Shown here in pieces: positions 1 to 64,000 of a DNA stretch of 64,000 nt. The notes below the pieces were generated by a model. That model had not been told where the DNA came from, made no database searches, and saw nothing but the letters and a program-made list of their open reading frames with translations. The translations under genes were made by a program, and so were the position numbers. This stretch comes from Actinomycetales bacterium (lineage in GTDB: Bacteria > Actinomycetota > Actinomycetes > S36-B12). The DNA lies in the NCBI GenBank assembly GCA_016125355.1, contig WGLX01000009.1, positions 62,001-126,000 of the forward strand, given 5' to 3'. Numbering within the stretch: the first letter of the stretch is position 1; each line of letters opens with the position of its first letter.

Positions 1-600
1 CCCGACCTGTCCTCGGCCCCCATCGATGGCGGCACGGACGCGCTGGCCGGCGTCGATGTCGGATTCGTGCTGGAGCGCTGGCAGGCAGGGCTCGCGGTCG
101 CCGTCGCCTGCATCGTGGGCTTCGTGGCGCTGAACCTGGTCCGGGGGCGCCAGGGCCAGGTGTGGCGCGCCGTCCGGGACGATCCGGTCGCGGCTGCCGT
201 GTCCGGCATCTCGCCCTCCACGTCCAAGGTGTCCGCGTTCGTGGTGAGCAGCCTGTTCGCCGCCGTTGCGGGCGCGGTCTTCGCGCAGATCCTCGCCTAT
301 GTGGGACCGGGTGCCTTCGGCCTCGGGCTGTCGCTGTCCTTGCTCGTGGGTATCGTGCTCGGCGGCCGCGGCTCGCTGGTCGGCGCGCTGCTGGGAGCGG
401 TCCTGCTGGTGTGGCTGCCTGAGTTCGTCCTGCAGCTCGCTGGCGACCGCGGATGGCCGGAGCAGGTGACCAACAACGCCCCGAACCTGATCTACGGGCT
501 CCTCGTGGTGCTCGTCGTGCTCGTGGCTCCCGGGGGCATCGTGGGCGGCATCCAGGCCGGGTATGCGCGCCTTCGCGGTCGCGCTGGACGGTCAGGTTAA
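1..600 (+). CDS. livM: Branched-chain amino acid ABC transporter permease, LivM type (3' part)
   Basis: The frame is open from base 1 and ends at TAA 598-600, so only the last 199 residues are present. LivM-type permeases pair with LivH to move branched-chain amino acids or related substrates across the membrane, driven by LivG/LivF ATPases. The segment VWRAVRDDPVAAAVSGI matches the conserved cytoplasmic loop of this family, with the Arg-Asp, Ala and Gly positions characteristic of LivM. Four to five hydrophobic helices follow, ending in a basic C-terminus. The solute-binding protein gene begins 76 bases downstream on the same strand, which supports a Liv locus. The real substrate cannot be deduced. 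Confidence 0.85.
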   Translation, partial: PDLSSAPIDGGTDALAGVDVGFVLERWQAGLAVAVACIVGFVALNLVRGRQGQVWRAVRDDPVAAAVSGISPSTSKVSAFVVSSLFAAVAGAVFAQILAYVGPGAFGLGLSLSLLVGIVLGGRGSLVGALLGAVLLVWLPEFVLQLAGDRGWPEQVTNNAPNLIYGLLVVLVVLVAPGGIVGGIQAGYARLRGRAGRSG

Positions 601-676
601 TCCCGTTTGGCGTGCAACCGCCGTTCCGGGGACGTAGCCTCCGGGGATCTGGTCCACCACAGGGGAGGAATGTGTC

Positions 677-1963
677 GTGAGAAGAATCCTGGCGGCCCGC
701 GCGGTCGCAATCGGAGCAGCAGGGGCGGTCGCCCTCGGCGCTGCTCTGCCGGCGGAGGCGGCAGTACCGGCTGCTGATCCCGGTGTCAGCTCCAACCAGA
801 TCGTGATCGGAACCACGACGCCTCTGACGGGACCGGCCTCGCCCGGCTACAAGGACGTCGCCCCCGCGGCCCAGGCGTACTTCGACTATGTCAATGCCAG
901 CGGCGGCATCAACGGGCGGAAGATCAAGTACGTCGTCAAGGACGACGCGTACAACCCGGCCAAGACGAAGAGCGCGACGAGCGAGCTCATCCTGCGCGAC
1001 AAGATCTTCGCCATGTTCGGTGCGCTGGGAACGCCCACGCACTCTGCGGTGGTCTCCGACCTCAACCGCCGAGGGATCCCCGACGTGTTCGTGAACACCG
1101 GGTCGTCCAACTTCGACAACCCGCGCAAGTACCCGACGACGTTCCCGTACTTCCCGTCCTACGTGGTCGAGGCCAAGGTGATGGCCTACTACATCGCCCA
1201 GGACTCGGCGCTGAACGCGAAGAAGCGCTGCCTGTTCTACCAGGACGGTGAGTTCGGCGAGAACGCCCAGAAGGGCTTCAAGGCCGCAGGCATGTCCTTC
1301 GACACCACCGTCTCTTACTTCTCCGGGCAGCAGGTGGCGCCGTTCACCTCGCAGATCACGAAGCTCAAGTCCGCGGGATGCGACCTCGTGGTCTTCTTCG
1401 GCGTCACCTCGGCGACGGCCCAGATGCTGGGCACGGCTGCCAAGGCCGGCTTCAAGCCGACGTGGATGGTGACCTCGGTCGGATCCGATCCGTCCGTCCT
1501 CGCCGGCTCCCTCGGGGCGGCGACCAACCAGCTGCTGCAGGGCATGTACTCGCCGAGCTTCCTCGTGCCGATCCAGGACACCAGCAACGCCTACGTGCGG
1601 CAGATGAAGGTCATCGCCGACGCCAAGGGGCTGCCCTGGAACTTCTACACGTACTACGGGCTCAACACCGCGTACGTGCTGTCCCAGGCCATCAAGGCGG
1701 CCGGTCCGAACCTGACCCGCAAGGGCCTGATCAACGCCCTGCAGACGAAGGCCGCGTCCTTCCGCTCCGCAGCCGTCGTCCCGATGGTCATCAACAGCAG
1801 GAGCCACCAGGGCCTGACCGGCTACTACATGGGCCAGTACGACGGCGGCGGCCAGCTCCAGCGCCTGACCAGCTACGTGATGCTGGCCAACAGCGCCGCC
1901 ACCGGCAAGGCCAAGAAGGCCGTGTTCAAGCCCGGTAACCCGACATCCAAGCTGCTCCCGTAG
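677..1963 (+). CDS. livK: Branched-chain amino acid ABC transporter substrate-binding protein
   Basis: A 428-residue periplasmic-binding-protein type 1 (Peripla_BP_6) protein that captures substrate for the Liv permease. The GTG start at 677 has the purine-rich SD GGGGAGGA at 662-669. Residues 1 to about 29 form a signal peptide (MRRILAARAV, a hydrophobic core, then AEA). The mature N-terminus QIVIGTTTPLTG is typical of the family, as is the KYVVKDDAYNP segment. I see no Cys near the cleavage region, so it lacks the lipobox that normally anchors such proteins in Gram-positive bacteria. It may be held by the permease or released. The next gene starts 12 bases after the stop. Confidence 0.88.
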   Translation: MRRILAARAVAIGAAGAVALGAALPAEAAVPAADPGVSSNQIVIGTTTPLTGPASPGYKDVAPAAQAYFDYVNASGGINGRKIKYVVKDDAYNPAKTKSATSELILRDKIFAMFGALGTPTHSAVVSDLNRRGIPDVFVNTGSSNFDNPRKYPTTFPYFPSYVVEAKVMAYYIAQDSALNAKKRCLFYQDGEFGENAQKGFKAAGMSFDTTVSYFSGQQVAPFTSQITKLKSAGCDLVVFFGVTSATAQMLGTAAKAGFKPTWMVTSVGSDPSVLAGSLGAATNQLLQGMYSPSFLVPIQDTSNAYVRQMKVIADAKGLPWNFYTYYGLNTAYVLSQAIKAAGPNLTRKGLINALQTKAASFRSAAVVPMVINSRSHQGLTGYYMGQYDGGGQLQRLTSYVMLANSAATGKAKKAVFKPGNPTSKLLP

Positions 1964-1975
1964 GTGAGGACCGAC

Positions 1976-3682
1976 ATGACGAATCGATTGATGCGCCGCC
2001 TCACTGCGGCCGTGGCGGTGGCGGGCCTGACGCTCGTCGCCATCCCGTCCGTCCAGGCACCGGCGAATGCCGCCGGTGCCTGCGGGCTGGGGAAGACCTG
2101 CTCAGGAGTCCTCAAGGGCTCACTCGGCAACTCGCCGTACACCATCCAGATGCCGAAGAAGTTCAACGGCACGGTGCTCGTGTTCTCGCACGGATACCGC
2201 ATCGGCACGCCGATCCCGGAGGCGCTCGCCGTGCCGCTGGGCTTCGCGAACAACCCCGACTACGACAAGATCTCCTTCCCGGCGTTCAAGGAATCGCTGG
2301 GGTCGGACGTCGCTTACATCGGGTCCAACCGGCCGAATGTCGCGCCCAGCGACACCGTGGCCACGAACCTGCTGAACAAGGGGTACGCGCTGGCGGGCGC
2401 CGGATACGCGGCCCAGGGCTGGGCGACGCCGGAAGGCGTTCAGGCGGATGAGAACCTGCTGAAGCTCATCGACAAGGGCGGGATCAAGGGCGTCAAGAAG
2501 ACGTTCGTGTGGGGTGAGTCGCTCGGCGGCCTCATCACCGCGACCGTGGCCGAGCGCAATCCCAGCCTGGTCGACGGGGTGCTCCCCGCGTGCGGCGTGC
2601 TCGCCGGGCCCGAGCAGGAGATGGACCTGGCGATGACGGTCCTCTACACCTGGAAGTCCCTCATCGCCCCCAACCTCAAGGTGGCGAACTACTCGAGCTA
2701 CGCCGAGGCGCTCGGCGATCTGGGGACGATCCTCACGACCCTGCAGAAGGTCGCGGGGGACACGTCCCTCGTCTCGCCGGCGAACTTCCCCGTTGCGCAG
2801 GCCAACCTGCTGGCTGGCCTCCTCGGCGGGCTGCCCACGAAGTCGCAGTCCTTCGACGGCCAGACGCTGAACCCGGTCGCCATCTCGCAGGGCACGGCAG
2901 CCGCGGTCGCCGGTGGCTACTCGTTCGTGTCGGCAGGCCAGAGCTCGGCGGCCGCCATGCTCGAGAACATCGGTGGGGCGGCAGCCCTCGGCGTCATGGC
3001 GCGCTACGAGCTGGAGCAGCGCGCCCGTCTGACTGCCGGGATCCCGGCAGGGCAGAACGCCAACTTCACCGACAACGTCAACGTCTCGTACTCACGGCTG
3101 CTCTCGCCGGAGCAGCGCGGCGAGTTCGGTGACACGCTGAATGCGACGACGGTCCGCGAGAACAACCTCGACAGCATGCTCGCGGTGCTCGACTCGACGA
3201 AGGGCAACGCCAGTGCCCGGTTCCCGGCGAGCGCGAAGGCCGTCAAGGCGGTTCGGGCGCTCCCCGCACCCAAGGGCATCTACGTCGCGCCCACCGTGCT
3301 GATCCACACCGAGTACGACCCGATCGTGCCGGCGGGCAACTCGCAGTGGTACTACGACCGCCTCAAGGTCTCGGCCAAGAAGAAGACCGGGGCGAAGTTC
3401 GCCCAGTACTACACCGAGCCGAACCCTGATGGCTGGACCGTGTACGACCCAGGCGCCAAGGGCCCGAACGCGGCAGCGAGTGCGGCGGCCGCCACCTCGG
3501 GTGTGGGGCACTGCAACTTCGCCATCAACGGGGGAGTGCAGCTGACCAACTCCGTCCGGGCATTGGAGAAGCTGGTCGGCGGCGGTTCGGTCGCGTCCGC
3601 GAACAAGATCATGTTCAAGACGGCGGGCGTGATCCCGGACGACTTCTTCGCGCCGGAGCCGCTGAAGCGACCGCGGCCGTAG
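1976..3682 (+). CDS. Exported alpha/beta hydrolase of unknown substrate
   Basis: A protein of about 568 residues with a signal peptide (residues 1 to about 33) and an alpha/beta-hydrolase core. The nucleophile elbow is WGESLGG (Ser about 180). The oxyanion strand VLVFSHGYR precedes it, an acid candidate lies in the YDPIVPAG segment, and the catalytic His candidate is in GVGHCNF. A Cys pair (CGLGKTC) just after the signal may form a disulfide. ATG 1976 is preferred over the in-frame GTG 1964 because AGGTGAGGA at 1962-1970 is an ideal SD for the ATG. It is tightly coupled to the binding-protein gene, so it may release substrates taken up by the Liv transporter (inference). Family and substrate are not recognised. 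Confidence 0.8.
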   Translation: MTNRLMRRLTAAVAVAGLTLVAIPSVQAPANAAGACGLGKTCSGVLKGSLGNSPYTIQMPKKFNGTVLVFSHGYRIGTPIPEALAVPLGFANNPDYDKISFPAFKESLGSDVAYIGSNRPNVAPSDTVATNLLNKGYALAGAGYAAQGWATPEGVQADENLLKLIDKGGIKGVKKTFVWGESLGGLITATVAERNPSLVDGVLPACGVLAGPEQEMDLAMTVLYTWKSLIAPNLKVANYSSYAEALGDLGTILTTLQKVAGDTSLVSPANFPVAQANLLAGLLGGLPTKSQSFDGQTLNPVAISQGTAAAVAGGYSFVSAGQSSAAAMLENIGGAAALGVMARYELEQRARLTAGIPAGQNANFTDNVNVSYSRLLSPEQRGEFGDTLNATTVRENNLDSMLAVLDSTKGNASARFPASAKAVKAVRALPAPKGIYVAPTVLIHTEYDPIVPAGNSQWYYDRLKVSAKKKTGAKFAQYYTEPNPDGWTVYDPGAKGPNAAASAAAATSGVGHCNFAINGGVQLTNSVRALEKLVGGGSVASANKIMFKTAGVIPDDFFAPEPLKRPRP

Positions 3683-3703
3683 GCGCCGCGCGTCGAACGG
3701 AAC

Positions 3704-3747
3704 GGACGGGCGGGGTGGGGCCGATTTGGCCCCCACCCCGCCCGTCC
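3704..3747 (+). terminator. Perfect 17-bp hairpin, terminator of the Liv/hydrolase unit
   Basis: Arms 3704-3720 and 3731-3747 are perfect reverse complements (17 bp, almost all G/C) around a 10-base loop. No U-tract follows, which is common for actinobacterial terminators. The stem lies 21 bases after the hydrolase stop codon and overlaps the spacer of the proposed rplJ promoter. Confidence 0.8.
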
Positions 3748-3755
3748 CGTACCCT
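3726..3755 (+). promoter_or_regulatory. Putative rplJ-rplL promoter
   Basis: TTGGCC at 3726-3731 and TACCCT at 3750-3755 are separated by 18 bases. The predicted start near 3762 coincides with the 5' edge of the L10 leader. The same TTGNNN-N18-TANCCT layout occurs before rpsL and rplM in this window. The -35 half lies in the loop and right arm of the preceding terminator hairpin. Confidence 0.55.
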
Positions 3756-3761
3756 GAGCGC

Positions 3762-3941
3762 TACCGAAGACCGCTGGTTGCCGGAAGCAGGAGACTGCGA
3801 CCGGTCGAAGGCCCCGCGAAGGCGGGCGGCCCGCGTAGGTGACGAGCAAGGCCCCGTGGTGCCGCTGGCATCCGGTTCGCCCCGCCCCGTGCGCCTGCGC
3901 CGGGGCGTTCTGCATTCTCGGGGCGAACCGAAAGGAGCCCC
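3762..3941 (+). ncRNA. Ribosomal protein L10 leader of rplJ-rplL
   Basis: The untranslated stretch before rplJ carries the conserved blocks of the bacterial L10 leader. The sequence ACCGAAGACC is near the 5' end, and CCCGCGTAGGTGACGAG occurs around 3830-3846, flanked by GC-rich paired segments (GGCCCCGCG near 3810 and a further hairpin before the SD). In characterised bacteria the L10(L12)4 complex binds this kink-turn-containing RNA and represses its own operon. The position directly in front of rplJ fits. The assignment rests on motif memory; a covariance-model search would settle it. Confidence 0.75.
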
Positions 3942-4640
3942 ATGGCCCGGCCGAACAAGGCGAACACCGTCGCCGAGCTCGCCGACCACTTCCGCGATTC
4001 CAACGCGGCAGTGCTCACGGAGTACCGGGGTCTGACCGTCGCGCAGCTGAAGACGCTGCGTCGCACGCTCGGATCCACGGTCAAGTACGCGGTCGTCAAG
4101 AACACCTTGACCAAGCTTGCGGCCAAGGACGCCGGTGTGACCGGCATCGACGACCTGCTCGCCGGCCCGAGCGCCATCGCCTTCGTCAAGGGCGATGCCG
4201 TGGAGGCCGCGAAGGCGATCCGCTCCTTCGCGAAGGAGAACCCCGCTCTTGTCATCAAGGGCGGCTTCATGGATGGCAAGGCGCTCAGCGCTGACGAGAT
4301 CCAGAAGATCGCCGACCTGGAGTCCCGCGAGGTGCTCCTGTCCAAGCTCGCCGGCGCGATGAAGGCGAAGCAGTCCCAGGCCGCTGCCCTGTTTGCTGCT
4401 CCGCTGTCCAAGACCGCCCGCGCGCTGGGCGCGCTGCAGGCCAAGCTCGAGGCGGATCCGTCCGCCGCGGCTGCTGCGGCACCTGCCGACGCGGCGCCCG
4501 CCGCCGAGGAGACCCCCGCCGAGGCTCCCGCCGAGGCTGCCGTCGAGGCTCCCGCCGAGACGACCACCGAAGAAACCCCCGATGTGGCTGAGACCGAGGC
4601 TCCCGCCGAGGCCGCCGCTGAGGAGACCACCGAGGGCTGA
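3942..4640 (+). CDS. rplJ: 50S ribosomal protein L10
   Basis: L10 forms the base of the ribosomal stalk and binds L12 dimers through its C-terminal helix. The N-terminal domain (about residues 1-100, [33 protein letters not shown]) is typical. The start has the SD AAAGGAG at 3930-3936. At 232 residues it is roughly 55 longer than most L10 proteins. The excess is a low-complexity acidic Ala/Pro/Glu tail from about residue 175 onwards, coded by a GAGGCTCCCGCC-like nucleotide repeat. rplL follows after 44 bases. Confidence 0.97.
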
Positions 4641-4684
4641 GGCCCACCCGGCCCTCGGCCGGATCTACCCGAAAGGACGCCATC

Positions 4685-5077
4685 ATGGCGAAGCTGAGCA
4701 CCGACGAGCTGCTTGACGCCTTCAAGGAGATGACCCTCCTGGAGCTGTCGGAGTTCGTGAAGCAGTTCGAGGAGACCTTCGACGTCACCGCGGCGGCCCC
4801 TGTGGCCGTGGCCGCTGTCGCTGCCCCCGCGGGCGGCGGCGAGGCCGGCGGCGCGGCTGCCGAGCAGGACGAGTTCGACGTCGTCCTGGAGTCGGCCGGC
4901 GACAACAAGATCCCGGTCATCAAGGAGGTGCGCGCGCTCACCAGCCTGGGCCTGAAGGAGGCCAAGGACCTGGTGGAGGCCGCCCCCAAGCCGATCCTCG
5001 AGAAGGTCAACAAGGAGACGGCCGAGAAGGCCAAGGAGCAGCTCGAGGGCGCTGGCGCCAAGGTCACCCTCAAGTAG
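4685..5077 (+). CDS. rplL: 50S ribosomal protein L7/L12
   Basis: The 130-residue multicopy stalk protein that recruits translational GTPases. The N-terminal dimerisation helices (residues 1-33, [16 protein letters not shown]) are followed by an Ala/Gly-rich hinge (about 38-60). The globular C-terminal domain carries the conserved [14 protein letters not shown] factor-binding segment. The SD GAAAGGA lies just upstream. It is the last gene of the L10-leader-controlled unit and is followed by a palindromic terminator. Confidence 0.98.
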
Positions 5078-5092
5078 TTCCCGAACCACCGC

Positions 5093-5122
5093 GAAGGCCC
5101 GCCCCTCGAGGGGCGGGCCTTC
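5093..5122 (+). terminator. Palindromic terminator after rplL
   Basis: Positions 5093-5107 and 5108-5122 are perfect reverse complements, giving a 30-base palindrome that folds to a strong GC stem with a minimal CTCGAG turn. It begins 16 bases after the rplL stop and separates rplJ-rplL from rpoB-rpoC transcription, at least in part. Confidence 0.8.
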
Positions 5123-5198
5123 GTGCGTCTGGTGTGGGCCATTCGCAGCGACGGGTGGGACAGGTCATCCAAGAAGCGGACATTTCGCCCACTTTCGT

Positions 5199-5227
5199 TC
5201 GTTTGTCCCACTACGTGGGAGAAACGA
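5199..5227. repeat. Inverted repeat upstream of rpoB
   Basis: Arms 5199-5211 (TCGTTTGTCCCAC) and 5215-5227 (GTGGGAGAAACGA) are complementary at 12 of 13 positions around a 3-base loop. A further GTGGGAC at 5154-5160 repeats the core. It could be a protein-binding site or a small dispersed repeat. Its ends TCGTTT and AAACGA match those of the large palindrome at 61681-61740. Confidence 0.6.
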
Positions 5228-5462
5228 GACAGGGGGCGGGGGTGGGTCACGGGTTGGACACGGTTCTGGGGAAAACCCCCGCTGTGCTTGACGTTCCTGG
5301 CTTTCCGGTCCACCCTTTCCCTGCACGCGATTCGTCGCGTGGCTGGTCCCGGGGCTCCGGCCCGCTCGACGAGGACCCGCTCGAGGTGCCCGGCGCAGCA
5401 ACGCTGTCGCGGCCGGGCAGACCCGAGTGAGGTCGAGGGCGAGCGACCGCCGACCACCGGGG

Positions 5463-5491
5463 TGGACAGCGGTGTGCCCATTGGGTAGACT
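5463..5491 (+). promoter_or_regulatory. Putative rpoB-rpoC promoter
   Basis: TGGACA (5463-5468) and TAGACT (5486-5491) are 17 bases apart, close to the housekeeping sigma consensus. Predicted transcription start is near 5498, giving a leader of about 125 bases before the TTG start of rpoB. Confidence 0.7.
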
Positions 5492-5624
5492 GCCGCTTTG
5501 CGCTGCCCTCCATTTCCTCCGACCCTGGTCGGTCAACGTCCGCCGCGCGCGGATTTGACAGGCCAGGGAGCACAGGCGTGGGCGCAGCGCGACAGTGACG
5601 CAGCGCACCGTGGAAGGAATCGTC

Positions 5625-9089
<3,465 letters not shown>

Positions 9090-9153
9090 CCGGCCGGCTG
9101 CAGACGAAGGCACACAGACTCACTGACGAACGACAAGCGAAGGATCAACAACA

Positions 9154-13026
<3,873 letters not shown>

Positions 13027-13036
13027 TCATCGACGA

Positions 13037-13074
13037 GCGAGAGGGGCGGGAGCAATGGCTCCCGCCCCTCTCGT
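13037..13074. terminator. Terminator between convergent rpoC and the cupin gene
   Basis: Arms 13038-13053 and 13058-13073 form a perfect 16-bp GC-rich stem with a 4-base loop, followed by TCTTCCCC on the plus strand. It lies between rpoC and the opposite-strand gene ending at 13100, so it can serve both directions. Confidence 0.85.
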
Positions 13075-13099
13075 CTTCCCCGGCGCCGGTGAGACCCGG

Positions 13100-13969
13100 C
13101 TACAGGAGCACGGTGTTGGGCACGCCCTCCGCGCCGATGTTCACGATGAGCAGGACCGCGTCTGCACTGCCCACGTTCTGGCCGTTGTGGTGCGTGCCGA
13201 CGGCTTCCATGATGGCCTCGCCGGCTGAGTAGGTGTTGACGATGCCACCGTCGTAGGTGACCTGGACGGCACCGGACATGACGTAGGCGTACATGGGGGC
13301 ATCGTGGTAGTGCCAGCCGGTCTGCTGGCCGGGGGACAGGGTGAGGATGCTCGACGAGACCTGGGCGGGCGTCGTCGACGGGTAGGACAGGGGCTGGCCG
13401 AGGACCGTCGTCATGACCTTGTCCAGCAGGACCTGGACGCCCGGGCTTGCCGCCTCGGCATCGAGTGGGTTGAAGTTCGCGTGGCTCACGAGCTGCCAGC
13501 GGCGCCCGTCCCAGCGGAAGGTGGAGAGCCGGGGCGCGAAGCCCGCCGTGTAGGGCTTGCCATTGGCGACGCCGGCGACGTTGGCGAGGTACCGCACGAC
13601 CAGGGTGTCGCGGTAAGCCGTGCCGACTGCGTCGGAGACCACGAAGTCGCTGATGGTGGGCAGAGCCGTGAGGTACTCGGCTTTCGTCGCCCCCGATCCG
13701 TCCGCCCGCTGCAGCTGGAAGTCCGGTGCAAGGAACCGCCTGAGCCCGGCCTTCTCCTGGGCCTTGAGCAGCCCCAGGAACCGCTCAGCCAGGCGGGCTC
13801 CGGTGGCCGAGGGATTCGCCACGACCGGCGCAGGCGCGTTCGCCGCGTGGTTGAGGCCGACGGCCTGGGCACCGGCGGCCGGCGGCACCAGCGCCAGCGT
13901 GAGACTGGCGATCAGGGCGAGCAGGCCGCCTCGGACAGACGCCCTCCGACGAGGTGACGAGTGCTTCAT
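13100..13969 (-). CDS. Exported SnoaL-like/cupin two-domain protein
   Basis: A 289-residue protein starting at ATG 13969 with the SD GAAGGGA on the minus strand. Residues 1-35 form a signal peptide ending near AGAQA. Residues about 50-170 resemble a SnoaL/NTF2-like domain (LAERFLGLLKAQEKAGLRRF, then FRWDGRRWQLVSHANF). Residues about 195-280 are a cupin with the metal-ligand-like motif GWHYHDAP, the glycine-rich turn VMSGAVQVTYDGG and a later His pair (THHNG). The stop of the upstream HATPase-GNAT gene is 14 bases away, so the two are probably co-transcribed. Ligand and role are unknown; it could bind a small molecule outside the membrane. Confidence 0.75.
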   Translation of the reverse strand: MKHSSPRRRASVRGGLLALIASLTLALVPPAAGAQAVGLNHAANAPAPVVANPSATGARLAERFLGLLKAQEKAGLRRFLAPDFQLQRADGSGATKAEYLTALPTISDFVVSDAVGTAYRDTLVVRYLANVAGVANGKPYTAGFAPRLSTFRWDGRRWQLVSHANFNPLDAEAASPGVQVLLDKVMTTVLGQPLSYPSTTPAQVSSSILTLSPGQQTGWHYHDAPMYAYVMSGAVQVTYDGGIVNTYSAGEAIMEAVGTHHNGQNVGSADAVLLIVNIGAEGVPNTVLL

Positions 13970-13983
13970 GCGAGTCCCTTCGG

Positions 13984-15468
13984 TCAGTCTTCGAGTGCTG
14001 CGTAGAGCTGGGCCCGCTGGGCGGCGCGGCGCTGACGGACGCTGCCCCGGGACCCCACCTCCTGGATCTGCTCGACGATGTCGAGGATGAGTCGCTCGAC
14101 GTCCTCGTTGACGAACACCCAGGACGCGGGATCGATGTCGAGGTCGGCGATCCACTGGACGACGAGGACGTCACCTGCTCCCCCATCACCGGGTTGGAAG
14201 GCGGGGAAGAGCGCGGCGTACCCGAACCCCAGTTCGGGCAGGCCGGCGGCGAGCGTGGCCAGTCCGCGCTGGTTCGCCGGCAGCCGCACCTGCAGGTACT
14301 CCACCCCGGATCGCCGCGCCTGGCGCAGCACGGCGTCGAGTTCGTCGATCAGGTCCGCGCCGGCCACGGCCACGTCGACGAGTCCCGACCGGTTGTCGGA
14401 GTTGAAGGACGTGGTGAGGATCGAGGAGCCGGGGGCCAGCGGGTGGCCCTTGACGGGGGCGAGCTCCCGGGGCCACCCGCTGGCGGCCAGGACGCGACGG
14501 ACCATGGGCTCGTACGGTCCGGGGATGCTCAGGGTCGCCGGGCTCAGGGGTCGCAGGGTCCCGTAGGCCGCGGAGAGGGAACCGCGGCTCGGCTCGACAC
14601 CGTCGGTGATGCCCACCTGCTGGATGGGGTGGGTCATGTTGATGAAGGCGCCGACGATGGAGGCGCCCTCCGACAGGGCGATCTTCTGGGTCGCGGAGTG
14701 CGTGAGCACCGGCTCCCGGAGGCGGCCGGTGACCCCCATGTCCAGCAGCCGGGCCAGCAGGTTCTCGCCGAGGGTCTTCGCCAGCCCGCGGCCGCGGAAC
14801 CGGGGATCGGTGATGGTCACTCCCGTCTCGACCACCGTCGGGGTGAGGAAGACCGCGCCCCAGTGGGCGGCGATCTCGCCGTCGGCGGTGACGGCCACCT
14901 CGCCGATCCGCTCGCCCGACGCGAGCAGCGCGGCCACCCGGTCGGGGTAGTACATCGTGGGGTTCGGGTAGGACCAGCCGTAGCAGCGGTACAGCGCGCG
15001 GGCGAGGGCGGGCGCGTCGTCGGGGGTGATGGACCGCAGGGTGACGGGCTCGTCGCTGCGCTCGGCGTCCTCGGTGAGCACCTCCATGTCGAGGGCGTCC
15101 ACGAGGGCGTTGTGCCGTGGCAGGGCGAACCGCACCTCGCTCACGTTGCTGGTGCCGTCGATGCGCGCCTCGGCCGAAGTGACCACTCCGGCATCCAGGA
15201 GGGCCAGGACCGCCTCGGGAGGCCCGCTCACGGGCTCGCCGAAGTCGTGGAGCGCCAGCACGAACTCGGTGCCGCGCACGTCTCCGTCGAGGCGCAGTGT
15301 GCTGTCCTCGACGCCCCCGCTGAGCCGGTGCCGGGCATCCGTGGCGAGCTGGCGGACCGCCAGCCCAGCGCCCTCCCCTGCCCGGGTGTGCGACTCCAGC
15401 GCGGCGAGGGCAGCGGCCGCGAGCACGGCCACGCCGTCCTCGTCGCCGGCAGCGGTGAGCGAGAACAT
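13984..15468 (-). CDS. Degenerate HATPase domain fused to GNAT acetyltransferase
   Basis: A 494-residue protein. Residues 1-120 look like a degenerate RsbW-type HATPase (an N-box-like ESHTRAGEGAGLAVRQL segment, a G1-like DFGEPV, no visible GXGL box) ending in a strand EVRFALP. Residues about 141-290 are a GNAT domain with the acetyl-CoA loop RFRGRGLA (223-230) and the family-like YPNPTMYYPDRV. Residues 290-494 have no assigned fold but may hold a second GNAT-like half. ATG 15468 is preferred over GTG 15486 from the N-terminal alignment; neither has a clear SD. The gene diverges from parA across 113 bases. Anti-sigma kinase activity is doubtful given the decayed ATP site. Confidence 0.72.
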   Translation of the reverse strand: MFSLTAAGDEDGVAVLAAAALAALESHTRAGEGAGLAVRQLATDARHRLSGGVEDSTLRLDGDVRGTEFVLALHDFGEPVSGPPEAVLALLDAGVVTSAEARIDGTSNVSEVRFALPRHNALVDALDMEVLTEDAERSDEPVTLRSITPDDAPALARALYRCYGWSYPNPTMYYPDRVAALLASGERIGEVAVTADGEIAAHWGAVFLTPTVVETGVTITDPRFRGRGLAKTLGENLLARLLDMGVTGRLREPVLTHSATQKIALSEGASIVGAFINMTHPIQQVGITDGVEPSRGSLSAAYGTLRPLSPATLSIPGPYEPMVRRVLAASGWPRELAPVKGHPLAPGSSILTTSFNSDNRSGLVDVAVAGADLIDELDAVLRQARRSGVEYLQVRLPANQRGLATLAAGLPELGFGYAALFPAFQPGDGGAGDVLVVQWIADLDIDPASWVFVNEDVERLILDIVEQIQEVGSRGSVRQRRAAQRAQLYAALED

Positions 15469-15528
15469 GCGGCACAGGCTAGCCACTCGGCGCCGCGTGC
15501 GAACGGCGGTGACGTGCGCGACCCTCCG

Positions 15529-15534
15529 TATACT
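15529..15534 (+). promoter_or_regulatory. Putative -10 of the parA-like gene
   Basis: TATACT at 15529-15534 is a near-consensus -10 in otherwise GC-rich DNA. No good -35 is seen at 16-18 bases (GGCGGT at 15505-15510 is 18 bases away). The SD GAGGGGAA (15572-15579) precedes ATG 15582. Confidence 0.5.
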
Positions 15535-15581
15535 GCGCGGAGCCTCGGCCGACCGGGCCCAGCAGCCGACGAGGGGAATTC

Positions 15582-16346
15582 ATGACCACAGTCGTCTCCG
15601 TCCACTCCTTCCGTGGCGGCACTGGCAAGAGCAACACGACCTCGAATCTCGCCGCGCAGCTGGCTGCGGCCGGCAACCGCGTCGCGGTCGTCGACACGGA
15701 CATCCAGTCGCCGGGCATCCACGTGCTCTTCGGCTTCGCCGACGACCTCGACCACACCCTCAATGACTACCTCTGGGGCAAGATGCCGATCAAGGACACG
15801 GCGCATGACGTCACGTCCGTGATCGCGGCATCCACGCCGGTGGCGGAGGGCGGAGCACTGTTCCTCGTTCCGTCGAGCATGAAGGCGGGGGACATCGCCC
15901 GGGTTCTCCGCGAGGGCTACGACGTCGGGACGCTCAATGACGGCTTCCGCGACCTGGCGCGCGAGCTGCAGCTCGACTACCTCCTCATCGACACGCACCC
16001 GGGCCTGAACGAGGAGACGCTCCTGTCGATCACGATCAGCGACATCCTGCTGCTGATCCTGCGGCCTGACCGACAGGACTTCCAGGGCACGGCGGTCACC
16101 GTCGACGTGGCCCGCCGCCTCGACGTCCCGGCGCTCTTCCTGGTCGTCAACAAGGTCCCGCATGGCGTCGACAGTGCGGATCTCCGGGAGCAGATGACGG
16201 AGGCGTATCGCGCGGAGACCGCGGCGATCCTCCCGCTGTCCGAGGAGGTCGTGCAGAACGCGTCCGCCGGCCTCTACTCCCTGACTTCCCCGGACGCGGC
16301 CTGGTCAGAGGGCATCCGCTCCATCGCCGCTCGCATCAGCCAGTAG
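15582..16346 (+). CDS. ParA/MinD-family P-loop ATPase
   Basis: A 254-residue deviant-Walker ATPase. Residues 6-20 read VSVHSFRGGTGKSNT, where RGGTGKSN replaces the usual KGGXGKT/S; the signature first Lys is Arg. The switch DTDIQSPG (about 38-45) and Walker B-like YLLIDTHPGL (about 130-139) are present. ParA/MinD proteins dimerise on ATP and position cargo on DNA or membranes. There is no parB, minC or replication gene nearby, so this is not a plasmid-partition locus. The membrane transporter-like gene starts 4 bases after its stop, and the two are surely coupled. A regulatory or membrane-positioning role is likely. Confidence 0.85.
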   Translation: MTTVVSVHSFRGGTGKSNTTSNLAAQLAAAGNRVAVVDTDIQSPGIHVLFGFADDLDHTLNDYLWGKMPIKDTAHDVTSVIAASTPVAEGGALFLVPSSMKAGDIARVLREGYDVGTLNDGFRDLARELQLDYLLIDTHPGLNEETLLSITISDILLLILRPDRQDFQGTAVTVDVARRLDVPALFLVVNKVPHGVDSADLREQMTEAYRAETAAILPLSEEVVQNASAGLYSLTSPDAAWSEGIRSIAARISQ

Positions 16347-16350
16347 CCCC

Positions 16351-17859
16351 ATGTCCGACGGGGGTGACGATCCCTGGGACTTCCTCTCCGCGAAGAAGAG
16401 GGAGGTCCTCGGCGACGCAGGTGCCGCGGCCGAGCCCGCGCCCTCGGCCGCAGCGTCCGGTGGGGCGCCTGGCGAGGTTCACGGAGACGTGTCCGCCGTC
16501 GTGCCCGAGGCGCGCATCGAGCGACGGGAGCGCGGGCAGCTTCGTGGTGACATGGGCGGCCCCTCGCTTCGGAGGCGCGGCTGGCCGATGGCTCTGGCCC
16601 TGGCACTGCTGGCACTGGCCGGCTACCTGACCGAGGTGGTGGCGTCGAGCCAGATGCTCGCCCTCGCCGGCCCCATGTCGATGGTGGTCATCTTCCCGCT
16701 GGGCGGCCTCGGGCTCCTCGCGCTCGCCCTCCTGCAGTTCCGCGTCATCGATCACCGGGCGCGGCTGCCGATGATCCGGATCGTGTCCCTCGGGTACGCC
16801 GCTGCGTTCGCGGTCATCGTGGGCCTGCTGAGCCAGTCGCTGGTGCCGGTCGTCGCCACCGGTGCCGCGTGGCTGCTCGCCGACCAGCTGAACTTCCTGA
16901 TGCCCCTGCTCGTGTGGAGCCTGGCGAGTGATGAGTTCAACGTCGCCGAGAGCCGCAAGATCTACCCCTGGATCGTCACTTGGATGTTCGGGGGACAGGT
17001 CCTCGGCCTGATGATCGCGGCGGTCAGCCCGAGCGTTCTCGCGTGGGGGGACATCCCGCTGACGTGGCTGCTGGTGGTGCCGCCCATCGTCTGCCTCGTC
17101 GTGGGCCTGTGGCTGCCGGCGGCGATGCGCGGGAGCCACGCGGCGAAGGGTGTCGCACGGCCCGAGTCGCTGCGCGACGCGATCGCAAGTGCCCGCGACT
17201 TCATCGACGGGGTGCCCGTCTGGCGTCCCTTCCTGCTCGGGTCCGTGCTCACCTTCGTGTCGGGTGCCACGGTGTACCTCGTCTTCCTGGCCAATGCGGA
17301 GGGCGTGGTCGGCTCCGACGCGGCGACCCTCCAGCGCCTGCTCGGCTGGTCCGGACTGGCGTGGTTCCTCATCACGTGGGCGATCCAGGTGTGGGGGTCG
17401 GAGCGGCTGCAGAACCGCATCGGCATCCCGGGTGCCCTGCTGGTGCTTCCGGCGGCTCTGGTCGTGGCGGGAGTCCTCGTCGGCGTCGGCTCGATCCTCA
17501 CCTCTGCGGGTGCATCGTTGACCCTCCTGCTTGTCGGGATCACCTTCTGGCTGGTGCCGCGATGGAGCATCGACGAGAACGCCCGTCGTTCGGCGCTTGC
17601 CTTCGTCCCGGACGAGCGTCGCGCGCGCGTCTCGTTCGTCGTCGACCTCATCCCGGTCGCCCTCGGCCTCATCGTGTCGGGGCCCCTGGCCCTGTTCGGC
17701 GTGGTGACGGGGGACTACTGGGTGATCGCCGTGGCTGCCGCCCTCATCGCGGGCCTCGCACTGTGGCCCGGGCTCATCGTCCGTCGGGACTGGGAGGACA
17801 GCCTGCTGAACTGGCGCCTGCGTCGCCGCAAGCAGAACCGCACGCTCGACTTCGACTGA
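16351..17859 (+). CDS. Multi-pass membrane protein resembling ATP/ADP translocases (NTT/TLC family)
   Basis: A 502-residue protein. The first 75 residues are hydrophilic and Ala/Pro-rich, followed by about ten to twelve membrane helices to residue 475 and a basic C-terminus. The loop VWSLASDEFNVAESRKIYPW resembles the conserved Asn/Glu-Lys-Arg-Phe-Tyr loop of nucleotide translocases, and FVPDERRARVSFVVD resembles their later P-E-X-R-X-R-X-K segment. This supports a distant NTT/MFS relative, not a proven ATP carrier. It is co-transcribed with the ParA-like gene and convergent with the GNAT-like gene 15 bases away. Transport, or a sensor role derived from a transporter, are both possible. Confidence 0.6.
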   Translation: MSDGGDDPWDFLSAKKREVLGDAGAAAEPAPSAAASGGAPGEVHGDVSAVVPEARIERRERGQLRGDMGGPSLRRRGWPMALALALLALAGYLTEVVASSQMLALAGPMSMVVIFPLGGLGLLALALLQFRVIDHRARLPMIRIVSLGYAAAFAVIVGLLSQSLVPVVATGAAWLLADQLNFLMPLLVWSLASDEFNVAESRKIYPWIVTWMFGGQVLGLMIAAVSPSVLAWGDIPLTWLLVVPPIVCLVVGLWLPAAMRGSHAAKGVARPESLRDAIASARDFIDGVPVWRPFLLGSVLTFVSGATVYLVFLANAEGVVGSDAATLQRLLGWSGLAWFLITWAIQVWGSERLQNRIGIPGALLVLPAALVVAGVLVGVGSILTSAGASLTLLLVGITFWLVPRWSIDENARRSALAFVPDERRARVSFVVDLIPVALGLIVSGPLALFGVVTGDYWVIAVAAALIAGLALWPGLIVRRDWEDSLLNWRLRRRKQNRTLDFD

Positions 17860-17874
17860 GCTCGCGGTGGCCGG

Positions 17875-18582
17875 TCACTCGGGATCGGGGAGGGCCGCGA
17901 TGAGCGACAGCGTCCGGGCGACGGTCGGCTCGTCCTCGGGCAGGAGGTAGTGATCGATCAGGAACGCCCGCACAGCGGCGTCGACCACCTGCGCATAGGG
18001 CAGCACCGCGCCCTCGTCGGTCAGGCGGATCTGCGGGGTCATCGGGAAGAAGGTGGGCGGCCCGTAGTCCCGCCAGTGCTGGCCGTGGTTCGGCTCGCGG
18101 TACTCGATGTCCAGGGTGCGGTACCCGTAGCGCTCCCAGGTGCGGGCGTGCTCGGGGTGGTTCTCACCGAGGGCGGCCAGCAGGGTCGTGCCATGGCGCT
18201 GGCAGTCGTGAGCCCCGGTCTCGAAGACGGCGTCGGCGAGGTACTGCACCCAGCGCAGCGGCAGCCGGGAGCCGGCTTCGCGGTCGATGCCCACGAAGTG
18301 CTGCAGGACCACCCGGCGCCTCAGGCTGGTGTGGAACACGGTGAAGCCGACAGGCTCGCCCTCGAGCTCGAGGACCCAGCCGTGCGGGATGATCTCCGGA
18401 TCCGGCCAGCCGCCTGACCAGATCTCCCGGAACTCGTCGGCGACGTGCGCGTGCTCGGGGAAGAACCGCAGCAGTTCCGCCTGGAGCTCGCGGAGCAGGT
18501 CCTCGGACCCGGAGCCGTCGAGGGCCTCCTCCACGGTCAGGCCGGACAGCTCCTGGAGGCGGTCGAGCACCGGATCGGTCAT
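17875..18582 (-). CDS. GNAT-like acetyltransferase-fold protein
   Basis: A 235-residue protein. The central part (about 65-165) has the strand-helix pattern of a GNAT fold: HGWVLELEGEPVGFTVFH, then LQHFVGIDREAGSRLPLRW, then a segment with HARTWERYGYRTLDIEYRE that matches the C-terminal 'Y-X-X-X-G-F/Y' part of acetyltransferases. The acetyl-CoA loop is poor (REAGSR, lacking a clear RXXGXG/A), so catalysis is uncertain. Its ATG overlaps the stop of the upstream HAMP gene by 4 bases (ATGA), so the two proteins are translationally coupled and may interact. Confidence 0.6.
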   Translation of the reverse strand: MTDPVLDRLQELSGLTVEEALDGSGSEDLLRELQAELLRFFPEHAHVADEFREIWSGGWPDPEIIPHGWVLELEGEPVGFTVFHTSLRRRVVLQHFVGIDREAGSRLPLRWVQYLADAVFETGAHDCQRHGTTLLAALGENHPEHARTWERYGYRTLDIEYREPNHGQHWRDYGPPTFFPMTPQIRLTDEGAVLPYAQVVDAAVRAFLIDHYLLPEDEPTVARTLSLIAALPDPE

Positions 18583-19646
18583 GCGTCGGCGTCCTCACCG
18601 CGTACCCGTCGGCGCATCTCGGCGGCCTTCTCGGTGAGGTCGGCGAAGAAGTCGGTCTCGACGATCTCCTTGACCGCAGCCTCTCGGCGGGTGGCGTCGA
18701 TCTCGATCTTCAAGCGCTGGACTTCCTGGGTCAGGGAGCGCTCGCGAGCACCGACCTTGGCCGCCATCGATGAGACACTCTCGGCGAGCGTGTAGAGCTC
18801 GTCGGGGAAGCGGGCCCGCACCATGGCCTGGACATCGAGGTCGTACTCGCCCCCGGCGATGCGCTCGGTGGCGGCGGTGAGTCGCTTCAGCGGGCGAGTG
18901 AGCGAGGTCGAGAGCACCAGCACGAGGGCGAGCAGGACCACGTAGCTGACCCCTAGCACCGGGTACAGCTGCTGCTGCACGGTCTCGCGCACCTGCTGCA
19001 CGTAGGTGAGCGGATAGTCCACGCCGAGGGCGCCTACGACGGTCGACCCGTCGGCGCCGTAGATCGGCGTGTAGGAGGAGATCCACGATCCGTACTGGTC
19101 GTCGTAGGGGGCTTGGCGCGTCGTTTCGGAGAGTCCCTTCTCCATGAGCGCATACGTCTCGGCATTGACGATCTGGTCGACCGGAACCTTGTAGGGGACC
19201 CCGATCGGCGGATCGACGACGGCACCTGCCGACACCGCGAAGTACAGCCGCCCATCGGCCGGGTCGCGGTAGTACGTGTACGGGTTGGCGTCCGGGACGA
19301 GGATGTTGATGTCGTAGAGAAGCTGGGCGATCTTGTCGAATGTGGGGTCGTCCGGGTAGCCGAGCCCGGTCTGGTTCGACGGATCCGGAACGGCCGGGAC
19401 GTTGACGATCAGGTTCGCGAACTCCGCGCCGTCGATTCGCTTGGCTCCCCCGACATCGCTGTCCTCCAGCTGGGTCTGGAGGCGATGCGTCGTGGTGGTG
19501 GTGACGTACTGGAAGATCCAGATGGCCAGGAACACGAAGACGATCGTGAACGCCCCCGCGAAGGCGGCAAGCAGCTTCCAGCGGAGGGAGAAGGTGGAGT
19601 GCCTCTTCTCGCCCGCGGCCACGGACGGAGCATTCGGTGCGGACAT
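18579..19646 (-). CDS. Membrane sensor with extracellular domain and HAMP, no output domain
   Basis: A 355-residue protein starting at ATG 19646 (MSAPNAPSVAAGE); a longer frame reaching 19748 would overlap the upstream gene. Membrane helix 1 is residues 22-46, the external sensor is about 47-225 (Cache-like: PYTYYRDPADGRLYFAVSAG, SSYTPIYGADGSTVVGALG), helix 2 is about 228-246, and HAMP is about 247-300 (TRPLKRLTAATERIAGGEYD). A coiled coil then runs to 335 and ends in IVETDFFADLTEKAAEMRRR. There is no kinase, cyclase, GGDEF or MA domain, so output must pass to a partner. Its gene lies between the pseudo-ABC and GNAT-like genes in one minus-strand operon. Confidence 0.8.
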   Translation of the reverse strand: MSAPNAPSVAAGEKRHSTFSLRWKLLAAFAGAFTIVFVFLAIWIFQYVTTTTTHRLQTQLEDSDVGGAKRIDGAEFANLIVNVPAVPDPSNQTGLGYPDDPTFDKIAQLLYDINILVPDANPYTYYRDPADGRLYFAVSAGAVVDPPIGVPYKVPVDQIVNAETYALMEKGLSETTRQAPYDDQYGSWISSYTPIYGADGSTVVGALGVDYPLTYVQQVRETVQQQLYPVLGVSYVVLLALVLVLSTSLTRPLKRLTAATERIAGGEYDLDVQAMVRARFPDELYTLAESVSSMAAKVGARERSLTQEVQRLKIEIDATRREAAVKEIVETDFFADLTEKAAEMRRRVRGEDADA

Positions 19647-19668
19647 TGCGGGCAACGCTACCGTGCCG

Positions 19669-21930
19669 CTACAGGTCGCCGAGGCGGTCGAGGATGTCGC
19701 GCGCACCGGACTTCGCCGTCCGGACGATGACGGGGTGGATGAGGCCATCGGACGTGCGGACTGCGCCGTCCTGCTCGAGCAGCGCGAGCGACCGCGACAG
19801 GTCGTCGGCGCTGACGTCCGGAAGCCGCTCGGCCAGGTCCGAAGGCGTCGCCGGCCCGCTGCGCAGCAGGCTCGCGACGACGCGTCGCTCGGCCGGCGTG
19901 CGGTCCAGCAGTCCGGTGAGCCCGGCGCTGATGGCCTCCCGGGTGAGGGACCGGACGACGCAGGAGTCGAGCGCTCGCACCGTCTCGGCGCGTCGCTCGC
20001 CCACGGTGAGCCGGAGGTCGCCGCAGTGGTTGCCCGGACCGAGCACGGCCACGCGATGGGTGCTGCCGTCCGAGTCCTCGACGACGATCTCCACGTGGCC
20101 GGAGATGACGAACACCACGCGGTCGGCGAGCGCGCCCTGCCGGTAGACGATCTCCCCGGGGGAGTACCGCTCGGTGACCAGCCGGGCGTACAGGCTGTCC
20201 TCCGCTGCGTCGCCGAGACCCAGCACGCTGAGGTCGACCTCCTCGCCGAGGATGCGTCGGCCCCAGAGCCGCTCGTACTCGGGTGAGTCGATCAGCAGCT
20301 GGTCGTGGGACTCGTGGCGGAAGGTGTCTCGCGTGGCGAAGACCATCGAGTCCATGGCGGCGGCCACTTCAGGGCTGCTCACTGCCATGACGACCGCCGA
20401 GGTGCGGTACCGGCGGAGAGCAGCGACCAGCGGCAGCGCCGTGTCGGTGTCCGCGAGGGCCGTGAGCGGCCCGATCAGGAGGATCCGTGGGTGGGCGGCC
20501 AGTGCGCCCCCGAGCATGAGCCGCTGGCGCTCGTCGAGGGTGAGTGAGCCGCCGGTGGGGCCCAAGGGAGCGTCCAGGCCGCCCGGCAGCTCAGCAAGAT
20601 GCTGGAGACCGACGGCCTCGAGGAGGTCTCGCTCCTCCTGCTCGCCGAGGTCGGGCGCCAGGGCGCGCAGGTGGTCGCTCACGGACGCATTGAAGGCGGC
20701 CGCCTCGTGGGGGACGTGGAGGATCTCGGGGCACACCTCGGGCATCCGCACCGTCTGGCCCTGCAGCGTCACCCGCCACGGGTCGGGATGGCTGCCGGCT
20801 GAGAGCGTGGTGAGAACGGCATCCGACTCGAGCCCGGGCGGCGTCACGAGACCGACGAGCGTGCCGGCTGGAGGATCGAAGGAGCGGACCTCGGCGATCA
20901 CCGGTCCGCGGAGGTGCAGGACTCCCTCGTCCGAGTCGCTCTCGGTGGGGGCCTTCAGGATCTGGTCGATGCGGAAGCGGCTGACCACCGCCAGCTGCAG
21001 CGAGCGCACCCAGCCCGGGAGGGTGGCCAGGCCGGTCACGACCGCCTCGACGTACAGGATCGCCGCGGCCACCGCTGCCAGGCTCGGGCCGCCGGCCGCC
21101 ACCGCGAACACGACGACGGCGAGCAGGCCCAGCAGGCCGGTGGCGTGAGCGCTGGTGATGAGCTGCGCGATCTTGATCGACTGGCCATGGGTCGCGTGGG
21201 TGAGGTCCTCGGCCCGGCGCCGGAACCGTCGATCGACCCATTCGTTGAGGTGCAGGCCGGCGATCTGCCGGGACGCGCTGATCGCCTCGTCGACGGTCTC
21301 GCCGACGCGACTGCTGGCCGAGAGCCTGCGCTGGTCCATCACCAGGAGCCCGCGACCGACCACCGCCCGGAACAGGACGAAGGCGAGCGCCGCGATCGTC
21401 ATCACCAGGCCTGCCCGCCATTCGATGACGGCGAGCAGGATGAGGCTCTGGATGACGCGCACCACGGCGGGCAGGCCCTGGGCGAGGGTGACCTCGGCCG
21501 CCTCGCTCACGTGGTCGACGTCGGTGGTGTGCCGGCTCACGATGGAGGACCGCACCAGGCCCTCCTGGCGGAGGACCCTCGATCGCAGCGTCTGGGCGAA
21601 GATCGCCAGCCGCAGGCGCTCCGCCGACCGGTAGGCCACCTCGTGCGCGCTGATGTCCGTCAGGAAGCCCGAGCCGATCTCCACGACGATGAGGATGGCC
21701 AGCAGCGCGAGCGCTGCTGTGTCCCAGTGCTCGTGGTGGAGGATCGACTCCACCTGCAGCGGCACGACGGCCTGGCAGGCCAGGGTGACCGCGGCGAAGG
21801 CGAGGCCCGCGGCCAGCCGCCCTCGGGAGCCGCGCACGTACGGCCGGTACCAGTGCCACAGGGCACGGAAGGGGCGTCGCCCGCCGATCTCCCGGCTGCT
21901 GATGCGAGATGGCTCCGGCACGGCACGCAT
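19669..21930 (-). CDS. Pseudo-ABC exporter fused to a CNB-like domain and winged helix
   Basis: A 753-residue protein from ATG 21930. Residues 35-315 form an ABC exporter-type six-helix domain. Residues 337-540 match an ABC nucleotide-binding domain in layout, but the Walker A loop is GLVTPPGLESD (no GXXGXGKS/T), Walker B is RILLIGPLTAL (no Asp-Glu), and the signature is GGSLTLDERQRL, so ATP hydrolysis looks impossible. Residues 583-672 resemble a cyclic-nucleotide-binding domain (YSPGEIVYRQGALADRVVFV, GDLRLTVGERRAETVRAL). Residues 677-753 are a winged helix. The start is 8 bases after the decarboxylase stop, and the HAMP gene follows 22 bases downstream. It reads as a membrane sensor built from a dead transporter. 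Confidence 0.75.
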   Translation of the reverse strand: MRAVPEPSRISSREIGGRRPFRALWHWYRPYVRGSRGRLAAGLAFAAVTLACQAVVPLQVESILHHEHWDTAALALLAILIVVEIGSGFLTDISAHEVAYRSAERLRLAIFAQTLRSRVLRQEGLVRSSIVSRHTTDVDHVSEAAEVTLAQGLPAVVRVIQSLILLAVIEWRAGLVMTIAALAFVLFRAVVGRGLLVMDQRRLSASSRVGETVDEAISASRQIAGLHLNEWVDRRFRRRAEDLTHATHGQSIKIAQLITSAHATGLLGLLAVVVFAVAAGGPSLAAVAAAILYVEAVVTGLATLPGWVRSLQLAVVSRFRIDQILKAPTESDSDEGVLHLRGPVIAEVRSFDPPAGTLVGLVTPPGLESDAVLTTLSAGSHPDPWRVTLQGQTVRMPEVCPEILHVPHEAAAFNASVSDHLRALAPDLGEQEERDLLEAVGLQHLAELPGGLDAPLGPTGGSLTLDERQRLMLGGALAAHPRILLIGPLTALADTDTALPLVAALRRYRTSAVVMAVSSPEVAAAMDSMVFATRDTFRHESHDQLLIDSPEYERLWGRRILGEEVDLSVLGLGDAAEDSLYARLVTERYSPGEIVYRQGALADRVVFVISGHVEIVVEDSDGSTHRVAVLGPGNHCGDLRLTVGERRAETVRALDSCVVRSLTREAISAGLTGLLDRTPAERRVVASLLRSGPATPSDLAERLPDVSADDLSRSLALLEQDGAVRTSDGLIHPVIVRTAKSGARDILDRLGDL

Positions 21931-21938
21931 TCTGCCGG

Positions 21939-22940
21939 TCACAGCGAGTCGAGGACGTCGGCGACCCGGCCCGAGACCCGACTGCCGTGGGCGGTCAAGG
22001 TGACCCGCCACCGCGGCTCTCCGCCCAGTCCCGCGACGCCGTCGGGGAGCTCGGCCACGAAGCCGCGATCGGCGAGCCAGTCCATGTGCGCCGTGACGAC
22101 CGCGGGCGGCAGGCCGGTGGCCGCCGCCACCTCGGCGAGCGTGCTGGGGCCCGAGCGCAGGAGGCGGCGCTGGATGGTCCGGATCTCGGCCGGTGTCTCG
22201 AGAAGGTCGAGCATCGACTTGTCCGGCAGATGCATGGCCACGTCGTGGCTGACACTGACGCTGAGCACGGCATCCCGGACCTGCAGGTCGTGGTTGTGGC
22301 CACCCGTCGTGCGAAGGCGGTCCAGCCCGTGCAGGTGGAGTCCGGGGATCGCGGCCCCGGCCTCGAGGTCGGGGAACCGGAACCCGACGAAGACCCCGTG
22401 GAAGGGCGCGCGTCGCCACCGGATCTCGTCGGTCTGGCAGACCTCCGCGTACGGGCGGTAGGGCGGGTCCTGCGGGGGGACGCTGCGGACGAGCACCCAG
22501 GAGAAGGACCCTTCGAGCCGAACCGACACCACGGCCCCCGGATCGTCGACGAGGTCCTCGATCGCGGCGACCACCCCGGCCCGATCGACATCCCGCAGCC
22601 TCACCGTCCTCGGATTGTCGAGGGTGGAGACGATCACGAAGGGGGTCCGGGTCTCCGGCGGCATGAGCTCGGCGCGGCCGTGCCAGTCCACCCGCCACGG
22701 CTCGCCGTCGACGACGACCAGCTCGCCGTCGAGCCGGTCGACCGTGCCCAGCCCGTGGTCTCCTCCGCGAAGCGCCTCCTCGAGGGTGGCCACGCCGTCG
22801 TAGCCGCCGTCGAGCAGCACATGGGCGAGCTGGAGCTGGTGCGTGATGTCGGCGGCGTCGCACGCGCGCGGGTCGGTTCCACGCACTCGTCGAAGGGTGG
22901 CCGCGGCGACGAGGGGAGCGTCGAGGGCCATGGCCCGCAT
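21939..22940 (-). CDS. Alpha-acetolactate decarboxylase domain fused to a winged helix
   Basis: A 333-residue protein. Residues about 30-247 match alpha-acetolactate decarboxylase (BudA/ALDC): GDHGLGTVDRLDGEL with Glu73, VRSVPPQDPPY with Arg152, and GLHLHGLDRLRTTGGH with His202, His204 and His215. The His spacing equals that of the zinc ligands in characterised ALDC, so the active site looks complete. Residues about 248-333 form a winged helix (TPAEIRTIQRRLLRSGPSTL, then a recognition-helix region). No acetolactate synthase or butanediol gene is nearby. The fusion and operon suggest a sensor or regulator rather than only acetoin synthesis. Start is ATG 22940 or 22931; neither has an SD. Confidence 0.75.
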   Translation of the reverse strand: MRAMALDAPLVAAATLRRVRGTDPRACDAADITHQLQLAHVLLDGGYDGVATLEEALRGGDHGLGTVDRLDGELVVVDGEPWRVDWHGRAELMPPETRTPFVIVSTLDNPRTVRLRDVDRAGVVAAIEDLVDDPGAVVSVRLEGSFSWVLVRSVPPQDPPYRPYAEVCQTDEIRWRRAPFHGVFVGFRFPDLEAGAAIPGLHLHGLDRLRTTGGHNHDLQVRDAVLSVSVSHDVAMHLPDKSMLDLLETPAEIRTIQRRLLRSGPSTLAEVAAATGLPPAVVTAHMDWLADRGFVAELPDGVAGLGGEPRWRVTLTAHGSRVSGRVADVLDSL

Positions 22941-23036
22941 TGTGGTGCATCAGGCGGACGGGCGTTGAACGGACCATGAGGCAGGTCTTCTGGCACAGTT
23001 CGATGGCGGACCGGATCGAAGACGCGAGGAGGACCG

Positions 23037-24233
23037 ATGACCGAGCAGTTCGTCGTCTACGGCGCCCAGTGGTGTCCCGACTGCCGCCGCAGCAAGGCGT
23101 TCCTGGCGGACCTGCGGGTGCCGTTCCACTATGTCGACCTCGAGACCGAGCCTGACGCGGTCGACACCGTGCTCCAGCTGAACGACGGCAAGCAGATCAT
23201 CCCGACGATCGTCTTCCCCGACGGCTCCCATGTGGCGGAGCCGACGAACGAGGAGCTCGCCGAACGGCTTGGCCTGCCGCGATCGGCAGCCGAGGACACC
23301 TATGGGCTGGTCATCGCCGGCGGCGGTCCCACCGCGCTCACCACGGCCATCTACGCGGCCCGCGAGAACATCAGGACGCTCGTCGTCGAACGCTCCGCCC
23401 TGGGTGGGCAGGCGGGTACGACCGAGCGGCTCGACAACTACCCCGGCTTCCCGGATGGCATCGGCGGGGCCGAGCTGGCGGACCGGTTCGTGGCCCAGGC
23501 GCACCGCTACGACGTCGAGACGCTCGCGGCCGTCTCCGTCCGCGCGATCGAGCCCTCCGAGGACGGCATCCGGGTGCGGCTGTCCACGGGTCAGGAGGTG
23601 ATCGCGGGCGCCGTGCTCATCGCGACCGGCTCGACCTATCGCCGCACGGGTGCGCCGGGGGAGGACGATCTCATCGGGGCTGGCATCCACTTCTGCGCCA
23701 CGTGCGACGGTCCCTTCTACAAGGGCGCCGAGGAGGTGGTCGTGCTCGGAGGCGGCAACTCGGGCTTCGAGGAGGGCCTGTTCCTCGCCCAGTTCGCCGA
23801 GCACGTCACCATCGTCGAGGCCATGGACGAGCCCCGCGCCTCGCGAATGCTGTAGGACAAGGTGCGGCAGCACGAGCGGATGTCGGTCGTGACCGGTACC
23901 CGGTTGACGCGCTTCAACGCCGACATGGAGGACCGTCTGGCGTCCGTCCGCCTGGTCGATCCGCAGGGCAACGAGAGCGACCATCCGGCGACGGGGGCGT
24001 TCGTCTTCATCGGCCTCGATCCGAACACGGCGTGGCTGGAGGGGCTGGTGGAGCTCGACGAGGCCGGCTTCATCGTCACCGATCGGACGATGGAGACCAG
24101 CGTGCCGGGGGTCTTCGCCGCGGGTGACGTGCGCTCGGGGTCCACCAAGCAGCTGGCCTCGGCGGTGGGCGAGGGCGCCGCGGTCGCCCTGCAGATCCGC
24201 CACTACCTCGACAGCCTGGAGCAGGGGCAGTAG
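23037..24233 (+). pseudogene. trxB: Redoxin-thioredoxin reductase fusion interrupted by an amber codon
   Basis: One continuous 399-codon frame with TAG at 23853-23855 (codon 273). The SD AGGAGGA (23027-23033) precedes ATG 23037. Residues 1-78 are a glutaredoxin/mycoredoxin-like domain with CPDC (Cys13, Cys16). From residue 88 it is thioredoxin reductase: FAD motif AGGGPTA, redox pair CATC (Cys220, Cys223), NADPH motif GGGNSG. After the stop, the frame continues intact with DKVRQHERMSVVTGTRLTRF and the FAD-binding GVFAAGDVRSG. A Gln codon CAG changed to TAG would explain it. Truncated, it loses the C-terminal FAD segment. GTG 23862 could restart the 3' part. Real mutation, read-through or sequencing error remain open. 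Confidence 0.85.
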
Positions 24234-24283
24234 CCACCTGCCCCGGTGGCGGTCTTCACGGGATGCCGTCGCGGCCGCAGAGG

Positions 24284-24289
24284 TAGGCT
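24284..24289 (+). promoter_or_regulatory. Putative leaderless-type -10 of the DUF4190 gene
   Basis: TAGGCT at 24284-24289 lies 6 bases before ATG 24296, the spacing expected when transcription starts at the start codon. No SD is visible before this ATG. The same hexamer in the same placement precedes glmS. Confidence 0.45.
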
Positions 24290-24295
24290 GCTGCC

Positions 24296-24892
24296 ATGAG
24301 CGATCAGACGCCAACGACTCCCGAACCGGTGCCGGGCCCGCCCCCGGCCGAGGACCAGGCCGGCGCTGCCGACGCCACGGCTCCCGTCGAGTCCAGCGCT
24401 CCCGAGGCGCCCGCTCCCGAGGCGCCCGCTCCCGAGGCGGCTGCCGCCGACACGCCGGCAACCCCGGACGCCGCGCCCGCCGTCGAGCCGGCTCCCGTCG
24501 TCCCGGCGCCACCGCCCCAGTGGCCCTCCGCGGGGACTCCGGCGCCGCCGCCCCCGCCGGTTCCGCCCGCCTACCCCGGTGGCGCGCCGCAGGGCTACCC
24601 CCCGACGTACCCGCCCGCTCCGCAGACCTCGAGCAACGCCATCATCGCGCTGATCCTGGCGATCGTCTCCTGGGCGGTGTGCCCGATCATTCCGGCGATC
24701 GTGGCCCTCGTGCTGGCCGGCAACGCAGCCAAGGAGATCGCCAACTCGGGCGGTCGGATCGGTGGCATGGGCCTGGTCACCGCCTCGCGGATCGTGTCCT
24801 GGGTCAACATCGGCCTGTGGGCCGCGGTCATCGTCGTCGGCGTCTTCTTCGTGGTGCTGGCGGCCGTCGCCGGAGGCTTCAGCTCAAACTAG
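24296..24892 (+). CDS. Pro/Ala-rich DUF4190-like membrane protein
   Basis: A 198-residue protein. Residues 1-115 are Pro/Ala/Glu-rich low complexity, including three copies of an APEAP unit coded by a 15-base nucleotide repeat near 24400-24440, and a PPPPPVPPAYPGG stretch. Residues about 120-195 hold two membrane helices (IIALILAIVSWAVCPIIPAI and NIGLWAAVIVVGVFFVVLAA) joined by NAAKEIANSGGRIGGMGL, which is the DUF4190 pattern of small actinobacterial membrane proteins. The proline-rich arm is expected to be cytoplasmic. Function is unknown. The start has no SD and sits just after a -10-like TAGGCT. A strong terminator follows. Confidence 0.8.
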   Translation: MSDQTPTTPEPVPGPPPAEDQAGAADATAPVESSAPEAPAPEAPAPEAAAADTPATPDAAPAVEPAPVVPAPPPQWPSAGTPAPPPPPVPPAYPGGAPQGYPPTYPPAPQTSSNAIIALILAIVSWAVCPIIPAIVALVLAGNAAKEIANSGGRIGGMGLVTASRIVSWVNIGLWAAVIVVGVFFVVLAAVAGGFSSN

Positions 24893-24926
24893 GGCGTAAC
24901 CGACTAAAACGGACGCGATATTCGTG

Positions 24927-24962
24927 AACGGGGTCCTCGGCCGAGCGGCCGGGGACCCCGTT
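24927..24962 (+). terminator. Terminator upstream of the str cluster
   Basis: Arms 24927-24942 and 24947-24962 pair over 16 bp with one G-U, around the loop GAGC, and run into a short T-tract (GTTTT). The following TTGACT of the rpsL promoter begins one base after the stem. Confidence 0.85.
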
Positions 24963-24992
24963 TTGACTCCGGGAAAGCGTGCCGGGTAGCCT
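24963..24992 (+). promoter_or_regulatory. Putative rpsL (str operon) promoter
   Basis: TTGACT (24963-24968) and TAGCCT (24987-24992) are separated by 18 bases. It lies directly after the terminator hairpin. Predicted transcription start is near 25000. Confidence 0.7.
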
Positions 24993-24999
24993 TGTCCCT

Positions 25000-25222
25000 C
25001 GTGCCCGGCGATGTCGGGCACTCCCGATGTGCGCTTCTTCCCCGTGAGCCGCGCACCGGCGCTGGACCTCGCGGGTCCGTGCCCGGGATCCATCCACGAA
25101 CTGGATGTCGTACCGCGCGGGCGGAGGTACGACACGCCCGACCGCGTGGGTCGGGGAGCACCACCGCAGGGCAGCACACCGCACGGCAGAGAACGACTCG
25201 ACGAGAAGGCAGGACGGCAACA
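25000..25222 (+). other. Untranslated leader of the str operon
   Basis: About 220 bases between the predicted start and rpsL hold no supportable gene. A hairpin with arms 25107-25114 (GTCGTACC) and 25125-25132 (GGTACGAC) lies mid-leader. I do not recognise a known riboswitch or r-protein leader class in it. Confidence 0.5.
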
Positions 25223-25597
25223 GTGCCAACCATCCAGCAGCTGGTCCGCAAGGGCCGGCAGGACAAGGTCTCCAAGAACAAGGCTCCGGCCCTCAAGGGC
25301 AGCCCGCAGCGCCGCGGCGTGTGCACGCGCGTCTACACGACCACCCCGAAGAAGCCGAACTCGGCTCTCCGCAAGGTGGCCCGCGTCCGCCTCAGCTCCG
25401 GCGTCGAGGTGACCGCCTACATCCCCGGTGTGGGCCACAACCTTCAGGAGCACTCGATCGTCCTCGTCCGCGGCGGCCGCGTCCGCGACCTGCCGGGCGT
25501 TCGCTACAAGATCATCCGCGGCGCGCTCGACACCCAGGGCGTGAAGAACCGCAAGCAGGCGCGTTCCCGCTACGGCGCGAAGAAGGAGAAGGGCTAA
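25223..25597 (+). CDS. rpsL: 30S ribosomal protein S12
   Basis: A 124-residue protein of the decoding centre, from GTG 25223 ([13 protein letters not shown]). Conserved loops [12 protein letters not shown] and [11 protein letters not shown] are present. Lys at the positions matching streptomycin-contact Lys42 is retained, and [15 protein letters not shown] corresponds to the second resistance hot-spot. The usual start SD is weak (AGGACGG). It opens the str operon; the rpsG start codon overlaps its stop by one base (TAATG). Confidence 0.98.
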
Positions 25598-26067
25598 TGC
25601 CTCGCAAGGGCCCCGCTGCCAAGCGGCCTATCGTCATCGACCCGGTCTACGGCTCGCCGGTCGTCACGCAGCTGATCAACAAGGTGCTGCTTGACGGCAA
25701 GCGCTCCACCGCTGAGCGGATCGTCTACGGCGCGCTCGAGGGCTGCCGCGAGAAGACCGGCACCGATCCCGTCCAGACGCTCAAGCGCGCGCTGGACAAC
25801 GTCAAGCCGTCGCTCGAGGTCAAGTCCCGTCGCGTCGGTGGCGCCACCTACCAGGTCCCGGTCGAGGTCAAGGCCGCCCGCGCCACGACGCTGTCGCTGC
25901 GCTGGCTCATCGGCTACTCCCGGCAGCGCCGTGAGAAGACCATGACCGAGCGACTCATGAACGAGATCCTCGATGCCTCCAACGGCCTCGGCGCCGCGGT
26001 GAAGAAGCGCGAGGACACCCACAAGATGGCCGAGTCCAACAAGGCCTTCGCGCACTACCGCTGGTAG
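25597..26067 (+). CDS. rpsG: 30S ribosomal protein S7
   Basis: A 156-residue primary 16S rRNA-binding protein of the 30S head. The N-terminus [20 protein letters not shown] is typical of actinobacterial S7. The beta-hairpin [11 protein letters not shown] and the C-terminal helix with NKAFAHYRW are present, and the length is normal. In many bacteria S7 is the translational repressor of the str operon; no specific repressor site was recognised here. It overlaps rpsL by one base and is followed by fusA after 40 bases. Confidence 0.98.
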
Positions 26068-26107
26068 TGCGACCCCAGACTGACATTCGACAGACGGAGA
26101 ACTGAGC

Positions 26108-28207
<2,100 letters not shown>

Positions 28208-28209
28208 CC

Positions 28210-28263
28210 ATGGCTACGAGCGCAGCGCTGAGCCATCAGCACGCCAAGGCTCGCGGCGAGTAG
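28210..28263 (+). CDS. Possible 17-residue ORF repeating the EF-G C-terminus
   Basis: ATG 28210 opens a 17-codon frame, three bases after fusA, ending at TAG 28261-28263. Its last six residues, AKARGE, are identical to those of EF-G, but three of the six codons differ at the third base, so it is not a fresh DNA duplication. Start context is CCATGG with no clear SD. It may be a decayed duplication of the fusA end, a regulatory leader peptide for tuf, or coincidence. Expression is unproven. Confidence 0.25.
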   Translation: MATSAALSHQHAKARGE

Positions 28264-28314
28264 TCGCGGATCACGAAACACACATAAAGACAAAGAACGA
28301 AAACCGATCCGCGA
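28264..28314 (+). other. A-rich hairpin loop in the fusA-tuf spacer
   Basis: TCGCGGATC (28264-28272) and GATCCGCGA (28306-28314) form a perfect 9-bp stem enclosing a 33-base loop that is very A-rich (ACGAAACACACATAAAGACA onwards) and nearly free of U. This composition stands out strongly in GC-rich DNA. It could hold the loop single-stranded ahead of the tuf SD, act in mRNA processing, or support separate high expression of tuf. Confidence 0.6.
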
Positions 28315-28349
28315 TACCGCCGGACGGCTAACTACAAGGGAGAACTCAG

Positions 28350-29546
<1,197 letters not shown>

Positions 29547-29560
29547 CACCCCCCGGACCT

Positions 29561-29593
29561 CGTGGGGGGTGGGGCAACCCCTCACCCCCCACG
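29561..29593 (+). terminator. Hairpin between tuf and rpsJ
   Basis: Arms 29561-29571 and 29583-29593 are perfect complements (11 bp), and the loop has inner GGG and CCC that can extend the stem. It starts 15 bases after the tuf stop. No U-tract follows, so it is a full or partial terminator before the S10 cluster. Confidence 0.65.
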
Positions 29594-29653
29594 ACACCGG
29601 ATCCCAGCACCACACCAGTAGCGGTACTACACGAGTAAGGACACCAAGCCACC

Positions 29654-29962
29654 ATGGCGGGACAGAAGATCCGCATCCGGCTCAAGGCCTACGACCATGA
29701 GGTCATCGATTCGTCGGCGCGCAAGATCGTCGAGACGGTGACGCGCACGGGCGCCCAGGTCGCAGGCCCGGTGCCGCTGCCGACGGAGAAGAACGTCTAC
29801 TGCGTCATCCGCTCGCCGCACAAGTACAAGGACAGCCGCGAGCACTTCGAGATGCGCACCCACAAGCGCCTCATCGACATCCTCGACCCGACGCCCAAGA
29901 CCGTCGATTCGCTCATGCGTCTCGACCTGCCGGCCGGCGTCGACATCGAGATCAAGCTGTAG
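29654..29962 (+). CDS. rpsJ: 30S ribosomal protein S10 (NusE)
   Basis: A 102-residue head protein of the 30S subunit that also pairs with NusB in transcription antitermination and bridges to Nus[20 protein letters not shown] and [19 protein letters not shown] match the family, including the long rRNA-binding loop. It is the first gene of the S10 cluster; no SD is obvious beyond AAGGA upstream (29636-29642). The rplC gene follows after 38 bases. Confidence 0.98.
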
Positions 29963-30000
29963 TCGTTCCCTCAAGACCTCAAGGCAAGGACAGACAAACG

Positions 30001-30651
30001 ATGGGCACCAACGTGAAGGGCGTTCTGGGCGAGAAGCTCGGCATGACCCAGGTGTGGGACGAGAACAACCGCGTCGTCCCGGTCACCGTGGTCAAGGCTG
30101 GGCCGTGCGTCGTCACCCAGGTCCGCTCCCCGGAGACCGACGGCTACTCGGCCGTGCAGATCGCCTTCGGCGCGATCGATCCCCGCAAGGTGAACAAGCC
30201 TCAGGCCGGGCACTTCGCCAAGGCCGGCGTCACCCCGCGGCGGCACCTGGTCGAGATCCGCACCGATGACGCCTCCGAGTACACGCTGGGCCAGGAGATC
30301 ACGGCCGAGACGTTCGAGGCGGGACAGCTGGTCGACGTGATCGGCACCACCAAGGGCAAGGGCTTCGCCGGCGTCATGAAGCGTCATGGCTTCCATGGCC
30401 TGCGCGCCTCCCACGGCGTGCAGCGCAAGCATCGCTCGCCGGGCTCCATCGGCGGCTGCGCGACCCCCGGTCGCGTGTTCAAGGGCATGAAGATGGCCGG
30501 GCGCATGGGCGGCAATCGCCAGACCGTGCAGAGCCTGAAGGTTGCCGGGGTCGACACCGAGCGCGGCCTCCTGCTGATCAAGGGCGCGGTTCCCGGCCCC
30601 AAGGGCGGCCTCGTGTTCGTCCGCAGCGCGAAGAAGGAGAACCAGGCATGA
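30001..30651 (+). CDS. rplC: 50S ribosomal protein L3
   Basis: A 216-residue early-assembly protein whose finger loop reaches the peptidyl-transferase centre. Motifs are [16 protein letters not shown] at the N-terminus, [17 protein letters not shown], the loop [20 protein letters not shown], and GNRQTVQSL, where the Gln is the usual N5-methylation site. The stop overlaps the rplD start (ATGA). Confidence 0.98.
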
Positions 30652-31322
30652 GCGCCGTCGACGTCCGCACGCCGGAGGGCAAGACCTCCGGGACCGTGGA
30701 GCTGCCGGCCGAGATCTTCGACGTGCAGGTCAACGTCCCCCTGATCCATCAGGTGGTCGTCGCCCAGCTCGCCGCGGCTCGACAGGGCAGCCACGACACC
30801 AAGACCCGCGCTGAGGTTCGCGGCGGTGGCCGCAAGCCCTACAAGCAGAAGGGCACCGGCCGCGCCCGTCAGGGCTCGACCCGCGCGCCGCAGTTCGCCG
30901 GTGGTGGCGTCGTCCACGGACCGACGCCCCGTGACTACTCGCAGCGCACCCCCAAGAAGATGAAGGCCGCCGCGCTCCGCGGGGCCCTCTCGGATCGGGC
31001 CCGCGATGGTCGCATCCACGTGATCACCGAGTTCGTCTCGGGCGACACGCCGTCGACCAAGGCCGCCATCGCCGCCATCAAGGCGATCGGCGCCGAGGGC
31101 GACGTCCTCGTGGCCATCGACCGGGCCGACGACGTATCGGCGCTGAGCCTGCGCAATGCCCCCGAGGTCCACGTCCTGTACGTCGACCAGCTGAACACCT
31201 ACGACGTCCTGTGCAGCGACAACATCGTGTTCACGTCCGCTGCCCTTGACGCCTTCCTGGCCGGCCCCACCTCGGGCAAGTCCGTGAAGGCCGTTGCCAC
31301 CGAAAGCGAGGCCGCCGAATGA
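30648..31322 (+). CDS. rplD: 50S ribosomal protein L4
   Basis: A 224-residue exit-tunnel protein. The extended loop, about residues 58-95 ([19 protein letters not shown], then a GGGVVHGP turn), lines the tunnel and is where macrolide-resistance changes occur; it looks intact. In E. coli L4 represses its own operon by attenuation; no such leader was identified here. It overlaps both neighbours by 4 bases. Confidence 0.98.
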
Positions 31323-31618
31323 GGATCGCCGATCCCCGCGACATCCTGATCGCACCGGTCATCTCGGAGAAGAGCTACGGGCTCCTCGACGAGAACAAGT
31401 ACACCTTCCTGGTGTCGCCGGACGCGAACAAGACGCAGATCAAGCTGGCCGTGCAGGAGGTGTTCGGCGTCCAGGTGACGAGCGTGAACACGAACAACCG
31501 GGAGGGCAAGCGCATCCGCACCCGCACCGGATATGGCCGTCGCGCCGCTACCAAGCGGGCCATCGTGACGGTCGCTCCTGGAGACCGCATCGACATCTTC
31601 GGAGGCCCGGTCTCCTGA
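31319..31618 (+). CDS. rplW: 50S ribosomal protein L23
   Basis: A 99-residue protein at the exit of the peptide tunnel and the docking site for trigger factor and SRP. The segments [19 protein letters not shown] and [20 protein letters not shown] are typical. The basic loop [15 protein letters not shown] is the 23S rRNA contact. It overlaps the rplD stop by 4 bases; rplB follows after 29 bases. Confidence 0.97.
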
Positions 31619-31647
31619 CCGGCCGACCTGAATAGAGGACGAGAGCA

Positions 31648-32484
31648 ATGGGAATCCGCAAGTACAAGCCGACCACGCCCGGACGCCGCGGCGCCAGTGT
31701 GGCCGACTTCGTCGAGATCACGCGGTCGGAGCCGGAGAAGTCGCTGGTGCAGCCCCTGCCCAAGAAGGGCGGCCGCAACAACTCGGGCAAGATCACCACG
31801 CGTCACCAGGGTGGCGGCCACAAGCGCGCCTACCGCGTCATCGACTTCCGTCGTGCGGACAAGGATGGCGTGCCGGCGAAGGTCGCGCACATCGAGTACG
31901 ACCCCAACCGGACCGCTCGCATCGCGCTGCTGCACTACGCGGACGGCGAGAAGCGCTACATCATCGCCCCGAACAAGCTGAAGCAGGGTGACCCGATCGA
32001 GACCGGCCCCAACGCCGATATCAAGCCGGGCAACAACCTCCCGCTGCGCAACATCCCGGTCGGCACGGTCATCCATGCCGTCGAGATCAAGCCGGGCGGC
32101 GGCGCGAAGATCGCGCGCTCCGCGGGTTCGTCGGTGCAGCTCGTCGCCAAGGACGGCCCGTACGCGCAGCTGCGCATGCCGTCGGGTGAGATCCGCAACG
32201 TCGACGCGCGCGCCCGCGCGACGGTCGGCGAGGTGGGCAACGCCGAGCAGTCCAACATCAACTGGGGCAAGGCCGGCCGCATGCGCTGGAAGGGCAAGCG
32301 CCCAACCGTCCGCGGCGTGGCCATGAACCCGGTCGATCACCCGCACGGCGGTGGCGAGGGCAAGACCTCCGGTGGCCGTCACCCGGTCAACCCGGCGGGC
32401 AAGCCCGAGGGCCGCACCCGCAAGGCCAACAAGGCCAGCGACCAGTTCATCGTCCGTCGCCGCAAGTCCGGCAAGAAGCGCTAA
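31648..32484 (+). CDS. rplB: 50S ribosomal protein L2
   Basis: A 278-residue core protein needed for subunit joining and peptidyl transferase function. The C-terminal [14 protein letters not shown], including the conserved His, is intact, and the OB and SH3-like domains are of normal length. The SD GAGGACGAGAG precedes ATG 31648. The window has a single copy. Confidence 0.98.
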
Positions 32485-32493
32485 GGGATCACG

Positions 32494-32775
32494 ATGCCAC
32501 GCAGTCTGAAGAAGGGCCCCTTCGTCGACGACCACCTGATGAAGAAGGTGGATGCTCAGAACGAGGCCGGTTCGAAGAACGTCATCAAGACGTGGTCCCG
32601 TCGCTCGATGATCGTGCCGGCCATGCTCGGCCACACGATCGCCGTGCACGACGGCCGCAAGCACGTTCCGGTGTTCGTCACCGAGAACATGGTCGGGCAC
32701 AAGCTCGGCGAGTTCGCCCCGACGCGGACCTTCAAGGGCCACGTCAAGGACGACCGCAAGGCCAAGCGGCGATAG
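32494..32775 (+). CDS. rpsS: 30S ribosomal protein S19
   Basis: A 93-residue head protein that contacts A- and P-site tRNA and bridges to L5. The N-terminus [19 protein letters not shown] and the [16 protein letters not shown] segment are standard. It starts nine bases after rplB. The stop is followed by an imperfect hairpin (arms 32776-32785 and 32790-32798) inside the operon. Confidence 0.98.
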
Positions 32776-32856
32776 CCCAAGCGCCGTCAGGCGCTGGGCC
32801 ACGAGGCACGGCGCGACTTCATCACCGATAGATCGACACGAAGCAAGGGGAAAGAC

Positions 32857-33207
32857 ATGGAAGCCAGGGCCCAGGCGCGTTATGTGCGTGTCACGCCCAT
32901 GAAGGCCCGCCGCGTCATCGACCTCATCCGGGGTATGAACGCGGCCGAGGCCCAGGCGGTGTTGAAGTTCGCTCCGCAGGCCGCGAGCGAGCCCATCGGC
33001 AAGGTGCTCGACAGCGCCATCGCGAACGCGACCAACAACCACGCGATGGACCCCCGCTCGCTCGTCGTGAGCGCGGCGTTCGTCGACGAGGGCCCGACGA
33101 TGAAGCGCATTCGTCCCCGGGCGCAGGGTCGCGCGTACCGCATCCGCAAGCGCAGCAGTCACATCACCGTCGTCGTCTCTGACGGCGCAGCAGAGCAGAA
33201 GGGCTGA
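32857..33207 (+). CDS. rplV: 50S ribosomal protein L22
   Basis: A 116-residue protein whose beta-hairpin (about 80-100, [17 protein letters not shown]) lines the exit tunnel beside L4. [20 protein letters not shown] is the typical N-terminus. ATG 32857 has the SD AAGGGGAAAG. It is followed by rpsC after 4 bases. Confidence 0.98.
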
Positions 33208-33211
33208 CGAC

Positions 33212-34036
33212 GTGGGACAGAAAGTAAACCCGCACGGCTTCCGGCTGGGCATCACCAGCGACTTCAACACCCGCTGGTTCGCCGACAGCAGCAAGCCGGG
33301 GCAGCGTTACCGCGACTACGTCGCCGAGGACGTGAAGATCCGCAAGCTCCTGTCCACGGGCATGGAGCGGGCCGGCATCTCCCGCGTCGAGATCGAGCGC
33401 ACCCGTGACCGCGTCCGCGTGGACATCCACACGGCCCGGCCGGGCATCGTCATCGGCCGCCGCGGCGCCGAGGCCGATCGCATCCGCGGCGACCTCGAGA
33501 AACTGACCGGCAAGCAGGTACAGCTGAACATCCTCGAGGTCAAGAACCCGGAGATGGACGCGCAGTTGGTCGCGCAGGGCATCGCCGAGCAGCTGTCGTC
33601 GCGGGTCTCGTTCCGTCGCGCCATGCGCAAGGGCATCCAGAGCACCATGAAGAGCGGCGCCAAGGGCATCCGCGTCCAGGTGTCGGGTCGCCTCGGTGGT
33701 GCCGAGATGTCGCGTACCGAGTTCTACCGCGAGGGGCGCGTTCCGCTGCATACGCTGCGCGCGGACATCGACTACGGCTTCTACGAGGCCCGCACGACCT
33801 TCGGCCGCATCGGCGTGAAGGTGTGGATCTACAAGGGTGAGGCCCTGGCCACGCGCGCCGAGCGCGAGGCTGCGGCCGCTGCGGCCCGGCTCGCCGGCCC
33901 ACGGACCCGCCCGGATCGCCCGCGTCGTCCGCGTCGCGAGGAGGAGGCCGCTGCGGTGGCCGCCACCGAGCAGGCCGCAGAGGCGGCCACCGGCGAGGCC
34001 GTGGTCGAGCCCGTGACCGAAGGCCAGGAGGGCTAG
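33212..34036 (+). CDS. rpsC: 30S ribosomal protein S3
   Basis: A 274-residue mRNA-entry and helicase-site protein. A KH domain lies at about residues 38-110 ([20 protein letters not shown]), and the C-terminal S3 domain contains [13 protein letters not shown] 33212 starts [14 protein letters not shown]. From about residue 220 it carries an Ala/Glu-rich acidic tail, as do L10 and L17 in this window. rplP starts 2 bases after its stop. Confidence 0.97.
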
Positions 34037-34038
34037 TC

Positions 34039-34461
34039 ATGCTGATTCCCCGCAGGGTCAAGCACCGCAAGCAGCACCACCCGAAGCGCACGGGCGCGGC
34101 CAAGGGCGGCACCGAGGTGACGTTCGGCACGTACGGCATCCAGGCGTTGGAGCCGGCCTACGTGACCAACCGGCAGATCGAGGCAGCTCGTATTGCCATC
34201 ACCCGGCACGTCCGTCGTGGCGGCAAGGTCTGGATCAACATCTACCCGGATCGCCCGCTGACGAAGAAGCCCGCCGAGACCCGCATGGGCTCCGGCAAGG
34301 GCTCGCCCGAGTGGTGGGTGGCCAACGTGAAGCCCGGTCGCGTGATGTTCGAGCTGTCCTTCCCGGACGAGAACGTCGCGCACGAGGCCCTCACCCGAGC
34401 GATCCACAAGCTCCCGATGAAGTGCCGGATCGTTCGGCGCGAAGAGGCAGGTGACAACTGA
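34039..34461 (+). CDS. rplP: 50S ribosomal protein L16
   Basis: A 140-residue protein near the A-site and the L7/L12 stalk base. The N-terminus [15 protein letters not shown] and the [18 protein letters not shown] segment are diagnostic. In some bacteria an Arg near position 81 is hydroxylated; the local context is conserved. Its stop overlaps the rpmC start by one base. Confidence 0.98.
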
Positions 34462-34700
34462 TGTCCGCAGGTACCAAGGTGGGCGAGCTGCGCAATCTCG
34501 ACGATGTCGAGCTGGCGTCGAAGCTGCGTGAGGCCAAGGAGGAGCTGTTCAACCTGCGCTTCCAGGGCGCGACCGGTCAGCTGGAGAACCACGGTCGGCT
34601 TCGTGCGGTCCGCAAGGACATCGCCCGGATCTACACGATCCTGCGCGAGCGCGAGCTCGGCATCACCCCCGTTGATGGCGACACGGCGGGTGTCGCATGA
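34461..34700 (+). CDS. rpmC: 50S ribosomal protein L29
   Basis: A 79-residue two-helix protein at the exit tunnel. [37 protein letters not shown] and the [14 protein letters not shown] end match the family. The C-terminal dozen residues exceed the core fold. Start and stop overlap rplP (1 base) and rpsQ (4 bases). Confidence 0.97.
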
Positions 34701-34978
34701 GCACGAATGAGGCAGGCGTGACGGAAGCACGTGGCTACCGCAAGACCCGCGAGGGCTTGGTGGTCAGCGACAAGATGGACAAGACGGTGGTCGTGGCGGT
34801 CGAGGACCGCTTCAAGCACCCGCTGTACGGCAAGGTCGTGCGTCGCACGAGCAAGCTGAAGGCACACGACGAGGCCAACACGGCCGGCATCGGCGACCGG
34901 GTCCTCCTCATGGAGACCCGCCCGACCTCCGCTACCAAGCGGTGGCGCGTGGTCGAGGTCCTCGAGAAGGCCAAGTAG
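34697..34978 (+). CDS. rpsQ: 30S ribosomal protein S17
   Basis: A 93-residue OB-fold primary binding protein of the 30S body. A 12-residue leader ([12 protein letters not shown]) precedes the core [20 protein letters not shown]. The [19 protein letters not shown] loop is typical. ATG overlaps the rpmC stop by 4 bases. A 61-base gap separates it from rplN. Confidence 0.97.
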
Positions 34979-35039
34979 CCCAACCCACAGTTCCGCCAGG
35001 CTCTTCCCCGGAGAACCGGCAGACGATCAGGAGAATGCA

Positions 35040-35408
35040 GTGATTCAGCAGGAGTCGCGACTTCGAGTCGCCGACAACACCGGTGCCAAGGAGGTCCTTG
35101 TCATCCGGGTCCTCGGTGGTTCCGGCCGTCGTTACGCGGGCATCGGCGACATCGTCGTGTGCACCGTCAAGGACGCCATCCCCGGCGGCGGTGTGAAGAA
35201 GGGCGAGGTCGTCAAGGCCGTCATCGTCCGCACCAAGAAGGAGCGCCGCCGTGCGGACGGCTCCTACATCCGCTTCGACGAGAACGCCGCAGTCATCCTG
35301 AAGGGTGATGGCGAGCCGCGCGGAACCCGCATCTTCGGGCCGGTCGGTCGCGAGCTGCGTGAGAAGAAGTTCATGAAGATCATCTCGCTGGCTCCGGAGG
35401 TGCTGTAG
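35040..35408 (+). CDS. rplN: 50S ribosomal protein L14
   Basis: A 122-residue protein that bridges the subunits and binds the ribosome silencing factor RsfS. GTG 35040 starts [18 protein letters not shown], matching the family, and [20 protein letters not shown] closes it. The SD AGGAGAA (35029-35035) fits this start. rplX begins 2 bases after the stop. Confidence 0.98.
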
Positions 35409-35410
35409 CC

Positions 35411-35770
35411 ATGGCTCTCAACATCCGCAAGGGCGACCTGGTGCAGGTCATCTCCGGCAAGGACCGTGGGGTCAAGGGCAAGGTCATCGAGGTCTACCCC
35501 GAGTCCGACCGCGTCATCGTCGAGGGTGTCAACCGCATCAAGAAGCACACCAAGGTCGGCCAGAACGCCCGTGGCGCGAAGACCGGCGGCATCATCACCA
35601 CCGAGGCCCCGATCCACGTGTCCAACGTGATGGTCGTCGACCCCGAGGATGGTCGGCCGACCCGCGTCGGCTACCGCAAGGAGAAGGTCGAGAAGCGTCG
35701 CTCCGACGGCTCGACCTACGAGGCCGAGCGCTCCGTGCGCATCTCCCGTCGTACCGGCAAGGACATCTGA
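35411..35770 (+). CDS. rplX: 50S ribosomal protein L24
   Basis: A 119-residue assembly-initiator protein of the 50S subunit. The KOW motif is in [19 protein letters not shown] (about residues 7-25), and the [19 protein letters not shown] loop is conserved. Length is normal for actinobacteria. The rplE gene follows after 8 bases. Confidence 0.97.
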
Positions 35771-35778
35771 GGAATCCC

Positions 35779-36345
35779 ATGACTGCCACCACTGAGACCA
35801 CGATGCCGCGGCTGAAGGCCCGGTACCGCGAGGAGATCGTTCCCGCCCTGCGCGAGGAGTTCTCGTTCGCCAACATCATGCAGGTTCCGACGGTCACCAA
35901 GGTCGTCGTGAACATGGGCGTCGGCGACGCCGCACGCGACTCCAAGCTCATCGAGGGTGCGATCCGCGACCTGCAGGACATCACCGGCCAGAAGCCGCAG
36001 GTGACCAAGGCCCGCAAGTCCATCGCCCAGTTCAAGCTGCGCGAGGGTCAGCCCATCGGTGCGCACGTCACCCTGCGTGGCGACCGCATGTGGGAGTTCC
36101 TCGATCGCCTGCTCTCGATCGCGCTTCCGCGCATCCGCGACTTCCGCGGCCTGTCGCCGAAGCAGTTCGACGGCCGGGGCAACTACACCTTCGGCCTGAA
36201 CGAGCAGTCGATGTTCCACGAGATCGACCAGGACAAGATCGACCGTGTCCGGGGCATGGACATCACCGTGGTGACCACCGCCCAGAACGATGATGAAGGC
36301 CGCGCACTGCTTCGCCTTCTCGGATTCCCCTTCAAGGAGGCCTGA
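35779..36345 (+). CDS. rplE: 50S ribosomal protein L5
   Basis: A 188-residue 5S rRNA-binding protein that contacts P-site tRNA. Conserved parts are [47 protein letters not shown] and [18 protein letters not shown] short Thr-rich leader ([13 protein letters not shown]) is usual in this phylum. The rpsN gene starts 5 bases after the stop. Confidence 0.98.
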
Positions 36346-36350
36346 GCCGA

Positions 36351-36536
36351 ATGGCGAAGAAAGCGCTGATCCAGAAGCAGCAGAAGACCCCCAAGTTCAA
36401 GGTGCGCGCCTACACGCGGTGCAACAAGTGCGGACGCCCGCACTCGGTGTACCGCAAGTTCGGCCTGTGCCGTGTGTGTGTTCGGGAGATGGCCCACGCG
36501 GGCGAGCTCCCTGGCGTGACGAAGAGCAGCTGGTAA
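36351..36536 (+). CDS. rpsN: 30S ribosomal protein S14, zinc-binding type
   Basis: The 61-residue type-Z S14. Two CXXC pairs (CNKCG and CRVC) enclose [11 protein letters not shown] and should bind one zinc ion. This short C+ form is the housekeeping S14 of many actinobacteria; zinc-free paralogues, when present, sit elsewhere under Zur control. Downstream 61 bases lack a gene and lead to rpsH. Confidence 0.97.
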
Positions 36537-36597
36537 ACCACGACGTTGCAGGTCCGCTCCGGCGGAAACCACAGCGAGGAAGGCCTCAGGCCAAGAA

Positions 36598-36996
36598 ATG
36601 ACCATGACAGATCCCATCGCGGACATGCTTGCGCGACTGCGCAATGCGAATTCCGCCTACCACGACTCCGTGTCGATGCCGCACTCGAAGATCAAGGCGA
36701 ACATCGCCGAGATCCTGCAGCGTGAGGGCTACATCGCCGGGTGGAGCGTCGAGGATGCCGAGGTCGGCAAGTCCCTGACGCTCAACCTGAAGTACGGCCC
36801 GTCCCGCGAGCGCTCGATCGCCGGCCTTCGCCGCGTGTCGAAGCCCGGTCTGCGGGTGTACGCGAAGAGCACCGCGCTGCCGAAGGTCCTCGGGGGCCTG
36901 GGCATCGCCATCCTTTCCACGTCGTCCGGTCTGCTGACCGACCGACAGGCCGCGCAGAAGGGCGTGGGCGGGGAAGTCCTCGCCTACGTCTGGTAA
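36598..36996 (+). CDS. rpsH: 30S ribosomal protein S8
   Basis: A 132-residue primary 16S rRNA binder, and in E. coli the spc operon repressor. [20 protein letters not shown] is the exact actinobacterial N-terminus, which favours ATG 36598 over the ATG six bases later. The C-terminal loop [20 protein letters not shown] is conserved. Confidence 0.98.
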
Positions 36997-37008
36997 GGGG
37001 GCACGGAC

Positions 37009-37545
37009 ATGTCTCGCATCGGACGTCAGCCGATCAGCATCCCCTCGGGCGTGACCGCCAAGGTCGAGGGCCGCGAGGTCACCGTCACGGGTCCCAAGGG
37101 CACCTTGACGATGACCGTCGCCGAGCCCATCACCGTCGCGGAGGAGGACGGCGCCCTCGTCGTCACCCGCCCCGACGATGAGCGTGACTCGAAGGCCCGT
37201 CACGGCCTCACCCGGACGCTGGTCAACAACATGGTCATCGGTGTGACCCAGGGCTACGAGAAGGGCCTGGAGATCGTCGGCACCGGCTACCGCGTCGCGG
37301 CCAAGGGCACCGATCTCGAGTTCCAGCTCGGGTTCAGCCACCCCGTCGTGGTGACCGCCCCGGAGGGCATCTCCTTCCAGGTCGAGAGCCCCGTGAAGTT
37401 CAAGGTCATGGGTATCGACAAGCAGAAGGTGGGCGAGGTCGCCGCCAACATCCGCAAGATCCGCAAGCCGGAGCCGTACAAGGGCAAGGGCGTGCGCTAC
37501 GAGGGCGAGGTTGTTCGCCGCAAGGCCGGAAAGGCTGGTAAGTGA
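37009..37545 (+). CDS. rplF: 50S ribosomal protein L6
   Basis: A 178-residue protein near the sarcin-ricin loop. Two similar alpha-beta domains are visible. [15 protein letters not shown] opens the protein, and the second domain carries [22 protein letters not shown]. The stop overlaps the rplR ATG by one base. Confidence 0.98.
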
Positions 37546-37928
37546 TGACTTCCTTCGCTCCCAAGCTGGGCACGAGGACACCGAGCTCCGTCGGTCGCTC
37601 CCGCCGGCACCTGCGCGTGCGCAAGAAGGTGACCGGCACGACCGAGCGGCCGCGCCTGGTGATCACCCGTTCTGCGCGCCACATGGTGGCCCAGGTCGTG
37701 GACGACACCAACGGCGTGACGCTGGCATCCGCCTCCACCATGGAGGCGGACCTGCGCTCCGAGACCGCCGACAAGACCGCCAAGGCCCGCAAGGTCGGGC
37801 AGCTGGTCGGCGAGCGGGCCAAGAAGGCCGGCATCGAGACCGTGGTCTTCGACCGCGGTGGCAACCGCTACCACGGCCGCGTGGCCGCCGTCGCTGACGG
37901 TGCGCGCGAGGCCGGGCTGACCTTCTAA
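37545..37928 (+). CDS. rplR: 50S ribosomal protein L18
   Basis: A 127-residue 5S rRNA-binding protein. The start is taken as ATG 37545, overlapping the rplF stop (TGATG); GTG 37542 directly before it is possible. [19 protein letters not shown], the [17 protein letters not shown] strand pair and [20 protein letters not shown] are typical. Confidence 0.97.
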
Positions 37929-37958
37929 CGACGTACGACTTCAGGAAGAGGTAGATCC

Positions 37959-38549
37959 ATGTCAGAAACTGCGCGTCGCAGCGGCGGCGGCGGTGATCGC
38001 CGGGAGCGCCGTGAGCGGACTCCTCGCGAGGAGAAGTCGGCTTACGTCGAGCGGGTCGTAGCCATCAACCGCGTGGCCAAGGTCGTCAAGGGCGGCCGTC
38101 GCTTCAGCTTCACGGCGCTGGTCGTCGTGGGTGACGGCGAGGGCATGGTCGGTGTCGGCTACGGCAAGGCGAAGGAGGTGCCGGCCGCGATCGCCAAGGG
38201 CGTCGAGGAGGCCAAGAAGCACTTCTTCCGTGTGCCGCGCATCCAGGGCACCATCCCGCACCCCATCACGGGTGAGGCGGCGGCCGGCGTGGTCATGCTG
38301 CGCCCGGCGGCTCCCGGTACCGGCGTCATCGCCGGCGGCCCGGTGCGTGCGGTGCTCGAGTGCGCGGGGATCCATGACGTGCTCAGCAAGTCCATGGGCT
38401 CCGACAACGCGATCAACATCGTGCATGCGACCGTGGCCGCGCTGAAGGGGCTCGAGGCGCCGGAGGCCGTGGCCGCCCGTCGCGGACTGCCCCTCGAGGA
38501 CGTCGCCCCGGCGGCCCTCCTGCGCGCCCGCGCGGAGGTGAATGCATGA
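37959..38549 (+). CDS. rpsE: 30S ribosomal protein S5
   Basis: A 196-residue protein of the mRNA entry channel that affects accuracy. The dsRNA-binding N-domain has [19 protein letters not shown] and [16 protein letters not shown], and the C-terminal part has [20 protein letters not shown] short basic leader ([15 protein letters not shown]) precedes the core. The SD GAAGAGGTAG lies upstream. Its stop overlaps the rpmD start. Confidence 0.98.
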
Positions 38550-38731
38550 TGGCTCGCCTGAAGGTCACCCAGAAGAAGTCCGAGATCGGCGGAACGAGCG
38601 GTCAGCGCAACACCCTGCGCTCCCTCGGCCTCAAGCGCATCGGCGACACCGTCGTCAAGGAGGACCGCCCTGAGATCCGCGGCATGGTGAACACCGTGCG
38701 GCACCTGGTCGTTGTCGAGGAGGTCGACTGA
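38549..38731 (+). CDS. rpmD: 50S ribosomal protein L30
   Basis: A 60-residue protein ([17 protein letters not shown]). Tandem ATGs at 38546 and 38549 both follow the SD GGAGGTG (38534-38540); the second gives the family-like N-terminus. [18 protein letters not shown] and the [12 protein letters not shown] end are standard. The rplO ATG starts 2 bases after the stop. Confidence 0.96.
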
Positions 38732-38733
38732 CG

Positions 38734-39174
38734 ATGGCACTCAAGGTCCATCACCTGCGCCCGGCTCCGGGCGCCAAGACGCCGAAGACCCGCAAGGGCC
38801 GTGGCGAGGCATCCAAGGGCAAGACGGCTGGCCGCGGTACCAAGGGCACCAAGGCCCGTTACCAGGTCCCGGCTCGGTTCGAGGGCGGGCAGATGCCGCT
38901 GCACATGCGGCTGCCGAAGCTCAAGGGCTTCAAGAACCCGAACAAGACCGAGTTCCAGGTCGTGAACGTGGCCATGATCAACAAGCTGTTCCCGGAGGGG
39001 GGCCAGGTCGGCGTCGACGAGCTCGTCGCTGCCGGCGCCGTCCGCAAGGGTCAGCTCGTCAAGGTTCTCGGCCAGGGCGAGATCAGCGTCGCGGTCCAGG
39101 TGAGTGCGGATGCATTCTCCGAGGCGGCTCGTGACAAGATCGTGGCAGCAGGCGGGACGGCAACCGTCCGCTAG
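38734..39174 (+). CDS. rplO: 50S ribosomal protein L15
   Basis: A 146-residue late-assembly protein. The basic Gly-rich N-terminal arm ([20 protein letters not shown]) and the [20 protein letters not shown] segment identify it. It is the last r-protein of the spc part, before secY. A hairpin and 75 untranslated bases follow. Confidence 0.98.
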
Positions 39175-39183
39175 TGGACTCGG

Positions 39184-39208
39184 CCCTCGGGTCCCCGTGA
39201 CCCGAGGG
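39184..39208 (+). terminator. Intercistronic hairpin between rplO and secY
   Basis: Arms 39184-39193 and 39199-39208 are perfect 10-bp complements with the loop CCCGT, lying 9 bases after the rplO stop. It may cause partial termination or set a processing point, reducing secY-adk-map expression relative to the r-protein genes. Confidence 0.6.
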
Positions 39209-39249
39209 CATCCCGCCCCCCGTTCGCTCCGAGACCTGCAGGAGGCCAC

Positions 39250-40548
39250 GTGCACATCAGTGCATTCGGTGCGGCACTGCGTACGCCTGACCTTCGTCGG
39301 AAGATCCTGTTCACCATCGGGATGCTGGCCCTGTATCGACTGGGCTCGGTCGTTCCGACGCCGGGCGTCGACTACGCCGCCATCCAGCGATGCATCGACG
39401 TCGTCCAGGACAACTCCGTCTACGCGCTGATCAACCTGTTCAGCGGCGGCGCCCTGTTGCAGTTGTCCGTCTTCGCGCTCGGCATCATGCCGTACATCAC
39501 CGCCAGCATCATCCTGCAGCTGCTCACCGTGGTCATTCCACGGCTCGAGACGCTCAAGCAGGACGGTCAGGCGGGACAGGCCAAGATCACGCAGTACACC
39601 CGCTACGTCACGATCGGCCTTGCGATCCTGCAGTCCACGGCGATCATCTCCCTCGCGAGGACGCCGGGAGCGCTGTTCAGCGGCTGCAACGAGTCGATCA
39701 TCCCGAACGACGCCATCTGGGTCATCCTCGTGATGGTGATCGTGATGACGGCCGGCACGGCGGTCATCATGTGGTTCGGCGAGCTCATCACCGAGCGAGG
39801 CGTCGGCAACGGCATGTCCGTGCTGATCTTCACCTCGATCATCGCCACCGTCCCGGCTCAGTTCGCCGGCATCTGGGGCAGCCAGGGCCCGTTCACCTTT
39901 GCGATGACGCTTGCCGTCGGCCTCGCGGTGGTCGCCTTCGTGGTGTTCGTCGAGCAGGCCCAGCGTCGGATCCCGGTCCAGTACGCCAAGCGTATGGTCG
40001 GGCGCCGGATGTACGGCGGCACGTCGACCTACATCCCGCTCAAGGTCAACATGGCCGGCGTCATCCCGGTCATCTTCGCCTCGTCGCTGCTGTTCCTGCC
40101 GGTCCTGCTCGTGCAGCTGACGGGCAGCCAGGCGGACTGGGCCGTGTGGGTGCAGCAGCACCTGGCCCGCGGAACCGGGTCGATCTACGCGATCATCTAC
40201 TTCCTGCTGATCATCTTCTTCTGCTACTTCTACGTCTCGATCACGTTCAACCCGGTCGAGGTCGCCGACAACATGAAGAAGTACGGCGGCTTCATCCCGG
40301 GCATCCGCGCCGGCCGGCCGACGGCGGAGTACCTCGACTACGTGCTCACGCGTCTCACGGCCCCAGGCTCGCTCTACCTGGGCCTGATTGCCGTGCTGCC
40401 GCTGCTGGCGTTCGACCTGCTCGGCGTCGGCAGCCGCTTCATCTTCGGCGGCACCAGCCTGCTCATCATGGTCGGGGTCGGCTTGGATACGGTTAAGCAG
40501 ATCGAGGCTCAGCTGCAGCAGCGCAACTACGAAGGGTTCCTCCGGTAA
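39250..40548 (+). CDS. secY: Preprotein translocase channel SecY
   Basis: The 432-residue channel of the Sec translocon, with ten membrane helices. GTG 39250 follows the SD CAGGAGG (39238-39244). MHISAFGAALRTPDLRRKI, the plug-region LINLFSGGALLQLSVFALGI, and NMKKYGGFIPGIRAGRPTAEY are conserved. The final segment is TVKQIEAQLQQRNYEGF. The stop overlaps the adk ATG by one base (TAATG). Confidence 0.98.
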   Translation: MHISAFGAALRTPDLRRKILFTIGMLALYRLGSVVPTPGVDYAAIQRCIDVVQDNSVYALINLFSGGALLQLSVFALGIMPYITASIILQLLTVVIPRLETLKQDGQAGQAKITQYTRYVTIGLAILQSTAIISLARTPGALFSGCNESIIPNDAIWVILVMVIVMTAGTAVIMWFGELITERGVGNGMSVLIFTSIIATVPAQFAGIWGSQGPFTFAMTLAVGLAVVAFVVFVEQAQRRIPVQYAKRMVGRRMYGGTSTYIPLKVNMAGVIPVIFASSLLFLPVLLVQLTGSQADWAVWVQQHLARGTGSIYAIIYFLLIIFFCYFYVSITFNPVEVADNMKKYGGFIPGIRAGRPTAEYLDYVLTRLTAPGSLYLGLIAVLPLLAFDLLGVGSRFIFGGTSLLIMVGVGLDTVKQIEAQLQQRNYEGFLR

Positions 40549-41120
40549 TGCGCGTCGTACTGATGGGGCCGCCGGGGGCTGGCAAGGGCACCCAGGCGGA
40601 GATCCTTGCCGGTGTCCTGGGTGTGCCGCACATCTCCACCGGCGACATCTTTCGTCTGAACGTCTCCAAGGGCACCCCCCTGGGCGTCGAGGCGAAGCGG
40701 TACATGGACGCCGGCGAGTACGTGCCGGACGGCGTCACCAACGCGATGGTCCGCGACCGCCTCTCCCATGATGACTGCCGCGCCGGGTTCCTCCTCGACG
40801 GCTACCCCCGGACCGTGGAGCAGGTCGGCGAGCTCGCGGCGATGCTGCGCAGCGCGTCCCTCTCCCTCGATGCGGTCCTCGAGCTCACCGTCGACATCGA
40901 CGAGGTGGTGGGACGCCTCGTGAAGCGAGCCGCCGAGCAGGGCCGCAGTGACGACACCGAGGACGTCATCCGCCGTCGCCTCGAGGTGTACTTCGAGCAG
41001 ACCGCGCCGCTGACCTCGATGTACGAGAAGCAGGGCCTCCTCGTCCGGGTGGACGGGCTCGGCTCGATCGAGGAGGTTGCCGGCCGCATCGGCGCCGCCC
41101 TCGCCGTCGGCGCCGACTGA
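40548..41120 (+). CDS. adk: Adenylate kinase
   Basis: A 190-residue cytosolic enzyme converting ATP and AMP to 2 ADP. The P-loop GPPGAGKGTQ is at residues 7-16, AMP-binding STGDIFR follows, and GFLLDGYPRTVEQ holds the NMP-site Asp/Arg. The LID region (KRAAEQGRSDDTEDVIRRRL) is the short, Cys-free type, common in actinobacteria. Placement between secY and map is the usual one. Confidence 0.97.
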   Translation: MRVVLMGPPGAGKGTQAEILAGVLGVPHISTGDIFRLNVSKGTPLGVEAKRYMDAGEYVPDGVTNAMVRDRLSHDDCRAGFLLDGYPRTVEQVGELAAMLRSASLSLDAVLELTVDIDEVVGRLVKRAAEQGRSDDTEDVIRRRLEVYFEQTAPLTSMYEKQGLLVRVDGLGSIEEVAGRIGAALAVGAD

Positions 41121-41131
41121 CCGAGGCCGAT

Positions 41132-41944
41132 ATGTTCCGACGCCGCAGCGGCATCGAGATCAAGTCGCCTGACCAGCTGGCCGTCATGCGTCAGGCGGGC
41201 CTGGTGGTCGCGCGGGCACTGCACGCCATCGAGGAGGCAGCGACGCCCGGAACGACCACGGCCGAACTCGACGCCATCGCCCGCGAGGTGCTCAGGGACC
41301 ACCGGGCGACCTCATCCTTCCTCGGCTACCGCGCCCACGGCGCGGTGCCCTACCCCGGGGTCATCTGCGCCTCCGTCAACGAGGAGGTCGTGCACGGGAT
41401 CCCCGGCAGCCGCGTCCTCCGTGAGGGCGACCTGCTCTCCGTCGACTTCGGCGCCATCGTGGACGGCTGGAACGGCGATGCCGCCGTGACCATCCTCGTG
41501 GGGCAGGTGGCTCCCGAGGCCGCCGAGCTGAGCCGGATCACCGAGGCGGCCTTGTGGGCCGGCCTCGATCAGGCTCGCGTCGGTGCCCACCTCACCGACA
41601 TCTCCCATGCCGTGGAGTCGACCATCGTGGCCGCCGAGCAGGAGGCCGGGCGTGAGTTCGGCATCGTCGAGGACTACGGCGGCCACGGCATCGGCTCGCG
41701 CATGCACATGGAGCCGCACATCCTCAACTACGGAGCTCCCGGGCGGGGTCCGGTGCTGCGTCCCGGTATGGCCCTGGCGATCGAGCCGATGGTGACGCTC
41801 GGCAATCCGGCGGTGATGGTGCAGGACGATGCCTGGACTGTGGTGACCCTCGACGGCTCGCTCGCCAGCCACTGGGAGCACACGGTGGCGGTCACCGAGG
41901 AGGGCCCGTGGGTTCTCACCGTCCTTGAGGATCCGGTGCGATAG
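41132..41944 (+). CDS. map: Methionine aminopeptidase, type I
   Basis: A 270-residue metalloprotease that removes the initiator Met. The five metal ligands are visible: Asp in VDFGAIVDG, Asp in WNGDAAVT, His in YGGHGIG, Glu in LAIEPMV, and Glu in HWEHTV. The N-terminus MFRRRSGIEIKSPDQLAVM lacks the SH3-binding extension found in some actinobacterial paralogues. It starts 11 bases after adk. Confidence 0.97.
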   Translation: MFRRRSGIEIKSPDQLAVMRQAGLVVARALHAIEEAATPGTTTAELDAIAREVLRDHRATSSFLGYRAHGAVPYPGVICASVNEEVVHGIPGSRVLREGDLLSVDFGAIVDGWNGDAAVTILVGQVAPEAAELSRITEAALWAGLDQARVGAHLTDISHAVESTIVAAEQEAGREFGIVEDYGGHGIGSRMHMEPHILNYGAPGRGPVLRPGMALAIEPMVTLGNPAVMVQDDAWTVVTLDGSLASHWEHTVAVTEEGPWVLTVLEDPVR

Positions 41945-41953
41945 CGTCACGTG

Positions 41954-42913
41954 ATGCCGTCCGACGCCCCGACGCCGCCTGGTGCCGACCAGTTCCTGGC
42001 CGGCGTGACGCCCCTCATGGTTGGCGGCACCGGCCGCAGTGGCACCACCGTCCTGTCCCGGCTGCTCGGCCAGCACCCGCAGGTGCGCGCCAGCTGGCCT
42101 CAGGAGGTCAAGTTCGTCAATTCCGCGGACGGGCTGCTCGACCTCGTCGAGTGCCGTCCCGATCCGCGTGGCCTCGCCCGCCTGTGGGAGCGCAAGACGC
42201 TGGCCAAGCCGTGCGCCGCCGCGCTCGTCGCATTCGCCGACGGCATGACCGGACGCTGGTGGGAGCGGTCGAACCGCCTCAGTCGTGATAGCGGCCTGCA
42301 CCTGGGGATCGACCGCGAGGATGTCGAGATCCTTCTCACCCAGCTGCGGGATGGCTTCGCTTCGGATCCGGACGGCGCTGCGCGGCGCTTCTTCTTCGGC
42401 TTCATCACGGCGCAGAGGGGGCACGACGGGGAGGCCATCTGGGTGGACACGTCCCCGCCCAACATCGCCAACGCGACCCGGATCCACCGGCTGCTCCCGA
42501 CGGCCCGCTTCCTGCACATGATCCGTGACGGCCGGTCGACCGCCGCCTCGGTGATCCAGGAGCGCTGGGGCCCGGATGACCCCCTCGAGGCGATCGACTG
42601 GTGGCGCAAGCGCACCATCCGCGCCCATCGAGGCCTGGCCGGGGTGCCGACCGGGCAGGCCCTCCAGGTGTCCCTCGAGGACCTCGTCATCCGGGATCGG
42701 GAGGCCACCTACACCCGGATCCTGGACTTCCTCGGCCTCGACGACGACCCGGCCATGCGCAGCTTCTTCGACGAGAAGATGCTCGCCAGTCGTCTCAATC
42801 CCTCGGGCTGGCGGGCCAAGGTCCCCGATCCGGAGGCGTTCGAGCGCTCCTACCAGGTCGCGGCCGAGCAGCTGCGCCAGGAGGGGATCGACCCCGACGA
42901 GTGGATCGACTAG
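41954..42913 (+). CDS. Sulfotransferase family protein
   Basis: A 319-residue protein from ATG 41954 (GTG 41951 is adjacent). The 5'-phosphosulfate loop is VGGTGRSGTTVLSRLL (about residues 23-38), and the 3'-phosphate loop is RFLHMIRDGRSTAASV (about 179-194), both as in PAPS-dependent sulfotransferases. The acceptor is unknown. It starts 9 bases after map and so is read with secY-adk-map. It is an unexpected guest in this conserved cluster; infA has its own promoter just downstream. Confidence 0.85.
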   Translation: MPSDAPTPPGADQFLAGVTPLMVGGTGRSGTTVLSRLLGQHPQVRASWPQEVKFVNSADGLLDLVECRPDPRGLARLWERKTLAKPCAAALVAFADGMTGRWWERSNRLSRDSGLHLGIDREDVEILLTQLRDGFASDPDGAARRFFFGFITAQRGHDGEAIWVDTSPPNIANATRIHRLLPTARFLHMIRDGRSTAASVIQERWGPDDPLEAIDWWRKRTIRAHRGLAGVPTGQALQVSLEDLVIRDREATYTRILDFLGLDDDPAMRSFFDEKMLASRLNPSGWRAKVPDPEAFERSYQVAAEQLRQEGIDPDEWID

Positions 42914-42933
42914 GTCTCGACCGACCCCGGATT

Positions 42934-42961
42934 TTGTGAACGAAGGCACGATGCGTAGAAT
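42934..42961 (+). promoter_or_regulatory. Putative infA promoter
   Basis: TTGTGA (42934-42939) and TAGAAT (42956-42961) are 16 bases apart in a locally AT-richer stretch after the sulfotransferase stop. Predicted start is near 42968, giving a leader of about 105 bases before infA. Confidence 0.6.
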
Positions 42962-43072
42962 TTGACGGTCGGTTTCAGGCTTCCCCGCCTCCTGCCTGCT
43001 TCGACCCGGGTTCCGGGCGCTGCGGCATGGGCGGAGAGCGTGGATCCGCTCCACTATCCGAGAGCAGAGGTT

Positions 43073-43294
43073 ATGGGCAAGAAGGACGGCGCGATCGAGC
43101 TCGAGGGCACGATCACCGAATCGCTGCCCAATGCGATGTTCCGCGTGGAGCTCGACAACGGGCACAAGGTGCTCGCACACATCAGCGGCAAGATGCGGAT
43201 GCACTACATCCGAATCCTTCCGGACGACCGGGTCGTCGTGGAGCTCTCGCCCTACGACCTGACCCGCGGCCGGATCGTCTACCGCTACAAGTAA
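43073..43294 (+). CDS. infA: Translation initiation factor IF-1
   Basis: A 73-residue OB-fold factor that occupies the A-site of the 30S subunit during initiation. ATG 43073 has the SD AGAGG (43066-43070). [40 protein letters not shown] and [18 protein letters not shown] are classic. An in-frame upstream extension to 42962 exists but lies across the promoter region and is not part of the protein. Confidence 0.98.
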
Positions 43295-43329
43295 CAGCCA
43301 GAGCCGACAAGAACGGGAACGAGTCCACC

Positions 43330-43443
43330 ATGAAGGTCCAGCCGAGCGTCAAGCCGATCTGCGACAAGTGCAAGATCATCCGTCGCCACGGTCGCGTCAT
43401 GGTGATCTGCGAGAACCCGCGCCACAAGCAGCGTCAGGGCTGA
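43330..43443 (+). CDS. rpmJ: 50S ribosomal protein L36
   Basis: A 37-residue zinc-binding protein, [20 protein letters not shown] onwards. Cys11, Cys14, Cys27 and His32 form the expected CCCH zinc site, so this is the zinc-containing paralogue. It lies 35 bases after infA. Confidence 0.97.
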
Positions 43444-43645
43444 TCCCAGCACCTGTCGCGGCCGCCGGGGAGACAACCCGACGTCCGAACACATAGCAGG
43501 GCCCGACCCCCGCGGAGCGCGTGCGCCACCGCGGGACGACACCCCCGGACACGAGGCCGGGGACCTGCCAGTCGATTGACGATTGGGCGGGCAGGACTGG
43601 CTCCGCTACCGAAACCTCGTGCACGAGAAGAGAGAAGAACGCCTC
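43444..43645 (+). other. Spacer and leader before rpsM
   Basis: About 200 bases without a gene. It has a hairpin with arms CCCGCGG (about 43509-43515) and CCGCGGG (43529-43535). TTGACG at 43575-43580 could be a -35, but I see no convincing -10 at the right spacing. Confidence 0.4.
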
Positions 43646-44023
43646 ATGGCACGAATCGTTGGCGTCGACCTCCCGCGCGAGAAGCGCATGGCGGTCGCGC
43701 TCACCTACATCTACGGAGTCGGTCGCTCGCAGGCGGCCAAGGCCCTCGAGGCCACCGGCGTCAGCCCGGATCTCCGCGCGAAGGACCTTTCCGAGGAGCA
43801 GACGCTCGCCCTCCGCGACTGGATCGAGGAGAACCTCAAGGTCGAGGGCGACCTGCGTCGCGAGGTCCAGGCCGATATCCGGCGCAAGGTCGAGATCGGC
43901 TGCTACCAGGGCCTGCGTCACCGCAAGGGCCTGCCGGTGCGTGGCCAGCGCACTCACACCAATGCCCGCACCCGCAAGGGTCCGCGGAAGACCGTCGCTG
44001 GCAAGAAGAAGGCCGGCAAGTAA
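43646..44023 (+). CDS. rpsM: 30S ribosomal protein S13
   Basis: A 125-residue head protein that contacts P-site tRNA and L5. ATG 43646 gives [19 protein letters not shown]. The helix-turn segment [19 protein letters not shown] and the basic tail [17 protein letters not shown] are diagnostic. A possible upstream extension to 43583 is not supported by the family length. Confidence 0.98.
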
Positions 44024-44052
44024 GCCGCCGCGAGACTCTGGAGAACTGACAC

Positions 44053-44460
44053 ATGGCCCCGAAGACAGGCAATAAGCCCGGCGCGAAGAAGGTGCGCCGC
44101 AAGGAGAAGAAGAACGTGGCCCACGGCCACGCGCACATCAAGAGCACGTTCAACAACACCATCGTCTCGATCACCGACCCCACGGGTGCGGTGATCTCCT
44201 GGGCGAGCGCCGGGCAGGTCGGCTTCAAGGGAAGCCGCAAGTCCACCCCGTTCGCCGCGCAGCTGGCCGCCGAGGCGGCCGCTCGCCGCGCGATGGAGCA
44301 CGGCATGCGCAAGGTCGACGTGTTCGTCAAGGGTCCGGGCTCCGGCCGCGAGACCGCCATCCGTTCGCTGCAGGCCACGGGCCTCGAGGTCGGTTCCATC
44401 TCCGACGTCACGCCCGCGCCGCACAACGGCACCCGTCCGCCCAAGCGTCGTCGCGTCTGA
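44053..44460 (+). CDS. rpsK: 30S ribosomal protein S11
   Basis: A 135-residue platform protein. [19 protein letters not shown], the [19 protein letters not shown] strand and the [12 protein letters not shown]-terminus are conserved. A Lys-rich leader ([14 protein letters not shown]) is typical of actinobacteria. It lies between rpsM and rpsD in the alpha cluster. Confidence 0.98.
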
Positions 44461-44491
44461 CCGCGCACACCTGATCTAGGAGATACGAGAA

Positions 44492-45118
44492 ATGGCGCGT
44501 TACACAGACGCCGACTGCAAGCGGTGCCGCCGCGAGAAGATGAAGCTGTTCCTCAAGGGCGCCAAGTGCGAGTCGCCGAAGTGCCCGTTCGAGAAGCGTC
44601 CGTACCCGCCCGGCCAGCACGGCCGCGGTCGTTCGAAGGACAGCGAGTACCTGCTGCAGCTGCGTGAGAAGCAGAAGGCCGTCCGCATGTACGGCGTGCT
44701 CGAGAAGCAGTTCTCGAACTACTACGTCGAGGCGCAGCGGCAGGCCGGCAAGACCGGCGAGAACCTGCTCCGCCTGCTCGAGTCCCGACTCGACAACGTG
44801 GTGTTCCGGGCCGGCTTCGCGAAGTCCCGCGACATGGCCCGCCAGCTGGTGACCCACGGCCACTTCATGGTCAACGGCCGCAAGGTCAACATCCCCTCCT
44901 ACCGGGTCTCGCCGAACGACATCGTCGAGGTGCGCCCGGGCTCGCGTGAGCTCACCCCGTTCGTGGTCGCTCACGCCGAGATCGGGGAGCGTCCGGTTCC
45001 GGCATGGCTCGAGGTCATCCCGTCGCAGATGCGGATCCTCGTCCACTCCCTGCCGGCCCGCGAGGTCATCGACACCCAGGTCAACGAGCAGCTCATCGTC
45101 GAGCTCTACTCGAAGTAG
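44492..45118 (+). CDS. rpsD: 30S ribosomal protein S4
   Basis: A 208-residue assembly initiator and alpha-operon autoregulator in many bacteria. The N-terminus has a Cys cluster (CKRCRREK, then CESPKCPF), expected to bind zinc. The S4 RNA-binding domain begins at about residue 98 ([19 protein letters not shown]). The SD AGGAGA precedes ATG 44492. Confidence 0.98.
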
Positions 45119-45184
45119 TTCATTCAGCAGTTCATCCATATTCGCGGCGTCAAATAGCGGTCGTCGCGGGAAGGAAGTCCCAAC

Positions 45185-46201
45185 GTGCTAATCAGCCAGC
45201 GTCCCGTGCTCTCGGAGGAGCCGATCAGCGAGTTCCGCTCGCGGTTCGTGCTCGAGCCCCTCGAGCCCGGTTTCGGCTACACCCTCGGCAACTCGCTGCG
45301 TCGCACGCTGCTGTCGTCCATTCCGGGCGCGGCCGTGACGAGCATCCGCATCGAGGGCGTCCTCCACGAGTTCACGACCGTTCCGGGCGTGAAGGAGGAT
45401 GTCACCGAGCTCATCCTGAACATCAAGCAGCTGGTCATCTCCTCCGAGCACGATGAGCCGGTGGTCATGTACCTGCGCAAGCAGGGCCCCGGCACCGTCA
45501 CGGCGGCTGACATCCAGCCGCCGGCCGGCGTGGAGGTCCACAACCCGGACCTGCACATCGCCACGCTGAACGGCAAGGGCAAACTCGAGATCGAGCTGGT
45601 GGTCGAGCGCGGCCGCGGCTACGTCTCGGCGGTGCTGAACAAGCAGGCCGGCCAGGAGATCGGCCGCATTCCGGTCGACTCCATCTACAGCCCGGTGCTG
45701 AAGGTCACGTACAAGGTCGAGGCCACCCGCGTCGAGCAGCGCACGGACTTCGACAAGCTCATCCTGGACGTCGAGACCAAGCCGTCGATGCGTCCGCGTG
45801 ACGCCGTCGCCTCGGCCGGCAAGACGCTCGTGGAGCTGTTCGGCCTGGCCCGTGAGCTCAATGTCGACGCCGAGGGCATCGACATCGGTCCGTCGCCGAC
45901 GGACGCCTTCGTCGCGGAGCAGCTGTCGACGCCGGTGGAGCAGCTGGACCTGACCGTCCGGTCGTACAACTGCCTCAAGCGCGAGGGCATCCACACTGTG
46001 GGCGAGCTCATCACCCGCAGCGAGGCGGACCTGCTCGACATCCGCAACTTCGGTGCGAAGTCGATCGACGAGGTCAAGGTCAAGCTGGCCGGCCTGGGCC
46101 TGGCGCTCAAGGACAGCCCGCCCGGGTTCGACCCCGGCGCCGCCGTCTACTTCACCGACGAGGACGACGACCTGGCGTACGCCGAGGACGAGCAGCTGTA
46201 G
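45185..46201 (+). CDS. rpoA: DNA-directed RNA polymerase subunit alpha
   Basis: A 338-residue subunit. The N-terminal dimerisation domain (1 to about 230) has [20 protein letters not shown]. The C-terminal DNA- and activator-binding domain (about 250-320) has [20 protein letters not shown] and [19 protein letters not shown]. The start is GTG 45185 after SD GGAAGGAAG. The acidic C-terminal tail [14 protein letters not shown] is normal for the phylum. The 66 bases upstream are AT-richer than average. Confidence 0.98.
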
Positions 46202-46234
46202 CGGCTGCGTAAACGAAAGCACTGAGGAGAACCG

Positions 46235-46843
46235 ATGCCTACGCCAACCAAGGGTCCCCGTCTCGGCGGTGGTCCGGCCCACGAGCGGCTCATGCTGGCC
46301 AACCTGGCCACTGCGCTGTTCGAGCACGGGCGCATCACGACCACCGAGGCCAAGGCCAAGCGCCTGCGCCCGCTGGCGGAGCGCCTGATCACCTTCGCCA
46401 AGCGCGGTGACCTGCATGCTCGTCGTCGGGTGATGACCGTGGTCAAGGACAAGAGCGTCGTGCACGTGCTCTTCACCGAGATCGGTCCGCAGTACGCCAC
46501 CCGCCCGGGCGGCTACACCCGCATCACGAAGATCGGTCCCCGCAAGGGCGACAACGCGCCGATGGCCGTGATCGAGCTCGTCGAGCCGATGGCGGAGCAG
46601 GTCGTGGCCGAGGCCACGGGTGCCACCAAGCGCGCGGCGAAGGAGAAGGCTGCCGAGAAGCCCGCTCCCGTGGTTGAGGAGACCGTCGAGGAGACCCCGG
46701 AGACCGAGGTCAACGAGGTCGAGGAGGTCGTCGTCGACGCCGAGGCGACCGATGCGGCCACCGAGGCGGACGTGGTCGAGGAGGTCGAGGCCGCGGCCGA
46801 GGCCACCGAGGCGGATGCCGACGACAAGAAGGACGAGTCCTGA
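46235..46843 (+). CDS. rplQ: 50S ribosomal protein L17
   Basis: A 202-residue protein. The L17 core is residues 1 to about 120 ([39 protein letters not shown]). Beyond it is an 80-residue acidic Glu/Ala/Val tail ([20 protein letters not shown] onward) ending DDKKDES. Similar tails occur on L10 and S3 here. The stop lies in CTGA, where the truA reading frame may begin. Confidence 0.97.
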
Positions 46844-47700
46844 CCGACTCCCCGAACCCCGATCAGCCCGTCCCCGGACTCCCGGGTGACGGGCTGATCC
46901 GTCTGCGCCTTGACGTGGCCTACGACGGACGGGACTTCGCGGGCTGGGCGTATCAGCCCCATCCACCCGGCCTGCGGACCGTGCAGGGGGAGTTGCAGCG
47001 TGTCCTCGGACACCTGTTCGGCGCCGACGTCGATGTCCAGTGCGCGGGCCGGACGGACGCCGGGGTGCACGCGACCGGGCAGGTGGCGCACGTCGACGTG
47101 CCAGCGTGGCCGAGCGACGTGGATGCCCGGCGCATCAATCGGGCGCTGCCCGATGACATCCGGATCACCGCGATCGAGCGGGCACCGGCCGGGTTCGATG
47201 CCCGGTTCGCCGCGATCTGGCGGCGATACGTCTACCGGGTGTGCGACGACGGCCTGGGGCCGGCTCCCTTGCTGAGGCATCTCGCCCTGCCCTGGCCTCG
47301 GGCCCTCGACGTAGAGGCGATGAACCGGGCGGCGACGCCCCTGCTGGGCGAGCACGACTTCGCGCCCTTCTGCAAGCAGCGCGAGTTCGCGACCACGGTC
47401 CGCGGGCTGCAGCGGCTCGACTGGCATCGCGACGACACGGGCCTGGCCGTGATGACGGTCCAGGCAGATGCCTTCTGCCACTCGATGGTCCGCTCGCTGG
47501 TCGGCGTCATGCTTCCAGTCGGCGACGGACGCAAGCCCGAGGCTTGGCCGAGGCAGGTGCTGGACGCAGGCGTCCGGGACTCCTCCGTGACCACGATGCC
47601 CGCCTACCCGCTGGTCCTCGCCGAGGTCGGGTACCCGCCAGCCGAGGACCTGCTGGCCCGCCAGCGCGAGACGCGCAGCGTGCGAACCCGGGAGTCGTGA
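46840..47700 (+). CDS. truA: tRNA pseudouridine(38-40) synthase TruA
   Basis: Isomerises uridines 38-40 in the anticodon stem-loop. The catalytic Asp is in [11 protein letters not shown], and later motifs [16 protein letters not shown] and [13 protein letters not shown] are present. The first canonical start in frame is GTG 46915 ([10 protein letters not shown]), but this drops the conserved first strand IRLRLDV, which is coded in frame upstream without any ATG, GTG or TTG. CTG 46840 overlaps the rplQ stop in the same way as the ATGA/GTGA junctions elsewhere, so I propose a CTG start giving 286 residues; the 261-residue form is the conservative alternative. Confidence 0.85.
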
Positions 47701-49361
47701 TGGGGCACATCGACGTCCAGCACGTGACCTTCGCGCTGCCCGACGGGCGGGTCCTCCTCGACGACGTCAGCTTCCGCGTCCCCGACGGCGCCACTGCGGC
47801 CCTCGTCGGGGCCAACGGGGCCGGCAAGACCACATTGCTGCGCATGATGGCCGGGGACCTCGCCCCCCACGAGGGCTCCATCGTGTGCTCGGGGACGCTC
47901 GCCGTCATGCGTCAGTTCATCGGGCAGATGTCGGATGGCACGCTGCGCGATCTGCTGCTCGGGGTGAGCCCCCGCGCACTGCGGGAGGCGGCCCGGGAGC
48001 TCGACGATGCCGAGCTGGCCCTGATGGAGTCCGACGATGAGCCGACGCAGATGCAGTACGCGCAGGCCATCGCCGACTACTCGGACGCGGGCGGCTACGA
48101 GTCGGAGGTGCTGTTCGACGTCGTCACGATGTCGGCGCTGGGGCTGCCCTACGACAAGGTGCGCTGGCGCCCTGTGTCGACGCTGTCCGGAGGCGAGCAG
48201 AAGCGGCTGGTGCTCGAACTGCTCCTGCGCGGGCCCGCCGACGTGCTCCTGCTCGACGAGCCCGACAACTACCTCGATGTCCCCGGCAAGGTCTGGTTGG
48301 AGAAGGCGCTGCGCGAGACGCCCAAGACGGTGTTGCTCATCAGCCACGATCGCGAGCTGCTCAACCAGTGCGCCTCCCACGTTGTGGCCGTCGAGCTCGG
48401 CGCTGCCGGCAACACGGTGTGGGTGCACGGCGGGGGATTCGGCACCTTCCATGATGCGCGGGCCGACCGCTTCTCGCGGCTCGAGGAACTCCGGCGTCGT
48501 TGGGACGAGGAGCACGCGAAGCTCCGCGAGCTGGTCCAGACCCTGAAGGTCAAGGCCGCCTACAACGACGGGATGGCGTCCCGCTACCAGGCGGCACAGA
48601 CCAGGCTGCGCAAGTTCGAGGAGGCCGGCCCGCCGATCGCGGTCCCGCGGGAGCAGAGCGTGCGTATGCGCCTCTCGGGTGGCCGCACCGCCAAGAGGGC
48701 GGTGGTGTGCGAGGCGTTGGAGCTCACGGGGCTCACGAAGCCATTCGACGCGGAGGTGTGGTTCGGGGAACGCGTGGCCGTGCTGGGGGCCAACGGGTCC
48801 GGGAAGTCGCACCTGCTACGGCTCCTCGCACTGGGCGGGTCGGATCCTGACGTGGAGCACCGGCCGGTGGGCGACGTGGTCATCCCGCCCGTGCGGCACA
48901 CCGGTGTCGCGCGGCTGGGCTCCCGGGTGCGGCCCGGGTGGTTCGCGCAGACGCACGTGCGCCCGGATCTCGCCGGTCGCACCCTGCTCGAGATCCTGCA
49001 CCGCGGGGACGAGTGGCGCGACGGCCTGCCCCGGGAGCCTGCCTCGCGGGCGCTGGACCGCTATGAGCTGGCGGGTGCGGCCGAGCAGGTCTACGACACG
49101 CTGTCCGGTGGACAGCAGGCCCGACTGCAGATCCTGCTCCTGGAGCTGAGCGGCGCGACCATGCTCCTTCTCGACGAGCCGACGGACAACCTCGACCTCG
49201 CGAGCGCCGAGGCCCTCGAGGAGGGCCTGAACCGCTTCGAGGGGACGGTGGTCGCGGTGACGCACGACCGTTGGTTCACGCGTGGCTTCGATCGCTTCCT
49301 GGTCTTCCGGGGCGATGGCAGCGTGGTCGAGACCGACGAACCGGTCTGGTCCGACTGGTAA
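47700..49361 (+). CDS. ABC-F family ATPase
   Basis: A 553-residue soluble protein with two ABC ATPase cassettes and no membrane domain. Cassette 1 has Walker A GANGAGKTT, signature STLSGGEQKR and Walker B VLLLDEPDN. Cassette 2 has GANGSGKSH, TLSGGQQAR and MLLLDEPTDN. The linker (about 255-300, RLEELRRRWDEEHAKLRELV) is the P-site tRNA interaction motif region. ABC-F proteins act on the ribosome, in translation control or antibiotic protection; which one applies cannot be told. ATG overlaps the truA stop by one base. Confidence 0.92.
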   Translation: MGHIDVQHVTFALPDGRVLLDDVSFRVPDGATAALVGANGAGKTTLLRMMAGDLAPHEGSIVCSGTLAVMRQFIGQMSDGTLRDLLLGVSPRALREAARELDDAELALMESDDEPTQMQYAQAIADYSDAGGYESEVLFDVVTMSALGLPYDKVRWRPVSTLSGGEQKRLVLELLLRGPADVLLLDEPDNYLDVPGKVWLEKALRETPKTVLLISHDRELLNQCASHVVAVELGAAGNTVWVHGGGFGTFHDARADRFSRLEELRRRWDEEHAKLRELVQTLKVKAAYNDGMASRYQAAQTRLRKFEEAGPPIAVPREQSVRMRLSGGRTAKRAVVCEALELTGLTKPFDAEVWFGERVAVLGANGSGKSHLLRLLALGGSDPDVEHRPVGDVVIPPVRHTGVARLGSRVRPGWFAQTHVRPDLAGRTLLEILHRGDEWRDGLPREPASRALDRYELAGAAEQVYDTLSGGQQARLQILLLELSGATMLLLDEPTDNLDLASAEALEEGLNRFEGTVVAVTHDRWFTRGFDRFLVFRGDGSVVETDEPVWSDW

Positions 49362-49396
49362 ACGGCCCTACCGTCTTCGGAGAGGCGAAGCCCGAT

Positions 49397-49426
49397 TTGG
49401 AGCCGTTGGACGGGCCCCGGTACCCT
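49397..49426 (+). promoter_or_regulatory. Putative rplM-rpsI promoter
   Basis: TTGGAG (49397-49402) and TACCCT (49421-49426) are 18 bases apart, the same layout as the rplJ promoter, and the downstream GAGCGCT context is shared too. A leader of about 145 bases follows, containing a hairpin with arms 49480-49486 and 49497-49503. Confidence 0.6.
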
Positions 49427-49578
49427 AGAGCGCTGCCGTGCGGCGGGTCTTCCCCCAGGAGTTCCCCCGTCCGCGAGGCCTGGGCGTCAGGGATGGCGCC
49501 CAGTACGACGCCCCCACGAGCCCTCGGGCCCGCGTGGGCGTGCAGAGTCCACGTCCCTACGAGAGAGAGTGAGTGCGC

Positions 49579-50022
49579 GTGCGCACCTACAGTCCGAAGC
49601 CGGGCGACAACACGCCCGTCTGGTATGTCATCGACGCATCCGACGTCGTCCTTGGCCGTCTGGCCACCCATGCCGCCACGCTGCTTCGTGGCAAGCACAA
49701 GCCGACCTTCGCTCCTCATATGGACATGGGCGACTTCGTGATCATCATCAACGCCGAGAAGGTGGCCCTCTCCGGCTCCAAGCGGGAGCAGAAGATGGAC
49801 TACCGCCACTCCGGTCAGCCGGGTGGCCTGCGTGCGACCTCCTACGGCGAGCTGCTCGAGAGCGATCCCCGTCGCGTCATCGAGAAGGCTGTGAAGGGCA
49901 TGCTGCCCCACAACAAGCTCGGCCGTCAGCAGCTGAAGAAGCTGAAGGTCTACGCCGGTGCTGAGCACCCCCACGCTGCGCAGCAGCCGCAGCCGTTCCA
50001 GATCACCCAGGTCGCCCAGTAG
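49579..50022 (+). CDS. rplM: 50S ribosomal protein L13
   Basis: A 147-residue early-assembly protein. GTG 49579 gives the standard [11 protein letters not shown]-terminus; GTG 49573 two codons earlier is possible. [40 protein letters not shown] and [13 protein letters not shown] are conserved. The purine-rich GAGAGAGAG lies upstream. It is paired with rpsI as usual. Confidence 0.97.
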
Positions 50023-50047
50023 CGGCGCGGAAGCAACGAGAGGACTT

Positions 50048-50551
50048 GTGGCAGTGTCTGACGCCACCATCGAAGAGATCGACGTCGACGTCGAGGACGC
50101 CCCGTCGGAGTACACCACCGAGACCCCGGCCGCCCGCGCGACCGTGACCCGCGACATCGTGACCGCGCCCGGCGCGGCCACCGGTCGTCGCAAGCAGGCC
50201 ATCGCGCGCGTCCGTCTGGTGCCCGGTACCGGCCAGTGGACCATCAACGGCCGCACCCTAGACGCCTACTTCCCCAACAAGGTGCATCAGCAGGAGGTCA
50301 ACGAGCCGTTCGTCGCCCTGGGCGCCGAGGGCAAGTTCGACGTCATCGCCCGCATCAATGGCGGCGGCGTCTCCGGCCAGGCCGGGGCCCTGCGGCTCGG
50401 CGTCGCCCGTGCGCTGAACGAGATCGACGAGGAGGGCAACCGCCCGATCCTCAAGAAGGCTGGCTTCCTCACCCGCGATCCGCGGGCCAAGGAGCGCAAG
50501 AAGTACGGCCTGAAGAAGGCCCGCAAGGCGCCCCAGTACAGCAAGCGCTAG
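50048..50551 (+). CDS. rpsI: 30S ribosomal protein S9
   Basis: A 167-residue protein whose C-terminal tail ([12 protein letters not shown]) contacts P-site tRNA. GTG 50048 or 50054 follow GAGAGGA (50038-50044). The core begins at about residue 40 ([19 protein letters not shown]). The first 38 residues are an acidic, Thr-rich extension typical of actinobacterial S9. glmM starts 4 bases after the stop. Confidence 0.97.
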
Positions 50552-50555
50552 TCCT

Positions 50556-51908
50556 TTGGGACGCCTCTTCGGCACCGACGGGGTCCGGGGCCTGGCCAAC
50601 CGCGATCTGACGGCGGAGCTGGCCCTGGACCTTGCCGTGGCGGCTGCCCATGTGCTGGGCGACATCGGTGCCTTCGAGGGGCACCGCCCGAAGGCGGTGG
50701 TCGGGCGCGATCCCCGCGCCAGTGGTGAGTTCCTCGAGGCCGCGGTCGTCGCCGGACTCGCCAGCGCAGGCGTCGACGTGTACCGCGTCGGCGTCGTGCC
50801 CACCCCCGGCGTCGCCTATCTCACCGAGGCCCTGGGCGCCGACCTGGGCGTGATGCTGTCCGCATCCCACAACCCGATGCCCGACAACGGCATCAAGTTC
50901 TTCGCGCGCGGCGGAGTCAAGCTCGACGACTCCATCGAGGACCAGATCGAGTCGCGCATGCGCGAGCCCTGGGATCGACCCACCGGCGGCGCGGTCGGTC
51001 GCGTCGTCGACGCCTACGACGCCATCGAGCAGTACAAGGAGCACCTGCTCGGCACTCTGGCGCATCGCCTCGACGGGCTCACCATCGTGGTCGACTGCGC
51101 GAACGGCGCTGCCTCGGCGCTGGCTCCCGAGGTCTACGCGGCGGCCGGCGCGAACGTGATCGCCATCCACGCCCAACCGGATGGCCTGAACATCAACGAC
51201 AAGTGCGGCAGCACGCACATGGAGGACCTCGTTGCCGCCGTGCTCGCGCACGGCGCCGATGCGGGCATCGCGCACGACGGCGACGCCGACCGCTGCCTCG
51301 CCGTCGACTCCCTGGGCCGGCACGTCGATGGGGATCACATCCTCGCCATCCTCGCCTCGGCCATGGATCGCGAGGGCACCCTGGCCTCCGCGACGGTCGT
51401 CGCCACGGTCATGGCCAACCTCGGCTTCAAGCAGGCCATGACGGCGGCCGGCATCATGGTGGTCGAAACCGCCGTGGGCGACCGTTACGTGCTCGAGGCG
51501 ATGCGCGATGGCGGCTACACCCTGGGCGGGGAGCAGAGCGGCCACGTCATCATGTCCGAGTTCGCGACGACGGGCGATGGCGTGCTCACCGGATTGCACC
51601 TGCTCGCCGAGGTCGCCGCCTCCGGCACCTCCCTCGCGGCGCTGGCCGACGCCGTGACCAAGCTGCCGCAGGTCCTCGTCAACGTGCGCGGGGTCGACAA
51701 GGCCCGCATCCACGACTGCCCGCCGCTGCAGGACGCGATCGCGCGGGCGGAGGCCCGCCTCGGCGATGCGGGTCGCGTACTGCTGAGGCCGTCGGGCACG
51801 GAACCGGTCGTACGGGTCATGGTGGAGGCGGCCACGCAGGAGGAGGCCCAAGCGGTCACTGACGAGCTGGCCGCCGTGGTGCTCACCGAGCTGGCACTGG
51901 ACGACTGA
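50556..51908 (+). CDS. glmM: Phosphoglucosamine mutase
   Basis: A 450-residue enzyme interconverting glucosamine-6-phosphate and glucosamine-1-phosphate for UDP-GlcNAc and cell wall synthesis. TTG 50556 gives [12 protein letters not shown]. The phosphoserine loop is [17 protein letters not shown] (Ser about 104), the metal loop is DGDADRC, the sugar loop is GEQSGHV, and the phosphate loop is [12 protein letters not shown]. All sites are intact. It follows rpsI by 4 bases, so expression is linked to the L13-S9 unit. Confidence 0.96.
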
Positions 51909-51931
51909 GGCCCAGTCTGGCTGGTCTCGGG

Positions 51932-52903
51932 TCAGTCGCGCGGCCTGCCGCCCCGCAAGGGGAGAAGGCGGCGCTCCACCCGCGTGGTGCGTCGCCAGAC
52001 CCGCTGCTGGAGCGCGAGCGTGAGCCACCCGGCGAGAGCCATGCCGGAGATGTTGACGGCCAAGGTCGCCGCACTTCCCCAGAACTCGGGCCAGTTGCCG
52101 AAGACCAGGGCCAGCGCCATGTTGCCCGATGCGGGCACGGTCGTGACCGAGATGAACACGCCGACGAGGACGCCCGAGCGCGCCGAGGTGAGCGCCAGGA
52201 CTCCCGCGGCCCCGGCGATCAGTGCGATCGTGAACGACCACGCATTGGGGCTGAAGATGAAGCTGGTCCCCGGCCGGGCGCTCGTGAGGAGCTGGTCGTC
52301 GTGGATCAGGCCGAGTAGGCGACCCGCGCCGGCCAGCAGGGCGACCGTGGCGATGGCGATCGCAAAGCCGAGGAGCAGTGTTCGCAGACCCTGACGGAAC
52401 AGGTGCCAGCGTCGGCGCACGATCCCGACCCCGAGGGCTGCGACGGCGACGAACTCCGGGCCGAGGACCATCGCGCCGATCACGAGGATGACGGAATCGG
52501 TCACGATGGCGATCGCCGCGAGCAGGGTCGCGAGGGTCATGAAGGACACGTACGTCCACGTCAGCTGGGACTCGTCGTACGCACGCTCGACCACGTCGGT
52601 CCACACGACGGCGTCGGCACTGGAACCCGGTGTGCGCAGTTCGGCATTGAGGCCCGGTTTCGAGATCCACGTCGTCACGGGCAGCAACTGGATCGTTCCC
52701 GAGTCCTGGACGCCGAGGGCCATCAGGTCCTCGATCACCGCGTTGACCGCCTCGCGGGGCAGGTCAGCCTCGATGACATCCCCGGGAGGCGTGATCGACG
52801 CACCCGGATGCACGACGAGGGCGCTGGTCGACGGGTTGCTGCGCAGGAGTTCGCTCACGGTTGACGCAAGATTCGCGGGGCAGCACACACGCACCGTGAT
52901 CAC
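51932..52903 (-). CDS. DUF389 family membrane protein
   Basis: A 323-residue protein from GTG 52903 (MITVRVCCPANLASTVSELL). Residues 1-90 form an ACT-like soluble region, and residues about 105-300 hold six or so membrane helices containing the DUF389 hallmark VIGAMVLGPEFVAVAALGVG and SVTTVPASGNMALAL. The family function is not established. It lies on the opposite strand between glmM and glmS, separating genes that often sit together; its start is 130 bases from glmS, so the promoters are divergent. Confidence 0.85.
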   Translation of the reverse strand: MITVRVCCPANLASTVSELLRSNPSTSALVVHPGASITPPGDVIEADLPREAVNAVIEDLMALGVQDSGTIQLLPVTTWISKPGLNAELRTPGSSADAVVWTDVVERAYDESQLTWTYVSFMTLATLLAAIAIVTDSVILVIGAMVLGPEFVAVAALGVGIVRRRWHLFRQGLRTLLLGFAIAIATVALLAGAGRLLGLIHDDQLLTSARPGTSFIFSPNAWSFTIALIAGAAGVLALTSARSGVLVGVFISVTTVPASGNMALALVFGNWPEFWGSAATLAVNISGMALAGWLTLALQQRVWRRTTRVERRLLPLRGGRPRD

Positions 52904-52934
52904 GGGCCCATTGTGGCGGGATTCGGGCGTCGTG

Positions 52935-53037
52935 GCGCCGGTAGGCTCAGTCGCATGTGGCGGCCGCGGCGCGGCCTGCATGCTCCATCGCCTCCCGGTC
53001 ACGAGCAAGCTCGCGCCGGTAGGCTCAGTCGCATGTG
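52935..53037 (+). repeat. Duplicated 25-bp promoter/start segment upstream of glmS
   Basis: Identical 25-base copies lie at 52935-52959 and 53013-53037. Each holds TAGGCT, then CAGTCGC, then ATGTG. Their offset of 78 bases is a multiple of three, so the upstream ATG (52955) is in frame with glmS and would add 26 residues ending in GRLSR before the true Met. Confidence 0.9.
53020..53025 (+). promoter_or_regulatory. Putative leaderless-type -10 of glmS
   Basis: TAGGCT 7 bases before ATG 53033; the duplicated copy is at 52942-52947 before ATG 52955. No SD is present in front of either ATG, consistent with leaderless translation. Confidence 0.5.
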
Positions 53038-54883
53038 CGGAATCGTGGGATACGTCGGCCAGCAGCAGGCGCTGGAGATCGTCGTTGCCGGCCTGCGCCG
53101 GCTCGAGTACCGCGGTTACGACTCCGCCGGTGTGGCGGTCATCAGCGATGGCGAGCTCTCCGTGCGCAAGAAGGCCGGCAAACTGGCCAACCTGGAGACG
53201 CTCTTGGGCAGTGACCCCATGCCGCAGTCGACGACCGGGATCGGCCACACCCGCTGGGCGACCCATGGCGGCCCGACGGACAGCAATGCCCACCCGCACG
53301 TGAGCGAGGACAGCACCGTCGCCGTCATCCACAACGGCATCATCGAGAACTTCGCCGAACTGCGGTCCGAACTGGCGGCGGCCGGCGTGCACCTGGCGTC
53401 CGAGACGGACACGGAGGTGGTCGCCCACCTCCTCGCGCATGAGCTCCCGAACGCGGACGATGACCTGCCGGAGGCCATGCGTCGGGTCTGCCGACGGCTC
53501 GAGGGCGCCTTCACCCTCGTGGCCATCGATCGCTCGCAACCCGATGTCGTCGTCGGCGCCCGCCGCAACTCCCCGCTCGTCGTAGGTGTGGGCGACGGCG
53601 AGAACTTCCTCGCGTCCGATGTGGCCGCTTTCGTGGCGCACACCAAGCAGGCCCTCGAGCTCGGGCAGGACCAGGTCGTGGTGCTGACGGCGGACTCGGT
53701 CACCGTCACGGACTTCGCCGGCGAGCCCGTCGAGGCCAAGCCCTACCTCGTCGACTGGGATGCCTCGGCCGCCGAGAAGGGCGGCTACGACCTGTTCATG
53801 CTCAAGGAGATCGCCGAGCAGCCACGCGCGGTCGCGGACTCCCTTCGCGGACGCATCACCAAGGACGGTCGCATCCAGCTGGACGAGACCAACCTCGAGG
53901 AGGCGACGCTCCGGTCGATCAACAAGGTCGTCGTCATCGCGTGCGGCACAGCGGCGCACGCGGGCATGGTGGCGAAGTACGCCATCGAGCACTGGACCCG
54001 CCTGCCCGTCGAGGTCGAGCTGGCGAGCGAGTTCCGCTACCGCGACCCGATCGTCGGACCGGACTCCCTCGTGATCGCGATCTCGCAGTCCGGCGAGACG
54101 ATGGACACCCTCATGGCGCTGCGCTACGCCAAGACACAGGGCGCGCGCACCCTCGCGATCTGCAACACGGTCGGCTCGACCATCCCGCGCGAGTCCGACG
54201 CCGTGCTCTACACGTACGCCGGACCGGAGATCGCGGTCGCCTCGACCAAGGCCTTCCTCACGCAGATCATCGCCGCCTACCTCGTGGGCATGTACCTCGC
54301 CCAGGTGCGCGGCACCATGTTCGAGGACGAGATCCGGCGCGTGCTCCTGCAGCTCGAGGACATGCCCAGCAAGGTCGACCTCGTGCTGGACACCACCGAG
54401 GGCGTACGGGAACTGGCGCGGGACCTCGCGAATTCGACGTCAGTGCTCTTCCTCGGCCGCCACGTGGGATACCCCGTGGCGCTCGAAGGAGCGCTGAAGC
54501 TCAAGGAGCTCGCCTACATGCACGCCGAGGGCTTCCCGGCGGGCGAGCTGAAGCACGGCCCGATCGCCCTCATCGAGGACGGGGTGCCGGTGATCGTGGT
54601 CGTGCCGTCGGCCACCGGGCGCGCGGACCTGCACGACAAGGTCATCTCCAACATCCAGGAGGTGCGGGCCCGCGGCGCTCGCGTCATCGCGATCGCGGAG
54701 GAGGGCGACGAGGGCATCACCCCGTTCGCCGACCACGTGATCCGCATCCCGGTCGTGCCGACGCTGATGCAGCCGCTTGTGGCAACCGTCCCGCTGCAGG
54801 TGTTCGCCTGCGAGCTGGCGACGGCGAAGGGACACGACGTCGACCAGCCGCGCAACCTCGCCAAGTCCGTCACGGTGGAGTAG
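53033..54883 (+). CDS. glmS: Glutamine-fructose-6-phosphate aminotransferase (isomerising)
   Basis: A 616-residue enzyme making glucosamine-6-phosphate from fructose-6-phosphate and glutamine. It must begin MCGIVGYVG at ATG 53033, since Cys2 becomes the N-terminal nucleophile of the glutaminase domain (residues 1 to about 240, with GHTRWATHG). Two SIS domains follow (VVIACGTAAHAGM; SQSGETMDTLMAL), and the C-terminus is RNLAKSVTVE. No glmS ribozyme was seen. It sits 16 bases before acpS on the same strand. Confidence 0.97.
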   Translation: MCGIVGYVGQQQALEIVVAGLRRLEYRGYDSAGVAVISDGELSVRKKAGKLANLETLLGSDPMPQSTTGIGHTRWATHGGPTDSNAHPHVSEDSTVAVIHNGIIENFAELRSELAAAGVHLASETDTEVVAHLLAHELPNADDDLPEAMRRVCRRLEGAFTLVAIDRSQPDVVVGARRNSPLVVGVGDGENFLASDVAAFVAHTKQALELGQDQVVVLTADSVTVTDFAGEPVEAKPYLVDWDASAAEKGGYDLFMLKEIAEQPRAVADSLRGRITKDGRIQLDETNLEEATLRSINKVVVIACGTAAHAGMVAKYAIEHWTRLPVEVELASEFRYRDPIVGPDSLVIAISQSGETMDTLMALRYAKTQGARTLAICNTVGSTIPRESDAVLYTYAGPEIAVASTKAFLTQIIAAYLVGMYLAQVRGTMFEDEIRRVLLQLEDMPSKVDLVLDTTEGVRELARDLANSTSVLFLGRHVGYPVALEGALKLKELAYMHAEGFPAGELKHGPIALIEDGVPVIVVVPSATGRADLHDKVISNIQEVRARGARVIAIAEEGDEGITPFADHVIRIPVVPTLMQPLVATVPLQVFACELATAKGHDVDQPRNLAKSVTVE

Positions 54884-54899
54884 GGCCCTGCTTCCCGAG

Positions 54900-55292
54900 A
54901 TGCCCGACTCGGTCGTGAGCGTCGGCGTCGACCTCGTCGACACGGCGCGATTCGCGCGGGTGATCGAGCGCACTCCCGGACTGGTGGCTCGGGTCTTCAC
55001 GGCCCGGGAGATCGAGCTCTCGGGCGGGGAGCGCATCCGGCCCGCGTCGCTGGCGGCCCGCTGGGCCGCGAAGGAGGCCGTGGCCAAGGCGCTCGTGCAC
55101 ACGGATGGCCTCGAGTGGCATCACTGCGAACTGCTCACCGGTCAGCGCGGGGAGCCGCTGCTCCACCTGACGGGCTCTGTCGCGGCGGCCGCCGCGGGCC
55201 GGGGCATCACCCACTGGGCCGTCTCGCTCAGCCATGATGGGGACATGGCCATTGCCTTCGTCGTCGCCTCCCGGGGCGGGTCGGACCGATGA
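54900..55292 (+). CDS. acpS: Holo-[acyl carrier protein] synthase
   Basis: A 130-residue enzyme that transfers 4'-phosphopantetheine from CoA to acyl carrier protein. VGVDLVDTARFARV holds the Mg-binding Asp, FTAREIEL follows, and WAAKEAVAKAL carries the catalytic Glu/Lys. The start is ATG 54900, with GTG 54915 an alternative. It opens a chain of eight overlapping genes; the next ATG overlaps its stop by 4 bases. Confidence 0.94.
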   Translation: MPDSVVSVGVDLVDTARFARVIERTPGLVARVFTAREIELSGGERIRPASLAARWAAKEAVAKALVHTDGLEWHHCELLTGQRGEPLLHLTGSVAAAAAGRGITHWAVSLSHDGDMAIAFVVASRGGSDR

Positions 55293-56809
55293 TCGGCGTG
55301 CGCAGCGTCGAGCAGGTGCGCTCCGCGGAGGAGGCGGCCTTCGCCCAGGTCCCCGAGGGTGCCCTCATGCAGCGTGCGGCGCATGCGCTGGCCATCACGT
55401 GCGCTCACCTCCTCGACGAGGCCCGAGGTGCGGTCGTCGGGGCGCGCGTCGTGCTGCTGGTGGGGTCGGGCAACAACGGCGGCGACGCCCTCTGGGCGGG
55501 AGCCCGCCTGGCCGCTCGCGGCTGCCGCGTCGACGCCGTCCTGCTGTCGGATCGCGCCCACGAAGAGGGCCTGTCAGCGCTGCAACGGTCCGGTGGCCGC
55601 GCCCTGCGATGGACCGGCGCCGACACCGACCGACGCCTCGTCGACGAGGCCGAGCTGGTGCTGGACGGGATCCTCGGGATCGGGGGCACCGGCGGCCTGC
55701 GGCCCGAGGCGGCCGACGTGGCCGCGCAGGTGGCGTCCGCCGGTGCCATCGTCGTCGCGGTCGACGTGCCCAGTGGCGTTTCCGCGGAGACGGGTCTGGT
55801 TGAGGGCGCCGCCATCGACGCCGATGTCACCGTCACCTTCGGCGCCGTCAAGCCCGGGTTGCTGCTCGCTCCGGGCCGCTTCCACGCCGGCACCATCGAC
55901 CTGGTGGACATCGGACTCGACTTCCCGGACGACCCCACGGCCGTGGTCCTCGACGGCGTCGACGCCGATGCCTGGGTCCCGGAGCCGGTGGATGCCGATT
56001 ACAAGTACTCGCGCGGCGTGGTCGGCATCTCTGCCGGCTCCTCCGCGTATCCGGGTGCCTGCCTCCTGGTCACCGCGGGGGCGCGCCACGCGAACACCGG
56101 GATGGTGCGGTTCCTCGATCGGGGTGACGGCACCGCGCCGATGGTGCTGTCGCACTTCCCGGACGTGGTGGTCGACGGGTCACCCCCGGCCGACCAGATG
56201 CGAGCCACCGCATGGGGCTGTGGATCCGGGTTCCCGGGGGACGACACGGACACCCTGACCGTCTCAGCGGTCTTGAAGGCGCCCGTCCCCGTCGTGCTCG
56301 ACGCGGGTGCGCTTGCGGTGGTCGCCGAGACCGACTCGGTGCGTGCCCTCATCCGGGAGCGCGCCGCAGAAGGCCTGCCCACCGTGCTCACCCCGCATGA
56401 CGGCGAGTTCACTCGCCTCGCGCCGGGCACGATGGCCGACTCGACCGGGCGGCTGGAGGCGGCGATCCGTGCGGCAGCGGACCTGCAGGCCGTGGTCGTG
56501 CTGAAGGGTGCGGGCACGGTGATCGCGCACCCGATCGGCTGGGCGGCGATCGACCGCGAGGGCACGGCGGACCTCGGCACCGCCGGATCGGGGGATGTCC
56601 TCATGGGCCTCGTCGCCGGCCTGCTCGCGGGCGCGTGGGCTCGCGGCCAACGGTCCCCGCAGGAGGTCGGGGAGTGCGTCGCGGCGGCTGTGTGGCTGCA
56701 CGGTCGGGCCGGGCGGTTGGCGGCCCGGAGAGGGCCGGTGACCGCGCTGGACGTGGCCGCGGCCATCCCGGAGGCCATCAGGGCCGCACGGTTCGGGGAG
56801 GGCTCGTGA
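55289..56809 (+). CDS. nnrD/nnrE: Bifunctional NAD(P)HX epimerase / ADP-dependent dehydratase
   Basis: A 506-residue fusion that repairs hydrated NADH and NADPH. The N-terminal YjeF-type epimerase (1 to about 215) has VGSGNNGGDALWAGARL and VDVPSGVSAETG. The C-terminal ribokinase-like dehydratase (about 225-500) has LTPHDGEFTRL and GTAGSGDVLMGLVAG, whose Asp is catalytic. Both halves appear complete. It overlaps acpS and alr by 4 bases each, the common actinobacterial order. Confidence 0.95.
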   Translation: MIGVRSVEQVRSAEEAAFAQVPEGALMQRAAHALAITCAHLLDEARGAVVGARVVLLVGSGNNGGDALWAGARLAARGCRVDAVLLSDRAHEEGLSALQRSGGRALRWTGADTDRRLVDEAELVLDGILGIGGTGGLRPEAADVAAQVASAGAIVVAVDVPSGVSAETGLVEGAAIDADVTVTFGAVKPGLLLAPGRFHAGTIDLVDIGLDFPDDPTAVVLDGVDADAWVPEPVDADYKYSRGVVGISAGSSAYPGACLLVTAGARHANTGMVRFLDRGDGTAPMVLSHFPDVVVDGSPPADQMRATAWGCGSGFPGDDTDTLTVSAVLKAPVPVVLDAGALAVVAETDSVRALIRERAAEGLPTVLTPHDGEFTRLAPGTMADSTGRLEAAIRAAADLQAVVVLKGAGTVIAHPIGWAAIDREGTADLGTAGSGDVLMGLVAGLLAGAWARGQRSPQEVGECVAAAVWLHGRAGRLAARRGPVTALDVAAAIPEAIRAARFGEGS

Positions 56810-57942
56810 AGCGCGCCGCCGCCGTCGTGGATCTCGGGGCCATCCGCGCGAACCTGGACCGCGTGCGCGCCCTGGCCGGCAACGCGACGGTGATGGCGGT
56901 GGTGAAGGCCGATGCGTACGGCCACGGCATGGCCGCAGTCGCGCGAACGCTGCGGCAGGCGGATGTCGCCTGGCTCGGGGTCGCACTGCCCTCCGAGGCC
57001 CTCGCTCTGCGGGCACAGGGCGACGAGGGCCGGGTGCTCGCGTGGCTGTGGGCGCCGGGCGACCCGGACATCGTCGCGTGCGTGCGTGCGGGCGTGGACC
57101 TCTCGGTATCGAGCCCCTGGGCCGTCCTGGAGGTGGCCGAGGCAGCCCGGCGCACGGGCGTGAGCGCGTCCATCCACATCAAGGTCGACACCGGCCTGTA
57201 CCGCAATGGCGCCACCGAGGACCAGCTTCCGGCAGTTATCGATGCGGTCCGAGCTGCCCTCGCGGAGGGTCTCGTCCAGGTCGAGGGGGTCTGGTCGCAC
57301 CTCGCCGACGGCGACGTGGCGGGCGCTCACTCCGTGGCCCAGCAGCAGGCGGCCTTCGAGGCGGCGATCGCGCGCCTCGACGAGGCGGGCATCCGGCCGC
57401 GGCTGCGGCACCTCGGCAACAGCGGATCCCTGTGGGCCCACCCCGAGTGCCGCTACGACATGGTCCGCAGCGGGATTGCCCTCTACGGCCTCACCCCGGC
57501 GGCCGGCCTGGGCTCGCCGCGGGAGCTCGGTCTCGTGCCCGCCATGACGCTGGCCGCGAGGCTCGCGCACGTCAAGGGCATCGCGGTCGGTGGCCGGGTA
57601 TCCTACGGCGGGACGTGGGAGGCGGATCGGGATACGGCGGTCGGCCTGGTGCCCGTCGGCTATGCCGATGGCATCCCGCGCGCGGCGAGCAACGTCGCCG
57701 AGGTCGCCATCGACGGGGTACGCGTTCCCGTCGTCGGGCGCATCGCGATGGACCAGTTCGTGGTCGACCTCGGTGCGCAGGACCTTCCGCGCGTGGGCGA
57801 CGATGTCATCGTGTTCGGTCCGGGCAGCCGCGGCGAGTGGACCGCGGATGAGTGGGCGTCGGCGATCGGCACGATCGGCTACGAGATCGTGACGAGGATC
57901 GGCCCACGGGTGATGCGGGAGTACGTCGGAGCCATGCCATGA
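56806..57942 (+). CDS. alr: Alanine racemase
   Basis: A 378-residue PLP enzyme giving D-alanine for peptidoglycan. GTG 56806 overlaps the previous stop (GTGA). PLP Lys is in AVVKADAYGHG (about residue 34), the second catalytic base Tyr is in GRVSYGGTW, and CRYDMVRSGIALYG and the PVVGRIAMDQFVVD strand are present. It forms a cell wall link in the chain with glmS and glmM nearby. Confidence 0.96.
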   Translation: MKRAAAVVDLGAIRANLDRVRALAGNATVMAVVKADAYGHGMAAVARTLRQADVAWLGVALPSEALALRAQGDEGRVLAWLWAPGDPDIVACVRAGVDLSVSSPWAVLEVAEAARRTGVSASIHIKVDTGLYRNGATEDQLPAVIDAVRAALAEGLVQVEGVWSHLADGDVAGAHSVAQQQAAFEAAIARLDEAGIRPRLRHLGNSGSLWAHPECRYDMVRSGIALYGLTPAAGLGSPRELGLVPAMTLAARLAHVKGIAVGGRVSYGGTWEADRDTAVGLVPVGYADGIPRAASNVAEVAIDGVRVPVVGRIAMDQFVVDLGAQDLPRVGDDVIVFGPGSRGEWTADEWASAIGTIGYEIVTRIGPRVMREYVGAMP

Positions 57943-59033
57943 GCGTCGACGTGACCCCTGCGCTGCGCATGGTGGGCCGTGGAGTCGTCGCGGCCGGCGC
58001 CCTGGCCGCAGGTGCTGCCTTGGGGGCCATCGCCGAGCGATCTCTGCTCCGCGCCACGGCGGGACCGGGCGAGGACGAGCTCCCCGTCGGTTTCGGCACC
58101 CTGCGGGGCGACATCTACGAGGTCATGGCCGCTGACGGCACCGTCCTCCATGTCGAGGTGGACGAACTGGCGTCGGGCGAGGCTCCCTTGACCATCATCT
58201 TCGCCCACGGGTACGCGCTGAACCTCGACTCGTGGCACTTCCAGCGTCAGGCGCTGCGCGGCAAGGCGCGGCTGGTGTTCTACGACCAGAGGTCGCACGG
58301 CCGCTCCGGGCGGGCGGACTTCGACACCCACCACGTCGATCAGCTCGGCCATGACCTCGGCGCCGTCATCGACGCCGTTGCCCCGTCCGGCCCGCTCATG
58401 CTCGTCGGGCACTCGATGGGCGGCATGACGGTGATGGCGCTGGCGGCGCAGCGACCCGAGCTGTTCGCGGAGCGCATCTACGGGGTCGCCCTCATCGCCA
58501 CCACGGCCGGCGGTCTGGCCAGCGGACCCCTGGGGCTTCCGCCCGGGGTCGGCAGGGTCTTCCACCAGGTGGCACCGGCGGTGGCGGCCGCGATCGCCTC
58601 GCGCAAGGGCCTCGTCGAGCGGACGCGCTGGAACCAAAGCGACCTCGGGCTCCTGCTCACGCGGATGTACTCGTTCGGCTCCACCGCCACCGACCAGGCG
58701 GCGCGCTTCGTCGCCAGCATGGTGTCCTCCACCCCGGTCGATGTCGTGGCGGAGTTCCTCCCGGCGCTCCAGGAGCACGACAAGGTCGACGTGCTCGGCA
58801 CCTTCGAGCAGGTGGAGTTGCTGGTCATCGTCGGCGACACCGATCGGCTCACCCCCAAGGAGCAGAGCGAGGAGATCGTGCGCCGGCTGCCCGGTGCGGA
58901 GTTCGTCGTGATCCCCGACAGTGGCCACATGGTGACGTTGGAGAAGCACGAGGAGGTCAACGAGCACCTGCTGGCACTGCTTCGACGCGTGGAGCGTGAC
59001 ATCGCCGACGATCAGGCAGGCGGCGTGGCGTGA
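57939..59033 (+). CDS. Membrane-anchored alpha/beta hydrolase
   Basis: A 364-residue protein. The N-terminus holds a hydrophobic segment (about 12-32, GRGVVAAGALAAGAALGAIA), probably an anchor. The hydrolase core has FAHGYALNLDSWH, YDQRSHGRSG, the nucleophile elbow VGHSMGGMT (Ser about 152), an Asp in IVGDTDRLTP and His in PDSGHMVTL. Substrate unknown. A hydrolase in this exact place, between alr and tsaE, recurs in actinobacteria. It overlaps both neighbours by 4 bases. Confidence 0.87.
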   Translation: MSVDVTPALRMVGRGVVAAGALAAGAALGAIAERSLLRATAGPGEDELPVGFGTLRGDIYEVMAADGTVLHVEVDELASGEAPLTIIFAHGYALNLDSWHFQRQALRGKARLVFYDQRSHGRSGRADFDTHHVDQLGHDLGAVIDAVAPSGPLMLVGHSMGGMTVMALAAQRPELFAERIYGVALIATTAGGLASGPLGLPPGVGRVFHQVAPAVAAAIASRKGLVERTRWNQSDLGLLLTRMYSFGSTATDQAARFVASMVSSTPVDVVAEFLPALQEHDKVDVLGTFEQVELLVIVGDTDRLTPKEQSEEIVRRLPGAEFVVIPDSGHMVTLEKHEEVNEHLLALLRRVERDIADDQAGGVA

Positions 59034-59521
59034 GCCAGGTGCGCATGGTGGTCCCGACGGCACAGGCCATGCGGGAGTTGGGGGCGACCATGGGCCGTGC
59101 GTGCGCGCCCGGTGACGTGCTCGTGCTCGCTGGGGACCTCGGGGCGGGCAAGACGACCTTCACGCAGGGCCTCGCCCGTGGACTGGGCGTCGAGGAGGCG
59201 ATCACCAGCCCCACGTTCGTCATCGCCCGAGAGCATCCGAATCCCAGCGGGGGCCCGGCGCTCCTGCACGTGGACGCCTACCGCGTCGGATCGGCGCTGG
59301 AACTCGACGACCTCGACCTGTCCGGTGACGTCGAGGCCAGCGTCGTGGTGGTGGAGTGGGGGCGCGGCATCGCCGAGGGCCTGTCCGCGACCAGAACCGA
59401 TGTCGACATCTCGCGGTCCGACGACGACCGGGACGAAACCCGCATCGTCACCGTCATCTCGCATGGCGGACCCCTCGGCCAGCGCATCGAGGCCGGGCTG
59501 CTGGACGGTTGGTCCCCGTGA
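59030..59521 (+). CDS. tsaE: tRNA threonylcarbamoyladenosine biosynthesis ATPase TsaE
   Basis: A 163-residue P-loop ATPase that drives turnover of the TsaB-TsaD complex in t6A37 synthesis. Walker A is AGDLGAGKTTFTQG (about 37-50), followed by SPTFVIAREHP and LLHVDAYRV. The VVVVEWG motif near residue 107 is conserved. GTG 59030 overlaps the hydrolase stop, and its own stop overlaps tsaB. The C-terminus beyond about 135 is variable. Confidence 0.95.
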   Translation: MSQVRMVVPTAQAMRELGATMGRACAPGDVLVLAGDLGAGKTTFTQGLARGLGVEEAITSPTFVIAREHPNPSGGPALLHVDAYRVGSALELDDLDLSGDVEASVVVVEWGRGIAEGLSATRTDVDISRSDDDRDETRIVTVISHGGPLGQRIEAGLLDGWSP

Positions 59522-60156
59522 TCCTCGGCATCGACACCTCGAGTGCGCTGACGTCCGTCGCCGTCGTCGACGATGCTGGCGCGATCGTCATCTCCCGGGA
59601 GCACGAGGATCCGCGGCGGCACGCCGAGGTCATCGGCCCGCTGCTGGCCGAAGTGATCGCCGAGGTGCCGGCCATCGAGGTCGTCGCGTGCGGGGTCGGT
59701 CCCGGGCCGTACACCGGCCTGCGTGTCGGCATCGCCTCGGCGCTCGCGCTGGGCGCAGTGTGGGGCGTCCCGGTCCATGGCCTGTGCTCCCTCGATGCGG
59801 TGGCTGCGGAGCTGCGTGCCGAGCAGGCAGGCGCCCCGCTGAGCGTGGCGACGGATGCCCGGCGTTCGGAGGTGTACTGGGCCACCTACGACGCGGCCGG
59901 CCATCGGGTCGAGGGTCCCCGGGTGGGCCGCGCCGAGGCCGTCGAGGCTCGGGTGTCGGTCCCACATGCGATCTGGGTGGCGCGCCGCGTGCGCGAGCTA
60001 GTGGCGGCCGGCGTGGAGCCGGTCGACATCGACGTGCCACTGGATGCACACGGCACCGACACCGGGGCGACGGCCTCCGCGCTGGCCGGCAGGGACCTCC
60101 TGCCGCCTCGACCGCTGTATCTGCGCCGTCCCGACGCCGTCGAGAGCGCCCGATGA
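59518..60156 (+). CDS. tsaB: tRNA threonylcarbamoyladenosine biosynthesis protein TsaB
   Basis: A 212-residue ASKHA-fold partner of TsaD. GTG 59518 gives MILGIDTSSALTSVAVVDD. HAEVIGPLL and GVGPGPYTGLRVGIASALAL are the usual family blocks, while the ATP-binding residues of TsaD are absent, as expected. It overlaps tsaE and rimI by 4 bases. Confidence 0.95.
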   Translation: MILGIDTSSALTSVAVVDDAGAIVISREHEDPRRHAEVIGPLLAEVIAEVPAIEVVACGVGPGPYTGLRVGIASALALGAVWGVPVHGLCSLDAVAAELRAEQAGAPLSVATDARRSEVYWATYDAAGHRVEGPRVGRAEAVEARVSVPHAIWVARRVRELVAAGVEPVDIDVPLDAHGTDTGATASALAGRDLLPPRPLYLRRPDAVESAR

Positions 60157-60638
60157 CCGGCACGGTGAGGCTGACGCCGATGCGGTGGTGGCATCTGGAC
60201 GACGTCCATCGCCTCGAGGTGCGACTCTTCCCCGACGACGCCTGGTCGCTCGAGCAGTTCTGGCAGGAGCTGGCCCAGCCGACGCGTCGGTACCTGGTGG
60301 CCGTCGACGGCGCGAGCGTCGTGGGCTACGCCGGCATGTTCATCGCCGAGCCTGACGCCGACATCCAGACCGTCGGCGTCGACCCGAATCGACAGGGCGA
60401 GGGCATCGCCCGCGGCCTGCTGGAGGAGTTGCTGGCCGTCGCCGAGCACGGGGGAGTGACCCATACGCTCCTGGAGGTGCGGGCGGACAACGAGCCCGCC
60501 CGCGCGCTGTACGACCGTCTGGGCTTCGAGCGGATCAGCCAGCGGCCGCGCTACTACGCGGACGGCGGCGATGCGCTCATCCTGCGTCGTGCCCGCCCGC
60601 GTCACTCCGATGCGGGGGAGGTCGATCGTGACCGCTGA
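60153..60638 (+). CDS. rimI: Ribosomal protein alanine N-acetyltransferase RimI
   Basis: A 161-residue GNAT enzyme, which in E. coli acetylates the N-terminus of S18. The acetyl-CoA loop is [14 protein letters not shown] (about 72-85), followed by [19 protein letters not shown]. Its position inside the tsa genes is the standard actinobacterial arrangement. It overlaps tsaB by 4 bases and tsaD by 11. Confidence 0.93.
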
Positions 60639-61671
60639 CCTGCCTCTGGTCCTCGGGATCGAGACCTCGTGCGATGAGACCGGCATCGGCCTCGTTCGCG
60701 GCCACAACCTCCTGGCCAACGAGATCGCCAGCAGCGTTGATGAGCACGCGCGCTTCGGCGGCGTCGTCCCCGAGGTTGCGAGCCGGGCGCATCTCGAGGC
60801 GATGGAGCCGGCCCTGGAGCGGGCGTGCACCCAAGCAGGGGTGCGGTTGTCGGACGTTGACGCGGTGGCCGTGACGGCGGGGCCGGGGCTGGTGGGCGCA
60901 TTGCTCGTCGGCGTCGCCACCGCGAAGGCGTTGTCGGTGGGCCTGGGCGTGCCGATCTACGGCGTCAACCACCTGGCCAGCCATGTCGTCGTTGACGAAC
61001 TACAACATGGCGAGCTACCCGACCCCACGATCGGCCTGCTGGTCTCGGGCGGACACTCCTCGCTGCTGCTCGTCGCCGATGACGCCGCCCGGATCGAGCC
61101 GCTCGGCCAGACGCTCGATGACGCCGCCGGGGAGGCATTCGACAAGGTGGCCCGGCTGCTTGGCCTGCCCTTCCCGGGCGGTCCGTGGATCGATCGGATG
61201 GCCGCGGACGGTGACCCGCAGGCCATCGGCTTCCCCCGCGGCCTGAGCACCGAGCGGGATCGGTACCCGTACGACTTCAGCTTCTCCGGACTCAAGACCG
61301 CGGTGGCCCGGTGGGTCAAGGCTCGCGAGGCGGCCGGCGAGCCGGTGCCGGTGGCGGACGTCGCGGCCTCCGTGCAGGAGGCGATCGCCGACGTGCTGAC
61401 CGACCGCCTCGTTGCCGCGGCCGTGGACCATGGGGTCGGGCACGCGGTCATCGGGGGCGGCGTAGCCGCCAACTCGCGCCTACGGGCGATGGCCCAGGTG
61501 CGGTGCGACGCGGCGGGCATCGAGCTCCGCGTGCCGCGCCCGGCGCTGTGCACCGACAACGGGGCGATGGTGGCGGCCCTCGGTTCCCGGCTGGCGCGCA
61601 GTGGGGTGGCCCCGTCCCCCCTGGACTTCCCGACCACGTCGAACCTGCCGGTGACCCGCCGCTCCTGGTAG
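60628..61671 (+). CDS. tsaD: tRNA N6-threonylcarbamoyladenosine transferase TsaD
   Basis: A 347-residue enzyme transferring threonylcarbamoyl to A37 of tRNAs. GTG 60628 is chosen because the SD GGGGGAGG (60613-60620) sits seven bases before it; ATG 60610 would lie upstream of that [15 protein letters not shown], the metal motif VNHLASH, the [13 protein letters not shown] loop and the [11 protein letters not shown] segment are intact. It is the last gene of the overlapping chain. Confidence 0.96.
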
Positions 61672-61680
61672 CCAGCTCCC

Positions 61681-61740
61681 TCGTTTCCAGATGTGGGCGT
61701 CATTCCGGGGACCCCGAATGACGCCCAGATCTGGAAACGA
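61681..61740. repeat. 60-base near-perfect palindrome after tsaD
   Basis: Arms 61681-61710 and 61712-61740 pair over about 28 bp, with one mismatch (base 13 of the left arm) and one bulged C. It starts TCGTTTCCAGAT and ends ATCTGGAAACGA. Unlike the terminators here it is not purely GC and has no T-tract, though it may still stop transcription after tsaD. Its size and defined ends suggest a member of a dispersed palindromic repeat family. Confidence 0.85.
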
Positions 61741-61824
61741 CGAGCGGGGTGTGAGGTTCGCCTCAGCGCCTGAGGGGGCGGACGCGGATCGGTCAGGGGC
61801 AGTCCTGCGTCGCACCTATCGTGG

Positions 61825-61863
61825 TTCACGGGTGCGGGAATCACCGTTAGACTCACCCGCACC
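61825..61863 (+). promoter_or_regulatory. Putative promoter with flanking inverted repeat before the deacetylase
   Basis: TTCACG (61825-61830) and TAGACT (61848-61853) are 17 bases apart. GGTGCGGG (61831-61838) and CCCGCACC (61856-61863) form an 8-bp inverted repeat that straddles the -10, so a repressor could bind there. Confidence 0.5.
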
Positions 61864-61935
61864 AGTTGTCACTTCCGGCTCATCGGTCCCGGGACATGGA
61901 ATCCCTGACCGACTTCCCCTGGGCGAGGAGGCCTC

Positions 61936-62709
61936 ATGGCCGTGCTGCGCGCGCGTGCGCTAGCCGTTGCCGTCGGCGTGCCTGCCCTGTTCGCGGTGCT
62001 CGCCGCCACCTTGACGCTCAACACGCAGACGACGCCCGCCCGCGCGGCCGAGCCGGCCGCGGACCCCTTCGCCGTCTCCTCCACCGCGGCCCCTTTCTCG
62101 GTGACGCGGCAGTCCGCCGACTACCGGCCGATGGTCCGGTACTTCACCATCCCGACCACGGATGACGTCGCCTTCATCACCATCGACGACGGGGTCGTGA
62201 AGGATCGCAAGGGCCTGCGCTACGTGGAGAAGCACCAACTGCCGATCACGTCGTTCATCAGCACGTGGACGATCAAGGACCAGGCGGACTTCTTCACCCG
62301 GATCAGCCAGTGGGGAAGCATCCAGAACCACTCCGCCACGCACGCCGACTTCACGAAGCCGTCAACCGACCTCAACCACGAGCTGTGCTACTCGCAGCGT
62401 GCCCTCCACAAGGCGTTCGGCTCGACGTCGTGGATGCTGCGCCCGCCATACGGTGCCGGCGGCGACATGCTCGCCACCCAGATCACGGCGCAGGGGTGCG
62501 GCCTGAACCGCATCGTCATGTGGGACGCGGTCGTCCAGAACGGTCACGTCACGGTGTCGGGCGGCAAGCTCGGCCCCGGTGCGGTCATCCTTCTGCACTT
62601 CAACGACCACCTCGAGAAGGACCTCAAAGCGGCCGTCAAGGCCATTCACAAGGCCGGCCTCCGACCGGCCAACCTCGCGGACTACCTGCCAGCCGCCTCG
62701 TCAGCCTGA
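61936..62709 (+). CDS. Exported polysaccharide deacetylase (NodB-like, CE4)
   Basis: A 257-residue protein with a signal peptide or anchor (residues 1-35). NodB motif 1 is TIDDGV (catalytic/metal Asp pair), motif 2 is NHSATHAD (metal His pair), motif 3 is RPPYGAGG, and the later motif is ILLHFND. It should remove acetyl groups from a cell-surface or environmental sugar polymer; peptidoglycan is possible. ATG 61936 follows the SD GAGGAGG (61925-61931). mmuM starts 20 bases downstream. Confidence 0.9.
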   Translation: MAVLRARALAVAVGVPALFAVLAATLTLNTQTTPARAAEPAADPFAVSSTAAPFSVTRQSADYRPMVRYFTIPTTDDVAFITIDDGVVKDRKGLRYVEKHQLPITSFISTWTIKDQADFFTRISQWGSIQNHSATHADFTKPSTDLNHELCYSQRALHKAFGSTSWMLRPPYGAGGDMLATQITAQGCGLNRIVMWDAVVQNGHVTVSGGKLGPGAVILLHFNDHLEKDLKAAVKAIHKAGLRPANLADYLPAASSA

Positions 62710-62729
62710 TGGCGTGAGACGGTGTCCGC

Positions 62730-63629
62730 ATGACCTCGTGGACTGATCTCTTCGCTTCGGGGCCCGTCGTGCTCGACGGGGGCCTGTCGACCCAGCTCGA
62801 GCGGCGTGGACAGGACATCTCCGGACCCCTGTGGACCGGTCGAGCCCTGCTTGCGGACCCGCGCGCGGTGGCCTCTGCTCACGCCGACTACGTCCGTGCC
62901 GGCGCTGATGTCGTGATCACCGCGAGCTACCAGATCTCCCGCGCTGGATTCGACGCTGCGGGCCTGGGACGGGAGGCCGCGGACGCGGCCATCGCGGCCA
63001 GCACGAATGCGGCGCGGGTGGCGGCCCGGGGAAGCGCGGCGCGGGTCGCGGCCAGTGTCGGGCCCTACGGGGCGATCCTGCATGACGGCTCGGAGTACCG
63101 CGGCCGCTATGGCCTGTCCCATGCGGCTCTCGTCGACTTCCATCGGGAGCGCATGGACGTCATCGTCGCCACGTCCCCGGACCTGCTGGCCGTGGAGACG
63201 ATCCCCGACGTCGAGGAGGCTGAGGCGCTGGTCGACGTACTGGCCGACCACCCCGCGATGCCGGCCTGGATCTGCTTCTCGGCGACCGACGGCGAGCACA
63301 CCAATGCCGGCCAGTCGATCGAGGAGGCCGTCGCCGCCGCCGCCTCCGCCCCCAACGTCGTTGCCGTAGGCGTCAACTGCACGGACCCGGCATTCATCGC
63401 CGAGCTGGCCTCCCGCATCCGAGCAGTGACCAACCTGCCGATCGTCGTCTACCCGAACGCCGGCGGTGCATGGGATCCCGTGGACGGCCAGTGGCACGAT
63501 GCCGGACCCGACGGATTCGCCCCCGAGGTGGTGGCGTCCTGGCGGGCTGCCGGGGCCACGGCCATCGGCGGCTGCTGCGGGACCGACGACCGGACGATCA
63601 GCGCGCTGGCGGGGCAGCTGCACGCGTGA
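62730..63629 (+). CDS. mmuM: Homocysteine S-methyltransferase
   Basis: A 299-residue zinc enzyme that makes methionine from homocysteine using S-methylmethionine or S-adenosylmethionine. VLDGGLSTQLERRGQ opens the fold. Zinc ligands are Cys in VGVNCTDP and the Cys pair in GGCCGTDD. GAD-VVITASYQIS and PDLLAVETIPDVEEAEAL are typical. The last 32 bases overlap the opposite-strand methyltransferase gene. Confidence 0.94.
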   Translation: MTSWTDLFASGPVVLDGGLSTQLERRGQDISGPLWTGRALLADPRAVASAHADYVRAGADVVITASYQISRAGFDAAGLGREAADAAIAASTNAARVAARGSAARVAASVGPYGAILHDGSEYRGRYGLSHAALVDFHRERMDVIVATSPDLLAVETIPDVEEAEALVDVLADHPAMPAWICFSATDGEHTNAGQSIEEAVAAAASAPNVVAVGVNCTDPAFIAELASRIRAVTNLPIVVYPNAGGAWDPVDGQWHDAGPDGFAPEVVASWRAAGATAIGGCCGTDDRTISALAGQLHA

Positions 63630-64000
63630 CGAGCGTCATCGTCCGGCTGCCGCTGCGCGCGAGGACGATCACGGCGTCCGGACCCTCCTCGGCACCCAGT
63701 GCGCGCAGGACAGTACGGGGGTCGACCTCTACCTCTCGAGACTTGACGGCGACCCGTCGAATCCCGAGCCGAGCCAGCTGGCGTCGCTGCTCCCGCGCAC
63801 TGCCCCGGAGCTCGTCGAGCACCTCGTAGTTGCGGAGCATCGGGCTACTGGCGGCATGGGTCCCGGTCAGCCAGGTGCTGTCGGGACCGATCCTGAGCAG
63901 TCCCTGGTCGGCGGCCAGGGCGTCGAGTGCGCCGGCCCGAGGCACGGCCGGATCCGGTTCGTGGACCCAGGCCAGGGGTTCCGAGACATCGACGCGGACC
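63598..64000 (-). CDS. C-terminal THUMP-like domain of a class I SAM methyltransferase (partial)
   Basis: The frame runs off the window edge on the minus strand and ends at 63598, leaving about 133 residues. LAWVHEPDPAVPRAGALDAL, the STWLTGTHAAS turn, LRNYEVLDEL and GIRRVAVKSREVEVDPRTVL match the THUMP-like C-terminal domain found on class I SAM-dependent methyltransferases of actinobacteria. The catalytic domain lies outside the window. The target is presumably RNA but is not established. It converges with and overlaps mmuM. Confidence 0.75.
   Translation of the reverse strand, partial: VRVDVSEPLAWVHEPDPAVPRAGALDALAADQGLLRIGPDSTWLTGTHAASSPMLRNYEVLDELRGSAREQRRQLARLGIRRVAVKSREVEVDPRTVLRALGAEEGPDAVIVLARSGSRTMTLVTRAAAPPAR

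Follow-up and report, generated by a model that had tools for sequence, protein, structure and literature searches.

Three described systems come closest to the protein encoded at this locus, namely TrxB (TIGR01292; nearest solved chains 4gcm and 7aaw), AhpF (TIGR03140; 1hyu) and mycoredoxin (TIGR02200). The FAD and NAD(P)H domains and the CATC motif of TrxB align along residues 87-394 of the protein, which differs from TrxB in carrying an N-terminal CPDC redoxin domain, in lacking the HRRxxxR motif and in being broken by a TAG codon. AhpF likewise has a thiol-disulfide domain fused ahead of a TrxB-like reductase; however, its N-terminal domain is larger, whereas the protein described here has one short glutaredoxin-like domain, and its upstream and downstream halves, scored separately, reached 150.7 and 75.1 bits against the AhpF cut-off of 502.9 bits. 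Mycoredoxin matches the N-terminal domain at residues 7-78, but the score (61.7 bits) lies below the cut-off of 89.5, and the domain differs in its CPDC motif and in being fused to a reductase. We found nothing in the literature specific to such a redoxin-reductase fusion.

In TrxB, HRRxxxR is the motif at the 2'-phosphate site. It is missing throughout the fusion family, both in the gene reported here (positions 23814-23843) and in its homologues. From established knowledge of TrxB and AhpF, this absence suggests that the fusion family may use NADH or a non-standard donor instead of NADPH, and its layout would work like that of AhpF; neither suggestion has any bearing on the stop codon.

The interrupted gene was found in a 64-kb stretch of DNA (hereafter the window) from a draft genome of 3.34 Mb in 45 contigs, which is 96% complete. 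Its features, numbered by position in the window, are as follows.

23026..23032, + strand: ribosome-binding-site-like GAGGAGG, intact, 5' of the ATG (sequence CGCGAGGAGGACCGATG)
23037..24233, + strand: redoxin-thioredoxin reductase fusion gene with one in-frame TAG inside, defined by translation and profile matches
23037..23280, + strand: N-terminal mycoredoxin/glutaredoxin-like domain with CPDC at residues 13-16 (Pfam Glutaredoxin, E 1e-9; TIGR02200, E 6.5e-17, under its cut-off)
23694..23705, + strand: CATC redox-active motif of the reductase, residues 220-223, kept in 83 of 86 homologues
23853..23855, + strand: premature in-frame TAG, codon 273, with a stop at this site in none of 86 homologues
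23856..24230, + strand: downstream part, comprising the remaining NAD(P)H domain and the C-terminal FAD segment (GDVR, residue 363), with TIGR01292 positions 184-300 and no other decay
23862..24233, + strand: possible restart ORF from GTG, 123 codons, judged incidental

Translation of 23037-24233 gives 272 residues, TAG at codon 273, a further 125 residues and a terminal TAG, in agreement with an earlier note on this DNA that had described a 399-codon frame (the terminal stop included) with TAG at 23853-23855 as its sole interruption. The first 80 residues form the glutaredoxin/mycoredoxin-like domain; the CPDC motif is present in the window gene and in 82 of the 86 homologues, as is the GDVR motif at residue 363 in the window gene and 77 homologues. 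TIGR01292 (TRX_reduct) matched the upstream half over profile positions 3-181 (E 1.7e-51, 174.8 bits) and the downstream half over positions 184-300 (E 9e-26, 90.4 bits), the two halves having been scored separately against a model whose cut-off of 343.45 bits applies to the whole protein. Since the two matches follow one another along the profile, the halves are consecutive pieces of one protein, and Pfam Pyr_redox_2 is split likewise (3-178 upstream, 194-291 downstream). The gene thus has the CPDC redoxin domain and the CATC reductase of the fusion family in a single frame, and that frame is interrupted at codon 273. The earlier note's statement that the truncated chain would lose the C-terminal FAD segment is correct as far as it goes, but the stop is located within the NAD(P)H-binding domain, part of which is lost too.

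The window was scanned in full for stop codons with a strong codon-position GC signature to either side; of the five returned, only the one at 23853 interrupts one protein. The stops at 1961, 32482, 32773 and 41942 were rejected as interruptions, being ordinary gene ends with the next gene in the same frame; by eye, the TAG at 1961 separates a substrate-binding protein from a secreted protein, and the TAG at 41942 a methionine aminopeptidase from a sulfotransferase-like protein. No further interrupted gene was detected by this coding-signature scan of the 64 kb.

For comparison we used 86 full-length fusion homologues of about 51-75% identity. At the site of the stop, 56 of them have CAG, 21 have CAA and nine have another sense codon, so that glutamine is encoded in 77; the Leu-Gln-Asp-Lys that the earlier note had given as normal for homologues was right, and the comparison with close relatives that it proposed sets a disabling mutation in the window gene against intact homologues. 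All but one of the homologues are uninterrupted. The exception (L082, from Streptomycetaceae bacterium AM_0118) has one in-frame TAG elsewhere, at 1328-1330 of its locus and aligned to residue 201, which is either an independent stop or a base error in a draft genome.

We favour the explanation that a recent nonsense point mutation in this glutamine codon inactivated one of two fusion genes, and assign it a probability of roughly 0.66. On this explanation the base at 23853 would be real and the product inactive. Release factor RF1 would release a chain of 272 residues that stops within the NAD(P)H domain, and this product, deprived of the rest of that domain and of the C-terminal FAD segment, would presumably not fold into an active flavoenzyme.

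The remainder of the gene bears no mark of decay. Of 153 columns that show no variation among 12 close homologues, the window protein departs at one, with Gly for Asp immediately ahead of the FAD motif; its sister sequence (L037) differs by the same measure at five of 158. Tajima counts against this sister with five outgroups were 33:29, 30:31, 28:38, 27:28 and 18:29, and the rate tests showed no excess in either half. A further trio, with L038 as partner and L009 as outgroup, gave a large asymmetry but was discarded as invalid, as the tree groups L038 with L009. The dN/dS ratio against the sister is similar before and after the stop (0.22 and 0.27), and codon-position GC downstream of the stop (0.71/0.45/0.94) is the same as in the upstream part. 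Invariant columns, rates and dN/dS together bear out the view that neither half has decayed otherwise. With about 339 nonsynonymous sites in invariant columns and one change among them, any unconstrained period is bounded (95%) below about 1.4% neutral divergence. Set beside a synonymous distance to the sister near 0.8, this bound means that the stop arose recently, provided that it is real and inactivates the gene.

The same lack of decay is what would be seen if the population gene were intact and TAG were a wrong or minority base, introduced by sequencing, assembly or a strain mixture. A consensus error of this kind would look identical to a nonsense mutation, which is an argument against our preferred explanation, and we regard it as a serious possibility though clearly the less probable one. 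The assembly is a draft in 45 contigs, 96% complete, and neither the same-genus genomes nor the species-representative contigs yielded another genome of the species that could confirm the base. Against an error, the change is a clean substitution and not a homopolymer indel, the local consensus looks good in that the scan detected no other interrupted gene in the 64 kb, and the paralogue described below, at 71% identity, is too different to have been confused with this gene.

A functional gene whose amber codon is read through, by a suppressor tRNA, pyrrolysine or programmed readthrough, would also show zero decay while making full-length enzyme, and the full conservation of both halves and an evolutionary rate equal to that of the sister would fit such a gene. 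The decoding machinery of the genome argues otherwise. RF1 (C25:49220) and RF2 (C31) were found over cut-off in a genome search, and the PylS model had no match in the genome. None of the 41 tRNA genes over the Rfam cut-off, whose anticodons were read with ARAGORN, has a CTA anticodon and all have ordinary ones, so that the search for an amber suppressor proposed in the earlier note came back empty, although in a 96% complete genome such a tRNA could be missing. A tRNA-Leu with anticodon TAG was rejected as a suppressor, as it decodes CTA codons. In the window, TAG is an ordinary terminator, ending the substrate-binding-protein gene, rpsS, map and the interrupted gene itself. Nor is the premature TAG conserved among the homologues or recurrent in other genes of the window, so that there is no conserved recoding site. 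With both release factors present, PylS absent, no CTA anticodon and TAG ending other genes, suppression is unlikely, and we give readthrough of any kind little credence. Smaller still is the chance that an unrecognised local mechanism reads the codon through with useful efficiency, so that a regulated full-length reductase would be made beside the truncated chain. Of the three origins that the earlier note had entertained, a recent event and a sequencing or assembly error are therefore supported and suppression is not.

In principle, the upstream 272 residues could be one chain and the product of a restart at GTG 23862 or ATG 23880 a second, the two assembling into one enzyme. An AGGA lies four bases 5' of the in-frame GTG, which itself follows six bases after the stop, and the eleven bases that begin with the second letter of the stop codon and run to this GTG read AGGACAAGGTG. 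However, AGGACAAGGTG also occurs in 20 of the 86 homologues, all 20 uninterrupted, and the restart-like signal is therefore incidental, a by-product of the conserved Q-D-K-V codons. No homologue is split at the same place, and because the break cuts through the NAD(P)H domain instead of following a domain border, two independently folded parts are improbable. We consider such a two-chain enzyme very doubtful.

Loss of this gene, as the nonsense mutation would entail, may have been tolerated thanks to other reductases that are present in the same genome and could compensate. An intact fusion paralogue (C30:62190-63359, L002) is 71% identical over 390 residues and has no stop; it shares the architecture of the interrupted gene but differs in genomic neighbourhood and has a Leu codon at the equivalent site. 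By eye, this paralogue lies between carboxymuconolactone-decarboxylase/AhpD-like and RpiB-like genes (L002:857-3235, G000 C30). A canonical trxB, with HRRDALR, followed by trxA, is found at C28. The earlier note had held that a second full-length trxB would make the loss trivial, and the genome has two such genes, the intact fusion paralogue and the trxB of the trxB-trxA pair.

In the tree, the interrupted gene is sister (100/94 support) to L037, the copy of one same-genus genome, and the second copy of the source genome falls in a neighbouring clade. Seven genes from around the interrupted gene were tested, and the sister gene has kept none of them next to it. Among 13 other same-genus genomes the fusion gene occurs in only one (G001), where it is intact and in another neighbourhood; it is absent at E 1e-80 from the other 12, several of which are incomplete. 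Because of this single occurrence, the gene seems to be patchily distributed and dispensable in the genus.

The locus serves mostly as a caution. A single stop in an otherwise well-kept gene of a draft genome catches the eye, and annotation pipelines would list the interrupted gene as two reductase fragments. Judged by the decoding machinery, the gene redundancy and the relatives, however, the simplest account is a nonsense mutation of recent date or a wrong base. No new mode of decoding has to be invoked, and what the locus records is most probably a recent loss of function by mutation, or else an assembly error at one base, in a redoxin-reductase fusion gene.
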